A program made the translations under genes and the position numbers. Below, in pieces: positions 1 through 64,000 of a stretch of 64,000 nucleotides of DNA (the stretch's first letter is position 1; each line of letters opens with the position of its first letter). This stretch comes from Kineococcus mangrovi (GTDB taxonomy: Bacteria; Actinomycetota; Actinomycetes; Actinomycetales; Kineococcaceae). Location: positions 186,001 to 250,000 of the forward strand of contig NZ_JBGGTQ010000006.1 of assembly GCF_041320705.1 (NCBI RefSeq), in the 5' to 3' direction. A model generated the notes under the pieces. The model saw only the letters and a program-made list of their open reading frames with translations, had not been told where the DNA came from and ran no database searches.

Positions 1-1173
1 GCGCGGGACGGCGTTCTCGATCGAGGTCTTCAGCTCCGGCAGGTACGGGAACTGCTCAACGAGGGCGGCGTCGTCGTAGAGCGAGGAGATGACCGGTGCG
101 GCCGAACCCTGGGTCAGCCAGTCGCGCTGGATCTCCTCGGACTGCAGGAACTTGACGAACTCGAAGGCGGTCTCCTTGTGGTCGGAGTAGACGCTGATGC
201 CGGCGGCGTGACCCCCCAGGCTCGAGGCGCCGGGCTTCCCGTCACCGTTGCCGGGCAGCGGGGCCACGCCGAAGGTGTCCTTGACCGTCGACGAACCGTC
301 GGTCTTGGCGAGGCTGTAGACGTAGGGCCAGTTGCGCAGGAACATCAGCTTGCCGTCCTCGAAGGACTGCCGGCCCTGCTCCTCCTGGTAGGTGATCGCC
401 TGCCGGGGGATGTTCCCGTCCTGGAACCCCTCGACCAGCGCCTCCAGCCCGGCCTTCGCCTCGGGGGTGTCGAGGGTGGCGGTCTTGCCGTCCTCGGACA
501 GGATGGACCCGCCGAACGTGTTGATGGCCTCGGCCGTGTTCACGGTGAGCCCCTCGTACTGGGCGAACTGGCCCGCGTAGCAGTCGATGCCGTTCTGCTG
601 CGCGATGGGGCACATGGACATCATCTCGTCCCAGGACTTCGGCGGGGTGGGGACGAGGTCCTTGCGGTAGTAGAGGAGGCCACCGTCGGAGGTGGTGGGT
701 GCGGCGTAGAGCGTGTCGTTGTACGTCTCGGCCTGCACCGTCGGTTCGAGCAGGTTCGACGTGTCGAGCTCGTAGTCACCGGTCAGCGGCTGGAGCCAGC
801 CCTTGGCGGCGAACTCCGAGGTCCAGATGTTGTCGACGCTGACGACGTCGTAGTCGGCGTTCTCGGCCTGGAAGTTCTGGACCAGGTCGTCGTGCTGCTG
901 GTCGGCCTGGTCGGTCTGCTCCTTGAGCGTGACCTGCTGGTCGGGGTGCGCCGCGTTCCACTTGTCGATCGCGGGCTGGACGATGCCGCTGTTGTCCTTG
1001 CCCTGCACGTACGTGATGGGCCCGGTGGAGTTCCCGCTCTGCGCGGCGTCGGAGTTGCCGCCGCCGGAGTCGCCACCGCCGCACGCGCCCAACGCGAGGA
1101 CGCCGGTCGCGGCCAGCGCGAGGGAGAAGGAGATCCTGCGGGCTGCAGGGGACTTTCCGGACTTGCCGAACAC
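1..1173 (-). CDS. Sugar ABC transporter substrate-binding lipoprotein (partial, C-terminus off window)
   Basis: Extracellular solute-binding protein of a carbohydrate ABC importer. The reverse strand reads without a stop from a GTG at 1173 to the window edge, so about 390 residues are present and the C-terminus is missing. The start is supported by AGGAG a few bases upstream. The N-terminus has basic residues, a hydrophobic stretch and a lipobox ending GAC, then a Gly/Ser-rich linker, typical of a lipoprotein anchored outside the membrane. The mature part (YVQGKDN, AAHPDQQVTLKEQ, DVVSVDNIWTSEFAAKGW, APTTSDGGLLYYRKDL) matches the maltose/trehalose binding-protein family. It is divergent from a LacI regulator and faces a LacI-type operator, so sugar-controlled expression is likely. 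The sugar cannot be named; permease genes would lie to the left of the window. Confidence 0.9.
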   Translation of the reverse strand, partial: MFGKSGKSPAARRISFSLALAATGVLALGACGGGDSGGGNSDAAQSGNSTGPITYVQGKDNSGIVQPAIDKWNAAHPDQQVTLKEQTDQADQQHDDLVQNFQAENADYDVVSVDNIWTSEFAAKGWLQPLTGDYELDTSNLLEPTVQAETYNDTLYAAPTTSDGGLLYYRKDLVPTPPKSWDEMMSMCPIAQQNGIDCYAGQFAQYEGLTVNTAEAINTFGGSILSEDGKTATLDTPEAKAGLEALVEGFQDGNIPRQAITYQEEQGRQSFEDGKLMFLRNWPYVYSLAKTDGSSTVKDTFGVAPLPGNGDGKPGASSLGGHAAGISVYSDHKETAFEFVKFLQSEEIQRDWLTQGSAAPVISSLYDDAALVEQFPYLPELKTSIENAVPR

Positions 1174-1306
1174 GGTGTTCTCCTCTTCATCGAGAGCAGT
1201 CGGGGTCGGACGTTCTCCCGGGCGACCCCCCGGGCCGGGTTCGGCAGCGAACCTGGTCCGGCGGGAGAACTGAACACCCACCGCACAGGGGCGTCAACGC
1301 GCAACC

Positions 1307-1368
1307 GACTTTCACGCAACCGCTTGTGGCGACGAAAGTCCTGGTGAGGAGGTTGCAAGCGCTTGCGT
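1307..1368. promoter_or_regulatory. LacI-type operator and inverted repeat between divergent genes
   Basis: The 281-bp gap 1174-1454 between the lipoprotein gene and the LacI gene is less GC-rich than its surroundings. It holds TTGCAAGCGCTTGCGT at 1353-1368, whose central 12 bp (1355-1366) is a perfect palindrome of the kind bound by LacI/GalR regulators. A second inverted repeat, GACTTTC at 1307-1313 and GAAAGTC at 1334-1340, lies just upstream. The likely ligand-responsive binder is the adjacent LacI protein, controlling both directions. Confidence 0.65.
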
Positions 1369-1454
1369 TGCAGATTGGTAACGCACACGATTGTGGTACC
1401 CGTTCCGGGGTTCGGACGCTGGACCGGTGGGCCGAACGGTGGTCGAATCCCGTC

Positions 1455-2552
1455 ATGCCCGCGACGTCGCGACCTCCCGTGCGCAAACCCTCCCCGCCGG
1501 TGCCGGAGGTGCGGATGGCGGACGTCGCCGAGCGCGCCGGGGTGTCCCTGGGCACGGTTTCCCGGGCGTTGCGTGGTCTGGAGGGGGTCAGTGCCGGGAC
1601 CCGTGACCGGATCCGCGCCGTGGCCGCGGAACTGGACTACGTCGTCAACCCCCAGGCCGCGGCTCTCGCCGGTCGCTCCACTGGCCGGGTGGCCGTGGTC
1701 CTGCACGACCTGCCGACCTGGTACTGCAGTTCCGTCGTCCTCGGCCTGGAGCGGCAGATGCGCCCCGCGGGTCTCGACCTGCTCGTCCGCTGCGTCGACG
1801 ACCCGCACGACCGCATCGAGTTCTTCGCGACGATGCCGCTGCGGCGCAAGGTCGATGCCGTCGTCGTCGTCGCCATCGCCTTGACCCCGGTCGAACTGGG
1901 CAGGCTCACCGACGCGGGGGTCCACGTCGTCGCGGCCGGCAGCCACTCGCACTCGGTGCCGTGCGTCGCGATCGACGACGTGCTCGCCGCCCAGCAGGCC
2001 GTGAACCACCTCCTCCAACTGGGGCACCGGCGCATCGCCCTGCTCAACACGGTGGCCGCCTCGGACCGGGCCTGGCAGGCGCAGCGGGACCGGGAGACCG
2101 GTTACCGGACCGCGCTGGAGACCGCCGGGGTCCCCGTCGACGAGGACCTCGTCGTCTCCTGGTCCGGCGGTTCGCGCGGCGGGGCCCAGGGGATGGACCG
2201 GTTGCTGTCCGGCCGCCGCCTGCCGAGCGCGGTGTTCGCCTTCTCCGACGAGGTCGCGCTGGGAGCGCTGCGCAGCCTGCGCCGTGCCGGCATCGAGGTC
2301 CCGCGGCAGATCTCGGTCGTCAGCATCGACGACCACCCCCTCGCCGAGCTCACGGACCTGACGACCGTGGGGCAGGACCCCGAAGCGCTCGGGATCGCGG
2401 CGGGCGCCGCCGTGCTCGACCTGCTCGCCGGGCGGCCCGTGCGCGAGACCGGCCCGTTCCCCACCCGCCTCATCGTCCGCGGGACGACCGCCCCGCCGCT
2501 GGACCGAGGGGTGGGGCCCGCGCCGGGTCGCGGGTGGCCGGGCGGGCGGTAG
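1455..2552 (+). CDS. LacI-family transcriptional regulator
   Basis: DNA-binding repressor or activator of sugar genes, 365 residues, the usual family length. Residues about 19-40 form the LacI helix-turn-helix (MADVAERAGVSLGTVSRAL), followed by the hinge and a periplasmic-binding-protein-like sensor domain (VAVVLHDLPTWYCSSVVLGLE, VSWSGGSRGG, SVVSIDDHPLAELTDLTTVGQ). An in-frame start exists at 1326, but that would place coding sequence over the operator; the ATG at 1455 gives the standard short arm before the HTH. It is divergent from a sugar-binding lipoprotein gene, its probable target, and probably autoregulates through the palindrome at 1353-1368. Confidence 0.9.
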   Translation: MPATSRPPVRKPSPPVPEVRMADVAERAGVSLGTVSRALRGLEGVSAGTRDRIRAVAAELDYVVNPQAAALAGRSTGRVAVVLHDLPTWYCSSVVLGLERQMRPAGLDLLVRCVDDPHDRIEFFATMPLRRKVDAVVVVAIALTPVELGRLTDAGVHVVAAGSHSHSVPCVAIDDVLAAQQAVNHLLQLGHRRIALLNTVAASDRAWQAQRDRETGYRTALETAGVPVDEDLVVSWSGGSRGGAQGMDRLLSGRRLPSAVFAFSDEVALGALRSLRRAGIEVPRQISVVSIDDHPLAELTDLTTVGQDPEALGIAAGAAVLDLLAGRPVRETGPFPTRLIVRGTTAPPLDRGVGPAPGRGWPGGR

Positions 2553-2563
2553 CGTCGCGACCC

Positions 2564-3178
2564 GTGCACTCCTACAGCCCTCGTGACGGACACCGGCTCG
2601 CGCACGACCCGCTGAACTCCATCGTCGCCCCGCGTCCCATCGGCTGGGTGTCCACGGTGGCCGCGGACGGGACGCGGAACCTGGCGCCGTACAGCTTCTT
2701 CAACCTGCTGAACTACCGGCCGCCGATCGTCGGGTTCTCCAGCACGGGCCACAAGGACAGCGTGACCAACGCCGAGGCGACCGGGGAGTTCGTCTGGAAC
2801 CTGGCGACCCGGTCCCTGGCCGCGCCGATGAACGAGACGTCGGCGTCGGTGGGGCCGGAGGTCGACGAGTTCGCCCTCGCCGGGCTCACCCCCGAGGCGT
2901 CGTCGCACGTCCGCCCCCCGCGCGTGGCCGAGAGCCCCGTCGCCTTCGAGTGCCGCGTGACCCGCGTCCAGGAGCTCACCGACGTCGACGACCGGGGCGT
3001 CGGCGCCTGGCTCGTGCTGGGCGAGGTCGTCCAGGTCCACCTCGACGAGTCGCTCCTCGTCGACGGGGTCTTCGACACCCTCGCCGCCGACCCGCTCCTG
3101 CGCGGCGGCGGGCCGGCCGACTACTTCACGATCAGCCAGGAGCAGCGGCTGCGGATGACGCGGCCGGACGCGCGGTAG
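2564..3178 (+). CDS. Flavin reductase family protein (FMN-binding split barrel)
   Basis: Predicted flavin-binding oxidoreductase of the flavin reductase-like group, 204 residues. Sequence signs are the N-terminal HDPLNSIVAPRPIGWVST, the phosphate-loop segment NLAPYSFFNLLNYRPP and the later TGEFVWNLATRSL and FECRVTRVQEL segments typical of this family. The GTG at 2564, 11 bp after the LacI gene, gives the expected N-terminus; longer versions would run inside LacI. Such proteins supply reduced FMN to monooxygenases or act on unknown substrates; no partner monooxygenase is next to it. The link to the LacI gene may be only positional. Confidence 0.85.
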   Translation: MHSYSPRDGHRLAHDPLNSIVAPRPIGWVSTVAADGTRNLAPYSFFNLLNYRPPIVGFSSTGHKDSVTNAEATGEFVWNLATRSLAAPMNETSASVGPEVDEFALAGLTPEASSHVRPPRVAESPVAFECRVTRVQELTDVDDRGVGAWLVLGEVVQVHLDESLLVDGVFDTLAADPLLRGGGPADYFTISQEQRLRMTRPDAR

Positions 3179-3265
3179 GCGGGGGCGCGCAGGCAGGCAC
3201 GTCGTGCCTACCCTCGGGGTGGAGCTCCGTCCCCGGAACGGAGACCACCGCGAGAGGAGACGCTC

Positions 3266-4609
3266 CTGGCACCCGGACGCAGTGGGCTCGACCACGACGA
3301 GCTGTGCACGACCCTGGAACTGGCGTTCAGCGAGACGAGCGGGCCACCGGCGGCCGTCCGCCTCCTGCGCCGGACCGGGAACTGGTTGCTCGCCCTCGAC
3401 CGCGAGGGGTTCATCGAGTTCCGCCCTCCCCACCCCGACGATCCCGAGTCCCGCCCCCGCGCCACCGTCGCCTGGGCCGACGCCCTCGCCGCGTCCGGGC
3501 ACGGCGGCCCGCTGGCCGCCCGCAGCCTGGACGTCGAGCTCGACGACGACCCGTTCGGCGTGGGTGTCCTCGACCCGGACCAGCCCCGGCACGACCTGCC
3601 CGTCCTGCGCATCGCGGCCGGCCTGGCGGCGGGGATCCCCCTGGACCTGCGTGCCGAACTGGTGGACCTGGACAGGCCCACGACGGCCTCGGTCCTCGCG
3701 GCGGTCAGCGCCTGCACCCAGGCCCACGTCCGGCACCACCGGGGGCGCCTGCCCGACGGCCGGCTCTCCCGTCGAGGGGCCATGACGTGGGTCGGCCCCC
3801 TGTACGACTGGACCGACGCCGACCGGGAACTCCCCCCGTCCCCGAGCCGCGACGGGTGGCGGCAGACCGAACTCGGCCTGCACCCGGCCGCGGAGGAGGA
3901 AGCGGACACCGCCCGGGCGGCCCACGCGAACCCCTACCCCGTCGCGGAGCTGCCCCTGGACGACCACCTCGTCCGGGTCCTGGGGGCCCTCAGACCCGGG
4001 GTGACGCACGGCCGGCGGGCCTGGCGACCCCGGCCACCGGCCGACGAGGTGGAACGGCGGCGCGACGCGCTCACCCGCACGATGCTGCGGCACAACCGCG
4101 AGGAGGTGGAGAGCTGGCTGGGGAACCGGCTGCCCGTCCTGCCGACCGAGGGGCGGGACGTGGAGCTCGTCTGCCTGCGCGACCGGTTCGACTGGGACGT
4201 CCCGGACGCCCCGTTGCCCGAGCGCGGCTCGACCCTGCCGAACGGTGAACCGTGGCAGTTGTCGCTCACCCTCGCCTGGCTCCCGGTCGGCCTCGACCTC
4301 GCCCGCACCACGCGCGACGAGCTCTGGCTGATGGACGAGCTCGTCAGCGGCTCCGTGACCTGGTCCCCGTGGACCCGCCCGGACGAGGACCCCCGCGGGC
4401 GGTCGACCTCCCTGCTCGAACCGGCCGGCGGGTACACGGGGGTCACCATCGGCGGCACCCGGTTCGGCGTGCAGCACTCCCGCGCGGGGTGGACGCGGTT
4501 CGGGTGGGGAGCCCGGGGCTCCGGGGTCGAGCACGACGTGGCGCTCCACGTGCCCCGCGCACCGCGGGAGGCGCTGGAGTTCCTCCTGCGCTGCCGCGAC
4601 GTCCCGTAG
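3266..4609 (+). CDS. Uncharacterised protein, paralogue of the 34.3-35.4 kb gene; probable CTG start
   Basis: I do not recognise the family. The frame is 447 residues if it starts at a CTG at 3266, which has AGAGGAGA six bases upstream; there is no ATG, GTG or TTG in frame before a TTG at 3386. Starting at 3386 would drop a region clearly shared with the protein at 34283-35419: both have an N-terminal helix ending in PPA-hydrophobic, then RTGNWLLALDREGF (RTGDWLTTLDAAGF in the paralogue). They also share RPRATVAWA-like, VLRIAAGLA, DLDRPTTASVLAAVSACTQAH and LPDGRLS segments. This one is longer in its second half. No signal peptide, membrane segment or catalytic motif is evident. The CDS is well supported by conservation with its paralogue; the function is unknown. 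Confidence 0.75.
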   Translation: MAPGRSGLDHDELCTTLELAFSETSGPPAAVRLLRRTGNWLLALDREGFIEFRPPHPDDPESRPRATVAWADALAASGHGGPLAARSLDVELDDDPFGVGVLDPDQPRHDLPVLRIAAGLAAGIPLDLRAELVDLDRPTTASVLAAVSACTQAHVRHHRGRLPDGRLSRRGAMTWVGPLYDWTDADRELPPSPSRDGWRQTELGLHPAAEEEADTARAAHANPYPVAELPLDDHLVRVLGALRPGVTHGRRAWRPRPPADEVERRRDALTRTMLRHNREEVESWLGNRLPVLPTEGRDVELVCLRDRFDWDVPDAPLPERGSTLPNGEPWQLSLTLAWLPVGLDLARTTRDELWLMDELVSGSVTWSPWTRPDEDPRGRSTSLLEPAGGYTGVTIGGTRFGVQHSRAGWTRFGWGARGSGVEHDVALHVPRAPREALEFLLRCRDVP

Positions 4610-4735
4610 GACCGGCGTCCCGCAGGACCTGGCCCGTCCGCCACGGTGGGTCCCGCGGTGACGGGACGAGACTGGCGGCCCGGGGCCCGGGTGATCCAAG
4701 GTGACCCGGACGCCCACCGCACCCCGAGGAGCACC

Positions 4736-5545
4736 GTGAGGATCGCCGGACTGCAGCACGCCGGGACACCCGGCGACGTCGACGCCAACCTGGCCGCCCT
4801 CGACGAGGCCGCCGGCCGCGCCGCGGCGGCGGGCTGCCGGCTGCTCGTCACCCCCGAGATGTTCCTCACCGGGTACGACATCGGGGACCTCGTCGAGCGC
4901 CTGGCGCGGGAACCCCTCGAGGACCGGGTGGCGCGGGTCGCCGCGCGGCGCGGGGTCGCGATCGCCGTGGGGCTGCCCCTGCCCGCGGCGTCGGGGGAGG
5001 GGGTGACGAACTCGGTGCTGCTGCTGGACGAGCGGGGTGGCCGCCTCGCCCGCTACGACAAGACCCACCTGTTCGGCGACCTGGACCGCGCGATGTTCGT
5101 CCCCGGCGCCGACGCGGTCGTCACCGCCGACCTCGACGGCGTCCGGCTGGCGTTCCTCGTCTGCTACGACGTGGAGTTCCCCGAGACCGTGCGGGCGGCC
5201 GCCGTCGCCGGCGCCGACCTCGTCGTGGTGCCCACCGCCCAGATGGAACCGTTCGCCTTCGTCGCCGAGCACCTCGTCCGTGTCCGGGCCTGGGAGAACC
5301 AGGTCTACGTCGCCTACCTGAACCACGTGGGCGCCGAGGGCGACCTGCGCTACGTCGGCCGGTCCAGCATCTGCGCCCCCTCCGGCGACGTTCTCGCCGC
5401 GGGGGGCCCGGACGACGAGACCCTGCTCGTGGCCGACGTCGACCTGGGCGTCGTCCGCGCCGCCCGGCTCCAGAACCCGTACCTGACCGACCTGCGGCCG
5501 GAGTTCCGGCGCTCGCAGGCCGACCCCCGGGAGGACACCCCGTGA
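4736..5545 (+). CDS. Carbon-nitrogen hydrolase (nitrilase/amidase superfamily)
   Basis: Cytosolic amidase-type hydrolase of the nitrilase superfamily, 269 residues from the GTG at 4736 (CGAGGA upstream). The Glu-Lys-Cys triad is visible: E41 in LLVTPEMF, K109 in ARYDKTHLF and C143 in FLVCYDVEFPE. It likely cleaves a small amide; the family does not reveal which. Its stop overlaps the GTG of the amino-acid-type permease by four bases, so the pair is co-translated and probably forms an uptake-plus-hydrolysis unit. A longer in-frame start at 4646 exists but lacks a ribosome site and extends beyond the family's N-terminus. Confidence 0.9.
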   Translation: MRIAGLQHAGTPGDVDANLAALDEAAGRAAAAGCRLLVTPEMFLTGYDIGDLVERLAREPLEDRVARVAARRGVAIAVGLPLPAASGEGVTNSVLLLDERGGRLARYDKTHLFGDLDRAMFVPGADAVVTADLDGVRLAFLVCYDVEFPETVRAAAVAGADLVVVPTAQMEPFAFVAEHLVRVRAWENQVYVAYLNHVGAEGDLRYVGRSSICAPSGDVLAAGGPDDETLLVADVDLGVVRAARLQNPYLTDLRPEFRRSQADPREDTP

Positions 5546-6990
5546 CCTGCGACCCCGCCCGCACCGGGCACCAGGACCCCCGGGTCGACGGCCGCCTCCA
5601 CGGCCACCTCGGCACCGGGGCGATCGTGTTCATGGTCATCGCCGCCGCGGCGCCGCTGACCGTCGTCGGCGGGAACGTCCCGCTGGCCGTGGCCGGCGGG
5701 AACGGGGTGGGTGCCCCCGTCGGGTTCCTCCTCGCCGCCGTCGTCCTGCTCGTGTTCTCCGTCGGGTTCGTGGCGCTGACCCCGCACGTCCGGGAGGCGG
5801 GGGCGTTCTTCTCCTACGTCACCGCCGGTCTCGGCTCCCGGGCCGGGCTGGGGACCGCCTTCACGGCGCTCGTCGCCTACACGGCGATCCAGGTCGGGGT
5901 CTACGGGTACGCGGGCTGGGCCCTCGACGACCTCGTCGTGTTCTTCGGCGGCCCCGAGGCGTCGTGGTGGGTCTACTCCTTCGCGATGCTCGCCGTGGTG
6001 GCCGTCCTGGGGTTCCGGCACATCGAGTTGAGCGCGAAGGTCCTCGGGGTGGCGCTCGTCCTGGAGATCGCGGTCGTCGTCGTGCTCGACGCCGTCGTGT
6101 TCGCCCGGGGCGGCCGCAGCGGGGTGGTCGTGGAGACGTTCGCACCCGAGAACGTCTTCACCCCGCACATCGGCGTCGCCGTCCTGTTCGCCCTCACGGG
6201 GTTCATCGGGTTCGAGGCCACCGCGGTGTTCCGCGACGAGGCCCGTGACCCGGACCGGACCGTCCCGCGCGCCACCTACCTCGCCGTCGTGGTCATCGGC
6301 GTGTTCTACGCCCTCTCGTGCTGGGCGCTCGTCACCGGCGCGGGCGCGGCGGACGCGGTGGCCGTGGCGCAGCGGACGCTGGACGGCGAGGGCAACCTCC
6401 TGCTCGACACCACCTCGGAGTACCTCGGTCCCGTCCTGCGCGACGTCGTGCAGGTGCTGCTCGTGTCCAGCCTGTTCGCCTGCGTGCTCTCGTTCCACAA
6501 CGTGCTGGCCCGCTACCAGTTCAGCCTCGCCGGCAAGGGGGTGCTACCGGCGCGCCTGGGCCGGACGCACCCGCGGCACGCCTCGCCCTCGACCGCGTCC
6601 CTGGTGCAGACCGTGACGGCGGCGCTCGTGCTGGCCGTCCTCGCCCTCGCCGGGCTCGACCCCCTCGTCGGGGTCTTCGGGTCGATGGCCGGGGTCGCCA
6701 CGGTCGGCATGGTCCTGCTGCTGACGACGACCTCCGTCGCCGTCCTGGTGTTCTTCGCGCGCAACCCCGGTGCGCGGCGGCGGGGACCGGGGGCGACCCG
6801 GGTGGCACCCGCCGCGGCCGTGCTGGGGTTGCTGGCCTGCCTGTGGCTGGTGCTGTCGAACTTCACCCTTGTCACCGGCAGCGGCGTCGCCGTCAGCGCC
6901 GTCCTGGCGCTGCTGGCGCCCGCCGCGTTCGTCCTGGGGTTCGCGCTCGGGGGCCGGTACCGGTTGCAGGAGCGCACCACCGGGACCTGA
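5542..6990 (+). CDS. APC-superfamily amino acid permease
   Basis: Membrane transporter of 482 residues with about twelve hydrophobic segments. The N-terminus GTGAIVFMVIAAAAPLTVV and the segment GFIGFEATAVFRDEARDPDRTVPRATY are the APC family signatures for substrate and helix-packing regions. GTG at 5542 overlaps the stop of the amidase gene, so the transporter probably imports the substrate hydrolysed by that enzyme, or exchanges its product. The substrate is not determinable. Confidence 0.9.
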   Translation: MTCDPARTGHQDPRVDGRLHGHLGTGAIVFMVIAAAAPLTVVGGNVPLAVAGGNGVGAPVGFLLAAVVLLVFSVGFVALTPHVREAGAFFSYVTAGLGSRAGLGTAFTALVAYTAIQVGVYGYAGWALDDLVVFFGGPEASWWVYSFAMLAVVAVLGFRHIELSAKVLGVALVLEIAVVVVLDAVVFARGGRSGVVVETFAPENVFTPHIGVAVLFALTGFIGFEATAVFRDEARDPDRTVPRATYLAVVVIGVFYALSCWALVTGAGAADAVAVAQRTLDGEGNLLLDTTSEYLGPVLRDVVQVLLVSSLFACVLSFHNVLARYQFSLAGKGVLPARLGRTHPRHASPSTASLVQTVTAALVLAVLALAGLDPLVGVFGSMAGVATVGMVLLLTTTSVAVLVFFARNPGARRRGPGATRVAPAAAVLGLLACLWLVLSNFTLVTGSGVAVSAVLALLAPAAFVLGFALGGRYRLQERTTGT

Positions 6991-7048
6991 CGGCCTGGCC
7001 GGTGGTGGCGCTCGCGCCCGAGGACGTCGCCGCGCCTCCACCGTCCCG

Positions 7049-8788
7049 TCACCGCGAGGAGCCCAGTTCCTTCAGGCGGGCGTTGCGCCACCGGCACCGC
7101 GCACCGGCGCCCCACCGGGCGTCGCCGAACATCTCGTCGTTGTCGTGCACCTCCAGGGCCAGGTGCCCGCGGTCGCCGAGGACGGCGTGGACGGCGTCGG
7201 CGTCGTAGTCGGGGGCCTGCAGGGTGGCCGTGTCGAGCTCGGCGATCCGGACGTCGTTGACCCAGGTGGTGATCACGGGTTCGGCTCCGACGCAGCGGAT
7301 GCGCATCGTGTTCCAGTCCCCGACGCGCCAGACGGCGAGGAAGTCCTCGACGTCGGCGGCGTAGCTGAGCCGGTCGATCTTGTCCTGGGTGACGGGTTCG
7401 GCCGACGTCGCGAGGTCGTCGGGGACCAGGCGCGCCACGGTGCCGTCGGCGTCGAGCTCGGCGTCGACGGCGAAGGGCAGGACGTGGAAGCTGCCGATGC
7501 CGTTGCCGAAGAACCCGCCGATGCCGCCGGAGGGCCGGTGGTCGAGGAGCACCTGGAAACCCTCCCAGCTGTCTCGCCGGCGACGCAGCATGATCCCGGT
7601 GTCGGCGGGCCAGTCGGGTTTCACCTCGATCACCAGCTCGAAGTCGCCGAACGTCGCGTCGGAGACGAGGTAACCGCCGTAGCCGGGCGTCCCCTGCTCA
7701 CCGACCACGAACGTCTCACCCCGCTCGTCGGTGTGGACCGACCACGCGGCCGGGTGCAGTTCGGGGTCGACGGGGACGGAGAGCCCTCGCTCGCGCAGCA
7801 CGTCGTGCAGGTGCGGGCCGCCGGGGTGCAGCGTTCCGTAGACGCGCGGGGCGGGGTGCCAGCCGGCCAGGCTCACCCCGTCGAACAGCGGGACGAAGCC
7901 CTCCTCGTCGGGCAGGGCCAGCCCCGCACCCGCCACCGTGCGCAGGTCCTGCGCGAAGTCCCGCAGCGTCGCCACCGGGGCGGCCGCCGCGTCGCTCCCC
8001 GCGGTGCCCGACGTGAGGTCGCGGTGCACGGCGCGCCAGGTGGCCCGGTGCGCGGTCTCGTACAGCGTCGGCAGCACGGACCGCCCGTCGACGCCGGTGA
8101 TCTCGACCGACGCGGGCCGCGCCGTCGCCGCCGCGGGCAGGGCGACGTCGACCGTGCGGTCGGCGGCGACCGCGGTCACGCGCAGGTGCGGCGGTGTCGC
8201 CGTGCTGCGCGCGGCGACGCCCACGACGAGGCGGTCCCCGGCCGTCGCCGTGAGGGTCAGCCCCCCGGGGTGCGGGGAGCAGGAACGCAGCGCGGTCACC
8301 GGGCCGACCGTGGCGCGCAGGACGCGCAACTGGGCCAGCAGGAGTCCCGGGGTGCTCGCGCCGGGGGAGGTGCTGTCCAGGAAGAGGCTCCCGGCCCCTT
8401 CCAGGGCGTCGGGCCGGCTCGAGCGCAGCTGCGCCAGCGCGGGGTTCCCGGCGAAGGTCTCCGACAGGTGCAGCACGGTCCCGGCCGCCTCCACGGCGTC
8501 GGCCAGGGCGTCCACGGCGGCGGGCTGCACGGGGGCGGGGTCGAGGACCACCACGGCCCGCGCCCGCTCCAGGGCGTCGCGTGCGCGCACCGTCCAGCCG
8601 GGGCCGCCGTCCACGGCCAGGACGTCGAGCGGGCCGGTCGTCCCGGCCTCCTCGGCGGCGGCGGCGAAGGACACCGGGAGGCTGGCCACGACCTCGGCGG
8701 TCGTGGCCCGCACCGCGGGTTCGCACCCCACGCGCAACGGCCCGCTCGTCGGGGCGGTCGTGCCGGGGTGGGGGTCGGTGATCGTCAC
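7049..8788 (-). CDS. DUF1080 (3-keto-glycoside hydrolase-like) protein with extra N-terminal domain
   Basis: 579 residues. The C-terminal part, from about residue 305 (FVPLFDGVSLAGWHP) to the end, is a DUF1080/3-keto-disaccharide hydrolase domain: a lectin-like sandwich with VIEVKPDWPADTGIMLRRR, NDVRIAELDT and GHLALEVHDNDEMF segments. The first 300 residues hold an Ala-rich domain with ADAVEAAGTVLHLSETFAGNPALAQL, resembling a glutamine-amidotransferase-like (ThuA-type) fold, but that match is weak. No signal peptide is seen, so it probably acts in the cytosol. It is the last gene of the sugar operon, overlapping the dehydrogenase gene by four bases; the combination suggests oxidation of a glycoside to a 3-keto form, then cleavage. 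Confidence 0.75.
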   Translation of the reverse strand: MTITDPHPGTTAPTSGPLRVGCEPAVRATTAEVVASLPVSFAAAAEEAGTTGPLDVLAVDGGPGWTVRARDALERARAVVVLDPAPVQPAAVDALADAVEAAGTVLHLSETFAGNPALAQLRSSRPDALEGAGSLFLDSTSPGASTPGLLLAQLRVLRATVGPVTALRSCSPHPGGLTLTATAGDRLVVGVAARSTATPPHLRVTAVAADRTVDVALPAAATARPASVEITGVDGRSVLPTLYETAHRATWRAVHRDLTSGTAGSDAAAAPVATLRDFAQDLRTVAGAGLALPDEEGFVPLFDGVSLAGWHPAPRVYGTLHPGGPHLHDVLRERGLSVPVDPELHPAAWSVHTDERGETFVVGEQGTPGYGGYLVSDATFGDFELVIEVKPDWPADTGIMLRRRRDSWEGFQVLLDHRPSGGIGGFFGNGIGSFHVLPFAVDAELDADGTVARLVPDDLATSAEPVTQDKIDRLSYAADVEDFLAVWRVGDWNTMRIRCVGAEPVITTWVNDVRIAELDTATLQAPDYDADAVHAVLGDRGHLALEVHDNDEMFGDARWGAGARCRWRNARLKELGSSR

Positions 8789-9891
8789 GCGGCGGCCTCC
8801 GGGGGCAGGACGGCGGCCGCGGCCGCCTCGGCGATGTCGACGGCCAGGACGAGGTCGTCGATGAGGGTGGTCAGCGACGGGGCGGCGCCGGCGTCACCGT
8901 GCGCGAGGTCGTGCAGGGTCCGCCACTCCACCTCGTAACCGTTGCGGTCGTAGGGTCCGAAGGTGCGCGACGACCCGTCGGCAGCGGTGAGGGTCGCGAC
9001 CGCCGATCCCGCGTGGACGTAGCTGGGGGTGAACTCCACGTGCAGCGCCTGGTCGTCGGCGATCACGTCGAGTTCCCAGCGCGGGGCCCAGTGCCCGTGC
9101 ATCGCGGCGACCAGGACGGCGTGGCGGTCACCGGCCGACAGGGTGATGCCGTACCCGAAGGGCGACAGGAGGTCGGCGTCGTGCACCCGCACCCGCGCAC
9201 CCCGCGGCAGGAACTCCCGGACGAGGGGGAGGTCGTGGATCGCCAGGCCGAGGACCCCGGCGCTCAGCAACCCGGCCCGCGCGGCGGGGTCGAGCGCGCG
9301 CCCGGTGGGGAACGGCGCCCGGTCGTGCACCTCGGTCGCGAAGTCCTCGAACCGGGGGTTGGGCGGCAGGACGATGCTGGAGCGGACGGTGTGCGCCCGC
9401 GCGGGCAGGTCCCCCCAGGCCCGGCGAGCGGCGGTCCAGCCCGGGTCGAAGGTGTGCATGGCGCCGACGAGCACGGGGACACCCGTCTCGACGCTGACGG
9501 CGGCGATCTGCTCGGCCTCGGCGCGCGAGGTCGCGAACGGCTTCTCGCACAGCACCGCCCGCTTGCCGGCGCGCAACGCGGCGATCACCTGGTCGGCGTG
9601 GAACTGCGGGGGTGAGCAGACGGCGACGACGTCGACGTCCTCGTCGGCCAGCAGTTCCTCGAGCGTCCCCGAGTGCGCGGCCCCCACCCGGGCGGCCGTG
9701 GCCGCGGCCACCGCGCCGTCGACGTCCATGACGTGCCGGACGGCGAAGCGGTCGGTGAGCCGGGCCAGGGTCGGCAGGTGGATGGCCTGGGTGACGGGGC
9801 CGGCGCCGAGCACCCCCACCCCGAGCACGGCCCGTCCCGAGGGGTCGTCCCCGCGGGGGCGGGCGTGGCGCGGTCGCTGGTCGGCGCTCAC
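8785..9891 (-). CDS. Gfo/Idh/MocA-family NAD(P)-dependent oxidoreductase
   Basis: Sugar dehydrogenase of 368 residues. An N-terminal Rossmann fold carries GVGVLGAGPVTQAIHLP, then VAVCSPPQFH and the hallmark CEKPFA whose lysine is catalytic in this family, followed by a C-terminal substrate domain (GVLGLAIHDLPLVREFLP has the expected D and H region). Start GTG at 9891 overlaps the stop of the TIM-barrel gene; the stop overlaps the DUF1080 gene. With its neighbours it fits oxidation of an imported sugar or glycoside at C-3, though the exact substrate is inferred only from context. Confidence 0.88.
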   Translation of the reverse strand: MSADQRPRHARPRGDDPSGRAVLGVGVLGAGPVTQAIHLPTLARLTDRFAVRHVMDVDGAVAAATAARVGAAHSGTLEELLADEDVDVVAVCSPPQFHADQVIAALRAGKRAVLCEKPFATSRAEAEQIAAVSVETGVPVLVGAMHTFDPGWTAARRAWGDLPARAHTVRSSIVLPPNPRFEDFATEVHDRAPFPTGRALDPAARAGLLSAGVLGLAIHDLPLVREFLPRGARVRVHDADLLSPFGYGITLSAGDRHAVLVAAMHGHWAPRWELDVIADDQALHVEFTPSYVHAGSAVATLTAADGSSRTFGPYDRNGYEVEWRTLHDLAHGDAGAAPSLTTLIDDLVLAVDIAEAAAAAVLPPEAAA

Positions 9892-10808
9892 GCGGGCACC
9901 GCCGCCGGCTGCGGACCGACCGCGAAGAACGGCAGCGCGAGCAGGTTCTCGCGGGCCACCTGCGTGCTCCGACGGGCGGTGGGCAGGTTCGGCACGTCGA
10001 CCTCGAGGACCGTCCAGCCCTCGAAACCCGGCGGCAGCGCCGCGAGCACGGCGGTCAGGTCCACCGAGCCGCGGCCGGGTTCGGTCCACACGTGGTGCCC
10101 GGTGGTGGCGGCCAGGTAGTCGGCGCGGTCGGCACGTGCCGCGGCGGCCGCGGCCTGGTCGACGTCCTTGAGGTGCAGGGCCACCACGCGGTCGGCGTGG
10201 TCGGCGACGAGGCGTTCGGGTGCCGCCCCGGCCCACGCCAGGTGACCGGTGTCGGGGCCGAAGGCCAGCGCCGACCCCGCGGTGGCCTCCAGCACGGTGC
10301 GGGTCTCCCCTTCCGTCTCGACGTAGGAACCGACGTGCGGGTGCAGGGCGAACCGGACACCCTCGGCGGCGGCCGCGGCGGCCGCCGCGGCCATGCCGTC
10401 GGCGATGGACAGGGTCCGCTCCGTGGAGGGGTTCACCCCGGTGGCGGGGGCCGCGATGCGCTCGGGCACGAGGTCGTGGGCCAGGAAGCAGACGTCGAGG
10501 CCCAGTTCGGCCTGGGTCGCCGCGTGGCGGCGAGCCGCCTCGACCACCCGGCCGAGGGCGTCGCGATCGGCGAAGTCGCCGCCGAAGTAGCCCGGGGCGG
10601 GGGAGAAGCCGTTGGCCTCGAGCAGCGCCCGGTAGCGCTGCGCGGACCACCCCTGGGGGACGTCGGCCTGCAGAGCCGTGAACCCCAGCGGACCGAGCTC
10701 GGACATCGCGGTGGTGAGGGTCTGCTCGGAGAGGTCGAAGCCGTCGGGGCCGAGGACCCAGGGCAGCGGGTTGACCGCCAGCCGGCGGTGGCGGGGTGGG
10801 CGGGACAT
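9888..10808 (-). CDS. Xylose-isomerase-like TIM-barrel sugar epimerase/isomerase
   Basis: Cytosolic TIM-barrel protein of 306 residues related to inosose dehydratases and sugar isomerases. Metal-site style segments are visible: FALHPHVGSYVE, AFGPDTGHLAWAG, VVALHLKDVD and EVDVPNL give the His/Glu/Asp set of the family. ATG at 10808 is preceded by GAGGAGGTG at good spacing; an earlier in-frame ATG would overlap the permease gene. It lies between the ABC permease genes and the dehydrogenase and probably converts a sugar intermediate within the same pathway. Confidence 0.85.
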   Translation of the reverse strand: MSRPPRHRRLAVNPLPWVLGPDGFDLSEQTLTTAMSELGPLGFTALQADVPQGWSAQRYRALLEANGFSPAPGYFGGDFADRDALGRVVEAARRHAATQAELGLDVCFLAHDLVPERIAAPATGVNPSTERTLSIADGMAAAAAAAAAEGVRFALHPHVGSYVETEGETRTVLEATAGSALAFGPDTGHLAWAGAAPERLVADHADRVVALHLKDVDQAAAAAARADRADYLAATTGHHVWTEPGRGSVDLTAVLAALPPGFEGWTVLEVDVPNLPTARRSTQVARENLLALPFFAVGPQPAAVPA

Positions 10809-10837
10809 GCGGGCACCTCCTCGGGTGCGTGGGTCGA

Positions 10838-11707
10838 TCATCGGCCGGCGAGGGAGCCGCCGATGCCGCCGACGGAGAAGTAGCGGTTGAGGGCGGCGAA
10901 GACGATGACGGGGGGCAGCATCATCACGACGGCGACGGCCATGACCGAGCCCCAGTCGGTGGAGTTCTGCTGGAAGAACGACTGCAGGCCCATGGGCAGG
11001 GTGAAGGTCGTGTTGGAACGCAGGAAGACGATGGCGACCAGGTAGTCGTTCCAGGCCAGCAGGAAGGTGAAGATGGCGGTGGACAGGACCCCGGGCAGGG
11101 AGTTGCGCAGCACGATCCGCAGGAACGAGCCGAAGACGCTGGCGCCGTCGATCCAGGCGGCTTCCTCCAGGGAGACCGGGATGGAGTCGAAGTAGGCGGC
11201 CATCATCCAGGTCGCGACCGACATGGACGAGCCGACGTAGATGATCGTGATGCCGGCGAGGTCGTCGACCAACCCGAGCTTGGCGAAGAGGATGAACAGC
11301 GGGACCACCGCGGTGATGACCGGCAGGGACTGGACCACGAACAGCAGCAGGGAGTAGCCGGAGACGAGCCGGTTGCGCCCGCGGGACAGGACGTACCCGG
11401 CGGGAGCGGCCACGGCCACGGCCACGGCCACGGTGGACAGGGCGGTGACGAGGGAGTTGCCCAGCCACGTCGGCGTGAGGGTGTCGCGGAAGATCGCGGT
11501 GAAGTTGCCCAGGGTGATGCCCGTGGCCGTGGAGCCCAGCCCCGGTCGCAGGGACAACCACAAGGTGACCAGCACGGGGACGAGGACCACGAGGGTCACG
11601 GCGAGCAGCAGGGCGAAGCGGAACCACTGCCCGCGCTTCTCGCGCTCGGGAGCGGTGTCGACGGCGCGGGCGCGGCGGGACGGCAGGGGTGCGGTGGCGG
11701 TGCTCAT
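10838..11707 (-). CDS. Carbohydrate ABC transporter permease, MalG type
   Basis: Inner-membrane subunit of the sugar importer, 289 residues with six hydrophobic segments. The ATPase-docking loop SLEEAAWIDGASVFGSFLRIVL matches the EAA motif of MalG-type permeases. The ATG at 11707 overlaps the stop of the partner permease by four bases (ATGA). The tail MLPPVIVFAALNRYFSVGG is the usual C-terminal helix and ending. Works with the upstream permease and lipoprotein; no ATPase gene is present in the operon. Confidence 0.92.
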   Translation of the reverse strand: MSTATAPLPSRRARAVDTAPEREKRGQWFRFALLLAVTLVVLVPVLVTLWLSLRPGLGSTATGITLGNFTAIFRDTLTPTWLGNSLVTALSTVAVAVAVAAPAGYVLSRGRNRLVSGYSLLLFVVQSLPVITAVVPLFILFAKLGLVDDLAGITIIYVGSSMSVATWMMAAYFDSIPVSLEEAAWIDGASVFGSFLRIVLRNSLPGVLSTAIFTFLLAWNDYLVAIVFLRSNTTFTLPMGLQSFFQQNSTDWGSVMAVAVVMMLPPVIVFAALNRYFSVGGIGGSLAGR

Positions 11708-12660
11708 TCGACGGCCGACTTCCTGATCTGGCGGTAGAGGAGGACGGAGACCACGACGAGCGTCGCGGTCATGAGGAACGCGATCGCGACCCCGGGACCG
11801 GTCTGGAAGTTCTGGAACACGGTGCGGTAGGCCAGGACGACCAGGGAGGTGGTGGCGTCCACGGGCCCGCCGCCGGTCAGCAGGTAGATCGTCGGGAAGT
11901 CGTTGACGGAGAAGATCGTCATGAGGATCCACGAGATGTACGTGGACCGGGCGATGAGCGGCAACGTGATGCCGGTGAACTGCTGCCACCGGTTCGCCCC
12001 GTCCATGCTCGCGGCCTCGTAGACGGTGCCGTCGACCGAGGTCAGCGCAGCCGAGGTCATGAGCATCATGAACGGGAACGAGGCCCACACCTTGAACAGG
12101 CAGACGGTGACGACGGCCAGGGTCGGGTCGGCCAGGAACAGCGGGTTCCCCCAGCCCACGGCGGTGAACAGCCTGGGCAGCGGGCTGTCGGGGGTGGCGA
12201 GGAGGTAGTTCCACGCCGTCGAGCTCACGACGATCGGCACGACCCACGGCAGCAGCAGGAGCACCTTGAAGGTGCCGCGGCCGGGGACCCTGCTCTTGAG
12301 CAGGAGGGCCAGTCCCAGACCCACCAGCCAGGAACCGAAGACGCCGACGACGGTGAAGAGCAGCGTGAACCGGGTCGCCTTCCAGAAGGCGGTGGAGGTG
12401 AGCACCCTGGTGTAGTTGTCGAGGCCCACGAAGTCACCGGCCGCGATGAGGCTGCCCTGGTGCAGGGACTGCCGCGCGGCGTAGACCAGCGGGTAGGCGT
12501 TGATGAGCAGCAGCAGGACGATCGACGGCAGGATGAGGGCGAACAGGGTGAGGCCGCCGCGGCGCAGGCCGCGGTTGCGCGCCAGGGGGCGACCGGCCCC
12601 GGGGCCCGAGACCCCGACACCTCTGCGGGCCCGGGACAGGGCGGGGGAGTGGCTCGGCAT
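11704..12660 (-). CDS. Carbohydrate ABC transporter permease, MalF type
   Basis: Inner-membrane subunit of the sugar importer, 318 residues. An Arg-rich N-terminal tail precedes six hydrophobic segments; the periplasmic/early loop FVGLDNYTRVLTS and the EAA loop TVYEAASMDGANRWQQFTGITL are diagnostic. The start ATG at 12660 is preceded by two nearly identical copies of an AGGAG-containing sequence (12661-12684). Overlaps the MalG-type gene. The substrate is carried by the lipoprotein encoded just upstream. Confidence 0.92.
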   Translation of the reverse strand: MPSHSPALSRARRGVGVSGPGAGRPLARNRGLRRGGLTLFALILPSIVLLLLINAYPLVYAARQSLHQGSLIAAGDFVGLDNYTRVLTSTAFWKATRFTLLFTVVGVFGSWLVGLGLALLLKSRVPGRGTFKVLLLLPWVVPIVVSSTAWNYLLATPDSPLPRLFTAVGWGNPLFLADPTLAVVTVCLFKVWASFPFMMLMTSAALTSVDGTVYEAASMDGANRWQQFTGITLPLIARSTYISWILMTIFSVNDFPTIYLLTGGGPVDATTSLVVLAYRTVFQNFQTGPGVAIAFLMTATLVVVSVLLYRQIRKSAVE

Positions 12661-12684
12661 GGTGGCTCCTGGGGTGGCTCCTGG
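12661..12684 (-). repeat. Tandem 12-bp duplication carrying two ribosome binding sites
   Basis: The plus strand reads GGTGGCTCCTGG twice in a row and then begins a third copy (GGTGG). Read on the coding strand this puts two AGGAG sites, 12 bases apart, before the ATG at 12660. The nearer copy has normal spacing; the distant one is a spare or modulating site. Slippage in this tract would change translation of the permease relative to the lipoprotein. Confidence 0.7.
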
Positions 12685-12701
12685 GGTGGCCGGCGACGGG
12701 T

Positions 12702-13997
12702 TCAGAGGGCGGAGATGTCGGACTGCAGCTTGGTCAGCGCCGCCGTGGAGTCGGCCTTGCCGGACAGCATCGTCTGGGTGAACTCGTTGAGGGCCTGCCC
12801 GCCGTCGATCGCCGCGATCTTGGCGTCGACCTCGGTGCCGGTCGCCGCGTAGGTCTTGGCGATGGGCTGCCAGGTGTTGATGACCTCGACCTTCTGGGTG
12901 TTGGCCTGGAACTCCGGCAGGGCGATGACCGACTTCAGCACGGGGAGCCCGGGCAGCAGCTTCTGCTGCCACAACGTCCCGTAGTTCTTGAACCAGTACT
13001 GCAGGAAGGCCTCGCTGGACTCCTGCGACGGGGTGTTCTGGTACATCATGATGTTGTTGAGGAACTGCAGGCAGCCCTTGTCGCCGTGCGGGCCGGCCAT
13101 GGGGGTGGCGACCAGGACGTCCCCGGTGGTGTCGCCGAGGTCGTCGTTGAGCCCCGGCGTGTTGATGCCCATCGCGATCTTGCCCGACTTCCACTGCGAG
13201 GTCAGGTTGTCGGTGGTGTAGGAGACCGCGGCGGGGTCGACGATCCCCGAACCCACGAGTTCGCGGATGAAGTCCATCGCCTCGACGTTGCGGTCGGTCA
13301 CGCAGTCGAGTTCGTTGTCGGCGTTGAACAGCCCGCCGCCGTTGTTGATCATCATGGCGACCATCGTGTGCGCGCCGAGGTTGTTGCCGGCGCCGGCCCC
13401 GATGCCGTAGGCGAAGTACCCCTTGGCGGCGAGCTGCTTCCCGACGGTGAGGTACTCGTCCCAGGTGGTCGGCAGGGAGACGCCGACCTCGTCGAAGATC
13501 GACTTGCGGTACCACCAGACGCGCATGTCGAGCTGGGTCGGGACGGCGCAGTAGCCGTTGTCGGTCTTGAAGGGTTCGATGGTCCCCTCGAGGAAGTCGT
13601 CGTAGGTGCCGTCCTCCTTGAAGGTGGCGAGGAGGTCGTCCGCGTAGGCGATGGCACCCTGCTCGGCGTACTGGAACGCCTGGAACCCGCCACCGGTCGA
13701 GACGGCCGGTCCGGTGTTGGACGCGATCGCCGACGAGAACGTCTGGGTGAAGTTGTTCCACTGGATGATCTGGTAGCCGGCCTTCAGGTGGTCCCCGGTG
13801 GGGACGTACGCCTCGGTGAGTTCCTGCGCGGCGGTGTTGTAGGCGGCGGTGCCCCAGGGCATGTCCCAGAACTCGATGGTCTGGCCCTGGCCACCGGAAC
13901 CCGAACCACCGCCGCAGGCGGAGAGGGCGGCCATGGAGGCGGACCCGGCGGCGAGGCCGAGGAAGGTGCGGCGAGTCGTGCTGGAGCTGCTGGACAT
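12702..13997 (-). CDS. Carbohydrate ABC transporter substrate-binding lipoprotein (Tat-type signal)
   Basis: First gene of the sugar operon, 431 residues. The N-terminus has the twin-arginine pattern TTRRTFLGLAAG and then a lipobox LSACGGG, so it is probably exported folded by Tat and lipid-anchored. The mature domain (IEFWDMPWGTAAYN, QIIQWNNFTQTFSSAIASN, YAEQGAIAYADDLL, VWWYRKSIFDEVGVSLPTTWDEY) is a family-1 extracellular sugar-binding protein. It is divergent from the double-TetR gene across 231 bp. The following five genes (two permeases, TIM barrel, dehydrogenase, DUF1080) appear co-transcribed. Confidence 0.92.
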   Translation of the reverse strand: MSSSSSTTRRTFLGLAAGSASMAALSACGGGSGSGGQGQTIEFWDMPWGTAAYNTAAQELTEAYVPTGDHLKAGYQIIQWNNFTQTFSSAIASNTGPAVSTGGGFQAFQYAEQGAIAYADDLLATFKEDGTYDDFLEGTIEPFKTDNGYCAVPTQLDMRVWWYRKSIFDEVGVSLPTTWDEYLTVGKQLAAKGYFAYGIGAGAGNNLGAHTMVAMMINNGGGLFNADNELDCVTDRNVEAMDFIRELVGSGIVDPAAVSYTTDNLTSQWKSGKIAMGINTPGLNDDLGDTTGDVLVATPMAGPHGDKGCLQFLNNIMMYQNTPSQESSEAFLQYWFKNYGTLWQQKLLPGLPVLKSVIALPEFQANTQKVEVINTWQPIAKTYAATGTEVDAKIAAIDGGQALNEFTQTMLSGKADSTAALTKLQSDISAL

Positions 13998-14126
13998 CGG
14001 TGTCTCCGCGGGTCGTGGGTCTGGCGGTCGTGCCGGTGAGCACGCCGTCGTGCGGATGTGCGGGGTGGCGCGATCCTCTCGGCGGTGAGACGAACCACTG
14101 CGCGCGGCGGCGAAGAACTCCTCCGC

Positions 14127-14163
14127 GTTCGCGTTTGGCCAACGTATTCACGTGTTCGCTTTT
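14127..14163. promoter_or_regulatory. Promoter-proximal direct repeats upstream of the sugar operon
   Basis: The gap 13998-14228 separates the lipoprotein gene (leftward) from the double TetR gene (rightward). Its AT-richest part carries two similar ten-mers, GTTCGCGTTT at 14127-14136 and GTTCGCTTTT at 14154-14163, 27 bp apart. Between them are TTGGCCAA and CACGTG palindromes. A regulator with two DNA-binding heads could use such repeated half-sites; binding is inferred from position only. Confidence 0.4.
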
Positions 14164-14228
14164 CGTCAAGGGCTTCGGCCGGTGCCGTCGGTGCTCGCGC
14201 GGGCGCCCCCGTGGGGGAAGATGAGGTC

Positions 14229-15551
14229 ATGTCCGTCGTCGCCGGCGTCCGCGGCCCCTACCGCAAAGGCGTCGAGCGGCGCCGGCAGGTCGTCGACGCG
14301 GCCTCGGTGCTGTTCGCCCGGCGCGGGTACGCCGCCGCCTCCCTGCGCGAGATCGCCGCGGAGGTCGGAGCCAGCCCGACGAGCCTGCTGCGGTTGTTCG
14401 GCCGCAAGGAGGACCTGCTCCTGGCGGTGCTCGAGCGGTGGGAGGTCGACACCCACCTGCTGCTCAGCCGGGTCGACATGGGCGAGGGGCTGCACTTCTT
14501 CGCGGCCTTCCCGCAGTTGATGCGCTACCACGTCGAGCACCCCGGACTCATCGAGCTCTTCCTCACGATGTGCACCGAGGCCTCCGACCCGCAGCACCCG
14601 GCTCGCGAGTGGGTGGCCCAGCGCTACGCCCAGATCGTCGCCCAGGGGGTCGAGCACCTGCGGACGGCGCAGGCCGACGGCCGGGTGCGGCCGATGACCC
14701 CCACCGAGTGCGAGGTGGAGGTGCGCGCGCTCTACGCGGCGATGGACGGCCTGGAACTGCAGTGGATCGCCGCCCCCGAACTGGACCTGGTGGCGTTGTC
14801 CGACGAGTTGTTCGCGCAGACCTTCAGCCGGTGGACGGGCCGCCGGTTCGTCCTGCCGACCGACCGGGGGGCCCGTCGCGTCGGCGAGAGCGCCCGGAGG
14901 CGCTCCGCCGTCGCGCCGCGGCCCCTGGTCGCCCCCGAGGCCGACAGGGGCGTGCGGGGGCCGTACCGCACCGGCGTCGAGCGACGTCGGCAGATCGTGG
15001 AGCAGGCCACCCGGGTGTTCGCCGTCCGGGGGTACACCAACGCCTCGCTGCGCGAGATCGCCGGCGGCGTCGGAGTCACGGGTGCCGCCCTGCTGCGGTA
15101 CTTCGGCTCCAAGGAGGAGCTGCTGTTCGCCGTCCTGGACCGGTTCGACGCGGACAGCGGGCCCACGAGGGTCTTCCACCGCACCGCGGACGGTCGCGCG
15201 TTCTTCGACGCCCTGGTCGACGTGATGGAGCAGCACCGGGAACGGCGCGGGCTCATCGAACTCCTGCTGACGCTGGGCACGGAGGCCACCGACCCCGACC
15301 ACCCGGCCCGCGGCTGGGTGGCCGACCGCTACGACCGGATCGTCGCGGAGGCGGCTCGGGCCATCGCGGCGGTCCAGGACCGGGGCCGCGGGGCCCCCAC
15401 GACCTCCGCGCGGCACGCCGACGAGGCGCGGCGCTACTTCGCCGTCATGGACGGCCTGGAGCTGCAGTGGCTGGTCGACCCCGACCTCGACATCGCGGCC
15501 ACGTTCCGCGCGTGGCACCGGTCGACCGTGCAGCGCTGGGTGGCGGGCTGA
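14229..15551 (+). CDS. Double TetR-family regulator (two complete TetR units in one polypeptide)
   Basis: 440 residues, about twice the family length. The first unit starts RGPYRKGVERRRQVVDAAS, with HTH SLREIAAEVGASPTSLLRLFG and effector domain ending in YAAMDGLELQWI. After a short basic linker the second unit starts RGPYRTGVERRRQIVEQAT, with HTH SLREIAGGVGVTGAALLRYFG and ends in YFAVMDGLELQWL. The halves align along their whole length, including LIELFLTMCTEASDP versus LIELLLTLGTEATDP, so this is an internal duplication. TetR proteins normally dimerise; this chain could fold as a single-chain pseudo-dimer with different ligand pockets. ATG at 14229 gives the natural N-terminus. It is divergent from the sugar operon and probably controls it. 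Confidence 0.92.
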   Translation: MSVVAGVRGPYRKGVERRRQVVDAASVLFARRGYAAASLREIAAEVGASPTSLLRLFGRKEDLLLAVLERWEVDTHLLLSRVDMGEGLHFFAAFPQLMRYHVEHPGLIELFLTMCTEASDPQHPAREWVAQRYAQIVAQGVEHLRTAQADGRVRPMTPTECEVEVRALYAAMDGLELQWIAAPELDLVALSDELFAQTFSRWTGRRFVLPTDRGARRVGESARRRSAVAPRPLVAPEADRGVRGPYRTGVERRRQIVEQATRVFAVRGYTNASLREIAGGVGVTGAALLRYFGSKEELLFAVLDRFDADSGPTRVFHRTADGRAFFDALVDVMEQHRERRGLIELLLTLGTEATDPDHPARGWVADRYDRIVAEAARAIAAVQDRGRGAPTTSARHADEARRYFAVMDGLELQWLVDPDLDIAATFRAWHRSTVQRWVAG

Positions 15552-15722
15552 GGACCCGCCGTGCCCGTCCCGGCCGTCCGGGACGACGGTCGTCGGACAC
15601 GATCCCGTCGACCGGCACCGGTGTCCTGGTGCAGAGTGGTCATCGGTGGTCACTGGTAGTCACCGGTGGCCCGGGGCAGGGTGACCGGCCACGACGACGT
15701 GGCGCTGAGCGAGGGGGACGAC

Positions 15723-16787
15723 GTGCGAGGACGGACGGTCGTGGCGGCGTTGGCGCTGCTGACGGGGGTGTGCGGGGGACCGGTCGTGACGGCGGGCGCG
15801 GCGCAGGCCGCGGACTGCCTGCAGCCGGCCGTGCAGGCGCGGTGGGACCAGCTCGGCGGCGCGTCGGGCGCCCTGGGCCCGGTCGCGGCGTGCGAGCAGC
15901 CGACGGCGACGGGCAGCTTCGCGACGTTCCGCGACGGTGCCGTGTACCACAGCGGGGCCACGGGCGCGTGGGACGTCTCGGGGTCCTTCCGCGACCTGTG
16001 GGCCTCGACGGGGTGGGAGAACGGGTTCCTCGGGTACCCCACGTCCGGGGAGGGCGCCGCGGCCCGCGGCGGGGTATTCCAGCAGTACCAGGGCGGCACC
16101 CTCTACTGGTCGCCCGCCACCGCGGCGCACTCGGTCTCCGGTGCGTTCCTGAGATCGTACGCCGACCTGGGCCGGGAGAACGGGTTCCTCGGGTACCCCA
16201 CCTCGCAGGAGGTCCCGGTCCGCGGCGGGGTGTTCCAGCTCTTCGAGGGCGGGGTGGCCTACTGGTCGCCCGCGACCGGCGCGCACACCGTGTCCGGCGC
16301 GTTCCGCGACCTCTACGGCCGGTTCGGCTACGAGAACGGCTGCCTCGGGTACCCGGCGACGCAGGAACTGCCGAGCGTCGCGGGCGGGGTGTACCAGCGG
16401 TTCCAGGGCGGGACGGCCTACTGGTCCCCGGCGGCGGGCGCGCACGCCCTGTGCGGGAACCTCCTGGCGGCCTACGGGGCGACGGGGTACGAGGGCGGAC
16501 CGCTGGGCTACCCCGTGAGCGACGAGCACGACGTGCCCGGCGGGCGCCGCGTCGACTTCCAGCACGGCTTCATCGAGTGGTCGGCGGCGACCGGGGCCCT
16601 GGTGAACCGGACCGTCGCGTCGGTGCTGACCCCGGCCCCCGTGCCCCCGCACAGCGAGCCGTACTACCGGAACTGCACCGAGGCGTGGGACGCCGGCGCC
16701 GCGCCGATCCGGGCCGGGCAGCCGGGGTACCGACCGGCCCTCGACCGCGACCGGGACGGCGTGGCCTGCGAGACGCGACCGCGCTGA
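15723..16787 (+). CDS. Secreted LGFP-repeat protein with C-terminal excalibur calcium-binding domain
   Basis: 354 residues from GTG 15723 (GAGGGGG upstream). An N-terminal hydrophobic signal ending GAAQAADC directs export. The body contains about five LGFP-type repeats of roughly 53 residues, each with a GxxNGFLGYPT core and a GGVFQxYxGGxxYWSPATGAH tail. Such repeats are thought to bind cell-wall arabinogalactan or surface glycans in actinobacteria. The end (NCTEAWDAGAAPIRAGQPGY then DRDRDGVACE) is an excalibur domain with a DxDxDGxxCE calcium loop. It probably sits in or on the cell wall; no enzymatic domain is present. An in-frame start at 15666 is possible but lacks a ribosome site. It converges on the next gene with one base between stops. 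Confidence 0.88.
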   Translation: MRGRTVVAALALLTGVCGGPVVTAGAAQAADCLQPAVQARWDQLGGASGALGPVAACEQPTATGSFATFRDGAVYHSGATGAWDVSGSFRDLWASTGWENGFLGYPTSGEGAAARGGVFQQYQGGTLYWSPATAAHSVSGAFLRSYADLGRENGFLGYPTSQEVPVRGGVFQLFEGGVAYWSPATGAHTVSGAFRDLYGRFGYENGCLGYPATQELPSVAGGVYQRFQGGTAYWSPAAGAHALCGNLLAAYGATGYEGGPLGYPVSDEHDVPGGRRVDFQHGFIEWSAATGALVNRTVASVLTPAPVPPHSEPYYRNCTEAWDAGAAPIRAGQPGYRPALDRDRDGVACETRPR

Positions 16788-16788
16788 G

Positions 16789-17709
16789 TCAGCTCAGGTC
16801 GCTCGGGTCCGTGTTCGCCCCGCACACCACGACCGCGACCCGTTCTCCCGGGGCGGGCCGGTAGGAGCCCAGCCCGGCCCACGCGGTCGCCGCGCCGTGC
16901 TCGGCGACGACGCGGAACCGCGACCACAGGTCCTGCCGGGCCGCGCGGATCGCGTCGTCGTCGACGAGCAGGCTGACGGGCCCGGTGCGCCGGGCGAGGT
17001 CGAACCCGAGGGCCCCCACGCGCCGGGCGCCGAGGGAGTCCGCGGCGACGCCGGACACGGCGACGTCGACGGGTTCCCCGGCGGCCAGGGCCGCGTGCAG
17101 GGTGGGCGCGCCCTCGGGTTCGACCGCGACGACCCGCGCCGACCCCTCCAGCGCGGCGGCCACCCCCGCGAACAACCCGCCCCCGCCGACGGCGACCACG
17201 ACCGTGTCCAGGCCGGGCACGTCCTGGGCCAGTTCCAGGGCCAGCGTGCCCGCCCCGGCCGCGACCTCCACCTGGTCGTAGGCGTGGCAGAACACCGCAC
17301 CCCGCTCCCGCGAGAACTCCACCGCGGCCTCGTGGGCGCGGGCGTACTCGGACCCCACCGCCCGGACGTCGGCACCCAGCGCCCGGAGCCTGCGCACCTT
17401 GACGGCCGGGGCGGTCTCGGGGACGAACACCGTCGCGGGGACCCCCAGCTCGGCGGCGGCGTGCGCGTGGGCCAGGCCCGCGTTCCCGCCCGAGGCGGTG
17501 ACGACCCCGCGGTCCGGGTCGAGCTCCCCGCGCTCGCGGGCGGCCAGTTGCCGGTTGAAGGCGCCGCGGGCCTTGAAGGTCCCGGTGTGCTGCAGGTGCT
17601 CCAGCTTCAGCCACACCCCGGGACGGACCTGGACGACCGGGGTGCGCAGGAGGTGCCCGGCGGTGCGGTCGACCGCGGCGTGGACGTCGGCGGCGGTGAG
17701 GGTCTGCAT
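16789..17709 (-). CDS. PLP-dependent threonine/serine dehydratase family enzyme
   Basis: Cytosolic pyridoxal-phosphate enzyme of fold type II, 306 residues from ATG at 17709. The PLP lysine is in HTGTFKARGAFN; the phosphate-binding glycine loop is AVGGGGLFAG and the substrate loop is TASGGNAGLAHA. These match threonine dehydratase/serine racemase-type proteins without an ACT regulatory domain, so allosteric feedback is unlikely. The substrate could be threonine, serine or hydroxyaspartate. Divergent from the GGDEF-EAL gene; not in an obvious operon. Confidence 0.88.
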   Translation of the reverse strand: MQTLTAADVHAAVDRTAGHLLRTPVVQVRPGVWLKLEHLQHTGTFKARGAFNRQLAARERGELDPDRGVVTASGGNAGLAHAHAAAELGVPATVFVPETAPAVKVRRLRALGADVRAVGSEYARAHEAAVEFSRERGAVFCHAYDQVEVAAGAGTLALELAQDVPGLDTVVVAVGGGGLFAGVAAALEGSARVVAVEPEGAPTLHAALAAGEPVDVAVSGVAADSLGARRVGALGFDLARRTGPVSLLVDDDAIRAARQDLWSRFRVVAEHGAATAWAGLGSYRPAPGERVAVVVCGANTDPSDLS

Positions 17710-17801
17710 CCCGCGATCCTGCCCGGCGCGGCGGCGGCGGCCCACGGCGGCCCACGACGGGGCGCGGCGGCGCGGGAGGGGGACGCTGCTGGGCGCATCG
17801 G

Positions 17802-20228
17802 GTGATTCGGGACCTCGGACCTCATCGTCGCGGACCGTTGCGCCGACACACCCGTGTGCCACCGCCACGCTCCCGCCGCGCCCCGCGTCCCGTCGCCACC
17901 CCCGGTCCCGTCCCGGTCGAGCAGGAGGCCCGGGTTCCGGTGGTGGTGCTCGGGCTGCTCGTGGTGACCGCGTCGGCCCAGGTCCCGCTGGCGTCCACCG
18001 GCGGCGGCGACCCGTGGCCCTCGGTGCGCTTCCTGCTGACCCTCGTGGCCGTCACGGCCACCTGGCGGGTGCTGGCGTGGCGCGCCCGGACGGCGACCGC
18101 CGAACACCTGGTGTGGCGGATGTTCAGCTGGGGCTGCCTCCTCCACGGGATCGGGGCGGTCTCCGGCGCGGCCTTCACCGCCGTGCCCGCGCTGCGGACC
18201 CACGCCGATCTGCCCGGCGCGGTCTGCGCGGTCCTCACCTTCCCGCTGGCCTACCGCGCGCTGGTCCGGTGGAGCCGGCGCGGCGCCGGGGTGGACCCCG
18301 ACGACCTGCTGAACGGGACCAGCTCGGTCCTGGTGGTGGCCGCCGCCCTCGGCCTCCTGGTGACGCCCGGGGCGGGGGCGGGGCGGTTGCTGGTCCCGGT
18401 GCCCTGGACCGTGCAGCTGCTGGTCCTGCAGAACGCGTGCCTGCTGGTGCTGCTCGGTGCCGCCCTGACGGCGGCCTTCACCGCCCGGTTGCACCGCGAC
18501 GCGCGGGTCTGGCTGGTCTTCGCCGCCCTCGTCCTGGCCGGGGCGGGCGGTGCGGCCGCGCTCCTGGGCGGGGGCACCCACCCGGCGTGGGAGCTGCCGC
18601 TGTGGACCGCCGGCCTGACGGCGCTCGCCGGTGCGGCCGTGCTCAGGTCCCGGTTCGAGCCGACGCAGACGTCCGACCCCGTGAAGTCCACCGTCGGCTC
18701 CTTCCTCGTCGTCAGCGCGGGACTGGCGACCACCACCGCGGGGCTGGTGACCGGCGCCCCCGTCGCGCTGGCCCTGTGCGCCCTGCTCGGCGTGCTCGGG
18801 TCGAGCGTGCGGCTGCTGGTCAACCTCTTCGCGCTCGCCCAGCTCGCGGTGAGCCGGCGGGAGGCCCTGACCGACGACCTCACCGGCATCGCCAACCGCC
18901 GGGCCCTCCTGCGCCACCTCGACGCCCTCGTCCTGCAGCGCCGACCGGGGGACCGTTCCGGCGGGCCGGCCCCGGGCGTGCAGGTGCTCGTCTTCGACCT
19001 CGACCACTTCAAGGAGGTCAACGACAGCCTCGGGCACGGGGCCGGGGACGCGCTGCTGCAGATGCTCACCCAGCGCATCGCACCGGAACTTCCGGCGGCG
19101 GCGGTCTTCGCCCGCCTCGGCGGGGACGAGTTCGTGGTCGTCAGCGACGACGGTTCCCCGGGCGAGCGCGTGCTGGCCGTGCTCGAGGGCGCCCAGCGCG
19201 AACCGTTCCCCGTCGGCGGGATCAGCGTCCACACCGACCTCAGCGTGGGCCGCGCGACCTGGACGGCGTCCGGGCCGCACGCCGACGGTGAGGGCGGGCA
19301 GCGCGCGGACGCGGCGCTCCTGCTGCGCCGGGCGGACAGCGCGATGTACGACGCGAAGCGGACGGGCGCGTCCGTGGTGACGTTCGACCCCGCCCGCCAC
19401 GGTGACACGCAGGGGTTGCTGTCGACGGTGGCCGAGCTGCGCCACGCCATCACCGCCGGTCAGCTCCGCGTCCACTTCCAGCCCCAGCTGCACGCCGGCG
19501 ACCGGACCCTGGCCGGGGTCGAGGCGCTCGTCCGGTGGCAGCACCCGGTCCGCGGCCTGCTCGCACCCGCGCAGTTCCTGCCGCTCGCCGAGACGCACGG
19601 CCTCATGGACGCGGTGACGCGGGAGGTGCTGCGCCAGAGCGTGGCGCAGCAGGCGCTCTGGCGCCGCCGCGGTCTGCCGGTCCGGGTGTCGGTGAACCTG
19701 TCGGCGGGCACTCTGCTGGACGTCTCGCTGCCCACGACGGTCGCGGCGCTGCTGGCCCACCACGACGTCCCGGCCACGTCCCTGGTCCTGGAGGTCACCG
19801 AGACGGCCCTGCTGCGCGAACCCGAGCGCAGCCTGGCGGTGGTCGAGGCGGTGCGCGCCCTCGGCGTGCAGGCGAGCATCGACGACTTCGGCACCGGCTA
19901 CTCCTCGCTCACCCAGCTGCGCCAACTGCCCGTCAGCGAGCTCAAGCTCGACCGGTCCTTCACCGCCGACCTGCTCTCCGACCCGCGCGTGGCGGCCATC
20001 GTCGCCCACACCGTCGGGCTCGCCCACGCCCTGCGGCTGCGGGTCGTCGCCGAGGGCGTCGAGGACGAGGCCACGCTCGCGGCGCTCACCGGGTTGGGGT
20101 GCGACGAGACGCAGGGTTTCCTGCACGCCCGGCCGCTCCCGGCCCGGGAGTTCGAGGCGTGGTACGCCACCCGGTACGGGGCGGTCACGGCTGCCGGGCG
20201 CTCGGGGGCGACGACCCCCGCCGGGTGA
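17802..20228 (+). CDS. Membrane-bound GGDEF-EAL cyclic-di-GMP protein
   Basis: 808 residues from a GTG at 17802; the exact start is uncertain. Residues about 45-340 contain eight or so hydrophobic segments forming a membrane sensor. The GGDEF domain begins at REALTDDLTGIANRRAL and has an intact GGDEF at 440-444; no RxxD inhibitory site is seen just before it. The EAL domain has EALVRW at 574, EVTET, DDFGTGYSSL, KLDRSF and EGVED, all residues expected for phosphodiesterase activity. Both synthesis and hydrolysis of c-di-GMP are therefore possible. It stands alone, divergent from the dehydratase gene. Confidence 0.93.
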   Translation: MIRDLGPHRRGPLRRHTRVPPPRSRRAPRPVATPGPVPVEQEARVPVVVLGLLVVTASAQVPLASTGGGDPWPSVRFLLTLVAVTATWRVLAWRARTATAEHLVWRMFSWGCLLHGIGAVSGAAFTAVPALRTHADLPGAVCAVLTFPLAYRALVRWSRRGAGVDPDDLLNGTSSVLVVAAALGLLVTPGAGAGRLLVPVPWTVQLLVLQNACLLVLLGAALTAAFTARLHRDARVWLVFAALVLAGAGGAAALLGGGTHPAWELPLWTAGLTALAGAAVLRSRFEPTQTSDPVKSTVGSFLVVSAGLATTTAGLVTGAPVALALCALLGVLGSSVRLLVNLFALAQLAVSRREALTDDLTGIANRRALLRHLDALVLQRRPGDRSGGPAPGVQVLVFDLDHFKEVNDSLGHGAGDALLQMLTQRIAPELPAAAVFARLGGDEFVVVSDDGSPGERVLAVLEGAQREPFPVGGISVHTDLSVGRATWTASGPHADGEGGQRADAALLLRRADSAMYDAKRTGASVVTFDPARHGDTQGLLSTVAELRHAITAGQLRVHFQPQLHAGDRTLAGVEALVRWQHPVRGLLAPAQFLPLAETHGLMDAVTREVLRQSVAQQALWRRRGLPVRVSVNLSAGTLLDVSLPTTVAALLAHHDVPATSLVLEVTETALLREPERSLAVVEAVRALGVQASIDDFGTGYSSLTQLRQLPVSELKLDRSFTADLLSDPRVAAIVAHTVGLAHALRLRVVAEGVEDEATLAALTGLGCDETQGFLHARPLPAREFEAWYATRYGAVTAAGRSGATTPAG

Positions 20229-20260
20229 GCACCGGAGCGGCCCGGCCGGGCGACATGAAG

Positions 20261-20340
20261 GTTTCACGGCGGTGAAACACGGCCGAAACACCGGCTCGGA
20301 CAGACTCGGAGCCATACCTGTCGAGTGACAGGTATCCGAG
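20261..20340. promoter_or_regulatory. Two strong inverted repeats before the guanidine/urea carboxylase operon
   Basis: In the 136-bp gap before the permease gene, GTTTCAC (20261-20267) pairs with GTGAAAC (20272-20278) around GGCG. Then ATACCTGTC (20314-20322) pairs perfectly with GACAGGTAT (20327-20335) around GAGT. CTCGGA at 20305-20310 and TCCGAG at 20335-20340 extend the second repeat outward. The second palindrome has the size and form of a TetR operator, and the operon ends with a TetR gene, so autoregulation is likely. The conserved segments of a ykkC guanidine riboswitch are not visible. Confidence 0.7.
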
Positions 20341-20364
20341 CTCCACCGACCGGAGGGATCGACG

Positions 20365-21951
20365 ATGTCCGTTCCCGCACCCCGTCCCCGGCCCGACCGG
20401 GCCGCCCCCGACAGCAACGACCTCGGTGGGTTCGGGTACCGCCAGCAGTTGCGGCGCGACGTGGGGCCGTTCGCCTCGTTCGCCGCCGGGTTCTCGTTCG
20501 TCTCGATCCTCACGACGGTGTTCCAGCTCTTCGGCCTCGGTTTCGGCTTCGGTGGCGCCGGGTTCTTCTGGACGTGGCCCACCGTGTTCGCCGGGCAGCT
20601 GCTCGTGGCCCTCTGCTTCGCGGAACTGGCGGCCCGCTACCCGATCTCGGGGGCGGTGTTCCAGTGGTCCAGCCGTCTCGCCGGCACCGACGTCGGCTGG
20701 TTCACGGGCTGGATCATGGTCGTCGGCCAGGTCCTCACCGTCGCCACCGCCGCCATCGCCCTGCAGGCCGTGCTGCCCGCGATCTGGCCCGGTGCCCAGC
20801 TCGTCGGCGGGTCCGGCGCGGACTCCTCGCCCGTCTCGGCGACCGGTGCGCAGAACGCGGTAGTCCTCGGGGTGGGCCTGCTCGTCCTCACGACCCTGGT
20901 CAACGTCATCGGTGTGCGGCTCATGGCCGTCATCACCTCGGCGGGCGTGGTGGTCGAGATCGTCGGGGTCGTCGCCCTCGTCGTGGCGCTGTTCAGCCAC
21001 GCCGAGCGCAGTCCCTCCGTCGTCGTGACGACCTCCGGCGCGGGGGAGGGGAACTACCTCGGGCTGTGGCTGGCCAGTTCGCTCATGGCCGCCTACGTCA
21101 TGGTCGGTTTCGACTCGGCCGGGGAACTGTCCGAGGAGACCCGGGCCCCGCGCGCCACCACCCCCCGCACGATCCTGCGGGCCCTCGTCGTGTCCGGGGC
21201 CGGGGGTGCCCTGCTGCTCGTCGGCGGCGTGATCGCCGCTCCCAGCCTCACGGACGGCTCCCTCGCCTCCGGCGGCCTCGCCGGTGTCCTCACCGCGCGC
21301 CTCGGGGACGTCGGCAGCCGGGTGCTGCTGGCCTGCGTGGCCGTCGCCGTCGTCGTCTGCACGCTCGCCGTCCAGACGTCCGGGTCGCGGATGGTCTACT
21401 CGATGGCCCGCGAGCGGGCGTTCCCCTTCGCCTCCGTCCTCGGCCGGGTCTCGGCGCGCACCGGGACGCCCATCGGCGCGGCCGTCCTCGTCGGGGTCGG
21501 CGCCGCCGTCGCGCTCGCCGTGAACTGGCACCAGAGCGCCGTCTTCACGGCCCTGGCGAGCCTGTGCATCGCGATGCTCTACCTGGCCTACCTCGGTGTC
21601 ACGCTGCCGCTGCTGGTCCGCCGACTGCGCGGGGAACTCCCCTCCGGGACCGACGAGTTCGGCCGCCCGCTGTTCTCCCTGGGCCGCTGGGGCGTGCCCG
21701 TCAACGTCCTCGCCGTCGTCTACCAGACGGGCATGGTCGTCAACCTCGCCTGGCCCCGCGCCGGCGTCTACGACCTCACCGACGGCACCTGGTGGCTGCA
21801 GTGGAGCGCCCTGCTCTTCATCGCCGCCACCGTGCTCGTGGGGGTCGTCGTCCACCGGCGCAACCGCGCCCGCCACGGCGGCCCCATCGTCCTGGGGCGG
21901 TTGCAGGTCAGCGCCCCCACCGAGTCCGACCGGGTGGAAGAACCCGCATGA
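20365..21951 (+). CDS. APC-family permease of the guanidine/urea carboxylase operon
   Basis: Membrane transporter, 528 residues, ATG at 20365 preceded by CGGAGGG. Around twelve hydrophobic segments follow a hydrophilic start; GYRQQLRRDVGPFASFAAGFSFVSIL and the segment GFDSAGELSEETRAPRATTPRTIL are typical of amino-acid/choline-type permeases. These are often found with urea-carboxylase-associated proteins and probably import guanidine or a related nitrogen compound. Its stop overlaps the next gene by four bases (ATGA), the first of a chain of coupled overlaps. Confidence 0.9.
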   Translation: MSVPAPRPRPDRAAPDSNDLGGFGYRQQLRRDVGPFASFAAGFSFVSILTTVFQLFGLGFGFGGAGFFWTWPTVFAGQLLVALCFAELAARYPISGAVFQWSSRLAGTDVGWFTGWIMVVGQVLTVATAAIALQAVLPAIWPGAQLVGGSGADSSPVSATGAQNAVVLGVGLLVLTTLVNVIGVRLMAVITSAGVVVEIVGVVALVVALFSHAERSPSVVVTTSGAGEGNYLGLWLASSLMAAYVMVGFDSAGELSEETRAPRATTPRTILRALVVSGAGGALLLVGGVIAAPSLTDGSLASGGLAGVLTARLGDVGSRVLLACVAVAVVVCTLAVQTSGSRMVYSMARERAFPFASVLGRVSARTGTPIGAAVLVGVGAAVALAVNWHQSAVFTALASLCIAMLYLAYLGVTLPLLVRRLRGELPSGTDEFGRPLFSLGRWGVPVNVLAVVYQTGMVVNLAWPRAGVYDLTDGTWWLQWSALLFIAATVLVGVVVHRRNRARHGGPIVLGRLQVSAPTESDRVEEPA

Positions 21952-22781
21952 GCACCCGCAACACCGCGACGGTCCTCGCCGCCCGCGACGACGCCCGCGC
22001 CCGGGGCGGGACGACGTCCGACTGGATGCCGCACCTGCCGGCGTCGAGCTCCCCGCACCCGCCCGCGGGCGTCGACCCGGCCCTGCTCACCTGGGCCGAG
22101 ACCGTCGCCCCCGGGGGCTACACCTCCCGGGTCCTCGCCCGCGGGACCCGGCTGCGCCTGTCCGACGTCACGGGCGACGCCTGCGCCCACGTCCTGCTGT
22201 TCTCGGCGGTCGCGCCGTGGGAACGGTTGAACGTCGCGGACACGCAGAAGATCCCGTGGCAGGCCTACCTCGGCGAGGGGCACCCACTGCTCTCGGGGGA
22301 CGGACGCGTGCTGGCGACGGTCGTCGCCGACACGTCCGGTCGGCACGACGCGTTCTGCGGCACCAGTTCCGACGCGTGGAACGAGCGACGCTACGGCGAC
22401 GCGGCGCCCCAGGGGCCGAGCCCGTCCGGCCGGGGGCTGTTCACGCTCGCGGCCGCCAAGCAGGGGCTGGAACCCCGCGACCTGCCGCCGAGCGTGAGCT
22501 TCTTCCAGGGTGTCCGGGTCGAGGCCGACGGGGGGTTCCGCTGGCTCGGGTCCGCCGGCCCCGCCGAGGTCGACCTGCTCGCCGAACTCCCGCTGACCGT
22601 CCTCGTCGCGAACACCGCGCACCCGCTGGACCCCCGCCCGCGGTTCACCGTCGGGCCGCTGCGCGTCCACGCCTGGCGCTCGACCCCCACGTCGGCCGCC
22701 GACGAGCGGTTCACCCGCACCCCCGAACTGCACCGCGCGTACCTGAACACCCTCGACCACGCGGAGGCGCGAGGACTGTGA
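21948..22781 (+). CDS. Urea carboxylase-associated protein 1 (DUF1989; carboxyguanidine deiminase subunit family)
   Basis: 277 residues of the DUF1989 family (UAAP1). The core has RVLARGTRLRLSDVTGDACAHVLLF, ADTQKIPWQAYL, FCGTSSDAWNERRYG and VSFFQGVRV, which carry the Cys and acidic residues of the family. In bacteria that degrade guanidine, the UAAP1/UAAP2 pair has been described as a deiminase converting carboxyguanidine to allophanate. The gene is coupled on both sides by four-base overlaps, so the two subunits are made together. Confidence 0.88.
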   Translation: MSTRNTATVLAARDDARARGGTTSDWMPHLPASSSPHPPAGVDPALLTWAETVAPGGYTSRVLARGTRLRLSDVTGDACAHVLLFSAVAPWERLNVADTQKIPWQAYLGEGHPLLSGDGRVLATVVADTSGRHDAFCGTSSDAWNERRYGDAAPQGPSPSGRGLFTLAAAKQGLEPRDLPPSVSFFQGVRVEADGGFRWLGSAGPAEVDLLAELPLTVLVANTAHPLDPRPRFTVGPLRVHAWRSTPTSAADERFTRTPELHRAYLNTLDHAEARGL

Positions 22782-23449
22782 CCACCACCGACAGCACCAC
22801 CCTCGACCGGGGTTCCCCGCTGGTCCCCGGCGAGGTCGTCCTGGACGAGCGCGTCGCGCCCCGGGCCCCCTGGTCCGCCGTCGTCCGCGCCGGGCACGTC
22901 CTGACCATCGTCGACGTGGGCGGCAACCAGTCCGCCGACTGCCTGCTGTTCGCCGACGCCGACCGCAGCGAGCGGTACAGCGTCCCGGACACCCTGGCCT
23001 GGCAGGGCAACGCCTACGTCCGGACCGGGACCGTCCTGCGCAGCCAGTTCGGCACCCCGCTGGCGACCGTCGTCGCCGACGAGGTCGGGCGCCAGGACAC
23101 CATCGGCGGCGCGTGCGGGAAGGAGTCGAACACCCTGCGGTACGGCCACCACACCGCCCACCAGCACGGGTGCCGCGAGAACTTCCTCGCCGAGGGCGCC
23201 CGGCACGGCCTGTCCGCCCGCGACCTCGTCTCCAACCTCAACTGGTTCATGAACGTCCCCGTCGAACCCGACGGCTCGCTCGGCATCGTCGACGGGATCT
23301 CCGGCCCCGGCAAGCGCGTCGCGTTCCGCGCCGAGGTCGACCTCCTCGTCGTCGTCTCGAACTGCCCGCAGGTCAACAACCCCTGCAACGACTTCGACCC
23401 CACCCCCCTGCGCATGCTCGTCACCACCCCCGCGGGAGGCTCCCGGTGA
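22778..23449 (+). CDS. Urea carboxylase-associated protein 2 (DUF1989; carboxyguanidine deiminase subunit family)
   Basis: 223 residues, the second DUF1989 subunit (UAAP2). Diagnostic segments are TIVDVGGNQSADCLLF, RYSVPDTLAWQGNAYV, DTIGGACGKESNTLRYG, FLAEGARHGLSARDLVSNLNWFMNVPVE and the Cys-rich SNCPQVNNPCNDFDPTPLR. GTG start at 22778 overlaps the stop of UAAP1. Together with UAAP1 it probably deiminates the carboxylated product made by the biotin enzyme that follows. Confidence 0.9.
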   Translation: MTTTDSTTLDRGSPLVPGEVVLDERVAPRAPWSAVVRAGHVLTIVDVGGNQSADCLLFADADRSERYSVPDTLAWQGNAYVRTGTVLRSQFGTPLATVVADEVGRQDTIGGACGKESNTLRYGHHTAHQHGCRENFLAEGARHGLSARDLVSNLNWFMNVPVEPDGSLGIVDGISGPGKRVAFRAEVDLLVVVSNCPQVNNPCNDFDPTPLRMLVTTPAGGSR

Positions 23450-26400
23450 CCTTCGACACCCTGCTCGTCGCCAACCGCGGCGAGATCGCCCGCCGCGTCC
23501 TGCGCTCGGCGCGCGCCCTCGGGCTGCGCACGGTCGCCGTCCACTCCGACGCCGACCGCGCCGCCCCGCACGTCCGCGAGGCCGACACCGCGGTCCGGCT
23601 CGGGCCCGCCCCCGCCCGCGAGTCGTACCTGCGCACCGACGCCCTCGTCGAGGCGGCGCTGGCCACCGGCGCCGGGGCCGTCCACCCCGGCTACGGGTTC
23701 CTGTCCGAGAACGTCGAGTTCGCCCGCGCCTGCGAGGCGGCCGGCGTCGCGTTCGTCGGCCCGACCCCCGAGCAGATCACCGCGTTCGGCAGCAAGCACA
23801 CCGCCCGCGAGCTCGCGGCCCGCGCCGACGTCCCGATGCTCGCCGGGACGGGCCTGCTCGCCTCCGCCGAGGAGGCCGTCGCGGCGGCCGAGGCCGTGGG
23901 CCTGCCCGTCATGCTCAAGGCGACTGGCGGGGGCGGCGGCATCGGGATGCAGGCGTGCGCCACGGCCGAGCAGGTCCGCGAGGCGTACGACCGCGTCGTG
24001 CGGCTGGCGTCGGCGAACTTCGGCACCGCGGGCGTGTTCCTGGAACGGCTCGTCCGGCCCGCCCGGCACGTCGAGGTGCAGGTGTTCGGCGACGGCCGTG
24101 GCGGCGTCGCCGTCGTCGGCGACCGCGACTGCTCCCTGCAGCGGCGCCACCAGAAGGTCGTCGAGGAGGCCCCCGCCCCCGCCCTGCCCGACCACGTCCG
24201 CCGCCGCGTCGCGGGGACCGCGGCCGACCTCGTGGCCTCCGTGCGGTACCGGTCGGCCGGGACCGTGGAGTTCGTCTACGACCCGGTCCGCGAGGAGGCC
24301 GCCTTCCTGGAGGTGAACACCCGGCTGCAGGTCGAGCACCCCGTCACCGAACTCGCCTACGGCGTCGACCTCGTCGAGCTCATGCTGCGGCTGGCCCGCG
24401 ACGGGGCCGACGACCCCGTCGTCCGCGACGCCCTCGACCGGGAGTGGACCGCGACCGGCGTCGCCGTCGAGGCCCGCGTCTACGCCGAGGACCCCGCCAA
24501 GCAGGACGCCCCCTGCCCCGGGCTCGTGACGAACGCGCGGTTCCCGGAGATGTCCGGGGTGCGCGTCGACGGCTGGGTCGAGACGGGCACCGAGGTGACG
24601 CCGTTCTACGACCCGCTGCTGGCCAAGGTCGTCGCCGTCGCGCCCGGCCGGGACGCCGCCCTCGACCTGCTCGGCGAGGCCCTCACCGAGTGCCGGGTCG
24701 ACGGGGTCGTCACGAACCTCGGTCTGCTGCGCTCCCTCGTGGCCGACCTGCCCCTGCGTTCGGCCACCCACTCCACGTCCACGCTCGACGTCGGCCCGTC
24801 CACCGGGCGCGACCCGGACCCGCGCGTCGACGTCCTCGCGCCGGGGGCCATGACCACCGTGCAGGACCTGCCCGGCCGCCTCGGCCACTGGCAGGTCGGT
24901 GTGCCCCCGTCGGGCCCCATGGACCCGTTGTCGTTGCGCGAGGCCAACCTCGCCGTCGGGAACCCGCCCACGGCGCCCGGGCTGGAGATCACCGCGACCG
25001 GCCCGACGCTGCGGTTCTCCACCGAGTCCGTCGTCTGCGTGACCGGGGCGCCCGCGACCGTCACGCTCGACGGCGTCGAGGTGCCGCAGTGGGAACCCGT
25101 GGAGGTCCCCGCCGGGGGCGTCCTGGCGGTCGGGACCGCGACCGGTCCGGGCCTGCGGCTCGCCCTGGCCGTCCGCGGCGGCATCGACGTGCCGCGGTAC
25201 CTCGGCAGCGCCTCGACGTTCACCCTCGGCGGGTTCGGCGGCCACGGCGGCCGGGCGTTGCAGGCCGGGGACGTGCTGCGCCCCGGTGCCCCGGAGGGTG
25301 AGGGGTTCACGACGATCCCCGGCCCCGTGCCGGCCGAGCGCCGCCCCGAGTACACCCACGACTGGCTGCTCGCCGTCACCGAGGGCCCGCACGGCGCCCC
25401 GGACTTCTTCACCCGCGCCGACCTCGACGAGTTCTACGCGACCGACTACGAGGTCCACCTGAACTCCGCGCGCACCGGCGTCCGGCTCGACGGCCCGCGC
25501 CCGCGCTGGGCGCGCCCGGACGGCGGCGAGGCCGGGCTGCACCCGTCCAACATCCACGACACCCCGTACGCCGTCGGCGCCGTGGACTTCACGGGCGACA
25601 CCCCGATCCTCCTCGGACCCGACGGCCCGTCGCTGGGGGGTTTCGTCTGCCCCGCCGTCGTCACGTCCGGCGACCTGTGGAAGCTGGGGCAGCTGCGACC
25701 GGGTGACCGCGTCCGCTTCGTCCCCGTGCGCGAGGAGCACGCCACGGCTCCCCGGCTGCGGCGCACCGACCTCGCGACCGCCGCAGGTGGCGGTGACGGT
25801 GACGACGGGGTCCTCGCCCGCGTCCCCGGCACGCCCGCGCGCCCCGCCGTGACCTACCGGCGCGACGGCGACGCCAACGTCCTCGTCGAGTTCGGCGACA
25901 TGGTCCTCGACCTCGGGCTGAGGATGCGCGTGCACGCCCTCCTGCGCGCGCTGCAGGAGCACCGTCCGGCCGGCGTCGTCGACATCACCCCGGGCATCCG
26001 CTCGCTCCAGGTGCACACCGACGCGAGCGTCCTGCGCGCCTCCCGGCTCGTCGGGCTGCTGCGCGAGCTCGACGACGCGCTGCCGCCGACGAGCGACCTC
26101 GTCGTCCCGTCCCGGCGCGTCCGGCTGCCGCTGTCCTGGGACGACCCGGCCACGCACCTGGCCATCGAGCGGTACGTGGCCGGCGTGCGCGACGACGCCC
26201 CGTGGACCCCGTCGAACATCGAGTTCATCCGTCGCGTCAACGGCCTCGACTCCCTCGACGACGTGTTCCGCACCGTCTTCGACGCCAGTTACCTCGTGCT
26301 CGGCCTGGGCGACGTGTACCTCGGCGCCCCCGTCGCGACGCCGCTGGACCCGCGGCACCGCCTCGTCACGACGAAGTACAACCCCGCCCGGACGTGGACG

Positions 26401-27072
26401 GCGGAGAACTCCGTCGGGATCGGTGGCGCGTACCTGTGCGTCTACGGCATGGAGGGCCCCGGCGGGTACCAGTTCGTCGGACGGACCACCCAGGTCTGGA
26501 ACCGCTTCCGCCGCGGCGGGTTGTTCGAGGACGACCCCTGGGCCCTGCGGTTCTTCGACCGCATCGAGTGGTACCCCGTCTCCGCCGAGGAACTCCTCGA
26601 CCTGCGCGCCGAGACCGACGCCGGCCGCGGTCACGTCGAGACCGAGGAGGGGGAGTTCTCCCTCGCCGAGCACGAGGCGTTCCTCGCGGCGAACGCCGTC
26701 TCGATCGCCGCGTTCCGCGCGCGGCAGACGGCGGCCTTCGAGGCGGAGAAGGAGCGGTGGCGGGCGTCGGGCGAGTTCGACGTGCGGCCCGAACCCGCGC
26801 CGGCCGTCGCGGCCGGGCCCGTCGACCTGCCCGCCGGCGCGGTCGGCGTCCGAGCCCCGTTCGCCGCCACGGTGTGGCAGGTGTCCGCGGACGCCGGGGC
26901 CGCCGTCGGTGACGGGGACCGCGTGCTGGCGCTGGAGGCGATGAAGATGGAGACCGCCGTGACCGCCCCCGTGGAGGGGGAACTGCTCGAGGTGTACGTG
27001 AAACCCGGGGAGGCCGTCACGGCCGGCCAGGTGCTGTTCGCCGTCCGCCCCCTGGAAGGAGCGGTGGCGTGA
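23446..27072 (+). CDS. Urea/guanidine carboxylase (biotin-dependent)
   Basis: 1208 residues, full length. Biotin carboxylase domain first (LLVANRGEIARRVLRSA, ATP loop TGGGGGIGMQ, HVEVQVFGD, CSLQRRHQKVVEEAP, EVNTRLQVEHPVTE), then the allophanate-type carboxyltransferase domain related to KipI/KipA (VGVPPSGPMDPLSLREANLA, GGFGGHGGRALQAGD, LGDVYLGAP, TTKYNPARTWTAENSVGIGG). The C-terminal biotinyl domain has EAMKMET with Lys1167 as biotin site. It carboxylates guanidine or urea with ATP and bicarbonate. The two DUF1989 genes favour guanidine as substrate; the residues deciding urea versus guanidine were not checked. GTG overlaps the previous stop, and the stop overlaps the hydrolase gene. Confidence 0.93.
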   Translation: MTFDTLLVANRGEIARRVLRSARALGLRTVAVHSDADRAAPHVREADTAVRLGPAPARESYLRTDALVEAALATGAGAVHPGYGFLSENVEFARACEAAGVAFVGPTPEQITAFGSKHTARELAARADVPMLAGTGLLASAEEAVAAAEAVGLPVMLKATGGGGGIGMQACATAEQVREAYDRVVRLASANFGTAGVFLERLVRPARHVEVQVFGDGRGGVAVVGDRDCSLQRRHQKVVEEAPAPALPDHVRRRVAGTAADLVASVRYRSAGTVEFVYDPVREEAAFLEVNTRLQVEHPVTELAYGVDLVELMLRLARDGADDPVVRDALDREWTATGVAVEARVYAEDPAKQDAPCPGLVTNARFPEMSGVRVDGWVETGTEVTPFYDPLLAKVVAVAPGRDAALDLLGEALTECRVDGVVTNLGLLRSLVADLPLRSATHSTSTLDVGPSTGRDPDPRVDVLAPGAMTTVQDLPGRLGHWQVGVPPSGPMDPLSLREANLAVGNPPTAPGLEITATGPTLRFSTESVVCVTGAPATVTLDGVEVPQWEPVEVPAGGVLAVGTATGPGLRLALAVRGGIDVPRYLGSASTFTLGGFGGHGGRALQAGDVLRPGAPEGEGFTTIPGPVPAERRPEYTHDWLLAVTEGPHGAPDFFTRADLDEFYATDYEVHLNSARTGVRLDGPRPRWARPDGGEAGLHPSNIHDTPYAVGAVDFTGDTPILLGPDGPSLGGFVCPAVVTSGDLWKLGQLRPGDRVRFVPVREEHATAPRLRRTDLATAAGGGDGDDGVLARVPGTPARPAVTYRRDGDANVLVEFGDMVLDLGLRMRVHALLRALQEHRPAGVVDITPGIRSLQVHTDASVLRASRLVGLLRELDDALPPTSDLVVPSRRVRLPLSWDDPATHLAIERYVAGVRDDAPWTPSNIEFIRRVNGLDSLDDVFRTVFDASYLVLGLGDVYLGAPVATPLDPRHRLVTTKYNPARTWTAENSVGIGGAYLCVYGMEGPGGYQFVGRTTQVWNRFRRGGLFEDDPWALRFFDRIEWYPVSAEELLDLRAETDAGRGHVETEEGEFSLAEHEAFLAANAVSIAAFRARQTAAFEAEKERWRASGEFDVRPEPAPAVAAGPVDLPAGAVGVRAPFAATVWQVSADAGAAVGDGDRVLALEAMKMETAVTAPVEGELLEVYVKPGEAVTAGQVLFAVRPLEGAVA

Positions 27073-28748
27073 ACCCGCTGGAGCAGAAGGTCCGTCAGGC
27101 CTACGACCGCATCGCGCGGGCCGACCGGCCCGAGGTCTGGATCGCGCTGCGACCGGTGGAGGACGTCGTGGCCGAGGCCGCGTCGGTCGACCCGGACGCA
27201 CCGCTGGCGGGGGTGCTCGTCGCGGTCAAGGACAACATCGACGTCGCCGGCCTGCCGACGACGGCCGCCGCCCCGTCCTTCGCGCACCGGCCCGAGCGCG
27301 ACGCCACCGCCGTCGCGCGGCTGCGGGCCGCGGGCGCCCTCGTGCTGGGCAAGACGAACCTCGACCAGTTCGCCACCGGTCTCGTCGGGACGCGCAGCCC
27401 CCACGGTGCGGTGCGGCACGCGTTCGCCCCCGACCGGATCTCCGGCGGGTCGAGCTCCGGGTCCGCCGTCGCGGTGGCCCTCGGGTTCGTCGACGTCGCG
27501 CTCGGCACGGACACGGCCGGGTCCGGTCGCGTCCCCGCCGCCCTGCACGGGCTCGTCGGGGTGAAACCCACCCGCGGACTGGTCCCGACGACGGGTGTCG
27601 TCCCGGCGTGCCGCAGCCTCGACTGCGTCACGGTCTTCGCCCGGGACCTGCCCACCGCACGCCGCGTCGCGGAGGAGGTGTCCGGTCCCGACGGCCTCGA
27701 CCCGCTCGCCCGTGAGGACTCGCCCCTGCCGGCTCCCCCCGCACGGCCGCGCATCGCCGTCCCCGCGGCAGAACACCTGCGGGGCATGGCGGACGGGTGG
27801 GCCGAGGCGTTCACCCGGTACGTCGAGCGGGTGCGCGCCGGTGGCGCCGACGTCGTGGAGGTGGACGTCGCCCCGCTGCTGGAAGCAGCCGAACTCCTGT
27901 ACGGCGGGGCGTTCGTCGCCGAGCGGACAGCCGCCGTCGGCGCTCACATCGCCGAGAACGCGCACCTGGTGGGGACCGACCTCGACCCGACCGTCGCCGG
28001 CATCGTCCGCGCGGGGGAGGACGTCACGGCCGTGGAGGTGTTCCGCGACCTCGAACGCCTCGACGTCCTCGCCGCCCGCGCCCGGGAGCTGCTCGCCGGC
28101 ACGACCGCGCTGCTCACCCCGACGACGACGTGGCACCCGACGCTCGCGCAGGTGGCGGCCGACCCCGTGGGGGCCAACTCGCGGATGGGCCGGTTCACGA
28201 ACTTCGCCAACCTCCTCGACATGGCCTCCCTCGCGGTGCCCGCGGGGACGGTGGACGGGTTGCCGTTCGGCGTGATGCTGACGGGGCCGGCGTTCAGCGA
28301 CCGCACCCTCGCGGCGCTCGCGCAGCGGTGGGCGGACGCGGCCGTCGAGCTGCTCGTCGTCGGGGCGCACCTGTCCGGTCAGCCCCTCAACCACGAGCTC
28401 GTCGCGGCCGGCGCCACGCTCGTCGGGCCGGCCGCCACCGCCCCGCTGTACCGGCTCTTCGCCCTCGACACCGTCCCGCCCAAGCCGGGGATGGTGCGCG
28501 ACCCCGCCGGCGCCGGCGTGCAGGGCGAGGTGTGGCGGCTGCCGTCGTCGGGGTTCGGCGCCTTCGTCGCGGCGCTGCCGCAGCCCATGACGATCGGCGC
28601 GGTGACGCTCTCCGACGGTCGCGTCGTCCGCGGCTTCCTCGCCGAGCCCGCGGCCCTGGAGGGAGCGCGGGAGATCACCGCGGCCGGGTCGTGGCTCGCC
28701 GCCCGCGCCGCGCCGACCGGTGGGGCCGTGGCAGCATCGGCGGGGTGA
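27069..28748 (+). CDS. atzF: Allophanate hydrolase
   Basis: 559 residues. The amidase-signature domain carries the Ser-cisSer-Lys machinery: lysine in GVLVAVKDNIDVAG and the serines in ISGGSSSGSAVAVALG, plus GTDTAGSGRVPAALHGLVGVKPTRG. After about residue 460 comes the family's extra C-terminal domain (LFALDTVPPKPGMVRD, VWRLPSSGFGAFVAALPQPM). It splits allophanate into ammonia and carbon dioxide, the last step of the pathway. GTG start overlaps the carboxylase stop by four bases and its stop overlaps the TetR gene. Confidence 0.92.
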   Translation: MNPLEQKVRQAYDRIARADRPEVWIALRPVEDVVAEAASVDPDAPLAGVLVAVKDNIDVAGLPTTAAAPSFAHRPERDATAVARLRAAGALVLGKTNLDQFATGLVGTRSPHGAVRHAFAPDRISGGSSSGSAVAVALGFVDVALGTDTAGSGRVPAALHGLVGVKPTRGLVPTTGVVPACRSLDCVTVFARDLPTARRVAEEVSGPDGLDPLAREDSPLPAPPARPRIAVPAAEHLRGMADGWAEAFTRYVERVRAGGADVVEVDVAPLLEAAELLYGGAFVAERTAAVGAHIAENAHLVGTDLDPTVAGIVRAGEDVTAVEVFRDLERLDVLAARARELLAGTTALLTPTTTWHPTLAQVAADPVGANSRMGRFTNFANLLDMASLAVPAGTVDGLPFGVMLTGPAFSDRTLAALAQRWADAAVELLVVGAHLSGQPLNHELVAAGATLVGPAATAPLYRLFALDTVPPKPGMVRDPAGAGVQGEVWRLPSSGFGAFVAALPQPMTIGAVTLSDGRVVRGFLAEPAALEGAREITAAGSWLAARAAPTGGAVAASAG

Positions 28749-29431
28749 GCGCACGGGCCGGGACGGGACGGGTCGGACGACCCCGCAGCCGGGGGGGCGC
28801 CGACGACGGCCGGACGCCGCGCCAGGAGATCCTCGACGCCGCGGCGGCGCTGTTCTCCGAGTCCGGTTTCGCGGCGACCTCGACGCGCGCCATCGCCGAC
28901 CGGGTCGGCATCCGGCAGGCCTCGCTCTACCACCACTTCGCGGGCAAGGACGAGATCCTCCTCGAGCTGCTCGAGGCGTCCGTGCGCCCCACCCTCGACG
29001 TCACGGGCGCGCTGCGCTCGCAGGCGCCGGACGCGGCGAGCGCGCTGCACGCCCTGGTCGTCGTGGACGTGGGGACGCTGCTGGCCGGTCCGCTGGGCAC
29101 CACCGCGCTGTACGTCGCGCCGGAGGTGCAGCAGCCGCGCTTCGAGCAGTTCCGCGAGCACCGCCGCCAGCTCGGCGAGGTCTACGCCGAGCTGGCGCGG
29201 GACGTCGTCCCGGCCGGGTTCCCCGTCGACGCGCACGTGCTCGGCCAGGTGTGCCTGCACCTGGTCGAGATGGCCGCGACCCTGCCCGGTGTCGACCAGC
29301 GGCCGCAGCAGATCGCCGCGGCCTGCCTCGGGGCCTGCGGCGTGACGGGGGACCGGCTCGCGGCGGCCGCGCGGGGCAGCGAGGACGTCCGCGCCGGCCT
29401 GTCCGCACCCGCCGGGGCCGGTCACCGCTGA
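28745..29431 (+). CDS. TetR-family regulator closing the guanidine/urea operon
   Basis: 228 residues. The N-terminal HTH is visible: EILDAAAALFSESGFAATSTRAIADRVGIRQASLYHHFAGKDEIL, a standard TetR recognition region. The C-terminal ligand domain (YVAPEVQQPRFEQFREHRRQLGEVYAEL) is unassigned. It is co-translated from the allophanate hydrolase stop, so the operon makes its own regulator; the inverted repeat at 20305-20340 is the likely site. No terminator-like hairpin was seen right after it. Confidence 0.88.
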   Translation: MSARAGTGRVGRPRSRGGADDGRTPRQEILDAAAALFSESGFAATSTRAIADRVGIRQASLYHHFAGKDEILLELLEASVRPTLDVTGALRSQAPDAASALHALVVVDVGTLLAGPLGTTALYVAPEVQQPRFEQFREHRRQLGEVYAELARDVVPAGFPVDAHVLGQVCLHLVEMAATLPGVDQRPQQIAAACLGACGVTGDRLAAAARGSEDVRAGLSAPAGAGHR

Positions 29432-29634
29432 CCCCACCCGGTGGTCAGGGCCGTTCGCGCTGGTCCGTTCAGGGTCATTCGGGCGACGCTCGGTGTGGAC
29501 GGGGTCGGTGCGTGCCGACACAGCAGGGGAGGTGAGACGCCCGGGCGGGTCACCACGACCCGTTCGACGACGACCACGACGTGGATCCCGGCCTCCCGGC
29601 CGGTCCGTCCACGCACACCCTGCGGAGGAGCGCG

Positions 29635-29934
29635 ATGAAGACCGTCCTGTCCATCGAGACGACGAGGCCGATCGGCGTGCGCGACCTCAACGGCTTCATC
29701 TCCGGGATCGCCGAGCGCGTCCCCGGCTGCTTCGTCTCCCAGGGGCCGAGCAGCCGCGGCAAGGTCACCGTCACCATCCTGTCGCCCCAGGCCGTGACCC
29801 TCGAGGTCGCCGAGCAGGTGCTGGAGGGCCTGCCGGACCTGTGCGACGCGATCAGCGGCATGTCGATGGAGGAGGCCACCCGCCGGCCCAACCCCCGCCA
29901 GCAACCCCGTCCGGCGGCGGCCCCCGTCGGCTGA
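29635..29934 (+). CDS. Small unrecognised protein
   Basis: 99 residues from ATG 29635, with GGAGGAG eight bases upstream, a strong ribosome site. The first 80 residues alternate beta-like and helix-like stretches (TVLSIETTRPI, RDLNGFISGIAERV, KVTVTILSPQAVTLEVAEQVLEGL), which could be a ferredoxin-like alpha/beta fold, but I do not recognise the family. The Pro/Arg/Ala-rich tail is probably disordered. The 203-bp gap before it (29432-29634) shows no clear promoter or terminator. Confidence 0.6.
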   Translation: MKTVLSIETTRPIGVRDLNGFISGIAERVPGCFVSQGPSSRGKVTVTILSPQAVTLEVAEQVLEGLPDLCDAISGMSMEEATRRPNPRQQPRPAAAPVG

Positions 29935-29939
29935 GGGCC

Positions 29940-30466
29940 CCGGCAGCACCGTCGTCGCAGCGGCCGGCGGGCGCGGACGCCGACGACTCGGTCCCGACCG
30001 AGCTCGGGTCCTACCGCTTCGACGACCCCGACGGCGAGGTGGGAACGGAGACGCACCTGCTCGCCACCGCCGACGGGCAGGTGCTGCAGGTGCCGCTGAC
30101 CTGCCGCGGCGCCCCGTGGTCGGCGCAGAGGACTCGACGATCACCACGATGACGCACACCACGCTCGGTGGCCGGTGGATCCACGACGGTTGCCACGACC
30201 CCGTGTCCGTGGACTCCCTCCTCAGCACCGTCGTGACCGGCGGCCGCGAGGCCGACCTGTACGCCGCCACCGAGCAGGGGCTGGTGCTGGAACCGGCCAC
30301 GACGCGTGTTCGTGGCAGCGGGTCCTCGGTCAGCGGTCTGGTCTCGACGGCACCGGTCGTCGACCACGACGGGACCACGACGACGATCGACGCTGGGGTG
30401 AGGATCGTCCTGCCGCGGGTCGTCGTCACCATTGCCGCGGCGGGGAACGGTCCCGCGCTGAGCAGC
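29940..30466 (+). pseudogene. Frameshifted remnant of a maltokinase N-cap-like conserved protein
   Basis: Two reading frames together spell one protein. Frame one (to about 30115) gives ELGSYRFDDPDGEVGTET, LLATADGQVLQVPLTCRGAP. The next frame (from 30116) continues GAEDSTITTMTHTTLGGRWI, HDGCHDPVSVDSLLSTVVTGGREAD and on to VVVTIAA. This order matches a conserved actinobacterial protein of the maltokinase N-terminal-cap type. The switch fits loss of one base near 30115. The usual N-terminus and start codon are missing, and the C-terminus decays where a copy of the intergenic repeat begins. So the gene is broken at three places. A sequencing error could explain the shift but not the missing ends. 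Confidence 0.65.
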
Positions 30467-30516
30467 CGAGCCATGACGGCGACGTCGCCTTCAGCGCGGG
30501 ACGACCGCGCGGTCCG
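30467..30516 (+). repeat. Intergenic repeat copy 0 (degenerate)
   Basis: Holds GACGGCGACGTCG-like and AGCGCGGGACGACCGCGCGG blocks in the same order as the full repeat described at 35481 and 36201, but with many changes. It lies at the decayed end of the frameshifted gene and before the 30.6 kb gene. The weakest copy of the set. Confidence 0.4.
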
Positions 30517-30569
30517 AGTGCGGCGCCGTGAGTGTGAACCTGGGCCTCTGCGGCCGGGCTCACCGCCCG

Positions 30570-30589
30570 CTCGCTCGATCACGAGCGAG
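30570..30589. promoter_or_regulatory. Perfect 8-bp inverted repeat at a start codon
   Basis: CTCGCTCG at 30570-30577 pairs with CGAGCGAG at 30582-30589 around ATCA. The right arm ends on the G of the proposed GTG start of the next gene. In RNA this hairpin would hide the start codon, and in DNA it could be an operator. No ribosome site is apparent upstream, so an alternative start (GTG 30625) remains possible. Confidence 0.45.
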
Positions 30590-31323
30590 TGAACGAGGAC
30601 GGCAGTGGCCGGCGCACCTGGGCCGTGGTCGAGACCGACCTGCTGCGCACCACCGCTGAGCAGGCCTGCACCGCTCTCCTGGACGTGATGGCCGAGGCGG
30701 CGCCGTGGGCCTGCATCGACGCGTGGAGCGACTACCGCGACGAGCTGCCTGCCGAGGTCGAGCACGCCCGGACCGCGCTGCGGCGCCTGCACGCCCATCG
30801 TGACGGCCGGGACACCGGCACGGGCATCGACATCGACCGCAGCGACCCCGCTCAGGAGGCGTTGCTGCGCACCTACGCGTCGTGGTCCATCCACGTGGAG
30901 CTGCTCCCGTCGGCGGAGCAGCAGGCACTGGCCACCTTCCACGACGGGGCGTCGTCCATCACCGCGGAACTGACCGACACCGAGGTCGAGCGCTTGCGCG
31001 AGCGGCTGGTGGGCGTGGCCTCGGTGGAGCGGCTGGAACGGCTGCACGCACCGGTGAGGGCGCCGCATGAGCAGGAGCGGTGGGGGCGTCAGGCGCAGCG
31101 GAAGCAGCAGTGGCTGGCGCGGCTGGGGTGGTCTCCGCGCCGCGACGACCGCCGGGAGGAGGAGCAGGGTGGGGAGCTGCTCTGCGCAGGGTGCGGGCAT
31201 CCGCAGGGTGCTCGTCCAGGGTCGAGTCAGCGCGACCTGGAGGTGTGCGCGGTGCGTGTCTACGAGGAGGATCACGAACTGCGGGACGAGTCGGGGATGT
31301 GCCGGCGAGTCCACCCCGGTTGA
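30589..31323 (+). CDS. Unrecognised protein with Cys pairs near the C-terminus
   Basis: 244 residues. The N-terminal 150 residues are helical and acidic (TTAEQACTALLDVMAEAAPWACIDAWSDYRDELPAEVEHARTAL cannot be assigned to a family), followed by a Gln/Arg-rich stretch. The last 50 residues have LLCAGCGHPQ and later VCAV and GMCRR cysteines, which might bind zinc. The start is uncertain: GTG 30589 lies in a hairpin, GTG 30625 is an alternative. It sits alone between repeat copies 0 and 1, the first of the modules in the accessory region. Confidence 0.55.
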   Translation: MNEDGSGRRTWAVVETDLLRTTAEQACTALLDVMAEAAPWACIDAWSDYRDELPAEVEHARTALRRLHAHRDGRDTGTGIDIDRSDPAQEALLRTYASWSIHVELLPSAEQQALATFHDGASSITAELTDTEVERLRERLVGVASVERLERLHAPVRAPHEQERWGRQAQRKQQWLARLGWSPRRDDRREEEQGGELLCAGCGHPQGARPGSSQRDLEVCAVRVYEEDHELRDESGMCRRVHPG

Positions 31324-31360
31324 TGCGAGTCACCGCACCGCGGGATGACCGTGACGTCGC
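31324..31360 (+). repeat. Intergenic repeat copy 1 (right half)
   Basis: Begins directly after a stop codon. GCGGGATGACCGTGACGTCG at 31340-31359 is the consensus right block. The hairpin arms CCGC (31333-31336) and GCGG (31340-31343) flank ACC. The left block is absent. It separates the 30.6 kb gene from the DUF3800-like gene. Confidence 0.8.
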
Positions 31361-31688
31361 CCGTGGCTCTTGATCATGTTGAGCGCCCTCGATAGGCGAG
31401 CCTTGAGCGGTAGCTTCGAGAGATGCTGGACACCGCCGTCGTTCCCAGCTCTTCGGTCCCGGCGTCGTGGCGCGGGTGGGCCGTGGTGCGAGGTGTCGAC
31501 TGCTGGAGGTGACCCGGTAGGTCGGCGCCCGATGGAGTCGGTGATGCTGTCGCGGTGCCTGCCCGAGCCGTCAGTTCCCTTCCGCGCGCCGACGGTGGTG
31601 CGTCGTCTCGACCGGCTCCGCAGGTGCTGACGCGGGCGCAGTCCTGGGCGCAGTTGCTGGTGTCGGCCTCGGTGCGGGGGTGGCGGCG
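31361..31688. other. Gap with no convincing gene
   Basis: About 330 bp between repeat copy 1 and the DUF3800-like gene. It is less GC-biased than the neighbourhood and has no reading frame with convincing codon use; the short frames present look random. TTGAGC elements around 31379 and 31412 could be promoter parts, but spacing to a minus-ten is unclear. It may hold the promoter of the next gene or decayed sequence. Confidence 0.4.
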
Positions 31689-32219
31689 GTGAGCGTGCAC
31701 GTCTTCGTCGATGAGACCAAGGCCAACGGACTGCTGGTCGCCGCCGCCCACGTCCAGCCTCGGCAGCTGGCCCCGACCCGCACCGTGCTGCGGGGACTGC
31801 TGCTGGCCCGGCAGGAGCGGCTGCACTTCACCAAGGAAGGCAAGGCCCGCCAAGGGCAGATCGCGGCGGCGTTGTGCCGCACCGGGGTCCTCGTCGACCT
31901 GTACGACGCGCGCGCTGTGACCGATCAGCGCCTGGCGCGGCGGCTGGTGCTGGAACGGCTCGTTGCCGACCTCGCGGTCGTGGGGGCGCACCGGCTGGTG
32001 CTGGAGCAGGACGACTCCCTGATGTCCAGTGACCGGCGGACCTTGCGGGCGGCGGTGCACCGGGCGGGAGTGGTCGATGAGCTGGTGTACGAGCACCTGC
32101 CCCCGCGTAGTGAGCCGCTGCTGTGGATCGCTGATGCGGTGGCGTGGTGCTGGACGCACGGCAGCACCTGGCAGGAGCGGGTCGGCCCGATCGTCGGTGA
32201 GGTCCACCGGCTGAGCTGA
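31689..32219 (+). CDS. DUF3800-like protein (putative RNase H-fold nuclease)
   Basis: 176 residues. The opening VSVHVFVDETKANGLLVAAAHV puts an acidic DE pair on the first strand, as in DUF3800 proteins, which have an RNase H-like fold. Later acids in LVLEQDDSLMSSDRRTLRAAV and WIADAVAW could complete a metal site. DUF3800 proteins are common in mobile and defence-related regions. GTG 31689 gives the compact N-terminus; an in-frame GTG at 31680 is an alternative. The family call is moderate. Confidence 0.6.
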   Translation: MSVHVFVDETKANGLLVAAAHVQPRQLAPTRTVLRGLLLARQERLHFTKEGKARQGQIAAALCRTGVLVDLYDARAVTDQRLARRLVLERLVADLAVVGAHRLVLEQDDSLMSSDRRTLRAAVHRAGVVDELVYEHLPPRSEPLLWIADAVAWCWTHGSTWQERVGPIVGEVHRLS

Positions 32220-32244
32220 GCGAGCAGGGCCCAGGCAGCGCGAA

Positions 32245-32304
32245 GCCCGGCTCACCCACCGTCCGGAAGGCTGCCGGGCCCACTTCGCATCCCTACGGGG
32301 ATGC
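32245..32304. terminator. Stem-loops between convergent genes
   Basis: Two hairpins follow the DUF3800-like stop: GCCCGG (32245-32250) with CCGGGC (32274-32279), and a tight one, GCATCCC (32287-32293) with GGGATGC (32298-32304) around TACG. There is no T-run. Because the next gene on the minus strand ends at 32432, these may terminate in both directions. Confidence 0.45.
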
Positions 32305-32380
32305 GCACCTGTCCAGTATCGGTCGCGATGACGGTAGGCACAAGCGCCGCCCTCAGCCCAGCCGCTCGGTCGCGTCGACA

Positions 32381-32408
32381 GCGCAGAGGCGGGATGACCG
32401 TGACGTCG
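32381..32408 (+). repeat. Intergenic repeat copy 2 (right half)
   Basis: GCGGGATGACCGTGACGTCG at 32389-32408 is identical to copy 1. The sequence before it (GCGCAGAG) has lost the hairpin arm. It lies between the convergent stops at 32219 and 32432, and still points to the plus strand. Confidence 0.8.
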
Positions 32409-32431
32409 CTGGAGGCTGGACCTGCTCGCGG

Positions 32432-32833
32432 TCAGTTCGGGGACCGTCGCAACAACCAGCGGCTGAGGCGGCGGTGCCAGCGCGACGCCTTCCAGTCGTC
32501 TTGAGCCGTGAGGTCGGCGGCAGTGAAGGCCTGGATCGCCGCGACGTCGGCGTCGACCAGCGCCGGGTGTGTGCGAGCCAGGGCCTGGCGTAGCGCGGGC
32601 AGGTCTCGGCGACCGGTCGGGGTCAGTTTCACGCGCAGGTCGGCGCGGGCGACCAGCTCGACGTCGATCTGAATGATCTCCCCGTCGTCGAACCAGGCGG
32701 TCTCCTCGTAGCTGCCCTCCTCGACGTCGATCGCTTCCATCCAGCCGGCTGCGGAGGGGAGGTCTACGAAGACGATGGGTTCTCGAGCGCCCTCCCCGTC
32801 GAAGACGATCACTGCGCGGGGTGGCTGCGTCAC
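32432..32833 (-). CDS. Unrecognised acidic small protein
   Basis: 133 residues if started at GTG 32833 (an in-frame GTG at 32851 overlaps the repeat). The first half reads like a compact domain (VTQPPRAVIVFDGEG, PIVFVDLPSAAGWMEAIDVEEGSYEETAWFDDGE); the second half is helical and ends in a basic tail (RWHRRLSRWLLRRSPN). The pattern of strands followed by the acidic loop resembles small immunity-type proteins, but no family can be claimed. Flanked by repeat copies 2 and 3. Confidence 0.6.
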   Translation of the reverse strand: MTQPPRAVIVFDGEGAREPIVFVDLPSAAGWMEAIDVEEGSYEETAWFDDGEIIQIDVELVARADLRVKLTPTGRRDLPALRQALARTHPALVDADVAAIQAFTAADLTAQDDWKASRWHRRLSRWLLRRSPN

Positions 32834-32845
32834 GCGTTCACGCTC

Positions 32846-32897
32846 GCGCACCGCTCGCGGGATGAGCGCGTGCGCGCGACCAGCGGGATGACCGGAT
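32846..32897 (+). repeat. Intergenic repeat copy 3 (two degenerate right blocks)
   Basis: Contains CGCGGGATGAGCGCGTGCGC and, 25 bp on, GCGGGATGACCG at 32883-32894. Two right-type blocks in tandem are also seen in the copies at 36.2 and 39.9 kb. It forms the gap between the divergent genes at 32833 and 32935. Confidence 0.65.
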
Positions 32898-32934
32898 GGT
32901 GGTATGGCCGGTACTACCCGGGTAGCATTCGCGT

Positions 32935-33153
32935 GTGAAGCTCAGCATCAGCCTCTCCGAAGCCGACGTCGCCGCCCTCGACGAACACGTCCGCGCGGCC
33001 GGTCTGCCGTCGCGGTCCGCGGCCGTCCAGCGGGCCGTCCGGGCACTGACCCACCAGCAGCTGGAGCAGGACTACGCGGCCGCGTGGAAGGAGTGGGACG
33101 ACTCCGGGGACCGTGAGGTGTGGGAGGGCGCCGGTAGTGACGGACTGCGCTGA
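32935..33153 (+). CDS. Ribbon-helix-helix antitoxin
   Basis: 72 residues with a classic RHH start: VKLSISLSEADVAALDEHVRAAG, strand then two helices, binding DNA as a dimer. The acidic tail (QQLEQDYAAAWKEWDDSGDREVWEG) is the segment expected to wrap around and neutralise the toxin. Its stop and the toxin's ATG overlap (TGATG), the usual toxin-antitoxin arrangement. Expected to repress its own promoter in the preceding gap, where repeat copy 3 lies. Confidence 0.9.
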   Translation: MKLSISLSEADVAALDEHVRAAGLPSRSAAVQRAVRALTHQQLEQDYAAAWKEWDDSGDREVWEGAGSDGLR

Positions 33154-33500
33154 TGCGCCGCGGAGAAGTTCGCCTCGTCGATTTCGACCCGGTTCAGGAC
33201 AGTGAGGCGAACAAGCGCCGACCAGCGGTCGTGGTCAGCAACGACCGGGCCAACGCGGCCGCCGAGCGTTCGGGGCGAGGGGTCGTCACCGTGGTCCCGG
33301 TGACCAGCAACACGGCCAGGGTGTTCCCCTTCCAGGTGTTGCTCGCGGCAGAGGACACCGGGTTGCACCTCGACTCCAAGGCTCAAGCCGAGCAGGTCCG
33401 CGCCGTGTCAGTCGATCGCCTCGGGCCGGCGCTGGGGCGGTTGCCGTTCAAGGCGCTGGACGCCCTCGACGACGCCCTGCGGCTACATCTGGATCTCTGA
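33153..33500 (+). CDS. MazF-family (PemK-like) endoribonuclease toxin
   Basis: 115 residues. RRGEVRLVDFDPVQDSEANKRRPAVVVSNDR is the MazF/PemK signature, with RRPAVVVS at the RNA-binding surface, followed by VVTVVPVTSNT and the ending SVDRLGPALGRL. It would cleave mRNA unless bound by the co-encoded RHH antitoxin. ATG at 33153 overlaps the antitoxin stop. The pair forms one module between repeat copies 3 and 4. Confidence 0.93.
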   Translation: MRRGEVRLVDFDPVQDSEANKRRPAVVVSNDRANAAAERSGRGVVTVVPVTSNTARVFPFQVLLAAEDTGLHLDSKAQAEQVRAVSVDRLGPALGRLPFKALDALDDALRLHLDL

Positions 33501-33522
33501 GGGTGGTGAGGAGAACGACCCC

Positions 33523-33546
33523 CATCGCGGGATGACCGTGAGGTCG
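33523..33546 (+). repeat. Intergenic repeat copy 4 (right half)
   Basis: GCGGGATGACCGTGAGGTCG at 33527-33546, one mismatch to the consensus. It sits between the convergent stops of the MazF gene and the first acetyltransferase gene, filling nearly all of that 63-bp gap. Confidence 0.75.
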
Positions 33547-33563
33547 CCGAGGTTCGTCGATGG

Positions 33564-34169
33564 TCAAACTCGGTGCAAGCCACGCCACTGATCAGCGAGG
33601 ACGGCGTAGATGGCCTCGTCGGTCCACTCACCCGTGCGGAGCGCGTTGTGGTGCAGGTGCGCCTCCTGGCGCATGCCCAGGCGCTGGACGATGCGGGCGG
33701 AGGCGATGTTGCGGGCATCGAGGCTGGCACTGATGCGATGCAATCCGAGGTCGTCGAAGCCGAGGCGCAGCATCAGCTGCGCGGCTTCGGTGGCGTAGCC
33801 GCGGCCGGCGTGATCGGGATGGGTGATGAAGCCGATCTCGCCTTGGCGGTGCTCCCTGCTGGTCCAGGTCAGCTGAACGTCGCCAACCCGCTCACCGGTG
33901 GCGGCCAGCAGCATCAGCAGGGTCAGGTTGTCACCGTCGTCGCGCAGGCTGGTCTGCTGTGCTTTCTCGGCCAGCGACACCCGGACCTGTTCGAGGTCTC
34001 TGGGTGGCCAGGAGACGTAGCGCAGCAGGTCGGGGTCGGACTCCAGCTGGTGCAGGAAGTCGAGGTCGTGGGGGGTGTAGGGGTGCAGCAGCAGTCGTGA
34101 GGTGCGCAGGGGGAAGTTGGGGGCCAGCACGCTGGTGACGGTAGCGAGATCGGTGTGTCTGAACACCAC
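33564..34169 (-). CDS. GNAT acetyltransferase, RimJ/RimL type
   Basis: About 201 residues. TSRLLLHPYTPHDLDFLHQL at the N-terminus and IGFITHPDHAGRGYATEAAQLML, the acetyl-CoA pyrophosphate loop (GRGYATEA), followed by DLGLHRISASLDARNIASARIVQRLGM, are diagnostic of RimJ-like N-acetyltransferases acting on amino groups of proteins or small molecules. Start is uncertain: GTG codons at 34169, 34166 and 34130 are possible, none with a good ribosome site. Occupies the module between repeat copies 4 and 5. Confidence 0.88.
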   Translation of the reverse strand: MVFRHTDLATVTSVLAPNFPLRTSRLLLHPYTPHDLDFLHQLESDPDLLRYVSWPPRDLEQVRVSLAEKAQQTSLRDDGDNLTLLMLLAATGERVGDVQLTWTSREHRQGEIGFITHPDHAGRGYATEAAQLMLRLGFDDLGLHRISASLDARNIASARIVQRLGMRQEAHLHHNALRTGEWTDEAIYAVLADQWRGLHRV

Positions 34170-34190
34170 GAGGTGAGCACAGTGATCTTC

Positions 34191-34270
34191 CGCATCTCGA
34201 CAAGACCGCGAGGTCGCGGGCCGCCAGGAACGACCCGCACCGCGGGATGGCCGTGCGCCGCGCGCACCGC
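34191..34270 (+). repeat. Intergenic repeat copy 5 (full length)
   Basis: Left block GACCGCGAGGTCG at 34204-34216 preceded by CATCTCGACAA, right block GCGGGATGGCCGTGCG at 34242-34257, 38 bp apart. Hairpin CCGC-ACC-GCGG at 34235-34245. Followed by a short CGCGCACCG that looks like the start of a second right block. Confidence 0.8.
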
Positions 34271-34282
34271 TGACGGTGGCCG

Positions 34283-35419
34283 TCAGGGGACCCCGGGCCA
34301 CCTCAGGAGCCGCTCCACGGCCTGACGCGGACGGGCCGGGATCGACACGCCTACGCGCTCCCCGTCGGCTCGAATCCAGTAGATGCCGGTCACCGCGTCC
34401 TCCAGGTGCGTGACCTGGGCCAGGACCTCCCCGATGCGCACGACCGTCCAGCCACCGGTGGGGTTGCGCAGGTCGGTGCCCGCCACGACGGGCGCGGTGT
34501 CCGGATCGGGCGGGGTCGTGGTGATGGTGGTGACCCCGGCTCGGGTGAGGTCGTGGAACGGAACGGTGTGCAGGTCGACCCCGGCCGGGACCAGGAGCAG
34601 GTGAAGGTGTCCGGGGGCAACGCGGCGTCGCAGCCAGAGGCGCTCCTCGCCGGGGCCCAGGGCCGGGTGCGGTCCGGTGAAGGCGGTGCCGTCGTCGTCG
34701 ATGTCCACGTCGTCGTCCAGAACGCCTGGGGCGCCCCACATGCCGAGGGTCATGGTGCGGTACCCGCGGGCGATGGGGCGCAGGTGGTCCAGCACCGCGG
34801 CGACGTGCTCGCTCAGGGGTAGGGCGGCCGCCGCACCCGGGTGGGCTGCGGCGGCGCGGGCCACTTCCTCCTCCTCGACGCGGGCCGGCCACAACGGCAG
34901 TTCGGTGTCCTGCGGTGGCTCCTGTGCGGTGGGCCAGTCCACGAGCGCGCCGACGTCGCGGTACGTCCATCGCGCCGAAGGCCGTCCGTCGGGCAGGCGG
35001 GGGTCGAACCACTCCAGGTGAGCTTGGCTGGAGCGGCTGATCGCGGCCAGGACGTGGGCGGTGGTGGGCCGGTCCATGTCTCCGATGGCGGCGCCGAGGT
35101 CGACGGGGACGGCGGAGGCCAAGGCGGCGGCGATGCGCAGGACGCCGCGGTGGTGGCTGTCGTGCGGGAGGTCGGCGGGCAGCAGGCCCGGAGGTGCGTC
35201 GGGGGCCAGGGCGGCGACGGCCTCTGCCCAGCGCACGGTGGCGCGGGGGGTGCCGTCGGGGTGGGTGTCGAGGTCCAGGAAGCCGGCGGCGTCGAGGGTG
35301 GTGAGCCAGTCCCCGGTGCGGTGTAGCAGTTCGACGGCGACGGCCGGTGGGCCCAGCTCGGACCACGCCATGGCCAGGACGTCGGCCAGTTGGCTGGAGG
35401 TCAGCGTCGAACCCGTCAC
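34283..35419 (-). CDS. Uncharacterised protein, paralogue of the 3.3-4.6 kb gene
   Basis: 378 residues from GTG 35419. It aligns with the protein at 3266-4609 over most of its length: RTGDWLTTLDAAGF, RATVRWAEAVAAL, GVLRIAAALASAVPVDL, DMDRPTTAHVLAAISRSSQAH, LPDGRPS and a C-terminal pairing of PRQAVERLLRWPGVP with PREALEFLLRCRDVP. The region between residues 180 and 300 differs more. No known family, signal or membrane segment was recognised. That one member lies in ordinary sequence and the other inside the repeat-separated accessory region suggests capture or duplication. Confidence 0.78.
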   Translation of the reverse strand: MTGSTLTSSQLADVLAMAWSELGPPAVAVELLHRTGDWLTTLDAAGFLDLDTHPDGTPRATVRWAEAVAALAPDAPPGLLPADLPHDSHHRGVLRIAAALASAVPVDLGAAIGDMDRPTTAHVLAAISRSSQAHLEWFDPRLPDGRPSARWTYRDVGALVDWPTAQEPPQDTELPLWPARVEEEEVARAAAAHPGAAAALPLSEHVAAVLDHLRPIARGYRTMTLGMWGAPGVLDDDVDIDDDGTAFTGPHPALGPGEERLWLRRRVAPGHLHLLLVPAGVDLHTVPFHDLTRAGVTTITTTPPDPDTAPVVAGTDLRNPTGGWTVVRIGEVLAQVTHLEDAVTGIYWIRADGERVGVSIPARPRQAVERLLRWPGVP

Positions 35420-35480
35420 GGGCTGAGTCTTGCAGTGGGCAGGTGGGGTGCGGAGGGAGACTGTGACCTCCCGACCACCC

Positions 35481-35550
35481 ACACATCAAGCAAGACCGCG
35501 ACGTCGGCGGCCGCTCGAGACCGCGCACTACGCGGGATGACCGCAAGATC
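35481..35550 (+). repeat. Intergenic repeat copy 6 (full length, reference copy)
   Basis: Left block GACCGCGACGTCGGCGGCC at 35494-35512, then CGAGA, then a hairpin CCGCG (35521-35525), loop CACTA, CGCGG (35531-35535), running into the right block GCGGGATGACCGCAAG at 35532-35547. Preceded by CATCAAGCAA. Lies between two minus-strand genes but reads plus, like all other copies. Confidence 0.85.
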
Positions 35551-35566
35551 TTGCGTCGGTAGCTCG

Positions 35567-36151
35567 CTACCGGCTGCCGAGTTCAAGACGGCAGAAGGTG
35601 CGCCACGAGCGTGGCTCCTCCGAGCCCGTGATCAGCAGGGCGTGGTCGAGGTGCTGGCTGAACGGCAGCCGCGTCTGTGCGTCCTCTTCGGCTGCCTGTA
35701 GAACGCCGATGCCCTCTGGTCCGGCGAGGGCACCTTCGCCGACGGTCAGGTGCGGCTGGACGTCGGCGGGGTCGGTGCCGTGGGCGCCGCCGTAGGGCGG
35801 GTGGTCGGGGAAGGCGGAGAAGACAGCGGTGGTCAGCTGCCGCAGCGGCTGTTCGGGTGTGGGCGCCAGCCACAGCACCTCTGAGCCGAACCACGCGGTG
35901 GCGGCGAAGGTCACGGTGAAGCTGGCGACGGTGGTGACCGCTGCGGCCAGGGTGCTCAGCGTCTGCTCGTTGAGCTGGGAGGGGGGCAGGAAGGGGTAAA
36001 GCACGGTCAGGTGGGGCGGTACACCCCAGCCGGCCGAGCGGTCCAGGTGGGCGCGGTGAGCGGCGACGGCGTGCTCGGCGGCGGGTACCGGCACGATGAC
36101 GGCGCTGCGGGTCGGTGCTGCGGCGAGGGGTGGGTCGTCGAGGCTGTGCAC
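35567..36151 (-). CDS. 2'-5' RNA ligase / 2H phosphoesterase family protein
   Basis: 194 residues. Two HLTV motifs (GVPPHLTVLYPFLP and VQPHLTVGEG) about 95 residues apart are the paired catalytic histidines of 2H phosphoesterases, which act on 2',3'-cyclic phosphates or 2'-5' bonds of RNA or nucleotides. The N-terminus TRSAVIVPVPAAEHAVAAHRAHLD is also typical. Start GTG 36151 is inferred; no strong ribosome site. It fills the module between repeat copies 6 and 7. Confidence 0.88.
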   Translation of the reverse strand: MHSLDDPPLAAAPTRSAVIVPVPAAEHAVAAHRAHLDRSAGWGVPPHLTVLYPFLPPSQLNEQTLSTLAAAVTTVASFTVTFAATAWFGSEVLWLAPTPEQPLRQLTTAVFSAFPDHPPYGGAHGTDPADVQPHLTVGEGALAGPEGIGVLQAAEEDAQTRLPFSQHLDHALLITGSEEPRSWRTFCRLELGSR

Positions 36152-36200
36152 GCTGCCGACGGTAGTGAGGAAGGGCGTTCGAGCGCCTGCAGCTTTGTGG

Positions 36201-36300
36201 CGGACATCGCCACGGCCGCGAGGTCGGCGGCCGCCCGAGACCGCGCACAACGCGGGATGACTGTGCGCTCCGCGCGCACCGTGGGATGACCGTGTCGTCG
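36201..36300 (+). repeat. Intergenic repeat copy 7 (full length plus second right block)
   Basis: CATCGCCAC, left block GGCCGCGAGGTCGGCGGCC at 36214-36232, hairpin CCGCG-CACAA-CGCGG at 36241-36255, right block GCGGGATGACTGTGCG at 36252-36267, then a second right block GTGGGATGACCGTGTCGTCG at 36281-36300. The left-to-right distance is 38 bp, the same as in copies 5, 6, 10 and 13. Confidence 0.85.
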
Positions 36301-36318
36301 TCGGTGGGGTGCGGGATG

Positions 36319-36888
36319 TCAGGTTTTCCAACGCACTTCGCCGTCGACGACACGGTCGGTGGGGTGCAGGCCCAGCCGGTGGGTGACGGCCGCTGAGGCG
36401 TGGTGGCCAGGGTGGACGTGGGCGCTGAGCCGGTGGGGACCGCGTGCCGTGAGCCAGGCGACGACGGCCGCGGCCGCTTCGGTGGCGTACCCGTTGCCCT
36501 GGTGTTCATAGCCGAGGACCCAGGCCAGTTCCGCTTGCGTGGTCCCGGTGTCTTCTGCGGGCTGGTCTTCGACTCGTGTGAGGGTGGCCTGGACGGTGCC
36601 CAGCAGTGGGCCGCCGTCGCGGTGGCGCAGCATCCAGTTCAGCCAGCCGGATCGGCCGTCGGGTGAGGTGCCGAGGACTTGGCGGGCGAAGCGGGCGGTC
36701 AGCTGTTCGCGGGTGTCGGGGGCTCCTCCGGTGAAGGTGTGCAGGCGGGGGTCGTTGAGCAGGGGGAACGCTTCGTCGGCGTGTTCGCGTCGCAGCGGCT
36801 CGAGCAGGAGGCGGTTGCTGTGCAGTTGCTCGGCGTCGGGCCACGGGGGGTGGATCACGGGTAGATCGTGCGGGGTCGTCATCGCCAT
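36319..36888 (-). CDS. GNAT acetyltransferase, RimJ/RimL type
   Basis: 189 residues from ATG 36888. SNRLLLEPLRREHADEAFPLLNDPRLHTF is the RimJ-type opening; ELAWVLGYEHQGNGYATEAAAAVVAWL holds the acetyl-CoA loop (GNGYATEA), and SAAVTHRLGLHPTDRVVDGEVRWKT the C-terminal strand. It is related to but not a close copy of the acetyltransferase at 33.6 kb. The acceptor is unknown; proteins or small amines are typical for this group. Module between repeat copies 7 and 8. Confidence 0.88.
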   Translation of the reverse strand: MAMTTPHDLPVIHPPWPDAEQLHSNRLLLEPLRREHADEAFPLLNDPRLHTFTGGAPDTREQLTARFARQVLGTSPDGRSGWLNWMLRHRDGGPLLGTVQATLTRVEDQPAEDTGTTQAELAWVLGYEHQGNGYATEAAAAVVAWLTARGPHRLSAHVHPGHHASAAVTHRLGLHPTDRVVDGEVRWKT

Positions 36889-36916
36889 CCGTCGCCTGAC
36901 TTTCGCCAGATGAGTG

Positions 36917-36973
36917 GGGTCGTCAGCCGCCGGCGACACCGCGCACAACGCGGGATTGTTGCGCGTCCCGCGC
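36917..36973 (+). repeat. Intergenic repeat copy 8 (partial)
   Basis: Hairpin CCGCG (36939-36943), CACAA, CGCGG (36949-36953) is intact and leads into GCGGGATTG, where the right block breaks off. The left block is unrecognisable. It lies between two minus-strand genes. Confidence 0.7.
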
Positions 36974-37022
36974 CGACGACAGCATGAGACGGCGTTGACC
37001 GGGGTGATGCTGTCGTGAATCG

Positions 37023-38273
37023 CTACTCGGAGAGCGGAGCGGGGTCCTCTGGTAGCGCCCAGGTTCCACCGCGGTCCTCCTTGGCGGTTCGCGCGATGAG
37101 GTCGGGAATGTGCAGCGCACTGGCCACTCCAGCCACGACCTGCAGGGCGTTGACCGCGCGTTGCGTCGTGGGTAGTCCCAGGCGCAGCAGTCGTGGGTTG
37201 ACCGCGGCCTGGATCTGGTCGGCGAAGGGGCGCAGCCGCCGGTCGTAGTTCGCCAGCGCGGCCGGTAGGTCGTGGGGGTTGCGGTTGATCTGCCCGGCCA
37301 GGACGTGAGCTCCGACCAGGGCGCCGGAGACGCCCATGCCGCTGTAGGGCGAGGCGCAGTGCGCGGCGTCGCCGACCAGGACGACCCGTCCCTTCGACCA
37401 GGTGTCGGTGCGGACCTGCAGGACCTCCTGGGAGTAGAAGCTCTCGGTGGTCTCCATGCCGGCCAGGAACCGGTCGGTCTGCCACCCGGCGTCGCGGAAC
37501 CTCCCGGCCCAGAACTCCTTCTGGCGTTCCACCGGCTCCCGGTGCACCGCGGACGCCTCTGTGGAGCTCTCCCGGAGGAAGAAGTAGACCTGGGTCTGCT
37601 CCGGGTGGTGACTGCGGCGCATGATCTGGCGGCCACCGGGGGCGATGTAGGTGTCGCGGACAGCGCCGTCGGAGGCGATGCGGGGGACGAACCAGTACGC
37701 CGTGTGGATGCCGAGCTGCCGGTACGGTTTCGGGGCGCCGTCGGGGAGGATCGCGCGGCGGATGCGCGAGCCCTGCCCGTCGGCGCCGACGAGGAGGTCG
37801 AACGCTCGCGAGGAGCCGTCGGCGAAGTGGGCGAGCACCTCGTGCTCGTCCTGCTCGAAGCGTTCCACGCTCGTGCCGTAGACGTGCTCGACGTCGCCTC
37901 GCGTCGCCTCGTGCAGGATCCGCACCAGGTCCCCGCGCATGATCTCGTACTCCGACGTCAGGCTCTGCCGTCCTCTGCCGGAGGTGTTCGCCATGATCGT
38001 CGCCCGGGTCCTGCCCCGGGCGTCGACGAAGGCGACACCCGGCTCGTCGACGAGGTGTTCGCGCACCGCGGGCAGCAACCCCATGCGGTCGACGGCTTCG
38101 ACACCCTGCCCGCGCAGGTCGACCTGGGCGCCGGTGGCCCGCAGGGCGGGGAAGCGCTCGACGACGGTGACCCGGTGCCCACCTCGGGCCAGCCAGAAGG
38201 CGAGGGCCTCGCCGGCGATGCCTCCTCCGCAGATGAGGACCTTCAAGGACGGTGTGCCTGTCGTGGGTGCCAT
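37023..38273 (-). CDS. FAD-dependent monooxygenase, TetX-like
   Basis: 416 residues. The N-terminal dinucleotide fold is LKVLICGGGIAGEALAFWLARGGHRVTVVER; a DG motif lies in LLVGADGQGSRIRRAIL and the GD motif in VVLVGDAAHCASPYSGMGVSGALVGAHVLAG, the flavin sites of group A hydroxylases including TetX, which hydroxylate tetracyclines, aromatics or antibiotics. ATG 38273 has GAAGG upstream; a start at 38315 would overlie an operator. The gene is divergent from a TetR gene across a 64-bp gap with two tet-operator-like palindromes, strong circumstantial support for induction by a drug-like compound. Confidence 0.88.
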   Translation of the reverse strand: MAPTTGTPSLKVLICGGGIAGEALAFWLARGGHRVTVVERFPALRATGAQVDLRGQGVEAVDRMGLLPAVREHLVDEPGVAFVDARGRTRATIMANTSGRGRQSLTSEYEIMRGDLVRILHEATRGDVEHVYGTSVERFEQDEHEVLAHFADGSSRAFDLLVGADGQGSRIRRAILPDGAPKPYRQLGIHTAYWFVPRIASDGAVRDTYIAPGGRQIMRRSHHPEQTQVYFFLRESSTEASAVHREPVERQKEFWAGRFRDAGWQTDRFLAGMETTESFYSQEVLQVRTDTWSKGRVVLVGDAAHCASPYSGMGVSGALVGAHVLAGQINRNPHDLPAALANYDRRLRPFADQIQAAVNPRLLRLGLPTTQRAVNALQVVAGVASALHIPDLIARTAKEDRGGTWALPEDPAPLSE

Positions 38274-38284
38274 GACGACCTTCT

Positions 38285-38328
38285 CTATCGGTGATAGGTA
38301 CATCGACAGCGTCATCTATCGGCGATAG
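38285..38328. promoter_or_regulatory. Paired tet-operator-like palindromes
   Basis: CTATCGGTGATAG at 38285-38297 and CTATCGGCGATAG at 38316-38328, centres 31 bp apart, inside the 64-bp gap between divergent tetR-like and tetX-like genes. Classical tet operators have CTATCANTGATAG cores and also come as a pair about 30 bp apart between tetR and tetA. The match at the outer positions is exact, with changes only at the centre. Confidence 0.85.
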
Positions 38329-38337
38329 GTTGTCAAG

Positions 38338-38916
38338 GTGGCGAAGATCAACCGGGAGACCGTCGTGGCAGAAGCCCTCGACCTGCTCGACGAGGTCGGC
38401 CTGGACGCAGTGAGCACCCGGGCAGTGGCTCGCCGACTCGGTGTGGAACAGCCGTCGCTCTACTGGCACTTCCGCAAGAAGGAGGACCTCCTCGCCGCCA
38501 TGAGCGAGGCGGCCATGGCCCCGCACGCCGCGGCACCGCTGCCGAGCGCGGGCGAGGACTGGCGCGAGTGGTTCAGGGAGAACAGCCGCAGCCTGCGACG
38601 GACCCTCCTGCTGCGCCGGGACGGCGCGCGGCTGCACGCCGGCTCCTTCCCCGGCGACCCGGACCTGGAGCGGATCACCCAGAAGCTGCGGTTCCTGGTC
38701 GCTGCGGGGATCCCCGATGAGCACGCCCGCACGGCGATGCTCGCCTCGGGTCGGTACGTCGTCGGCTGCGTCCTGGAAGAGCAGGCCCAGTTGCACCGGT
38801 CCAGCCTCGAACCTCGCGCGGCGGCGGTGCCGCCCGTCGAGCACGAGGCCGCCTTCGAGGCCGGTCTCGCCTTCATGGTGGCCGGTTTGGCGGGCCACGT
38901 CACTCGTGAGGCGTAG
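38338..38916 (+). CDS. TetR repressor, tetracycline-repressor-like
   Basis: 192 residues. INRETVVAEALDLLDEVGLDAVSTRAVARRLGVEQPSLYWHFRKKEDLL is very close in form to true TetR (the VEQPTLYWHVKNK recognition helix region), and the C-terminal half has the tetracycline-repressor-type core. GTG 38338 lies ten bases after an operator, so binding would block translation-start-proximal transcription of both genes. Ligand is likely a substrate of the neighbouring monooxygenase. Convergent with the lactonase-like gene. Confidence 0.9.
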   Translation: MAKINRETVVAEALDLLDEVGLDAVSTRAVARRLGVEQPSLYWHFRKKEDLLAAMSEAAMAPHAAAPLPSAGEDWREWFRENSRSLRRTLLLRRDGARLHAGSFPGDPDLERITQKLRFLVAAGIPDEHARTAMLASGRYVVGCVLEEQAQLHRSSLEPRAAAVPPVEHEAAFEAGLAFMVAGLAGHVTREA

Positions 38917-38989
38917 CGCAGCAGCCCGCCGAGACGTCAGTGCAGCGACCCAGCGGCGCCGACGACTCCGCTGCCCCGGACGAGCTTGC

Positions 38990-39718
38990 TCATCGGCGAG
39001 AACGCGACGGTGCCGCCATCGGCGACCGAGGATGTCCAGCAGCAGTTGCGATCGCGCCTGCCACGCGTCCGACGCGCTGGCCGGCCCTCGGCAGCCACGG
39101 CTCGTGCTCGTGCGAGAGCCACACCAGCTCTGGCTCCAGCGCGCGCACCAACCGCTGGCCTTCGGTGCGCGGCTCGTCGAGATCGCCGGAGCAGACCGCG
39201 GTGTCACCGCCGACGACCACCGGGCGTCGGCCCGTCTCGACGACGACGACCTGCGAGCCTCGCGTGTGACCTGGCGTCGGGACGAGGCGCAGGCCCGGCA
39301 GTACCTCCAGTTCGCCGTCCACGGGGAGGTACTGCACGCCGGGGGCATCGACCCACTCGCGGATCGTGTAGTCGTCCCTGGTGCGTGCGTCGTCGAGCTC
39401 TCGGCGTTGGACGTAGGTGGGCCGGCCGGCGAACAGGTGGTTGCCGCCGCAGTGGTCGAAGTGCAGGTGGGTGTTGATGACGACGTCGATGCTCGCCACG
39501 TCCACGTCCTCCTGCCAGCTCACCGGCTCCAGCCGGGGATCGAGGTCCGCCACTGCCGGGTGCAGTGCCGTCAGGCCGGTGTCGACGATCACGCGTGCGT
39601 CGGGGTGCTCGATGACGTGTACGTAGACCGGCATCGGCTCGCCGTGGGCGAGCAGCTCGGCCACGAGGACGGGCCTGATGGTCGGCGGCGAGCTCTCGTG
39701 CCCGGTGATCACGGACAT
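38990..39718 (-). CDS. Metallo-beta-lactamase-fold hydrolase, N-acyl-homoserine-lactonase-like
   Basis: 242 residues from ATG 39718, with GAGGAG upstream. NTHLHFDHCGGN gives the HxHxDH zinc motif, TPGHTRGSQ the next histidine, VVVGGDTAVCSGDL the bridging Asp and LSHEHEPW the last His. The early segment VIVDTGLTALHP and the overall size resemble quorum-quenching lactonases (AiiA/AttM group). It could cleave acyl-homoserine lactones or other lactones. Part of the three-gene module between repeat copies 8 and 9. Confidence 0.85.
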   Translation of the reverse strand: MSVITGHESSPPTIRPVLVAELLAHGEPMPVYVHVIEHPDARVIVDTGLTALHPAVADLDPRLEPVSWQEDVDVASIDVVINTHLHFDHCGGNHLFAGRPTYVQRRELDDARTRDDYTIREWVDAPGVQYLPVDGELEVLPGLRLVPTPGHTRGSQVVVVETGRRPVVVGGDTAVCSGDLDEPRTEGQRLVRALEPELVWLSHEHEPWLPRAGQRVGRVAGAIATAAGHPRSPMAAPSRSRR

Positions 39719-40046
39719 GGGTCTGCTCCTCGGGTGTCGACGTGCCGCTGGGCGCGGCCGTTGGCACGACGACTTCGCGGATGCACGAAAGTCATCGGTC
39801 GAGGGGAGTTCGGTGTCGAGCACGTCCAACGCGGTGGCCGGGTCCTGGCCACCTCGCCCCACGACCTGGGGGGCATCCGAACTTCGGCACGATTTCGAGG
39901 TCGTCGACGTCCCGGCCAGTGGGATGACCGTGCGCTCTGCGCGCACCGCGGGATGACCGTGACGTCGTCCACGCACGAGGTCTGTCGTGAGACGGTGCCA
40001 ATGTGATGGTGAGCTGCTCCATCCGTCTTGCACCGTGGGCTGTCCC
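39719..40046. other. Gap holding the lactonase promoter and a repeat
   Basis: The 328-bp gap separates the leftward lactonase gene from the rightward small membrane protein gene. The left 150 bp hold the lactonase ribosome site and presumably its promoter; the right part is mostly the repeat copy described at 39875-39970. No further gene is supported. Confidence 0.5.
39875..39970 (+). repeat. Intergenic repeat copy 9 (degenerate left, two right blocks)
   Basis: CATCCGAACTTCGGCACGAT and TCGAGGTCGTCGACG stand for a worn left block; right blocks are GTGGGATGACCGTGCG at 39919-39934 and the perfect consensus GCGGGATGACCGTGACGTCG at 39948-39967. Tandem right blocks 29 bp apart also occur in copy 7. 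Confidence 0.82.
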
Positions 40047-40316
40047 ATGTGGATGAGGGAGCGACCCGAAGGTCCACTTCGACCCTGGGTGCGCTGGATC
40101 CTGACCTTCGTCAGCGCTGTGGTGGGCGTAGGTGGCGTCCTCGTCTTCCTCTTTCGAGGTGTCCGGGACGGGGATGCTTTCTTCTACTGGCTCGCCGCTG
40201 CCAACGCGGTCTTCTGGCTTGGCATGTTGGTCGCGGTCCTCGTGGTCGACAACCGTCGTCGACGTTCGGTGGATGGGACTTCGTCGAAGTCCTCCCGGCG
40301 ATCATCCGCTGACTGA
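40047..40316 (+). CDS. Small membrane protein, two predicted transmembrane segments
   Basis: 89 residues from ATG 40047. Hydrophobic stretches WILTFVSAVVGVGGVLVFLF and FYWLAAANAVFWLGMLVAVLVV are separated by a short charged loop (RGVRDGDA), with a basic tail. No family recognised; upstream in-frame starts exist but add a Cys-rich stretch without support. Sits alone between repeat copies 9 and 10. Confidence 0.5.
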   Translation: MWMRERPEGPLRPWVRWILTFVSAVVGVGGVLVFLFRGVRDGDAFFYWLAAANAVFWLGMLVAVLVVDNRRRRSVDGTSSKSSRRSSAD

Positions 40317-40325
40317 GTGACCGTC

Positions 40326-40400
40326 CGCACTTCGGCACGACCGCGACGTCGGCGGCCAGTCGCGACCGCGCGCACCGCGGGGTGACCGCGAGGTCGCCGG
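40326..40400 (+). repeat. Intergenic repeat copy 10 (full length)
   Basis: CACTTCGGCAC, left block GACCGCGACGTCGGCGGCC at 40339-40357 (identical to copy 6), hairpin CCGCG-CGCAC-CGCGG at 40366-40380, right block GCGGGGTGACCGCGAGGTCG at 40377-40396. It lies between convergent stops, pointing to the plus strand. Confidence 0.85.
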
Positions 40401-40498
40401 CACGGCGGAGCGGTGACTTCGCGCCGTACGGGCCTGCTCGATCGCAGAGCAGGAAGCGGTACACCTAGCCGCTGCTGCTCGTTGAGCAGGCGCGAGTC

Positions 40499-40771
40499 TC
40501 AGTCGCGGTCCTGGCTGGTCGTGGTCTGCTGTGGACGCACCTGCGGTGAACTGCTGGCCGTTGGCCGCCACCCGAAAGCGGTGGACTGCGGTTCGCCCGA
40601 CTGCATCAGCGGACCGATGACCTCTCGGCGCAAGCTCCCGCGTCTCCTCCGGCGCAGCACGACGGCGACGCGGATCAGCAGTGCCACTGCGATGAACGCC
40701 CAGAAGCCGTAGTTCAGGACAGCGATGACGGTTCCTGCGGTGTCTTCGGATGCGGCCGTTGACAGGTGCAT
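40499..40771 (-). CDS. Small single-pass membrane protein
   Basis: 90 residues from ATG 40771, with GGGAGGAG at good spacing, a strong ribosome site. One hydrophobic segment (GTVIAVLNYGFWAFIAVALLI) is followed by a very basic stretch (RVAVVLRRRRRGSLRRE), so the C-terminal half should lie in the cytosol. The tail is Ser/Thr/Gln-rich. Unknown family. Alone between repeat copies 10 and 11. Confidence 0.6.
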   Translation of the reverse strand: MHLSTAASEDTAGTVIAVLNYGFWAFIAVALLIRVAVVLRRRRRGSLRREVIGPLMQSGEPQSTAFGWRPTASSSPQVRPQQTTTSQDRD

Positions 40772-41108
40772 CGCGTGCTCCTCCCGAGGCGGTGCGCCTC
40801 TTGATCGGCTTGTTCCACCGTAAGGGGTTGAGGCTCGACGTCCTGGTGCGCCGATCACGCTGAGCCCCGTTTCGGGCGGTCAGTGGCCGGCGGCTGTGAG
40901 ACGTCAGCAGGCGTTGGTCGGGTCCGACTGCCCAGCTGGTCGATCGTTCGCTCTTCGGCACGAGAGGCTGTCCCCGGTCCCGGCGACCGCGCACGGCGCG
41001 GGACGACCGGCAGGTCGTCGAGGACGGGCGGGACGTCCTTGTGGCGGACCGCGGTGCGGGCAGTGCCCGCGTGACGGCGCCCCGTTCGCCGCGAGTTCCG
41101 GACAGAGC
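40772..41108. other. Gap with promoter of the small membrane gene and a repeat
   Basis: 337 bp between the start of the small membrane protein gene and the stop of a TetR gene, both on the minus strand. The first 60 bp contain the ribosome site and CTTGATCGGCTTGTTCCACCG-like AT-richer promoter sequence just right of it. The repeat copy at 40941-41017 follows. I see no other gene. Confidence 0.45.
40941..41017 (+). repeat. Intergenic repeat copy 11 (hairpin and right half)
   Basis: CTCTTCGGCACGAG marks the worn left end; hairpin CCGCG (40987-40991), CACGG, CGCGG (40997-41001) is intact, and right block GCGGGACGACCGGCAGGTCG occupies 40998-41017. It shares the ACGACCGG variant with copy 13. Confidence 0.75.
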
Positions 41109-41726
41109 TCAGTGGCCGGCGTCTGGTTCGCTCAGGAAGGGGACGCGTTCTGACCTCGCGATGATCTCGCGCAGGTCGGCTTCGCAGTTCGCCAGTTCGT
41201 CGAGCGTGACCTCGGTGAGGGACCGTTCGTCGTCCGCGGCGATCCAGGCGTCGAACCCGTCGTAGTAGGCCCTCACGCCGATGTCGGCCACCAGGCCGGC
41301 GCGGCGAGGGCTGCCGAGGTGTTCGAGGAGGGCGGTCGCCAGGGCGGCGGTGATGGACGAGCGCTTGAACGCGGCGCGTTCCCTCAGCTCCGGGCTGGCG
41401 GCGATGAGGCCGGCCAGTCGCCGGCTGCTGGCGTGGTCGGGGAGGTGCGCGTCCGTCATCGCCGCGATCGCAGCGCCCACGGCACCGATCGCCGGGGAGT
41501 CGACCGGGGCGCGGTGGACCGCGTCGACGGCGAGGTCGATGAGCGCGTCCTGGCCCTGGAAGAGGATCTCGCGCTTGTCGGGGAAGAGCCGGAAGAGCGT
41601 CGTCTTGGTCAGGCCGGCGCGTTCAGCGATCTGGGCGGTCGTGGTGGCCTCGTAACCCTGCTCGCAGAACAGGTCGACGGCGGTGCGCAGCAGCCGCCCG
41701 CGTGCATCCGGCTCCCATCGCGCCAT
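41109..41726 (-). CDS. TetR-family regulator
   Basis: 205 residues from ATG 41726 (AGGA upstream; another ATG at 41735 is less well placed). HTH: RTAVDLFCEQGYEATTTAQIAERAGLTKTTLFRLFPDKREIL. Ligand domain unassigned (YYDGFDAWIAADDERSL). Divergent from an epimerase-like gene across 122 bp that contains two tandem operator-like 23-mers, so it probably represses both. It forms a two-gene module between repeat copies 11 and 12. Confidence 0.9.
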   Translation of the reverse strand: MARWEPDARGRLLRTAVDLFCEQGYEATTTAQIAERAGLTKTTLFRLFPDKREILFQGQDALIDLAVDAVHRAPVDSPAIGAVGAAIAAMTDAHLPDHASSRRLAGLIAASPELRERAAFKRSSITAALATALLEHLGSPRRAGLVADIGVRAYYDGFDAWIAADDERSLTEVTLDELANCEADLREIIARSERVPFLSEPDAGH

Positions 41727-41740
41727 GAGCACCATCCTAG

Positions 41741-41793
41741 GTGATGCAACTCGGTCACATCACGTGTACGGTGATGTAACCGAGTCACATCAC
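41741..41793. promoter_or_regulatory. Two tandem 23-bp operator-like palindromes
   Basis: Both 23-mers begin GTGATG and end TCACATCAC, at 41741-41763 and 41771-41793, exactly 30 bp apart. Each is nearly palindromic, and their centres are ACTCGG and ACCGAG. The spacing of close to three helical turns and the place between divergent tetR and epimerase genes make them likely TetR sites. Confidence 0.8.
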
Positions 41794-41848
41794 CGGTTCC
41801 TCGCCGCGGACACCCGGGCGGAGCCCCACTGCTGAACGGAGAACCCCC

Positions 41849-42730
41849 GTGCGCGTCTTCACCACCGGCGCCTCCGGCTGGATCGGCACCGCCTTGACCA
41901 CCGAGCTCATCACCGCCGGGCACGAGGTCGTCGCCCTGGCCCGTTCTGAGGCTTCCGCCGAGAAGGTCCGCTCGCTGGGGGCCAGCGCGGTCCGCGGCGA
42001 CATGAGCGACCACGACCTCATCCTCACCTGCGCGAGAGAGGCCGACGCCGTGGCGCACCTGGCGTTCACGCTCGACTTCGCCGAGTTCGAGGAGACCGTC
42101 GACAACGAGGTCGAGCTCATCGCGAAGGTCGGCGATGCCCTGCAGGGCGCGGGCAAGGCGTTCATCGCGGCCTCCGGGACCCCGATCCTCCTCGGCCGGG
42201 GCGCCACCGAGGACGACGTGCTCGACCCCTCGGGACCGGCCGGTGCGCGGGCACGGACCGCGGCGGCGGTCCTGGCGCTGTCGGGACGAGGCATCCGCTC
42301 GGGCCTGGTGCGGATGCCGCGCTCGGTGCACGGCGCGGGCGACCGCAACGGGCTGATCGCGGTGCTCGTCGGCCTGGACCGTCAGCTGGGCACGGCCGCC
42401 TACGTGGGCGACGGGGCCAACCGCTGGCCCGCGGTGCACATCAGCGACGCCGGCCGCCTCTTCCGACTGGCCCTGGAGCAGGCCCCCGCCGGTTGCGTGC
42501 TGCACGCCGTCGGGGAGGAGGGCGTGGTCATGCGTGACGTCGCCGAGGTCATCGCGGCGAAGACGGGCCTGAGCGCCGCGGCCGTCGACCCGGAGCAGTT
42601 GGGTGTCTTCGGCGCTCTGCTCGGCGGTGATCAGCCCGCCTCCAGCGCCGCGACCCGCCGGCTCGTCGGGTGGGAGCCGGCCGGCCCGACCCTGCTCGAG
42701 GACCTCGAAGCCGGCCACTACACCGACTGA
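41849..42730 (+). CDS. NAD(P)-dependent epimerase/dehydratase (extended SDR)
   Basis: 293 residues from GTG 41849. RVFTTGASGWIGTALTTELITAGHEVVALAR is the TGxxGxxG Rossmann start of extended short-chain dehydrogenases; later DAVAHLAFT and the substrate part GDGANRWPAVHISDAGRLFRLALE are typical of the atypical SDR group often regulated by neighbouring TetR proteins. The usual YxxxK is not obvious, so activity may be non-classical. Induced presumably by the TetR ligand. Substrate unknown. Confidence 0.88.
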   Translation: MRVFTTGASGWIGTALTTELITAGHEVVALARSEASAEKVRSLGASAVRGDMSDHDLILTCAREADAVAHLAFTLDFAEFEETVDNEVELIAKVGDALQGAGKAFIAASGTPILLGRGATEDDVLDPSGPAGARARTAAAVLALSGRGIRSGLVRMPRSVHGAGDRNGLIAVLVGLDRQLGTAAYVGDGANRWPAVHISDAGRLFRLALEQAPAGCVLHAVGEEGVVMRDVAEVIAAKTGLSAAAVDPEQLGVFGALLGGDQPASSAATRRLVGWEPAGPTLLEDLEAGHYTD

Positions 42731-42874
42731 CCACCGGGCACCGACGCCGCCGCCGACGCCGCCACCGACGGCGTCGAACCCACCGCGTCGCACCACGCCG
42801 CCAGCTCTCGAGAGAACCCGTCTCGTTCGCGCAGGTCTTCATCCGGGTGGTCGACTCGCTCGATGCTCTCGCGT

Positions 42875-42944
42875 CCATCGCCGAGACCACGACGTCGCCG
42901 GCTGCCGAGGACCGCGCGAGGTTCGCGGGGCGACCGTGACGTCG
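42875..42944 (+). repeat. Intergenic repeat copy 12 (full length, longer loop)
   Basis: CATCGCCGA, left block GACCACGACGTCG at 42885-42897, hairpin CCGCG (42912-42916) with a seven-base loop and CGCGG (42924-42928), right block GCGGGGCGACCGTGACGTCG at 42925-42944. The two extra loop bases make the left-to-right distance 40 bp rather than 38, while the stem is kept. Confidence 0.83.
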
Positions 42945-42959
42945 GCCGAGGTGGTCGCC

Positions 42960-43466
42960 TCAACGCTCCGGCAGCCGGTAACGCACCACGACCATGAAGG
43001 CCACGTAGCCGGTCATCGCCACCAGCCAGGCGCCGAAGGCGAGGAAGAACCACCACGGCAGGCTGTCGGTGCCGTTGCGGGTGGCGTCGACGGTGGAGAA
43101 GGTGAGCGCGATGTTGAGCAGGGCCATCGCGCTGCCCATCCACAGCAGGTCGGCGCGCAGGCGGCGCCTGACCTCGTCCTGCAGGCCTGCCTCGGCCCAG
43201 CGCTGCTTGCCGGGCAGGTTGATCCACTCCCACGGCAGCTTCGGCATCTGCCAGGCAAACACCGCGAACAGGGCCGCCAGACCTGCCGTGATCGCAGCTT
43301 GGAAGGTGACGGCGCCGGTGCGGGTGCCCCAGTCGTCGGCTGCGCCGTCGGCGCCGAAGTGGGTGGGCACCCGCTCGGGCAGCAGGGTCGCGGAGACGAC
43401 GACGGCGATGAGCGCCAGCGCGGTGGTGATCGCGAAGGTCAGCACGGCGGGGGTGGGGCGACGCAT
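42960..43466 (-). CDS. DUF1648-type integral membrane protein
   Basis: 168 residues from ATG 43466. The start LTFAITTALALIAVVVSATLLPERVPTHFGADGAADDWG is a DUF1648 domain: one membrane helix then the PxHFGxxGxxDxW pattern. Three more hydrophobic segments follow (TFQAAITAGLAALFAVFAW, MGSAMALLNIALTF, WWFFLAFGAWLVAMTGYVAFMVV). Related proteins include SdpI-like immunity proteins, but only the first domain is shared clearly. It is the last gene of the repeat-separated series, between copies 12 and 13. Confidence 0.82.
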   Translation of the reverse strand: MRRPTPAVLTFAITTALALIAVVVSATLLPERVPTHFGADGAADDWGTRTGAVTFQAAITAGLAALFAVFAWQMPKLPWEWINLPGKQRWAEAGLQDEVRRRLRADLLWMGSAMALLNIALTFSTVDATRNGTDSLPWWFFLAFGAWLVAMTGYVAFMVVVRYRLPER

Positions 43467-43510
43467 GCGGGGACGCTAGCGACTCGTGCTCCCGTGATCT
43501 GCGGCTCCTC

Positions 43511-43580
43511 GGACATCGCCGAGACCGTGACGGCGCAGACCGCCCCGGACCGCGCACCACGCGGGACGACCGGAAGGTCG
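43511..43580 (+). repeat. Intergenic repeat copy 13 (full length, last copy)
   Basis: CATCGCCGA, left block GACCGTGACGGCG at 43523-43535, hairpin CCGCG-CACCA-CGCGG at 43550-43564, right block GCGGGACGACCGGAAGGTCG at 43561-43580. Left-to-right distance 38 bp. To the right of it no more copies are seen in the window. The rest of the gap up to 43753 shows nothing else convincing. Confidence 0.83.
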
Positions 43581-43753
43581 CGCGACGACGTCACTCCTGC
43601 TGCGCTGCCGGCGATGGACGGCTCCGGTCGGGTCGCGGTGGGAGGCGTCTCCCGCGGCCGCCGCGAGGACGGGGAAGGTGAGGCCGTCTCCGAGGAGCGC
43701 CCGACGCCGTGGCGGGCGGCCGACGTCGAGCTCGTGGTCGGTCGGACCCCGGC

Positions 43754-43963
43754 TCAGGCCCCGCCGGCACCGCCGAACGGACCCTCACCCCGGTGGTGCG
43801 CCATCGGACCGGAGCCGGTGAGGTCCCAGTGGCCGCGGTGCGGGCCGTCCCGGGCGGCGCGGTGGCGACCGTGGTCGCGCACCACGAGCGCCACGATGAG
43901 CGCGACGAGGACGAGCGCCGAGACGACCAGCGCGATGAAGACGACGACGACGACGGGACCCAC
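43754..43963 (-). CDS. Small single-pass membrane protein
   Basis: 69 residues from GTG 43963, preceded by AGGAGAGGAG, a strong ribosome site. One long hydrophobic segment (VGPVVVVVFIALVVSALVLV, then ALIVALVV) starts at the N-terminus; the rest is rich in His, Arg and Gly (DHGRHRAARDGPHRGHWDL). An in-frame ATG at 43993 would absorb the ribosome site and is less likely. No family recognised. Confidence 0.55.
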   Translation of the reverse strand: MGPVVVVVFIALVVSALVLVALIVALVVRDHGRHRAARDGPHRGHWDLTGSGPMAHHRGEGPFGGAGGA

Positions 43964-44094
43964 GACGTTCTCCTCTCCTTCGAGCACGCCCACCGTCGCA
44001 CGGCGTCGCCCGACGGCGCGTCCCGTGCGCCGAGTCGGTGCCAGATCGTTGTGGAAGCGCCACCGGAGGCGCCGGGCTGGTTACCCTGCCGCCT

Positions 44095-44670
44095 GTGCGT
44101 CCGGTGCAGCGTTCGACCTCCCGCGACGTCGCGCTCGTCGCGACCTTCGCCGCCGTCATCGTCGTCCTGGGCGCGCCCGGGCAGCTGCCGCTGTTCGGCA
44201 ACGCGGTGCCCATCACCCTGCAGACCCTCGGGGTCATGCTCGCCGGTGCCCTGCTCGGCGCCCGCCGGGGCGCGTTCGCGGTCCTCGTCGTGCTCGTCCT
44301 GTGCGCCGCCGGGCTGCCCGTGCTGGCCGGTGGGCGCGGGGGTCTCAGCGTCTTCGCCGGGCCGAGCGTCGGGTACCTGCTCGGGTGGCCGCTGGGTGCC
44401 GCCCTCACGGGCTGGCTGGCACGGCGGCGCCCCAGCGACCGACCGCAGTGGTTCTTCACGGCCGCCGTCGCGGGGGGCATCGGAGTCGTCTACCTGATCG
44501 GTGTCCCCGTCCAGGTCTGGATCACGCACCTCCCGGCGTGGACCAGCGTCATGTTCCTGCCCGGTGACCTCCTCAAGGCCGCCCTCACGGCCGTCGTCGC
44601 GAGCGGTGTGCACCGCGCCCGGCCCGAGCTGCTGCCGCGGCGCCGTCGCCGCGCGACCACCTCCGTGTGA
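44095..44670 (+). CDS. bioY: Biotin transporter substrate-binding subunit BioY
   Basis: 191 residues, the usual BioY length. The membrane protein has six hydrophobic segments; NAVPITLQTLGVMLAGALLGARRGAFAVL is the family signature for biotin binding, with GPSVGYLLGWPLGA later. It captures biotin, either alone or with an ECF energising module; ecfA/ecfT are not nearby. GTG 44095 is chosen because it gives the correct length. It is followed at once by an AMP-ligase and a thiolase gene, an arrangement suggesting a shared role in biotin or acyl-CoA metabolism. Confidence 0.92.
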   Translation: MRPVQRSTSRDVALVATFAAVIVVLGAPGQLPLFGNAVPITLQTLGVMLAGALLGARRGAFAVLVVLVLCAAGLPVLAGGRGGLSVFAGPSVGYLLGWPLGAALTGWLARRRPSDRPQWFFTAAVAGGIGVVYLIGVPVQVWITHLPAWTSVMFLPGDLLKAALTAVVASGVHRARPELLPRRRRRATTSV

Positions 44671-44671
44671 G

Positions 44672-45802
44672 GTGACCGACCCCGACGACCTCGTCGTCCT
44701 GGCCGCCGGCGAAGGCGACCTGGCGCCCGCGCTGGTCGCGGCGACCGCCGAACCCGGCCACCCGCCCGTCCTCGTGCTCGACCCCGCCGGCGGTGACGAC
44801 CTGCTCCGCGCCGCCCGCCGTGCCGTCACCGCGGGCGACGTCCGGGCCGGTGACCTCGTGCTCAGCACCTCGGGCAGCACCTCCCGCCCCCGGGCCGTCG
44901 TCCGGACGTCGGCGTCGTGGGAGGCCTCCGCCCGTCCCCTGGCCGACCTCCTCGACCTCGGGCCCGCCGACGTCGTCGGCACCGCCGGCCCGGCCGCGTC
45001 CACCCTCACGCTGCACGCGGGGTGGCACGCGCTGCGCGTCGGGGCCCGCACCGCCGGGGCGGGAGGCCGGACCCCGCCCCCGGGCAGCACCGTCCTGCAC
45101 GTCGTCCCGGCCGTGCTGGCCGCCGTCCTCGACGGTGAGGACCACCCGCACGTGCGCGCCGCCGTCGTCGGGGGCGCCGGGCTCGACCCCCGCCTCCGAC
45201 GGCGGGCCCTCGACCGCGGGTGGCGGGTCGTGGAGTACTACGGCGCCGCGGAACTGTCCTTCGTCGGGATCGCCTGCCACGCGCCGGGCCCGGCGGACCC
45301 ACCCGACGGTTTCACCCCCTTCCCCGGGGCCGCCGTCCGCGTCCGCGACGGGCTGCTGGAGGTCACCTCGCCGTACGTCGCGCGGTGCCGCCTCGACGCG
45401 ACCGGCGACGCCACCCCCGTGACGCCCACCCCGTGGGCCGGTGTCGGCGACGTCGGGACGGCGTTGCCGGACGGCCGGTTCGCCGTCCTCGGCCGCCCCG
45501 GCGCCGTCCTCAGCGGTGGCAGCACGGTCCTCGTCGCGGAGGTCGAGCACCGCCTGCGGCCGCACCTCCCGCCGGGTGCCGAGGTCGTGGTGTGCGGGAC
45601 GCCGCACGACCGGTTCGGCGAGGTCGTCACGGCCGTCGTCGTCGGGCCGGCCGAGGTTCCCGCGCCGTTGCGCGCCGCGGCCCGGTCGCTCCCGCCGGCC
45701 GCCCGGCCCCGCCGCTGGCTCGCGGTGGCCGACGTCCCGCGCACGGGCAAGGGGGAACCCGACCGGGCTGCCGTCGCCCGGTTCGCCGGGGCGGGACGGT
45801 GA
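44672..45802 (+). CDS. AMP-forming acyl-CoA synthetase-like enzyme (compact)
   Basis: 376 residues from GTG 44672, two bases after the bioY stop. The adenylate-forming superfamily is shown by LVLSTSGSTSRPRAVVRT (P-loop-like A3), VVEYYGAAELSFVG (A5), the GDVGTALPDGRFAVLGRPG region (A7-A8) and the final PRTGKGEPDR with the catalytic lysine (A10). It is shorter than usual ligases, lacking much of the first subdomain, like MenE-type proteins. Substrate unknown; a short acyl or pimelate-like acid would fit next to bioY. Its stop overlaps the thiolase start. Confidence 0.82.
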   Translation: MTDPDDLVVLAAGEGDLAPALVAATAEPGHPPVLVLDPAGGDDLLRAARRAVTAGDVRAGDLVLSTSGSTSRPRAVVRTSASWEASARPLADLLDLGPADVVGTAGPAASTLTLHAGWHALRVGARTAGAGGRTPPPGSTVLHVVPAVLAAVLDGEDHPHVRAAVVGGAGLDPRLRRRALDRGWRVVEYYGAAELSFVGIACHAPGPADPPDGFTPFPGAAVRVRDGLLEVTSPYVARCRLDATGDATPVTPTPWAGVGDVGTALPDGRFAVLGRPGAVLSGGSTVLVAEVEHRLRPHLPPGAEVVVCGTPHDRFGEVVTAVVVGPAEVPAPLRAAARSLPPAARPRRWLAVADVPRTGKGEPDRAAVARFAGAGR

Positions 45803-46908
45803 CCGCCGTCGTCGTCGCCGCGCGGCGCACCCCGTTCGCCACGGCCGGCACGACCTTCGCCGGACTGCGCGACCACGACCTCGCCGCTGCGGTCCTCGCG
45901 GCGCTCGCCGACGACGTCACCCGGTGCGCCGCGCGGGGCACGACGGTGGCCGAGGTCGTCGCGGGGGTCGCGACGGCCGACGGCAATCCCGCCCGCCGGG
46001 CCGCGCTGGCCGCCGGTCTGGGCGTCCACGTCCCCGGCACCACCGTCGACGCCCAGTGCGCCAGCGGGCTGGCCGCCGTCCGGCTCGCCGCGGCGCTCGC
46101 GGCCACCGGCACCGGACCCGTCCTCGCCGTGGGGGCCGAGAGCACCACGGCCCGCCACCGCGACGGTGTCGTCCCGCGCGCCGCGTTCGCCCCCGACGGC
46201 TGGGCCGACCCCGGCATGGGTCCCGCCGCCGACGCCCTCGCCGCCGAGCTGGGCATCGGGCGCGCCGACCAGGAGGCGTTCGCCGTCCGCTCGCACGCGC
46301 GCGCCCTCGCGGCCCGCCGTCGCACGGCGGAACGGTTCGTGCCGCTCGCCGGTCTCGACCGGGACGCCCGGCCCCGCGTCCTGCGCCCCGGGGTCCTCGC
46401 CCGGTTCCCGCCCGCCTTCGGTGCCGACGGCACGGTCACGGCGGCCACCGCGAGCGCCCACGCCGACGGTGCGGCCGGGCTCGCCCTCGTCGACGCGGCC
46501 ACCGCGGACCGTTGGGGCGCAGGCGGTCTCACCGTCCTCGCTACCGCCGCCGCCGGCGCGGACCCCGCCCTGCCCGGTGCCGCCGCCGCGCCCGCCGCCC
46601 GCGCGGCGTTGCGTTCGGCCCGCCTCGGCGTCGCCGACGTGGACCGCCTCGAGGTGGGGGAGGCGTTCGCCGCGCAGGTCCTCGCCTGCTCCCGCGCCCT
46701 GGGCCTGGAGGACGAGGACCCGCGCCTGAACCCCGACGGCGGGGCGCTCGCGCTCGGGCACCCGTGGGGGGCGACGGGGGCGGCGCTGCTCGTCGCCCTC
46801 GCCGGGGGACTGGCCCCCGGCCAGGTCGGGGTGGCGGTCAGCGCGGCGGGTGGCGGGCTGGGGGTGGCCGTCGTCGTCCGCGCGCGTCCCGCCGGCCCGG
46901 GTGCGTGA
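45799..46908 (+). CDS. Thiolase family acetyl-CoA acyltransferase
   Basis: 369 residues. The nucleophilic cysteine is in TTVDAQCASGLAAVRLA; the second active-site region is NPDGGALALGHPWGATGA with the His, and the usual C-terminal Cys loop is replaced by VGVAVSAAGGGLGVAV, where a CxGxG would be expected. Loss of that second cysteine suggests non-classical or biosynthetic (KAS-like) use. GTG overlaps the ligase stop by four bases; the bioY-ligase-thiolase set is one transcription unit. Confidence 0.85.
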   Translation: MTAVVVAARRTPFATAGTTFAGLRDHDLAAAVLAALADDVTRCAARGTTVAEVVAGVATADGNPARRAALAAGLGVHVPGTTVDAQCASGLAAVRLAAALAATGTGPVLAVGAESTTARHRDGVVPRAAFAPDGWADPGMGPAADALAAELGIGRADQEAFAVRSHARALAARRRTAERFVPLAGLDRDARPRVLRPGVLARFPPAFGADGTVTAATASAHADGAAGLALVDAATADRWGAGGLTVLATAAAGADPALPGAAAAPAARAALRSARLGVADVDRLEVGEAFAAQVLACSRALGLEDEDPRLNPDGGALALGHPWGATGAALLVALAGGLAPGQVGVAVSAAGGGLGVAVVVRARPAGPGA

Positions 46909-47511
46909 CGTCCCGACACCTCCACCGGGGTCCGGGGGTGCCGGGACGTCACGCAGCGCGCGGGGAAACCTCTCGCCGTTCCCGGTGCCCCGCTGGGGCG
47001 CCTCGGTCACCCCTCGGACTCCTCCTCGGCCGCCGCGCGGGAGCGGCTCGACCGGGAGTGCGCGTGGCTGGCCGCGCACGACGTGCTGCCCGCGGACCTG
47101 CTGCGGCGCAACCGGGACCTCGCCCGCGCGGTGCTCCGGTCGTGGGTCCCGGTCTTCACCCACGGCGACCTGCAGACCGGCCACGTCGTCCTGCGCGACG
47201 AGGAGGTGACGGGCGTCCTGGACTGGTCGGAGGCGGCCCCCGGTGACGCGGCCTTCGACCTCGCCGTCCTCACCCTCGGGTTCGAGGAGCACCTGCCGGC
47301 GGTGCTGGACGGCTACGGCCCCGGCGTCGACGTGGACGCGGTGCGCGGTTGGTGGTCCTGGCGCAGCCTGACCGCGATCCCGTGGCTGGTCCAGCACGGG
47401 TTCGACCCGTTCGCCCCGGGCTGCGAGGTCGACGTCCTGCGGGCACGCCGGTCGACCGCGGCCGGGACGGGACCCCCGACGCCGGTGCGCCGGGTCACCG
47501 GCACCACCTGA
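46909..47511 (+). pseudogene. C-terminal remnant of an aminoglycoside phosphotransferase-like kinase
   Basis: In the frame that ends with the thiolase stop, readable protein resumes (ERLDRECAWLAAHDVLPADL) and continues through the kinase core FTHGDLQTGHVVLRDEEVTGVLDWSEAAPGDAAFDLA, that is HGDxxxxN-like (H instead of N) and the DWSEA metal-binding motif, to 47511. The ATP-binding N-terminal lobe is absent and no start codon with ribosome site is present before 47083. So it is a truncated APH/phosphotransferase gene. Confidence 0.65.
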
Positions 47512-47643
47512 GCGGTGCCGGTGGTCAGCCCGTTCGGGTGATTCCCCGTCCCCGAGGGGGACGACGCCGATCTCGGCGAGCGCACCGGGCGGTGCGGAGT
47601 ACCGTCGCGCACGAGCGTTTCCGGAGTTCAGGGAGGAACTGTC

Positions 47644-47790
47644 ATGGTCGTCCTCGGCATCGTCCTGCTGATCGTGGGGCTGCTGGTCTCGTCGCTGAGC
47701 GTCCTGGTGTGGGTGGGGGCAGTGCTCATCGTCGTGGGCCTGGTCCTGAACCTGGTCCCCATCGGGGGGAGCAGGCGACGGGTCTTCTGA
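47644..47790 (+). CDS. DUF6131-type small membrane protein
   Basis: 48 residues, ATG 47644, preceded by CAGGGAGGA. Two hydrophobic stretches (VVLGIVLLIVGLLVSSLSVL and VWVGAVLIVVGLVLNLV) with a basic C-terminal SRRRVF end match the tiny DUF6131 membrane proteins of actinobacteria. Function unknown. It is convergent with the methyltransferase gene. Confidence 0.75.
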   Translation: MVVLGIVLLIVGLLVSSLSVLVWVGAVLIVVGLVLNLVPIGGSRRRVF

Positions 47791-47796
47791 CGCCGC

Positions 47797-48450
47797 TCAG
47801 GCACCGACGGCGTCCGCCGTCCACACCAGTGAGTACCGCCAGAACAGGTGCCGCCGGATCCGCGCCCCCGGCACCACCCGCTGCGCCACCTCCCGAACCT
47901 GCGCGAGCGTGGCCGTCGCGGGGGCGGTGGGCGCCGTCATGGCGACGGGCCGGGCTGTCGAACCCCGGCGCCGGGTCTTCACGGCACCGACGAGGAGGTT
48001 CGCGGGGACCGCAGTGAGGCTGAGGGAGCGGTCGAGAAGACCCCGCTCGCGGTGCAGACCGAGCACGACGAGGGTTCCGCCGGGTGCGAGGAGGTCGCGC
48101 AACCGCGTCAGCCCGGCTCCCAGCGGCACGTGGTGCAGGACGGCGAGGGCGGTCACGACGTCGTACCCGCCGGGGAGGTCCGCGGTCAGCAGGTCGCCGC
48201 ACCGGAGATCGACCCCGTCGAGTCGTTCCCCCGCCGTGGGGACGACGGCGGGATCGGCGTCGATCCCGGTGACGCGGCGGGCCCGGCGGGTCAGGCGGCG
48301 CGCGAAGTCGCCCGTCCCGCAGCCGACGTCGAGAGCCGTCCCGACCCGCTGAGGCAACTGCCGCTCGATCCAGGAGTGGTACCAGGCGTTGTGGTCCCAG
48401 GGGTGCGCCGCGTTGAACGCGTCGCACCGGGCGAGGACCCGGCCCGTCAG
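47797..48450 (-). CDS. Class I SAM-dependent methyltransferase, probable CTG start
   Basis: 217 residues if begun at a CTG (48450) overlapping the stop of the preceding gene as CTGA. No ATG, GTG or TTG occurs before TTG 48357, which would remove the conserved start CDAFNAAHPWDHNAWYHSWI. Motif I is ALDVGCGTGDFARRL, motif II-like VTGIDADPAVV, then DVVTALAVLHHVPL and DLLAPGGTLVVLGL. Other junctions in this operon overlap as ATGA or GTGA, so CTGA fits the pattern. It may act on a small molecule or lipid; substrate unknown. Confidence 0.8.
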   Translation of the reverse strand: MTGRVLARCDAFNAAHPWDHNAWYHSWIERQLPQRVGTALDVGCGTGDFARRLTRRARRVTGIDADPAVVPTAGERLDGVDLRCGDLLTADLPGGYDVVTALAVLHHVPLGAGLTRLRDLLAPGGTLVVLGLHRERGLLDRSLSLTAVPANLLVGAVKTRRRGSTARPVAMTAPTAPATATLAQVREVAQRVVPGARIRRHLFWRYSLVWTADAVGA

Positions 48451-49274
48451 CGCGGGACCCCCGCCTCGGCCGCGATCCGCTGCACGGTCTCCTCGTCGAG
48501 GACGAACAGCTCCTCGCCGTCGCCGGGGGAGGGGATCGACAGCACGCTGGAGAAGATCGCCCCGGTGTCGTCGACCTCGACGAGCAGCGCGCCGTGCCCG
48601 CGCAGGGCCCGTTCCCGCCCGTGCGCGACGAAGGGGTCGCTGCGGTTCGCCACCCCGGGGGCGACGAGCGCCGTCAGACCGGACGGGTAGGTCTGCGCCG
48701 CGTGGTGGTGGTAGTGCCCGGACAGCACCACCCGCACGTCCGTGCCCGCCACGGCGGCGAGCAGGTCGTCGGGGTCCTGCAGCCGCAGCGCCTCGTGCAG
48801 CACCGTCGGCGCGCGGACGGGGGAGTGGTGCAGCACCACGGCCGACCCGCGGGGTGCGGGTGTCGCGAGCTCGGTGCGCAGCCAGGTCAGCTGCCCCCGG
48901 TCGAGGACCCCGTACCCCCGCCCCGGGACGGAGGAGTCCAGCACGACGAGGCGGAACCCGTCGACGTCGTGGACGGACCGGGTCGGCCCGAGGACGTCGG
49001 TGAACTGCTCGCGCGAGTCGTGGTTGCCCATCGCGAACACCGCGACGGCACCGTGCGAGCGGGCGAACCCGCCCACGAGGTCGCGGGCCGTCGCGTACGA
49101 GGCGACGGTCCCGTCGTCCGAGACGTCACCCGACACCACGACCGCGTCCAGGGGCCCGGTGCCGTGCAACGACTCCAGCACGTGCCCGAGCGCGGCGGTC
49201 GTGTCGACCACGCCGTTGTGCAGCGCCCCCGCGGCCACGAGGTGCGTGTCGGACAGGTGCAGGATCCGCGTCAC
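48447..49274 (-). CDS. Metallophosphoesterase, CpdA-like
   Basis: 275 residues. The calcineurin-like metal ligands are in order: ILHLSDTHL (DxH), VVVSGDVSDDG (GD), AMGNHDSREQF (GNHD), LHHSP and VLSGHYHHHAA (GHxH). Class III phosphodiesterases such as CpdA hydrolyse cyclic nucleotides; this protein lacks a signal peptide and is cytosolic. Start overlaps the pknB stop, so it is translated with the division-signalling operon. Confidence 0.9.
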   Translation of the reverse strand: MTRILHLSDTHLVAAGALHNGVVDTTAALGHVLESLHGTGPLDAVVVSGDVSDDGTVASYATARDLVGGFARSHGAVAVFAMGNHDSREQFTDVLGPTRSVHDVDGFRLVVLDSSVPGRGYGVLDRGQLTWLRTELATPAPRGSAVVLHHSPVRAPTVLHEALRLQDPDDLLAAVAGTDVRVVLSGHYHHHAAQTYPSGLTALVAPGVANRSDPFVAHGRERALRGHGALLVEVDDTGAIFSSVLSIPSPGDGEELFVLDEETVQRIAAEAGVPR

Positions 49275-51289
49275 CGCCCGTCACCGCTCCCGTCCTTCGA
49301 GCCCCCCTTCGAGCCCCGGCCGGGGTCGTCCGGGTCCTTGCCGGTCCCCGGGCCCGCGGCCTCGACCGCGGTGCCCTTGCCCGACGCGCGTGTGGACGGG
49401 GAACCGACGGCGGACCCCACCACCGAGCCCGCCACGGCGCCCGTGCCGAGCGCGGAGCCCGTCGGCGACCCCGTGGGGCTGGCCGACGGGGACTCCGACG
49501 GCGAGGAGGTGGGCGTGCTGGTGGCCGTCGGCTGGGCCGCGATGACGAGGTCGATCGAGGACCCCGCGTCGACCCTGGTGTTCGCCGGCAGGCTCTGCTC
49601 CACCACGGAGCCGGGTTCGTCCTCGGGGGACTGCTCCTCGCGGGTGTTCGTGCTGAACCCGAGCCCGTTGAGCGTCGTCAGCGCGTCGGCCTGCGACCGC
49701 CCGACGACGTTCGGAACCGTCACCTGGCCGCTGGCGATGTCCAGGGAGATCGAGGTCCCCCGCGGCTGGGACGAGCCGATCGCCGGGTCGGTCGAGACGA
49801 CCTCACCCTGGTCGACGGAGGCGTCGTCGACGGGGTTCACGTTCGCGACCTCGAACCCCGCCTGCTGCAGCTGCCGGCGGGCGTCCTCCTGCGACTGCCC
49901 CCGCACGTTCGGCACCTGCACCGCCTCCGGCCCGGAGGAGACGACGACGTTGACCGTGCCGCCGACCTGCACCTCGGTCCCGGCCTCGGGGTCGGTGCTG
50001 ACGACGTTCCCCGCCTCGACGTCGTCGTCCGCGGCCTGGGTGAAGTTCGCCGTCAGCCCGGCACCCTCGATCTCCTGCTGCGCCTCGTCCTGGGAGGAGT
50101 TCACGACGGCCGGCACCTGGACGGTCGCCGGGGTCGAGGCCGTCGTCTCGGTCGGCGCCCCGGTGCCGCCCCCGGTGTTCGACAGCGCCCACACGGCGAC
50201 CCCGATGCCGAGCAGCAGCGCGACGATGACGAGGACCCACGGCCAGCGCCGCGGCCGGCCCTGCTCGACTGGACCGTCGTCGGGAACGCGCGGCAGCGTC
50301 CCCGTCGCCGGCCCGGCGGGCACCGGCGGGGTGACGGTGGTGGGCGCGGCCGCGGCGAACTGCTGGGTGGCCTGCGCCGTGGGTGGCAGGCTCGCCCCGC
50401 GCAGGGGGCGGCCCTCGACGGCCCGGCGCAGGTCGTCGGCGAAGTCGCCGGCGCTCTGGTACCGGTGCTCGCGGTCCTTCGACAGCGCCATGAGCACGAC
50501 GCTGTCCACCGCCGGGGGGATGTCCGGCACGAGCGCCGACGGCGGACGCGGCTGCTCGGAGACGTGCTGGTAGGCCACGGCCACGGGGGCGTCGCCGGTG
50601 AACGGCGGGCGGCCGGTGAGGATCTCGTACAGCAGGCAGCCGGTGGAGTACAGGTCGCTGCGGGCGTCGACCTGCTCCCCGCGGGCCTGTTCCGGCGACA
50701 GGTACTGCGCGGTGCCCATGACGGCCGAGGTCTGGGTCAGCGTCGCGGAGGAGTCGCTCACGGCGCGGGCGATGCCGAAGTCCATGACCTTGACCTCGCC
50801 CGCGGGCGTGATCATCACGTTGGCGGGTTTGATGTCGCGGTGGACGATGCCCATCCGGTGGGAGTACTCCAGCGCGGCCAGGACACCCTCGGTGTAGGCG
50901 AGGGCGTCCGTGATCGCCAGGGGGTGGTCGGTGCGCAGCATGTCGCGCAGCGTCCGGCCCTCGACGTACTCCATGACGATCCAGGGCAGCTCGACCCGGC
51001 CGCCGCCGTGCTCGGTGAGGTGCTCGGCGCCGGTGTCGTAGACGGCGACGATCGAGGGGTGGTTCAGCCCGGCCGCGGCCTGGGCCTCCCGGCGGAACCG
51101 GGCCTGGAAGGAGGGGTCGCGCGCGAGGTCCGAACGCAGCAGCTTCACCGCGACGGTCCGCCCGAGGCGGGTGTCGTGCGCCACGTGCACCTCGGCCATG
51201 CCGCCGCGACCGAGCAGGTTCCCGACCTCGTAGCGGCCGCCGAGCACGCGCGGCGCCGGCACCCCGTGGCCAGTCGTCGTGTCCGTCAC
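49271..51289 (-). CDS. pknB: Serine/threonine protein kinase PknB with PASTA domains
   Basis: 672 residues. Kinase domain: GRYEVGNLLGRGGMAEVHVA (Gly loop), AVKLL lysine, YVEGRTLRDML, catalytic HRDIKPANVMI, DFG in KVMDFGIAR, and TSAVMGTAQYLSPEQARG. After a Pro-rich linker a membrane segment (WVLVIVALLLGIGVAVWAL) leads to three extracellular PASTA repeats (VQVPAVVNSSQDEA, VQVPNVRGQSQEDA, VTVPNVVGRSQADA) that sense peptidoglycan fragments, then a Ser/Pro-rich tail. Controls cell-wall growth and division; substrates include the FHA proteins encoded in this operon. Confidence 0.95.
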   Translation of the reverse strand: MTDTTTGHGVPAPRVLGGRYEVGNLLGRGGMAEVHVAHDTRLGRTVAVKLLRSDLARDPSFQARFRREAQAAAGLNHPSIVAVYDTGAEHLTEHGGGRVELPWIVMEYVEGRTLRDMLRTDHPLAITDALAYTEGVLAALEYSHRMGIVHRDIKPANVMITPAGEVKVMDFGIARAVSDSSATLTQTSAVMGTAQYLSPEQARGEQVDARSDLYSTGCLLYEILTGRPPFTGDAPVAVAYQHVSEQPRPPSALVPDIPPAVDSVVLMALSKDREHRYQSAGDFADDLRRAVEGRPLRGASLPPTAQATQQFAAAAPTTVTPPVPAGPATGTLPRVPDDGPVEQGRPRRWPWVLVIVALLLGIGVAVWALSNTGGGTGAPTETTASTPATVQVPAVVNSSQDEAQQEIEGAGLTANFTQAADDDVEAGNVVSTDPEAGTEVQVGGTVNVVVSSGPEAVQVPNVRGQSQEDARRQLQQAGFEVANVNPVDDASVDQGEVVSTDPAIGSSQPRGTSISLDIASGQVTVPNVVGRSQADALTTLNGLGFSTNTREEQSPEDEPGSVVEQSLPANTRVDAGSSIDLVIAAQPTATSTPTSSPSESPSASPTGSPTGSALGTGAVAGSVVGSAVGSPSTRASGKGTAVEAAGPGTGKDPDDPGRGSKGGSKDGSGDGR

Positions 51290-51349
51290 TGCTCTCCCCG
51301 TCCCCTGCGTCCTGTCGTCCTGCGGTCGGCCCGCTCGTCCGTCCGGCGA

Positions 51350-52813
51350 TCAGCCATCCAGCGCCGCCTCCATCACCGTCTTGGCCACCGGGGCCGACAG
51401 CCGACCGCCGTAGGCGCTCTCGGTCGACCCGCCGTCCTCGATGACCACGGCCACCGCGACCTTCTTGTCGCCCCTCTCGGCGAAGGAGGTGAACCACGCG
51501 TAGGGCGGCAGCCCGACCCCGTGCTGAGCCGTGCCGGTCTTGCCGCCCACGGTCGCGCCGTCGATCTGCGCCCGCGTCCCGGTGCCGCTGCTGACGACGA
51601 GCTCCATCATCTGCTGCAGCGTCCTGGCGGTCCCGGTGCTGACGGCCCGGCCCAGCTCCTGCGGCGACGGCTGCTCGATGACGCTGCCGGACCCGCCCGC
51701 CTCGGAGACCCTCGCGACGAGGTTCGGCTTCATGACGACCCCGTCGTTGGCGACGGCCGCCGAGATCATCGCCACCTGCAGCGGCGTCGCGACGTCGCTG
51801 CCCTGGCCGATCGCGGAGTAGGCCAGCAGCGGGCCGGCGACCGCGTCCCCGGTCGGGTAGCGGCTCGTCGCCACCGACGTCGGGATGGACAGCGACTGCC
51901 CGAACCCGAACTTCGCCGCCTGCTCCTGCAGCGCGTCGGCGCCCAGGGTCAGGCCCAGGTCGCCGAAGGCGGTGTTGCACGAGATCCGCAGCGCGTCGGC
52001 GAGGGACACCTGGTCGTTCGGCCCGCAGGCGGTGCCCTCGTCGTTCTTCAGCGTGTTGCTCGTCTGCGGCAGGTCCAGCTCCTGCGGGCCCTTCAGCGCC
52101 GTGTCGGCGGTGTAGTCACCGCTCTCCAGCGCCGCGGCGGCCGTGACGATCTTGAAGGTCGATCCCGGCGGGTAGAGCGCGGACGTCGCCCGGTTGACGA
52201 GCGGGTCGTCCTCGTCGCCGGTGAGCCGGTCCCACGCCTGCTCCTGCACCGCCCCGTCGTGGCTGGCGAGGGTGTTCGGGTCGTAGCTGGGGCTGGAGAC
52301 CATCGCGAGCACGTCCCCCGTCTCGGGGTCCAGCGCGACGACGGCGCCCTTGCGCCCGTCGAGGGCGTCCCACGCGGCCTGCTGCACCCTGGGCTGCAGG
52401 GTCAGCGTCACGTCGGCGCCCTGGGGCTTCTCCCCCGTCAGCAGGCTGGACAGGTTCCGGTAGAACAGCTCGTCGGCGGACCCGGACAGCACGTCGTTCT
52501 CGGCCCGCTCGATGCCCGCCGTGCCGTACCGCAGGGAGTAGTACCCCGTGACGGGCGCGTACAGCGGACCCGCCGGGTAGGTGCGCTGGAACTCGTACGG
52601 GTCCTGGACGCCCTCGCTCGTCGCGACCGCCGCCCCGCCCTGCACGAGGATCGCCCCGCGCTCGCGGCCGAACTCGGCGTACAGCTGCCGGGAGTTGCCC
52701 GGCATCGCGTTGAGCCGGCCGGCGGAGATGAACTGGATCCACGTCGTGGAGGCGAAGAGCGCGAAGAAGAGGAAGGCGACGACGAGGGAGAGCCGGCGCA
52801 GCGGTCGGTTCAC
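51350..52813 (-). CDS. pbpA: Penicillin-binding protein 2-type transpeptidase PbpA
   Basis: 487 residues from GTG 52813. One N-terminal membrane segment (LSLVVAFLFFALFASTTWI), a dimerisation region, then the transpeptidase domain with STFK (Ser218), SCN in LRISCNTAFG and GKTGTAQ (KTG). It cross-links peptidoglycan during elongation or septation with the RodA/FtsW-type flippase/polymerase next door. Start overlaps the RodA stop by four bases. The usual next gene in related bacteria, pknA, is absent; pknB follows after a 60-bp gap. Confidence 0.94.
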   Translation of the reverse strand: MNRPLRRLSLVVAFLFFALFASTTWIQFISAGRLNAMPGNSRQLYAEFGRERGAILVQGGAAVATSEGVQDPYEFQRTYPAGPLYAPVTGYYSLRYGTAGIERAENDVLSGSADELFYRNLSSLLTGEKPQGADVTLTLQPRVQQAAWDALDGRKGAVVALDPETGDVLAMVSSPSYDPNTLASHDGAVQEQAWDRLTGDEDDPLVNRATSALYPPGSTFKIVTAAAALESGDYTADTALKGPQELDLPQTSNTLKNDEGTACGPNDQVSLADALRISCNTAFGDLGLTLGADALQEQAAKFGFGQSLSIPTSVATSRYPTGDAVAGPLLAYSAIGQGSDVATPLQVAMISAAVANDGVVMKPNLVARVSEAGGSGSVIEQPSPQELGRAVSTGTARTLQQMMELVVSSGTGTRAQIDGATVGGKTGTAQHGVGLPPYAWFTSFAERGDKKVAVAVVIEDGGSTESAYGGRLSAPVAKTVMEAALDG

Positions 52814-54183
52814 GCGATCCTCACCGCCTGGGTCACGCCGGTCTCGCCGTCGGGCCCGTTGCGGACCTCCGCGGCCGGGCGGCGGGCCAGGTCCGAGACC
52901 CGCAGCAGCAGCGCCACGACGATCCAGTTCGACACCAGCGAGGACCCGCCCGCGGCCAGGAACGGCATCGTCAGACCCGTCAGCGGGATGACCCGGGTGA
53001 CGCCGCCGACGACGACGAACACCTGCAGCGTGACGGAGAACGCCAGACCGGCGGCCAGCAGCTTGCCGAACCCGTCGCGCACGCCGATGGCGGTCCGCAG
53101 CCCGCGCTCGACGAGCACGACGTACAGCACGAGGACGGCGAACAGGCCGACCAGGCCGAGCTCCTCCCCGAGGGAGGAGTAGATGAAGTCGGAGTTCGCG
53201 TACGGCACGGTCTGCGGCCGGCCCTCGCCCAGCCCCGTCCCCGTCAGCCCGCCGTTGGCCATCCCGAACAGCCCCTGGACGAGCTGGTAGCTGGACCCCG
53301 TGCGGTTCTCGGCGGTGAACGGGTGCAACCAGATGTCGACGCGGGCCTGGACGTGGCCCATCGTCGTCGCGGCGAACACGGCCGCCGCGGAGAACATCAG
53401 CAGCCCCAGCACGATCCACGAGACGCGCTCGGTGGAGACGTAGAGCACGGCGACGAACAGGCCGAAGAACAGCAGCGACGTCCCGAGGTCGCGCTGCAGG
53501 ACGAGGATCCCGATGCTCGCCACCCACGCCAGCAGGATCGGCCCGAGGTCGCGGGCGCGCGGCAGCTGCAGGAACAGCACCTTCCTGCCGGTCAGGGACA
53601 GCGCGTCGCGGTGCACGACGAGGTACCCGGCGAAGAACACCGCCAGGCAGATCTTCGCCAGCTCCCCGGGCTGGAACGACAACGGCCCGACCCCGATCCA
53701 GATGCGCGCCCCGTTGACGGTGCGGCCCAGCCCCGGCACCAGGGGCAGCAGCAGCAGGACCAGGCCGGCGACCGCGGCCGTCCACGTGTACCGGCGCAGG
53801 ACGCGGTGGTCGCGCACGAGCACCAGCACGGCGCCGGCCATGACGATCCCCAGCGCCGACCAGGTGAACTGCCGGGACGCCGCCGAGGAGTCCAGCGCGA
53901 GGTCGAGGCGGTGGATCATCACCAGCCCGATGCCGTTGAGCAGGGTCGCGACCGGCAGCAGCAGCGGGTCTGCGTGCCGGGCCCGCCAGCGCAGCAGCAG
54001 GTGCAGGACGACGGCCAGCCCGCCGAGACCGCCCGCGTAGGCGAACAGGTTCGGCGGCAGCGACCCGTCGACCGTCAGGCCCGTGACGGCCCAGGCGCCG
54101 CCGGCGATGACGACGGCCAGCACCACGAGCGCGAGCTCGACGTTGCGCCGGGTGGTGGGGTAGACGGGCAGCACGGTGGCCAT
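52810..54183 (-). CDS. rodA: RodA/FtsW-family peptidoglycan glycosyltransferase
   Basis: 457 residues, about ten to twelve membrane segments. The SEDS signature is visible: NGARIWIGVGPLSFQPGELAKICLAVFFAGYLV, DLGTSLLFFGLF, and YANSDFIYSSLGEELGLVG with the conserved acidic residue, ending in VIPLTGLTMPFLAAGGSSLVSN. It polymerises glycan strands and works with PbpA. ATG overlaps the PstP stop and its stop overlaps pbpA. Confidence 0.95.
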   Translation of the reverse strand: MATVLPVYPTTRRNVELALVVLAVVIAGGAWAVTGLTVDGSLPPNLFAYAGGLGGLAVVLHLLLRWRARHADPLLLPVATLLNGIGLVMIHRLDLALDSSAASRQFTWSALGIVMAGAVLVLVRDHRVLRRYTWTAAVAGLVLLLLPLVPGLGRTVNGARIWIGVGPLSFQPGELAKICLAVFFAGYLVVHRDALSLTGRKVLFLQLPRARDLGPILLAWVASIGILVLQRDLGTSLLFFGLFVAVLYVSTERVSWIVLGLLMFSAAAVFAATTMGHVQARVDIWLHPFTAENRTGSSYQLVQGLFGMANGGLTGTGLGEGRPQTVPYANSDFIYSSLGEELGLVGLFAVLVLYVVLVERGLRTAIGVRDGFGKLLAAGLAFSVTLQVFVVVGGVTRVIPLTGLTMPFLAAGGSSLVSNWIVVALLLRVSDLARRPAAEVRNGPDGETGVTQAVRIA

Positions 54184-55571
54184 CAGCCGACACCTCCGCA
54201 GTCCTCGGGGGTCAGGGTCTGGGACGGGGAACTGGTGGGGGTGCTCGTGGGCGAGCCGGGCGACGCAACGCTCGGGACGGAGAAGTCCGGGGCCCCGGTT
54301 GCGCTCGGGGAGGGCGAGGGGACCGGGGTGTTCGCCGCGACCGCCGCGCGGCAGGCCGCCGCGTTGTCCTCCAGGTTCGCGACGAGCTCGCGCGCGTCGG
54401 CGAGGCTGTTCGTGCTGACCCGTTCCTGGACGCGGCCCGACCACGTCGTCGACAGGTCCGCCACGGCGATGTCGGTCGTCTGCAGCACGTGCGACGTCCG
54501 CAGCGGCCCGATGTCCTGCGTCAGACCCTGGTAGATCGCGACCGTCCCGCCGTCGTCCCCGACGAAGTACTGCTGCTGGCTCCACCGCCACGACCCCAGG
54601 GCCCCGGCCACGAGCAGCAGCACGAGCAGCAGGGGACCGGCGACCCACCGCACGCGCCGGCGGCGGCGCTCGCGGTCGGTCAGGGCGGGGCGATCGTCGT
54701 CCTCCGCGTCGTCGCCGGACTCGTCCTGCGCGGCGCGCAGGGCGGCGGCCCGGGCGGCCGGGGTCCCGGCGGCGGAGGAGCGGCGGGGGCGGTGGAACGC
54801 GGCCGCGCCGACGACCTGCGGGGTCGTCGACGGCGGGGCGCCCCCGTCGAGCGCGACGACGTCGGCGACGACGCAGGAGATGTTGTCCGGCCCGCCGCCG
54901 CGCAGCGCGAGCTCGACGAGGCGCTGGCAGGTGGTGTCGGGGTCGGTGCCCGCGGCGAGGGTCTCGGTGAGCGTGTCGTGGCTGACGACGCCGGACAGCC
55001 CGTCGCTGCACAGCAGGTAGCGGTCGCCGGGGCGGGCCTCGCGGACGGAGACGTCCGCCTCGTCGTCCGCCCGGCCCGTGAGCACCCGCATGATCACCGA
55101 GCGCTGCGGGTGCCGCTCGGCCTCCTCGGGGCTGATCCGGCCCTCGTCGATGAGGGTCTGCACGTAGCTGTGGTCCTTCGTGAGCTGGACGAGCTGCCCG
55201 TCGCGCAGCAGGTAGCCGCGCGAGTCGCCGATGTGGGCGAGCACGAGCCGCGAACCGGCCCGCAGGATCGCCGTGACCGTGGTGCCCATCCCGGCGAGGT
55301 CGGGTTCGGTCTCGATGCGCCGGCGCAGCTGCTCGTTGGCGGCCTCGATGGCGTCGTGCAGGTGCTGGGCGGCGTCGTCGCTGCCATGCGACTCCCCGTC
55401 GAGGGAGGACATCTCGCCCACGGCGAGGGAGCTGGCGACGTCGCCGCCGGCGTGGCCGCCCATGCCGTCGGCGATGACGAGCAGGTGCGGCCCGGCGTAC
55501 CCGGAGTCCTGGTTGGTGGTGCGCCCCAGTCCGACGTCCGAGCGCGCGGCGTAGTTCAGCGCGATGGGCAC
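54183..55571 (-). CDS. pstP: PP2C-type serine/threonine phosphatase PstP
   Basis: 462 residues from GTG 55571. Catalytic PP2C motifs: RTTNQDSGYAG, LLVIADGMGGHAGGDVAS, VLAHIGDSRGYLLRDGQL, LCSDGLSGVV and GGGPDNISCVVAD. A single membrane segment after residue 300 (GPLLLVLLLVAGALGSWRW) is followed by an extracellular domain. It reverses PknB phosphorylation. Four-base overlap with rodA couples them. Confidence 0.94.
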   Translation of the reverse strand: MPIALNYAARSDVGLGRTTNQDSGYAGPHLLVIADGMGGHAGGDVASSLAVGEMSSLDGESHGSDDAAQHLHDAIEAANEQLRRRIETEPDLAGMGTTVTAILRAGSRLVLAHIGDSRGYLLRDGQLVQLTKDHSYVQTLIDEGRISPEEAERHPQRSVIMRVLTGRADDEADVSVREARPGDRYLLCSDGLSGVVSHDTLTETLAAGTDPDTTCQRLVELALRGGGPDNISCVVADVVALDGGAPPSTTPQVVGAAAFHRPRRSSAAGTPAARAAALRAAQDESGDDAEDDDRPALTDRERRRRRVRWVAGPLLLVLLLVAGALGSWRWSQQQYFVGDDGGTVAIYQGLTQDIGPLRTSHVLQTTDIAVADLSTTWSGRVQERVSTNSLADARELVANLEDNAAACRAAVAANTPVPSPSPSATGAPDFSVPSVASPGSPTSTPTSSPSQTLTPEDCGGVG

Positions 55572-55575
55572 GGGG

Positions 55576-56061
55576 CTACCTCCGGAGCTCGAGCACGGTC
55601 TTGCCGATGCGCAACGGCGTCCCGGGCTCGAAGGGGGCGGGGGCGGTCAGGCGGTCGCGGCCGAGGAACGAGCCGTTCGTGGACTGCAGGTCCTCGACCG
55701 ACCAGCCGTCGCCGGCGGGGTTGGGCGTGATCCGGACGTGCTTGGTGGAGGCGTACTCGTCGTCCAGGACGAGCGTGCAGTCGCTGCCGCGGCCGATGAG
55801 CACGGCGCTCTGGCCGAGGGCGAGCGTCGTCCCGCGCAGCGAGCCCTCGGTGACGACGAGCGTCGCGCGCCGCGGACGGGCCGCCTCGGGGGAGGCCTCG
55901 ACCGGGTCGCGGCGCGGCCGGGCCGCGGCCCGGTCGGTGCGGCGGGTCGTCACGCGCGTGCCGAGCAGGTCGGCGCGCAGGACGCCGACGATCGTCAGGA
56001 CGAACAGCCAGAGCACGACGAGCAGCCCCAACCGCAGGACGGTGAGGGTCAGTTCGCTCAC
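55576..56061 (-). CDS. fhaB: FHA-domain protein FhaB (FipA-like)
   Basis: 161 residues. A membrane-like N-terminal segment (LTVLRLGLLVVLWLFVLTIVG) and basic region precede one FHA domain: VLIGRGSDCTLVLDDEYASTKHVRI, then VEDLQSTNGSFLG. FHA domains bind phosphothreonine; in mycobacteria this protein links PknB signalling to FtsZ and FtsQ. Precedes pstP by four bases. Confidence 0.9.
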   Translation of the reverse strand: MSELTLTVLRLGLLVVLWLFVLTIVGVLRADLLGTRVTTRRTDRAAARPRRDPVEASPEAARPRRATLVVTEGSLRGTTLALGQSAVLIGRGSDCTLVLDDEYASTKHVRITPNPAGDGWSVEDLQSTNGSFLGRDRLTAPAPFEPGTPLRIGKTVLELRR

Positions 56062-56083
56062 GGGCGCGTCCCCGGCCGGCCCG

Positions 56084-56788
56084 TCACGTCCAGCCCTCGT
56101 CCCGCCGGGCGGCGTGGAACACGATCTTGCTGCGTCCCACGGTGATCACGGCGCCGTCCCACAGGTCGAGGGAGGAGACGCGCTCGCCGTCGACGAACGT
56201 GCCGTTGGTGGAGCTCAGGTCGGAGACCCGCGCACCGCCGGGGGCGACGCGGATCTCGGCGTGGCGCCGGGAGACACCGGGGTCGTCGAGGACGACGTCG
56301 GCGTCCGAGCCGCGGCCGAGGACGGTCACGGCCTCGGCCAGCACGTACCCGCGGCCGTCGACCTCCAGCCGGGGCCGGCCGGCCTGGTTCGTGCGCGGCG
56401 TGGCCGGGGCGACACGGCCCTTGACGGTGGAGGACAGGACGCGGAAGACACCGGTCTCGAGGTCGTCGGCCTCGTGGAAGCCGACCCGCACCGGGCCGAC
56501 GAAGCTGTACCGCTGCTTCTCGGCGTGCTGGGTGACGGCCGCGACGAGCTCGTCGGCGAGGGTGTCCTGCCAGGAGGCGATCTTCTCGTGGTCGGCGCTG
56601 CCGAGCTCGACGATGAAGCTGTTCGGCACGAGGGTACGGCCCCGCGACAGGACGGCCGCGCGGTCGTCCAGCTCGCGCCGCAGCGCGCTGGCCACCTCCA
56701 CCGGCTGCACCTCGCTGCGGAAGGCCCGCGCGAACACACCGTTGACGGCACGTTCGACCCCGCGCTCGAAGCGGTCGAGCACTCCCAC
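56084..56788 (-). CDS. fhaA: DUF3662 and FHA-domain protein FhaA
   Basis: 234 residues from GTG 56788, GGGAGGGAGG upstream. The N-terminal domain (LDRFERGVERAVNGVFARAF, PVEVASALRRELDD, VPNSFIVELG) is DUF3662; the C-terminal FHA domain has TVLGRGSDADVVLDDPGVSRRHAEI and LSSTNGTFVDGE. FhaA is phosphorylated by PknB and regulates peptidoglycan export in mycobacteria. First gene of the operon, next to a tRNA-Leu as in mycobacteria. Confidence 0.93.
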   Translation of the reverse strand: MGVLDRFERGVERAVNGVFARAFRSEVQPVEVASALRRELDDRAAVLSRGRTLVPNSFIVELGSADHEKIASWQDTLADELVAAVTQHAEKQRYSFVGPVRVGFHEADDLETGVFRVLSSTVKGRVAPATPRTNQAGRPRLEVDGRGYVLAEAVTVLGRGSDADVVLDDPGVSRRHAEIRVAPGGARVSDLSSTNGTFVDGERVSSLDLWDGAVITVGRSKIVFHAARRDEGWT

Positions 56789-56932
56789 GGCGGCCTCCCT
56801 CCCTGATCGCGTCCAGTCCCCCGGGCCAGGCAATCGTAGCCGGGCACCCCCCGCCCGCCCGTGGAGCGGCGGTGAGCGGACGTGGAGGTGGCGTGACGGC
56901 CCTCCCCGGGCTGGTACGGTTGGTCTCAGCAC

Positions 56933-57016
56933 GCGCGAGTGGCGGAATAGGCAGACGCGCACGGTTCAGGTCCGTGTGCCCGAAAGGGCGTGGGGGTTCA
57001 ACTCCCCCCTCGCGCA
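56933..57016 (+). tRNA. tRNA-Leu (anticodon CAG)
   Basis: 84-nt class II tRNA. Acceptor GCGCGAG (56933-56939) pairs with CTCGCGC (57009-57015), discriminator A. The D arm is TGGCGGAATAGGCAGACGC, the anticodon loop TTCAGGT gives CAG, the variable arm contains TGCCCGAAAGGGCGT, and the T arm is GGGGG-TTCAACT-CCCCC. CCA is not encoded. It is followed by a 15-bp hairpin terminator. Confidence 0.95.
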
Positions 57017-57022
57017 CGTGAG

Positions 57023-57056
57023 ACGAAGGCCCCGGTCGACCGACCGGGGCCTTCGT
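57023..57056 (+). terminator. Strong hairpin terminator after tRNA-Leu
   Basis: ACGAAGGCCCCGGTC (57023-57037) pairs perfectly with GACCGGGGCCTTCGT (57042-57056) around GACC, a 15-bp stem starting seven bases after the tRNA. It ends in CGTT rather than a T-run, common in GC-rich actinobacteria. Confidence 0.85.
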
Positions 57057-57119
57057 CGTTCCCGGGTCGGGTCCGGGCCACGTCCCGGGGTGGTCTGCCG
57101 TCGCACCCTCCGCCCGTGA

Positions 57120-58178
<1,059 letters not shown>

Positions 58179-58181
58179 CCC

Positions 58182-58913
58182 TCAGCCGCCGGTGCCCTCG
58201 ACCGGACGGGCGAGGGCACCGGCGACGTCCCGGTGGGCGGCCACGGCGCCGACGTAGCCGGGTGGCAGCCCGGCCAGTCCCACGACGACGAGGTCCGGGG
58301 GCAGCTCGGTCGCGAGAGGTCCCCGGCCGCGGGGTGCTCCGTCGGTGGGGACCTCGACGGCGGTGGGGCCGGCGGCCAGGCCGAGACCGGTCCACTTCAG
58401 GACCGCCTCCTTCCGCGTCCAGCACCGGGCCCGCCACCGCGGCCGTCCGGTGGGCGGCACGAGGTCCAGGACCTCCCGTTCCCGGGGGCCGAGGGCGACG
58501 TCGTCGAAACCGGGGAAGTCGGCGTGCGCGACGAGGTCCACGTCGACCCCCACCGGCCCGGCCGTCGAGGCCGCCACGACGACGACGTCCCCGGCGTGCG
58601 ACGCGGACAGCGCGACGCCGGCGGCCGGACCCCGCCGCACGACGGGGCGGCCGTGGTCGCCGTCGGCCCCGCACGTCCGGCAGGCCCGGGTGACGACGAC
58701 CTCCGCGGCGTCGATCCCGGCCAGGCGCGCGGCCGCCACCCGCAGCAGGTGCGCCGCCACGAGCGAGCGGTCGCGGTCGTCGCTGCGCCGCAGGCGGTCC
58801 GCGCGCCGTCGTTCGTCGGCGGTGGGCCGGACGGTGCGGGCGTGCGCCGGCAGCGGGCCGTGGACCAGCAGTGAGACGCCCGTCTCGGCGCCGGGGACTT
58901 GACGGTGGAACAC
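58182..58913 (-). CDS. Sfp-type 4'-phosphopantetheinyl transferase
   Basis: 243 residues. GVDVDLVAHADF and RWRARCWTRKEAVLKWTGLGL (WxxKEA) are the magnesium and CoA-binding motifs; ALSASHAGDVVVVA is the third conserved segment. It activates carrier domains of siderophore synthetases. It is divergent from the dhbA gene with only 23 bp between starts, filled by an iron box, so it belongs to the iron-starvation regulon. GTG 58913 is the first codon; no ribosome site fits before it. Confidence 0.88.
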   Translation of the reverse strand: MFHRQVPGAETGVSLLVHGPLPAHARTVRPTADERRRADRLRRSDDRDRSLVAAHLLRVAAARLAGIDAAEVVVTRACRTCGADGDHGRPVVRRGPAAGVALSASHAGDVVVVAASTAGPVGVDVDLVAHADFPGFDDVALGPREREVLDLVPPTGRPRWRARCWTRKEAVLKWTGLGLAAGPTAVEVPTDGAPRGRGPLATELPPDLVVVGLAGLPPGYVGAVAAHRDVAGALARPVEGTGG

Positions 58914-58931
58914 GAGGTGAGGCTAACCTTC
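58913..58931. promoter_or_regulatory. IdeR/DtxR-type iron box between PPTase and dhbA
   Basis: AGGTGAGGCTAACCTT (58915-58930) matches 14 of 19 positions of the IdeR/DtxR consensus TTAGGTTAGGCTAACCTAA. It lies between divergent starts (58913 minus, 58937 plus) and would block both when iron is plentiful. Confidence 0.85.
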
Positions 58932-58936
58932 CCCGC

Positions 58937-59701
58937 GTGAGCACAGAACGCGTCGCCGTCGTCACCGGTGCGGCCGGCGGCATCGGCTCCGCGGTCGCCG
59001 AGGTGCTCGCCCCGCGGCACTCGGCGTTGCTGCTGCTCGACCGGGACGGCGACGCCCTGGAGGCCGCCGCGGACCGGCTCGTCGGCACGGGCGTGCGCGT
59101 CCGGACGGCCGTCTGCGACGTCGCCGACCGCGACGGGGTCGACCGCGAGGTCGACCTCGCCGAACGGGAGCTCGGGCCCGTCGAGGAACTGGCCCACGTC
59201 GCCGGTGTGCTGCGTGCCGGGGCCGCCACGGGTGACGGGGACCAGGACTGGGACCTGTCGATGGCCGTGAACGCCGGCGGGACCCGCAACGTCTGCCGCG
59301 CCGTCGCCCGGCACATGGCCCGGCGCCGCCGCGGCGCCATCGTGGCGGTCAGTTCGAACGCCGCCAGGCTGCCCCGCTCCGGCATGGCCGCCTACGCGGC
59401 CTCCAAGGCCGCGGCCACCCGCTACGTCCTGTGCCTGGGTCTCGAACTGGCGCGCGACGGCGTGCGCTGCAACGTCGTCTCCCCGGGTTCGACCGACACC
59501 GCCATGCAGCGGGACCTGCCCGGTGGGCCCGGTTCCGTCGTGCGCGGCGACCTCGACGCGTTCCGCCTGGGCATCCCGCTCGGCCGGTTGGCCGAACCCC
59601 GCGACGTGGCCGAGACGGTGGGTTTCCTGCTGTCCGACGCGGCGCGCCACATCACCCTCACCGACGTCCTCGTGGACGGCGGCGCGTCCCTGCGCTACTG
59701 A
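58937..59701 (+). CDS. dhbA: 2,3-dihydro-2,3-dihydroxybenzoate dehydrogenase DhbA-like
   Basis: 254 residues from GTG 58937. Short-chain dehydrogenase: [23 protein letters not shown], catalytic [22 protein letters not shown] (Ser, YxxxK) and [15 protein letters not shown]. The position before isochorismatase and isochorismate synthase genes and the SNAA / PGSTDT segments indicate the 2,3-dihydroxybenzoate pathway. It oxidises the dihydrodiol to 2,3-dihydroxybenzoate. Start is five bases after the iron box, so it may be leaderless. Confidence 0.88.
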
Positions 59702-59732
59702 CCCGCCGTCCCGCCCCTCCCGGGAGAAACCC

Positions 59733-60377
59733 TTGAGCGTCACCGACCTGCCCGCCGTCACCGACTACCCGCTGCCCGTGGCCGCCGACCTCCCGCCCGC
59801 GCGGGTTCCCTGGGAGCTGCGCGCTGATCGCGCCGTGCTGCTGCTGCACGACCTGCAGGACCACTTCCTCGACGTCTACGGTCCGGGTTCGGTCCTGCGG
59901 GAAACCCTGTTGCGCAACGTCTCGCGCATCCGGGACGTCGCCTCGGCGGCGGGTGTCCCCGTCGTCTACACGGCCCAGCCGGCGCAGCAGGACCCTGCGG
60001 AACGGGCCCTGCTCACGGACTTCTGGGGCGACGGCATCGGTCGGCGTCCGCACCGGGCGGGGATCTCGGAGCAGGTGGCGCCGCGCGGTGGTGACACCGT
60101 CCTGACCAAGTGGCGGTACTCCGCGTTCCAGCGGTCGACGCTCGCCGAGGACCTCCGGCGCGCCGGGCGGGACCAGCTCGTCGTCACCGGGGTGTACGCG
60201 GGGATCGGCTGCCAGGTCAGCGCCTGCGAGGCGTTCATGCGGGACGTCCAGCCGTTCGTCGTCGGCGACGCCGTCGCGGACTTCGACGAGTCGCGGCACC
60301 GGTCGGCGCTGACGTGGATCGCGAGCACGTGCGGCGTCGTCCGCAGCACCGACGACGTGGTCGCCGCGCTGTCCTGA
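59733..60377 (+). CDS. dhbB: Isochorismatase DhbB-like (no carrier domain)
   Basis: 214 residues from TTG 59733, with CGGGAGA upstream. Isochorismatase signature: AVLLLHDLQDHFLDVYGPG (Asp), TKWRYSAFQRSTL (Lys) and VVTGVYAGIGCQVSACEAFMRD (Cys region). It splits isochorismate to pyruvate and dihydrodihydroxybenzoate. The C-terminal aryl-carrier domain found in EntB/DhbB is missing, so an ArCP must be elsewhere. Confidence 0.9.
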   Translation: MSVTDLPAVTDYPLPVAADLPPARVPWELRADRAVLLLHDLQDHFLDVYGPGSVLRETLLRNVSRIRDVASAAGVPVVYTAQPAQQDPAERALLTDFWGDGIGRRPHRAGISEQVAPRGGDTVLTKWRYSAFQRSTLAEDLRRAGRDQLVVTGVYAGIGCQVSACEAFMRDVQPFVVGDAVADFDESRHRSALTWIASTCGVVRSTDDVVAALS

Positions 60378-60413
60378 ACCTCCCGCCGGACACCTTGACG
60401 GCGCACCGGTGGA

Positions 60414-60432
60414 TGAGGATAGGCTCACCAAA
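60414..60432 (+). promoter_or_regulatory. Second IdeR/DtxR-type iron box
   Basis: TGAGGATAGGCTCACCAAA at 60414-60432 matches 15 of 19 positions of the IdeR/DtxR box. It lies in the 149-bp gap between dhbB and dhbC, suggesting an internal iron-controlled promoter for dhbC and the fused ligase. Confidence 0.75.
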
Positions 60433-60494
60433 CCAGCGGGGTGACGCGGCGTCGCCCCGCACCCACGACGAAACCCCCTGACCAGGAGGAACCC

Positions 60495-60530
60495 GTGCGT
60501 CCCCAGGCACCCGGCGCAGGTCCCGCGTGA
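60495..60530 (+). CDS. Possible 11-codon leader peptide coupled to dhbC
   Basis: CCAGGAGGAACCC provides the best ribosome site in this region, and leads to GTG 60495, which opens an 11-codon frame (VRPQAPGAGPA) whose TGA overlaps the GTG of dhbC (GTGA, 60527-60530). Ribosomes would be delivered to dhbC, which itself has a poor site. The peptide has no evident function; coupling is the inferred role. Confidence 0.45.
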   Translation: MRPQAPGAGPA

Positions 60531-61690
60531 GCACCGGGCTGGCCACCGCCGGCGGCGGGACCACGTCCTCGCTCGAACCGGTCCCGCGCTGGGAGAACGC
60601 GTCCTTCGCCGTGGCCGCGCACTCCGAACTCGTGGTGGCCGAGGGCGGGACGCCCCTCGACGTCCCGCCCGGGTACGGCCCCCACCTCACTCGGGCCGTG
60701 CGCGAGGCGTTCCGCGCCAACGGTTCCAGGGAGGACGACGGTTCCGTCGTCTGCGGGGTGGTGCCGTTCGACCCGGCCGGCACCGCCGAACTCCGCTGGG
60801 TGCCCGACGTCGTCCGCACGCCGTGGGAACCCCGTGCGGCCACCGCCGGCCCCTGCCCCCGCGAGATCCCCGACGACCCCGGCTACCGCGCTGCCGTCGC
60901 GCAGGCCCTGCGCCGCATCGGCGCCGGCGAGCTCGACAAGGTCGTCCTGGCGCGCACCCTCGACACCCCGCTCCCGGGGGGGTTCTCCGTCGACGGGTAC
61001 CTGGACCGCCTCGCGGCGGCGAACCCCCACGGGTGGACGTTCGCCGTCCGGACCACGGAGGGTCTGCTCACGGGGGCGTCCCCGGAACTCGTCGCCGCCG
61101 TCGACGCCACCGGCCTCACCAGCCACCCCCTGGCCGGTTCCCGTCCGCGGCGGGCGGGGCAGACGCAGCCGCCCGCCGATCTGCTCGCCTCCGCCAAGGA
61201 CCGCCGCGAGCACGCCCTCGTCGTGGACCACATCGCCGCCCGGCTGGCGCCGCTCGTCATCGACCTGGACGTCCCCGCCGCACCCGTCCCCACCGCGACG
61301 GACAGCATGTGGCACCTCGGCACGCGCATCACGGGAACCCCGCGTCCGGGCGTGGGGTCCCTCGACGCGGCCCTGCGGATCCACCCCACCCCCGCCGTCA
61401 GCGGAGTCCCCGTCGAGGCCGCCCTGGACCTCGTGCGCACCCTCGAACCCGAACCCCGCGGGAACTACGCCGGTCTCGTCGGCTGGACCGACGCCGCGGG
61501 GAACGGCGAGTGGGCCCTCGTGCTGCGCTGCGCGCTCCTGCGGCCGGGGTCGGCCCGGTTGTCCGCCGGCGCCGGCGTCGTGGCGGGGTCCACCCCCGAG
61601 GCCGAGCACGCCGAGACCGCCGCGAAGTTCGCCACCGCCCTCGCCGCCCTCACCGGCGACGACCTCCCCGGAGAGGCGCACCAGCCGTGA
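60527..61690 (+). CDS. dhbC: Isochorismate synthase DhbC-like
   Basis: 387 residues. Chorismate-utilising enzyme motifs: ELDKVVLARTLD, TFAVRTTEGLLTGASPELVAAV, DRREHALVVDHIAARL (base/His region), HPTPAVSGVPVEAAL and EPEPRGNYAGLVGW then SAGAGVVAGSTPEAEHAETAAKF. These match EntC/DhbC, converting chorismate to isochorismate with magnesium. Start GTG 60527 is translationally coupled to the mini-frame upstream; its stop overlaps the next gene. Confidence 0.92.
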   Translation: MSTGLATAGGGTTSSLEPVPRWENASFAVAAHSELVVAEGGTPLDVPPGYGPHLTRAVREAFRANGSREDDGSVVCGVVPFDPAGTAELRWVPDVVRTPWEPRAATAGPCPREIPDDPGYRAAVAQALRRIGAGELDKVVLARTLDTPLPGGFSVDGYLDRLAAANPHGWTFAVRTTEGLLTGASPELVAAVDATGLTSHPLAGSRPRRAGQTQPPADLLASAKDRREHALVVDHIAARLAPLVIDLDVPAAPVPTATDSMWHLGTRITGTPRPGVGSLDAALRIHPTPAVSGVPVEAALDLVRTLEPEPRGNYAGLVGWTDAAGNGEWALVLRCALLRPGSARLSAGAGVVAGSTPEAEHAETAAKFATALAALTGDDLPGEAHQP

Positions 61691-64000
61691 CCGCGTTGCA
61701 GGACAGCCCCGGCGTCGTGCCCTACCCGGCCGAGGCCGTCGCGTCCTACCTGACGGCCGGGGTCTGGGGCACCGACCGCATCGAGGACCTCGTGGCCGCG
61801 GCCGCGCGGACGACGCCCGACGTGACCGCCGTCGTCGACGCCTCGGGCCGGACGAGCTACGCCGACCTCCTCGACCGCGTCGGGCGGACCGCCGCCGACC
61901 TCGCGGCCGACGGCGTCCGGGACGGGACGACCGTCGTCCTCCAGCTCCCGGGGTCGGCCGACCTCGTCGCCGTCCTGCTCGCCCTGTTCCGCCTCGGCGC
62001 GCGCCCCGTGCTCGCCCTGCCCGCGCACCGGGCGCAGGAGGTCGTGCACGCCGCCCGCGCCGGCCGGGCCACCCACTGGATCGTCGGCGACCTCGACGGT
62101 CCCGCGTCCGACCTCCCCGACCTCACCGCCCGCGTCCACGCCGGGCTGGGGTCCACGGAGCTGAAGGTGCTGCACCGGCCCGCCGGGACGGTTCCCCGGT
62201 CCGGCCGGCCCCACCCGGTCCGGCCGGAGGCCGACGCCGGGGAACTGGCGTTCTTCCAGCTGTCCGGCGGCACCACCGGTCCCTCGAAGCTCGTCCCGCG
62301 GGCCCACCGCGAGTACGCGTACTCCTTCCTGCGCAGCAACGAGCTGTGCGCGGTGGACGCCGCGACCGTCCTGCTCGTCCCGTTGCCCGCGACGCACAAC
62401 TTCCCCCTGAGCTCCCCCGGGTGGTTCGGGGTCCTCGCCGCCGGCGGCACCGTCGTCTTCCCGGCGGGCGCCGATGCGGCCACGGTCCTGACCGCGGTCG
62501 CCGAGCACCGCGTCACCCACGTCGTCGCCGTGCCTCCGCTCGTGCAGCTCTGGCTCGACAGCCCCGACCTGACCGCGGCCGACACCTCCTCGCTGCGCCG
62601 CGTGCTCGTCGGCGGGGCCCGCCTGTCGCCGGCGGTGGCCCGCCGGGTCCACGAGGAGCTCGGCCCGCTGCAACAGGTGTACGGGATGGCCGAGGGCCTG
62701 GTCTGCTACACCTCCCCGGACGACCCGCTGGACCTGCTGATCACGAGCCAGGGCCGGCCGATGTCCCCGCTCGACGAGGTCCGCGTCGTCGACGCGACCG
62801 GGGCCGACGTCCCGACCGGGCAGACCGGTGAACTGCTCGTCCGCGGGCCCTACACGATCCGCGGCTACTACGCGCCCGAGGCGGCCGACCCCGCGACGGC
62901 GGCGGTCAACCTCGACGCGTTCAGCGCCGACGGGTCCTACCGCACGGGGGACCTGGTGCGCCGCAGCGCCGACGGGTCGCTGCGCGTCGTCGGCCGGGTC
63001 AAGGAGCAGGTCAACCGCGGCGGGGAGAAGATCTCCCCGGCCGAGGTCGAGGACCTGCTGCTCACCCACGACGGGGTCCACGACGTCTGCGTCGTCGGCG
63101 AACCCGACGACCACCTCGGGGAACGCTCGGTCGCCTACGTCGTCCCGCGCCCCGGACGGCGCGACGGGCTGGACCGCCGCACCCTGCGCCGGCACCTGGT
63201 CGACGCCTCGCTGGCCGCCTACAAGGTCCCCGACGTGTTCCGCATCGTCGAGGACCTGCCCGCGACGGCCGTCGGGAAGGTCTCGCGCCGCTGCACGCGG
63301 GACCGGGCGGCCCGGCGGCCGGAGGTGCTGGACGTCGTCGGCGTCGGGTTCGGCCCGGCGAACCTCGCCCTGGCCGCCGCCCTGGCCGAACAGGCCGAGG
63401 AGGACCGGCGGGCCGGCCGGGAACCCCTGCGCGCCCGGTTCTTCGAGGCCGCGCCGGAACTGCGCTGGCACGAGGGGATGCTCCTGCCGGACGCGTCGAT
63501 GCAGATCGCCTTCGCCAAGGACCTCGCCACCTTCCGGGACCCGCGGTCGGAGTTCACGTTCCTGCAGTTCCTCGCCGAGCGCGACGGGCTCGCCGACTTC
63601 TTCAACCGCGGGTCGATGACGCCGCTGCGGGTCGAGTTCGCCACCTACCTGCGCTGGGCGGCGGCCAAGCTCGACGACGTCGTGCGCTACGGCAGCCGGG
63701 TCGAACTCGTCCGTCCCGTCCTGGACGGCGGGGTGCTGCAGCACTTCGAGGTCACCGTCGCCAGCACCGGCGGCGTCACCCGGGTCCTGGCCCGTGACGT
63801 CGTCCTCGCCGCGGGTCTGCAACCGGAGCTGCCCGCGGGCGTCGTCCCCTCGGACCGGTTGTGGCACACGGCCGAGCACCTGCACCGGGTCGGTGACGTG
63901 GACCCGGCGACCGTGCGCTCGGTCGCCGTCGTCGGCGGTGGGCAGAGCGCGGCGGAGGTGCTGGCCGACCTGCACGCGCGGTTCCCCCGCGCGCGGCTGC
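61687..64000 (+). CDS. Fusion: 2,3-dihydroxybenzoate-AMP ligase (DhbE) + ornithine/lysine N-monooxygenase, runs off window
   Basis: One uninterrupted frame from GTG 61687 to the window end, at least 771 codons. Residues 1-538 form a DhbE/EntE-type ligase: FFQLSGGTTGPSKLVPR (ATP loop, near 190), ATHNFPLSSPG (aryl site), VYGMAEGLVCYT, YRTGDLVRR, GRVKEQVNRGGEKISP and PATAVGKVSRR (catalytic Lys). A linker of about ten residues leads to a second enzyme: DVVGVGFGPANLALAAALAE (FAD), HEGMLLPDASMQIAFAKDL and FRDPRSEFTFLQFL, then VAVVGGGQSAAEVLADLH (NADPH, near 748), as in IucD/PvdA/SidA. It would activate dihydroxybenzoate and N-hydroxylate ornithine or lysine. No stop or new ribosome site separates the parts. 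Confidence 0.93.
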   Translation, partial: MTALQDSPGVVPYPAEAVASYLTAGVWGTDRIEDLVAAAARTTPDVTAVVDASGRTSYADLLDRVGRTAADLAADGVRDGTTVVLQLPGSADLVAVLLALFRLGARPVLALPAHRAQEVVHAARAGRATHWIVGDLDGPASDLPDLTARVHAGLGSTELKVLHRPAGTVPRSGRPHPVRPEADAGELAFFQLSGGTTGPSKLVPRAHREYAYSFLRSNELCAVDAATVLLVPLPATHNFPLSSPGWFGVLAAGGTVVFPAGADAATVLTAVAEHRVTHVVAVPPLVQLWLDSPDLTAADTSSLRRVLVGGARLSPAVARRVHEELGPLQQVYGMAEGLVCYTSPDDPLDLLITSQGRPMSPLDEVRVVDATGADVPTGQTGELLVRGPYTIRGYYAPEAADPATAAVNLDAFSADGSYRTGDLVRRSADGSLRVVGRVKEQVNRGGEKISPAEVEDLLLTHDGVHDVCVVGEPDDHLGERSVAYVVPRPGRRDGLDRRTLRRHLVDASLAAYKVPDVFRIVEDLPATAVGKVSRRCTRDRAARRPEVLDVVGVGFGPANLALAAALAEQAEEDRRAGREPLRARFFEAAPELRWHEGMLLPDASMQIAFAKDLATFRDPRSEFTFLQFLAERDGLADFFNRGSMTPLRVEFATYLRWAAAKLDDVVRYGSRVELVRPVLDGGVLQHFEVTVASTGGVTRVLARDVVLAAGLQPELPAGVVPSDRLWHTAEHLHRVGDVDPATVRSVAVVGGGQSAAEVLADLHARFPRARL

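Follow-up and report, generated by a model that had tools for sequence, protein, structure and literature searches.

The closest described system is the cluster Krad_0901-0906 of Kineococcus radiotolerans, which PMC4222082 presents as the most condensed AmtR cluster and in which a permease, two unknown frames, a carboxylase, an amidase and amtR are joined by GTGA/ATGA overlaps, as in the operon studied here. The enzyme is called urea carboxylase there and its function is treated as speculative, and section 10 of that paper contains no discussion of the guanidine residue, the operator or the GlnR box of this cluster. Genes with the same functions as ours are found in Mycobacterium smegmatis (msmeg_2184-2189), where AmtR (msmeg_4300) binds upstream of msmeg_2184 and represses, while nitrogen induction needs GlnR, which was bound there in both ChIP-seq and gel shift experiments (PMC4222082). 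The amtR gene of M. smegmatis is unlinked, whereas here it closes the operon. In Streptomyces avermitilis, amtR runs in the opposite direction and the permease lies elsewhere (PMC4222082). The AmtR of Corynebacterium glutamicum, which belongs to the TetR family too, is a global regulator for which relief by GlnK, and no small effector, has been reported (PMC8864220).

In papers on guanidine, the hallmarks of a guanidine carboxylase are a single Asp and riboswitches. The operons of Raoultella and Klebsiella share guanidine carboxylase, carboxyguanidine deiminase and allophanate hydrolase with the present one, but they carry guanidine-I/II riboswitches and ABC importers (PMC12186494), while AmtR, GlnR and an APC permease appear here. 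Two literatures seem to treat the same operon apart, one as an AmtR-regulated urea carboxylase under nitrogen control and the other as guanidine carboxylase. In the set of papers searched here, those with both "AmtR" and "guanidine" are insect papers, and the link may exist in Petridis 2016, Sinn 2021, Chen 2013 or the 2017 guanidine-I paper. The operon is ordinary in kind, and one like it is already in print for K. radiotolerans under the name of urea carboxylase (PMC4222082), while the reassignment of its function is useful.

Organization of the operon

The window, that is the whole 64-kb stretch of DNA analysed, contains six genes in one operon (Table 1). All five junctions are four-base overlaps, just as an earlier note on this DNA had read them; one is ATGA and four are GTGA. 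The permease matches TIGR03428 ("permease, urea carboxylase system") with 647.5 bits, under the curated cut-off of 740.45. The DUF1989 pair had been taken for the carboxyguanidine deiminase type, which agrees with the UAAP1 and UAAP2 profiles both scoring above cut-off; the CgdA/CgdB clades (UAAP1, UAAP2) were defined by a tree in PMC11410670, and the assignment here is predicted by profile match.

Table 1. Predicted features of the operon and its leader (positions in the window)
Feature	Position	Strand	Remarks
Candidate GlnR-type box TTCAC-n6-GAAAC-n6-GAAAC	20263..20289	+	11-bp direct repeats
CAGACT, candidate -10-like element between box and operator	20301..20306	+	suggested by eye
Predicted AmtR operator ATACCTGTC-gagt-GACAGGTAT	20314..20335	+	22-bp palindrome; core CTGTC-N4-GACAG 20318-20331
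APC-family permease, predicted guanidine importer	20365..21951	+	Pfam AA_permease_2; substrate predicted
UAAP1 (DUF1989 subunit 1), predicted carboxyguanidine deiminase subunit	21948..22781	+	TIGR03425, 278 bits, above cut-off
UAAP2 (DUF1989 subunit 2), predicted carboxyguanidine deiminase subunit	22778..23449	+	TIGR03424, 308 bits, above cut-off
Biotin-dependent carboxylase, predicted guanidine carboxylase	23446..27072	+	TIGR02712, 1733 bits; Asp714 signature
Allophanate hydrolase	27069..28748	+	TIGR02713 652 bits, NF006043 722 bits, both above cut-off; AH_C domain
amtR, TetR-family repressor AmtR	28745..29431	+	best PDB sequences are AmtR

By sequence, the TetR-type regulator is AmtR. Three of its best six PDB sequences are named AmtR (5e57, E 1.5e-34; 5mqq; 6gy3), the other three (5dxz, 5dy0 and 5dy1, labeled "TetR family") hardly differ from 5mqq in the alignments, and the next match follows after a clear gap (E 2e-13). 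Since amtR is the final gene of its own operon, it is probably autoregulated.

We consider it probable that this is a guanidine-assimilation operon under dual control, with repression by AmtR and activation by GlnR. Guanidine would be imported by the permease and converted into carboxyguanidine by the carboxylase with ATP and biotin, UAAP1/UAAP2 would deiminate carboxyguanidine to allophanate, and allophanate hydrolase would release two more ammonia. When nitrogen is scarce, GlnR on the 11-bp repeat may activate transcription. AmtR would repress it from the 22-bp palindrome, which follows the beginning of the GlnR box at a distance of about 54 bp, until an inducer releases the repressor; guanidine or an intermediate of the pathway is the likeliest inducer. 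The gene content, the guanidine-type residue, the identity of AmtR, the conservation of operator and box and the lack of a known riboswitch were computed here from the sequence, and we infer the substrate in the host, the inducer and the promoter.

Guanidine or urea as substrate

An Asp at the position of K. lactis 1330 is the signature of guanidine carboxylase, while Asn marks urea carboxylase (PMC11410670). D714 of our carboxylase aligns with K. lactis N1330, and Asp occupies this site in all nine genus copies; besides, D956 aligns with the conserved Asp D1584 of K. lactis. The guanidine type, which the earlier note had put forward, is supported by Asp714, the paired UAAP1/UAAP2, a urease elsewhere in the host genome (a strong urease-alpha match) and a guanidine-III riboswitch upstream of an exporter gene, and the enzyme is predicted to prefer guanidine over urea.

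The operon could also encode urea carboxylase and allophanate hydrolase, with AmtR and GlnR governing urea breakdown as the AmtR literature has it, but we regard this as improbable. The NCBIfam titles of TIGR02712 and TIGR03428 do name urea carboxylase and its permease, and urea metabolism is the pathway named in AmtR papers, but the specificity position holds Asp rather than Asn, and no part in urea carboxylation is known for UAAP1/UAAP2. The UAAPs are missing from 13 of 13 Asn-type loci in the class sample (393 genomes of the class) and from 6 of 7 in the named set, which is the best 80 of 585 confirmed stretches and not a random sample. What's more, a urea carboxylase would be redundant in the host because its genome already holds a urease, and the part of PMC4222082 on M. 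smegmatis reports that urea leaves the binding of AmtR to DNA unaffected.

Operator and box in the leader

The predicted operator fits the 22-bp consensus of AmtRsav from S. avermitilis, TAtCTGTCa-n2-cGACAGATAT, with TA../..TA flanks (Chen et al. 2013, via PMC8864220), and its CTGT-N6-ACAG resembles the CTAT-N6-ATAG box of C. glutamicum AmtR. The full palindrome occurs at a single place in the host genome, while its core is conserved in all nine genus copies and is found again in front of such operons in further families. An exact core was present in 32 of the 47 Asp-type loci, compared with 92 of 8,987 random 330-bp windows drawn from these loci. TetR control in place of a riboswitch, as the earlier note had it, is thus supported by an AmtR and an AmtR-consensus operator in one operon; that note had missed the prior print in K. 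radiotolerans, the GlnR-type box and the poor conservation of the nested arms. It had described two inverted repeats in the leader, and only the second (20314-20335) stands. The first, GTTTCAC-ggcg-GTGAAAC (20261-20278), is an exact inverted repeat in just two of the nine genus copies, namely those of the window and of L019, and the carboxylases of these two share 94% identity. The nested arms (CTCGG../..CCGAG) are complete, by eye, in the same two copies only and are therefore probably incidental.

The direct repeat GAAAC-n6-G[ACT]AAC with its 11-bp period persists in 9 of 9 genus copies, so the first repeat is not retained as a second TetR operator. A GlnR nitrogen box with 11-bp spacing is the better reading, and the operon thus likely has a second input from nitrogen status. 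GAAAC-n6-GAAAC, a pattern chosen after seeing the site, is found once in 64 kb and in none of 100 shuffles, and the stretch 20274-20290 agrees with the GlnR consensus of M. smegmatis, Gn2AC-n6-GnAACA. The looser GlnR pattern alone gave 2 matches against a mean of 0.81 expected, which is not significant. In eight of the nine genus copies, a box begins 54-55 bp upstream of the operator core, and in the remaining one (L020) boxes are found at 43 and 64. Among 105 pooled upstream regions with an operator, which contain doubles because the named set overlaps the class sample (L121 and L133 have contigs of the same lengths as L074 and L049), the spacing peaks at 54 bp, and 58 have no box at a spacing of 52-56 bp. 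The host genome encodes a GlnR_1st domain (PF21695, 149 bits; G000:C2:178903-179232). For congeners with operon and box, the GlnR search gave no match in G003 and a weak one in G007, both of which are fragmented assemblies.

The stricter form GTNAC-n6-GAAAC-n6-G is unmatched in the operon leader and has two sites genome-wide. One such site lies about 39 bp upstream of an ORF on the minus strand (L017:758-1462), which ends where a urease-alpha match begins. As for the promoter, a sigma-70 consensus scan of the leader found none, and the candidate CAGACT is present in 7 of 9 genus leaders, with GAGACT in L025 and absence in L026.

Riboswitches and leader RNA

The earlier note had claimed that the leader lacks a ykkC/guanidine riboswitch, and the Rfam scans agree. 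No family reached the gathering score anywhere in the window, and a permissive scan of 20150-20450 gave three minus-strand matches (E 0.51, 2.2 and 6.2), none of them a guanidine riboswitch. Guanidine-I, II and III aptamers are absent from the leader, and guanidine-IV was covered as far as Rfam 15 holds it; a riboswitch of these families in the leader is rejected on the two scans. One could still suppose that the leader works as an RNA switch, its strong hairpin (z -2.95) with nested arms being an unrecognised aptamer or attenuator, since none of 200 shuffles of the 136-nt leader folds as well. We hold this to be very improbable and have rejected it: the longest stem is a palindrome, as expected of a DNA operator, and is the sole stem seen conserved, its core recurring in other families, while the outer arms are complete in two genus copies only and the leader has neither a terminator nor an Rfam match in our searches.

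In the genome scans (over 40 genomes, run with stricter filters), the host had no match to guanidine-I, one guanidine-II match below cut-off on contig C12, and a guanidine-III riboswitch on contig C9, apart from the operon on C6. The latter riboswitch lies upstream of a gene for an SMR/SugE/Gdx-like exporter. In the congener L024, such a pair of guanidine-III riboswitch and exporter is next to the operon and converges with amtR. Both kinds of control seem to coexist in the host, RNA for export and protein for assimilation.

The signal of AmtR

AmtR is a good candidate for a guanidine-sensing protein, since it is a known nitrogen regulator and the predicted repressor of a probable guanidine operon. 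In M. smegmatis, urea and amino acids were without influence on it, and no effector is given in the part of PMC4222082 that treats this protein. Seven residues of the ligand domain (D108, Y123, E127, F136, R140, Y147 and E175) are common to 102 of 105 carboxylase-locus AmtRs, counted in the pooled, overlapping sets. Four of the seven differ in 5dxz/5mqq, which we take to be C. glutamicum AmtR, as do four of the six readable ones in L172, a Corynebacterium-like copy. This signature points to a function that the ligand domain has kept and is no proof of a ligand.

We propose, tentatively and at less than even chance, that the carboxylase-linked class of AmtR senses guanidine (or carboxyguanidine or allophanate), and that the actinobacterial AmtR "urea" regulon is a guanidine-assimilation regulon. 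Guanidinium could be held by the acidic and aromatic residues D108, E127, E175, Y123, F136 and Y147. If so, AmtR would be the first guanidine-responsive regulatory protein, the failure of urea to release it would be explained, and an effector would join the structure (5e57) and the operator already available for this protein. AmtR of a guanidine operon might instead sense no pathway metabolite and follow a PII/GlnK-like nitrogen signal or simply be overridden by GlnR, which we think unlikely though worth serious consideration: GlnK has been proposed as the signal to which C. glutamicum AmtR responds (PMC8864220), competitive binding of AmtR and GlnR is named in the title of Petridis 2016, and nitrogen control is described as intact in M. 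smegmatis without AmtR (PMC4222082), but the conserved seven-residue signature and its divergence in 5dxz/5mqq and L172 argue against it.

Distribution in relatives

In the class sample, all 39 genomes with an Asp-type carboxylase had AmtR, against 0 of 10 Asn-only genomes, and AmtR-like proteins occurred also in 9 of the remaining 344; at most 3 carboxylase and 7 AmtR candidates were scored per genome, and absences are no proof. The two loci with Met at the key position (L080, L081) and hits on two tiny contigs (G043, G029) are left out of these counts. Three genomes carry both carboxylase types, and in these the UAAPs and amtR stand beside the Asp copy only. In a FastTree tree, the 19 Asn tips form one clade (support 99) and the Asp/Asn split is essentially one of two clades; an independent-pairs test of Asp/Asn against AmtR had one usable pair. 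The contrast of 39/39 and 0/10 is nearly a single evolutionary event, so Fisher tests of the Asp/Asn contrasts are not leaned on. The named set holds one counterexample, a MAG of the Acidimicrobiaceae (L164) with an Asn-type carboxylase beside UAAPs and amtR, which indicates that AmtR follows the operon type and not the residue.

Strong urease-alpha matches (at least 115 bits; the weakly matching G398, G229 and G377 scored as without urease) were present in 36 of 47 Asp-type genomes, host included, and in 1 of 10 Asn-only genomes; without the eight congeners, the Asp-type count is 30 of 39. Some AmtR copies sit apart from any carboxylase, and the two cases that were checked adjoin ABC transporters.

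Operon layout and identity of the regulator

The six genes are joined by four-base overlaps (ATGA, GTGA, GTGA, GTGA and GTGA in order), as the earlier note had stated. The operon is a known kind, met here in another genome: in Kineococcus radiotolerans, Krad_0901-0906 make up this gene set, their start and stop codons overlap, and PMC4222082 ranks this AmtR cluster as the most condensed one.

Genes and leader elements of the operon region
Feature	Position	Strand	Remark
GGDEF-EAL protein gene	17802-20228	+	same strand as the operon, stops 136 bp before it
Leader			136 bases, from the GGDEF-EAL gene end (20228) to the permease
AmtR-type palindrome	20314-20335
Permease	20365-21951	+
UAAP1 (DUF1989)	21948-22781	+	fits UAAP1 family
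UAAP2 (DUF1989)	22778-23449	+	fits UAAP2 family
Carboxylase	23446-27072	+	TIGR02712 full-length, 1733 bits
Allophanate hydrolase	27069-28748	+
TetR-type regulator, identified as AmtR	28745-29431	+	by best matches among solved structures

The last gene had been noted as a TetR regulator, which holds and can be sharpened: judged from its matches to solved structures, the regulator is AmtR. The six best matches have E-values from 1.5e-34 to 2.3e-24 and the next one 2e-13; three of the six are AmtR by name, and in the printed alignments the other three are near-identical to one named AmtR. In M. smegmatis, AmtR binds and represses the homologous operon, nitrogen control of this operon requires GlnR, and AmtR binding is insensitive to urea and amino acids (PMC4222082).

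Substrate of the carboxylase

Guanidine carboxylases differ from urea carboxylases in having Asp at K. lactis position 1330, and Asp at position 1584 is required of them as well; carboxyguanidine deiminase is placed in the UAAP1/UAAP2 family (PMC11410670). Counted along the alignment with 3va7/5i8i, D714 of the window carboxylase stands opposite K. lactis Asn1330, and D956 is the Asp of the LGLGD motif at position 1584. The operon substrate is probably to be reassigned from urea to guanidine. A urease-alpha match (139.5 bits) is also present in this genome.

In the class sample, the carboxyltransferase domain was found in 53 of 393 genomes (up to three candidates scored per genome). Besides the window, we fetched 53 loci from 50 of these 53 genomes, omitting hits on two tiny contigs, and eight genus copies, which gave 62 loci with the window: 47 Asp, 13 Asn and 2 Met. 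UAAP1 and UAAP2 are present in all 47 Asp loci versus none of the 13 Asn loci, and AmtR lies inside the locus in 44 of 47 versus 0 of 13. Genome-wide (E up to 1e-16, up to seven candidates scored per genome), AmtR was found in 39/39 Asp-type genomes versus 0/10 Asn-only genomes, and in 9 of the 344 remaining class genomes, three of the nine being weak. Three genomes (G037, G343 and G398) hold both enzyme types, and amtR adjoins the Asp copy only. Strong urease matches occur in 36 of 47 Asp-type genomes versus 1 of 10 Asn-only genomes.

In the named set (best 80 of 585 carboxylase stretches; 73 Asp, 7 Asn), a UAAP accompanies 70 of the 73 Asp loci and amtR lies within 63 of them; a single Asn locus of the seven (L164) has UAAPs and amtR. 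All Asn sequences except this one fall into a single clade (19 tips, support 99), therefore the Asp/Asn contrast is nearly a single one. The exception, from the Acidimicrobiaceae MAG palsa_655, has its Asn-type carboxylase within a UAAP1-UAAP2-amtR operon and does not branch with the Asn clade; it may reflect a change of substrate to urea or an error in the MAG.

Predicted AmtR operator and GlnR-type box in the leader

The leader palindrome matches the AmtR consensus TAtCTGTCa-n2-cGACAGATAT (Chen et al. 2013, as quoted in PMC8864220). Its full form occurs at a single place in the genome and its core, CTGTC-N4-GACAG, at three. Full-length carboxylase was found in 9 of 11 genus genomes, and the core is exact in all nine of these copies, including the window. 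Upstream of Asp-type loci it is exact in 32 of 47 and has at most one mismatch in 42, against 92 exact occurrences in 8987 random 330-base windows drawn from those Asp-type loci. Among 13 Asn-type loci, none has the exact core upstream and two have it with one mismatch.

The other repeat of the earlier note fared differently. As an exact inverted repeat it exists in just two of the nine genus copies, but its direct repeats, GAAAC-n6-G[ACT]AAC, are retained in all nine and correspond in form to GlnR boxes (PMC10704036, PMC3662644). Pooling the overlapping genus, class and named sets (named: best 80 of 585), 105 of 177 upstream regions (97 loci) carry the operator with no more than one mismatch. 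In 47 of these 105, a relaxed GlnR box begins 52-56 bp upstream of the operator core; in 58 it is absent at that distance. The commonest offset is 54 (33 times), followed by 43 (16 times), one repeat on; the 22 other 5-bp classes count 0-7, except one with a count of 26, which contains the 43-bp peak. A GlnR gene is present in the window's genome (149 bits), and GlnR matches exceed the cut-off in 16 of the 18 genomes searched; no match or a weak one came from G003 and G007, congeners that have the operon and whose assemblies are fragmented.

The strict GlnR pattern has two matches in the whole genome of the window. One of them (L017:1501-1523; G000:C1:577208) is followed, at a distance of about 39 bp, by the ORF preceding urease-alpha, so this urease may be GlnR-controlled too.

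Guanidine riboswitches and a proposed signal of AmtR

The absence of a guanidine riboswitch from the leader, as first read from the sequence, agrees with the searches: by position, none of the listed matches (I, II, III) falls within any Asp-type operon leader. Guanidine-III reached the cut-off in 41 of 59 genomes, guanidine-II in 4 of 47 and guanidine-I in 1 of 59 (G082), where Met occupies the key position of the carboxylase and no AmtR match was found. In the window's genome, a guanidine-III aptamer (G000:C9:43434-43497) lies upstream of an SMR gene (PF00893, 68.2 bits, above cut-off; best NCBIfam model SugE, 76.7 bits, below the model cut-off of 126), and in congener G003 (L024) aptamer and exporter directly adjoin amtR, convergently. 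Thus one cell appears to keep both export under an RNA sensor and assimilation under AmtR.

We specifically propose that guanidine would be the inducer of AmtR. Seven residues (D108, Y123, E127, F136, R140, Y147 and E175) are common to 102 of 105 AmtRs from the pooled loci (named set: best 80 of 585), and such conserved acidic and aromatic residues would fit a guanidinium ligand. By the printed alignments, 5dxz and 5mqq depart from this set of seven at four positions, with E at 108, I at 127, Y at 136 and F at 147. For C. glutamicum AmtR, relief by GlnK is reported, and no small effector is on record. Structure 5e57 has the first six, and its glutamate for 175, printed three columns off, agrees with the common LVE-x-VI pattern. 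This ligand reading is only suggestive, because strong AmtR matches at other loci also have the first six residues (11 of 12 checked); the exception, a Corynebacterium-like copy (L172), reads E-Y-T-Y-R-F, the seventh lying outside coverage. No literature joining AmtR with guanidine control was found by title or abstract opening, a scope outside which most subscription papers fall.

Met-type carboxylases and other AmtR loci

Both Met-type loci, L081 (G082:C100) and L080 (G123:C163), have UAAP-type proteins alongside the carboxylase. At L081, the guanidine-I riboswitch lies right before a permease match, and the carboxyltransferase domain follows about 3 kb downstream. These enzymes may form a third class by substrate or be guanidine enzymes that depart from the Asp rule.

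Five AmtR copies (L168, L170, L174, L175 and L177), in genomes of family code f12, are not linked to a carboxylase gene; upstream of each stand two AmtR-type operators. At L168 and L175, the gene divergent to AmtR is an oligopeptide-type ABC transporter, and the f12 loci suggest a further AmtR target, perhaps a different system for nitrogen import.
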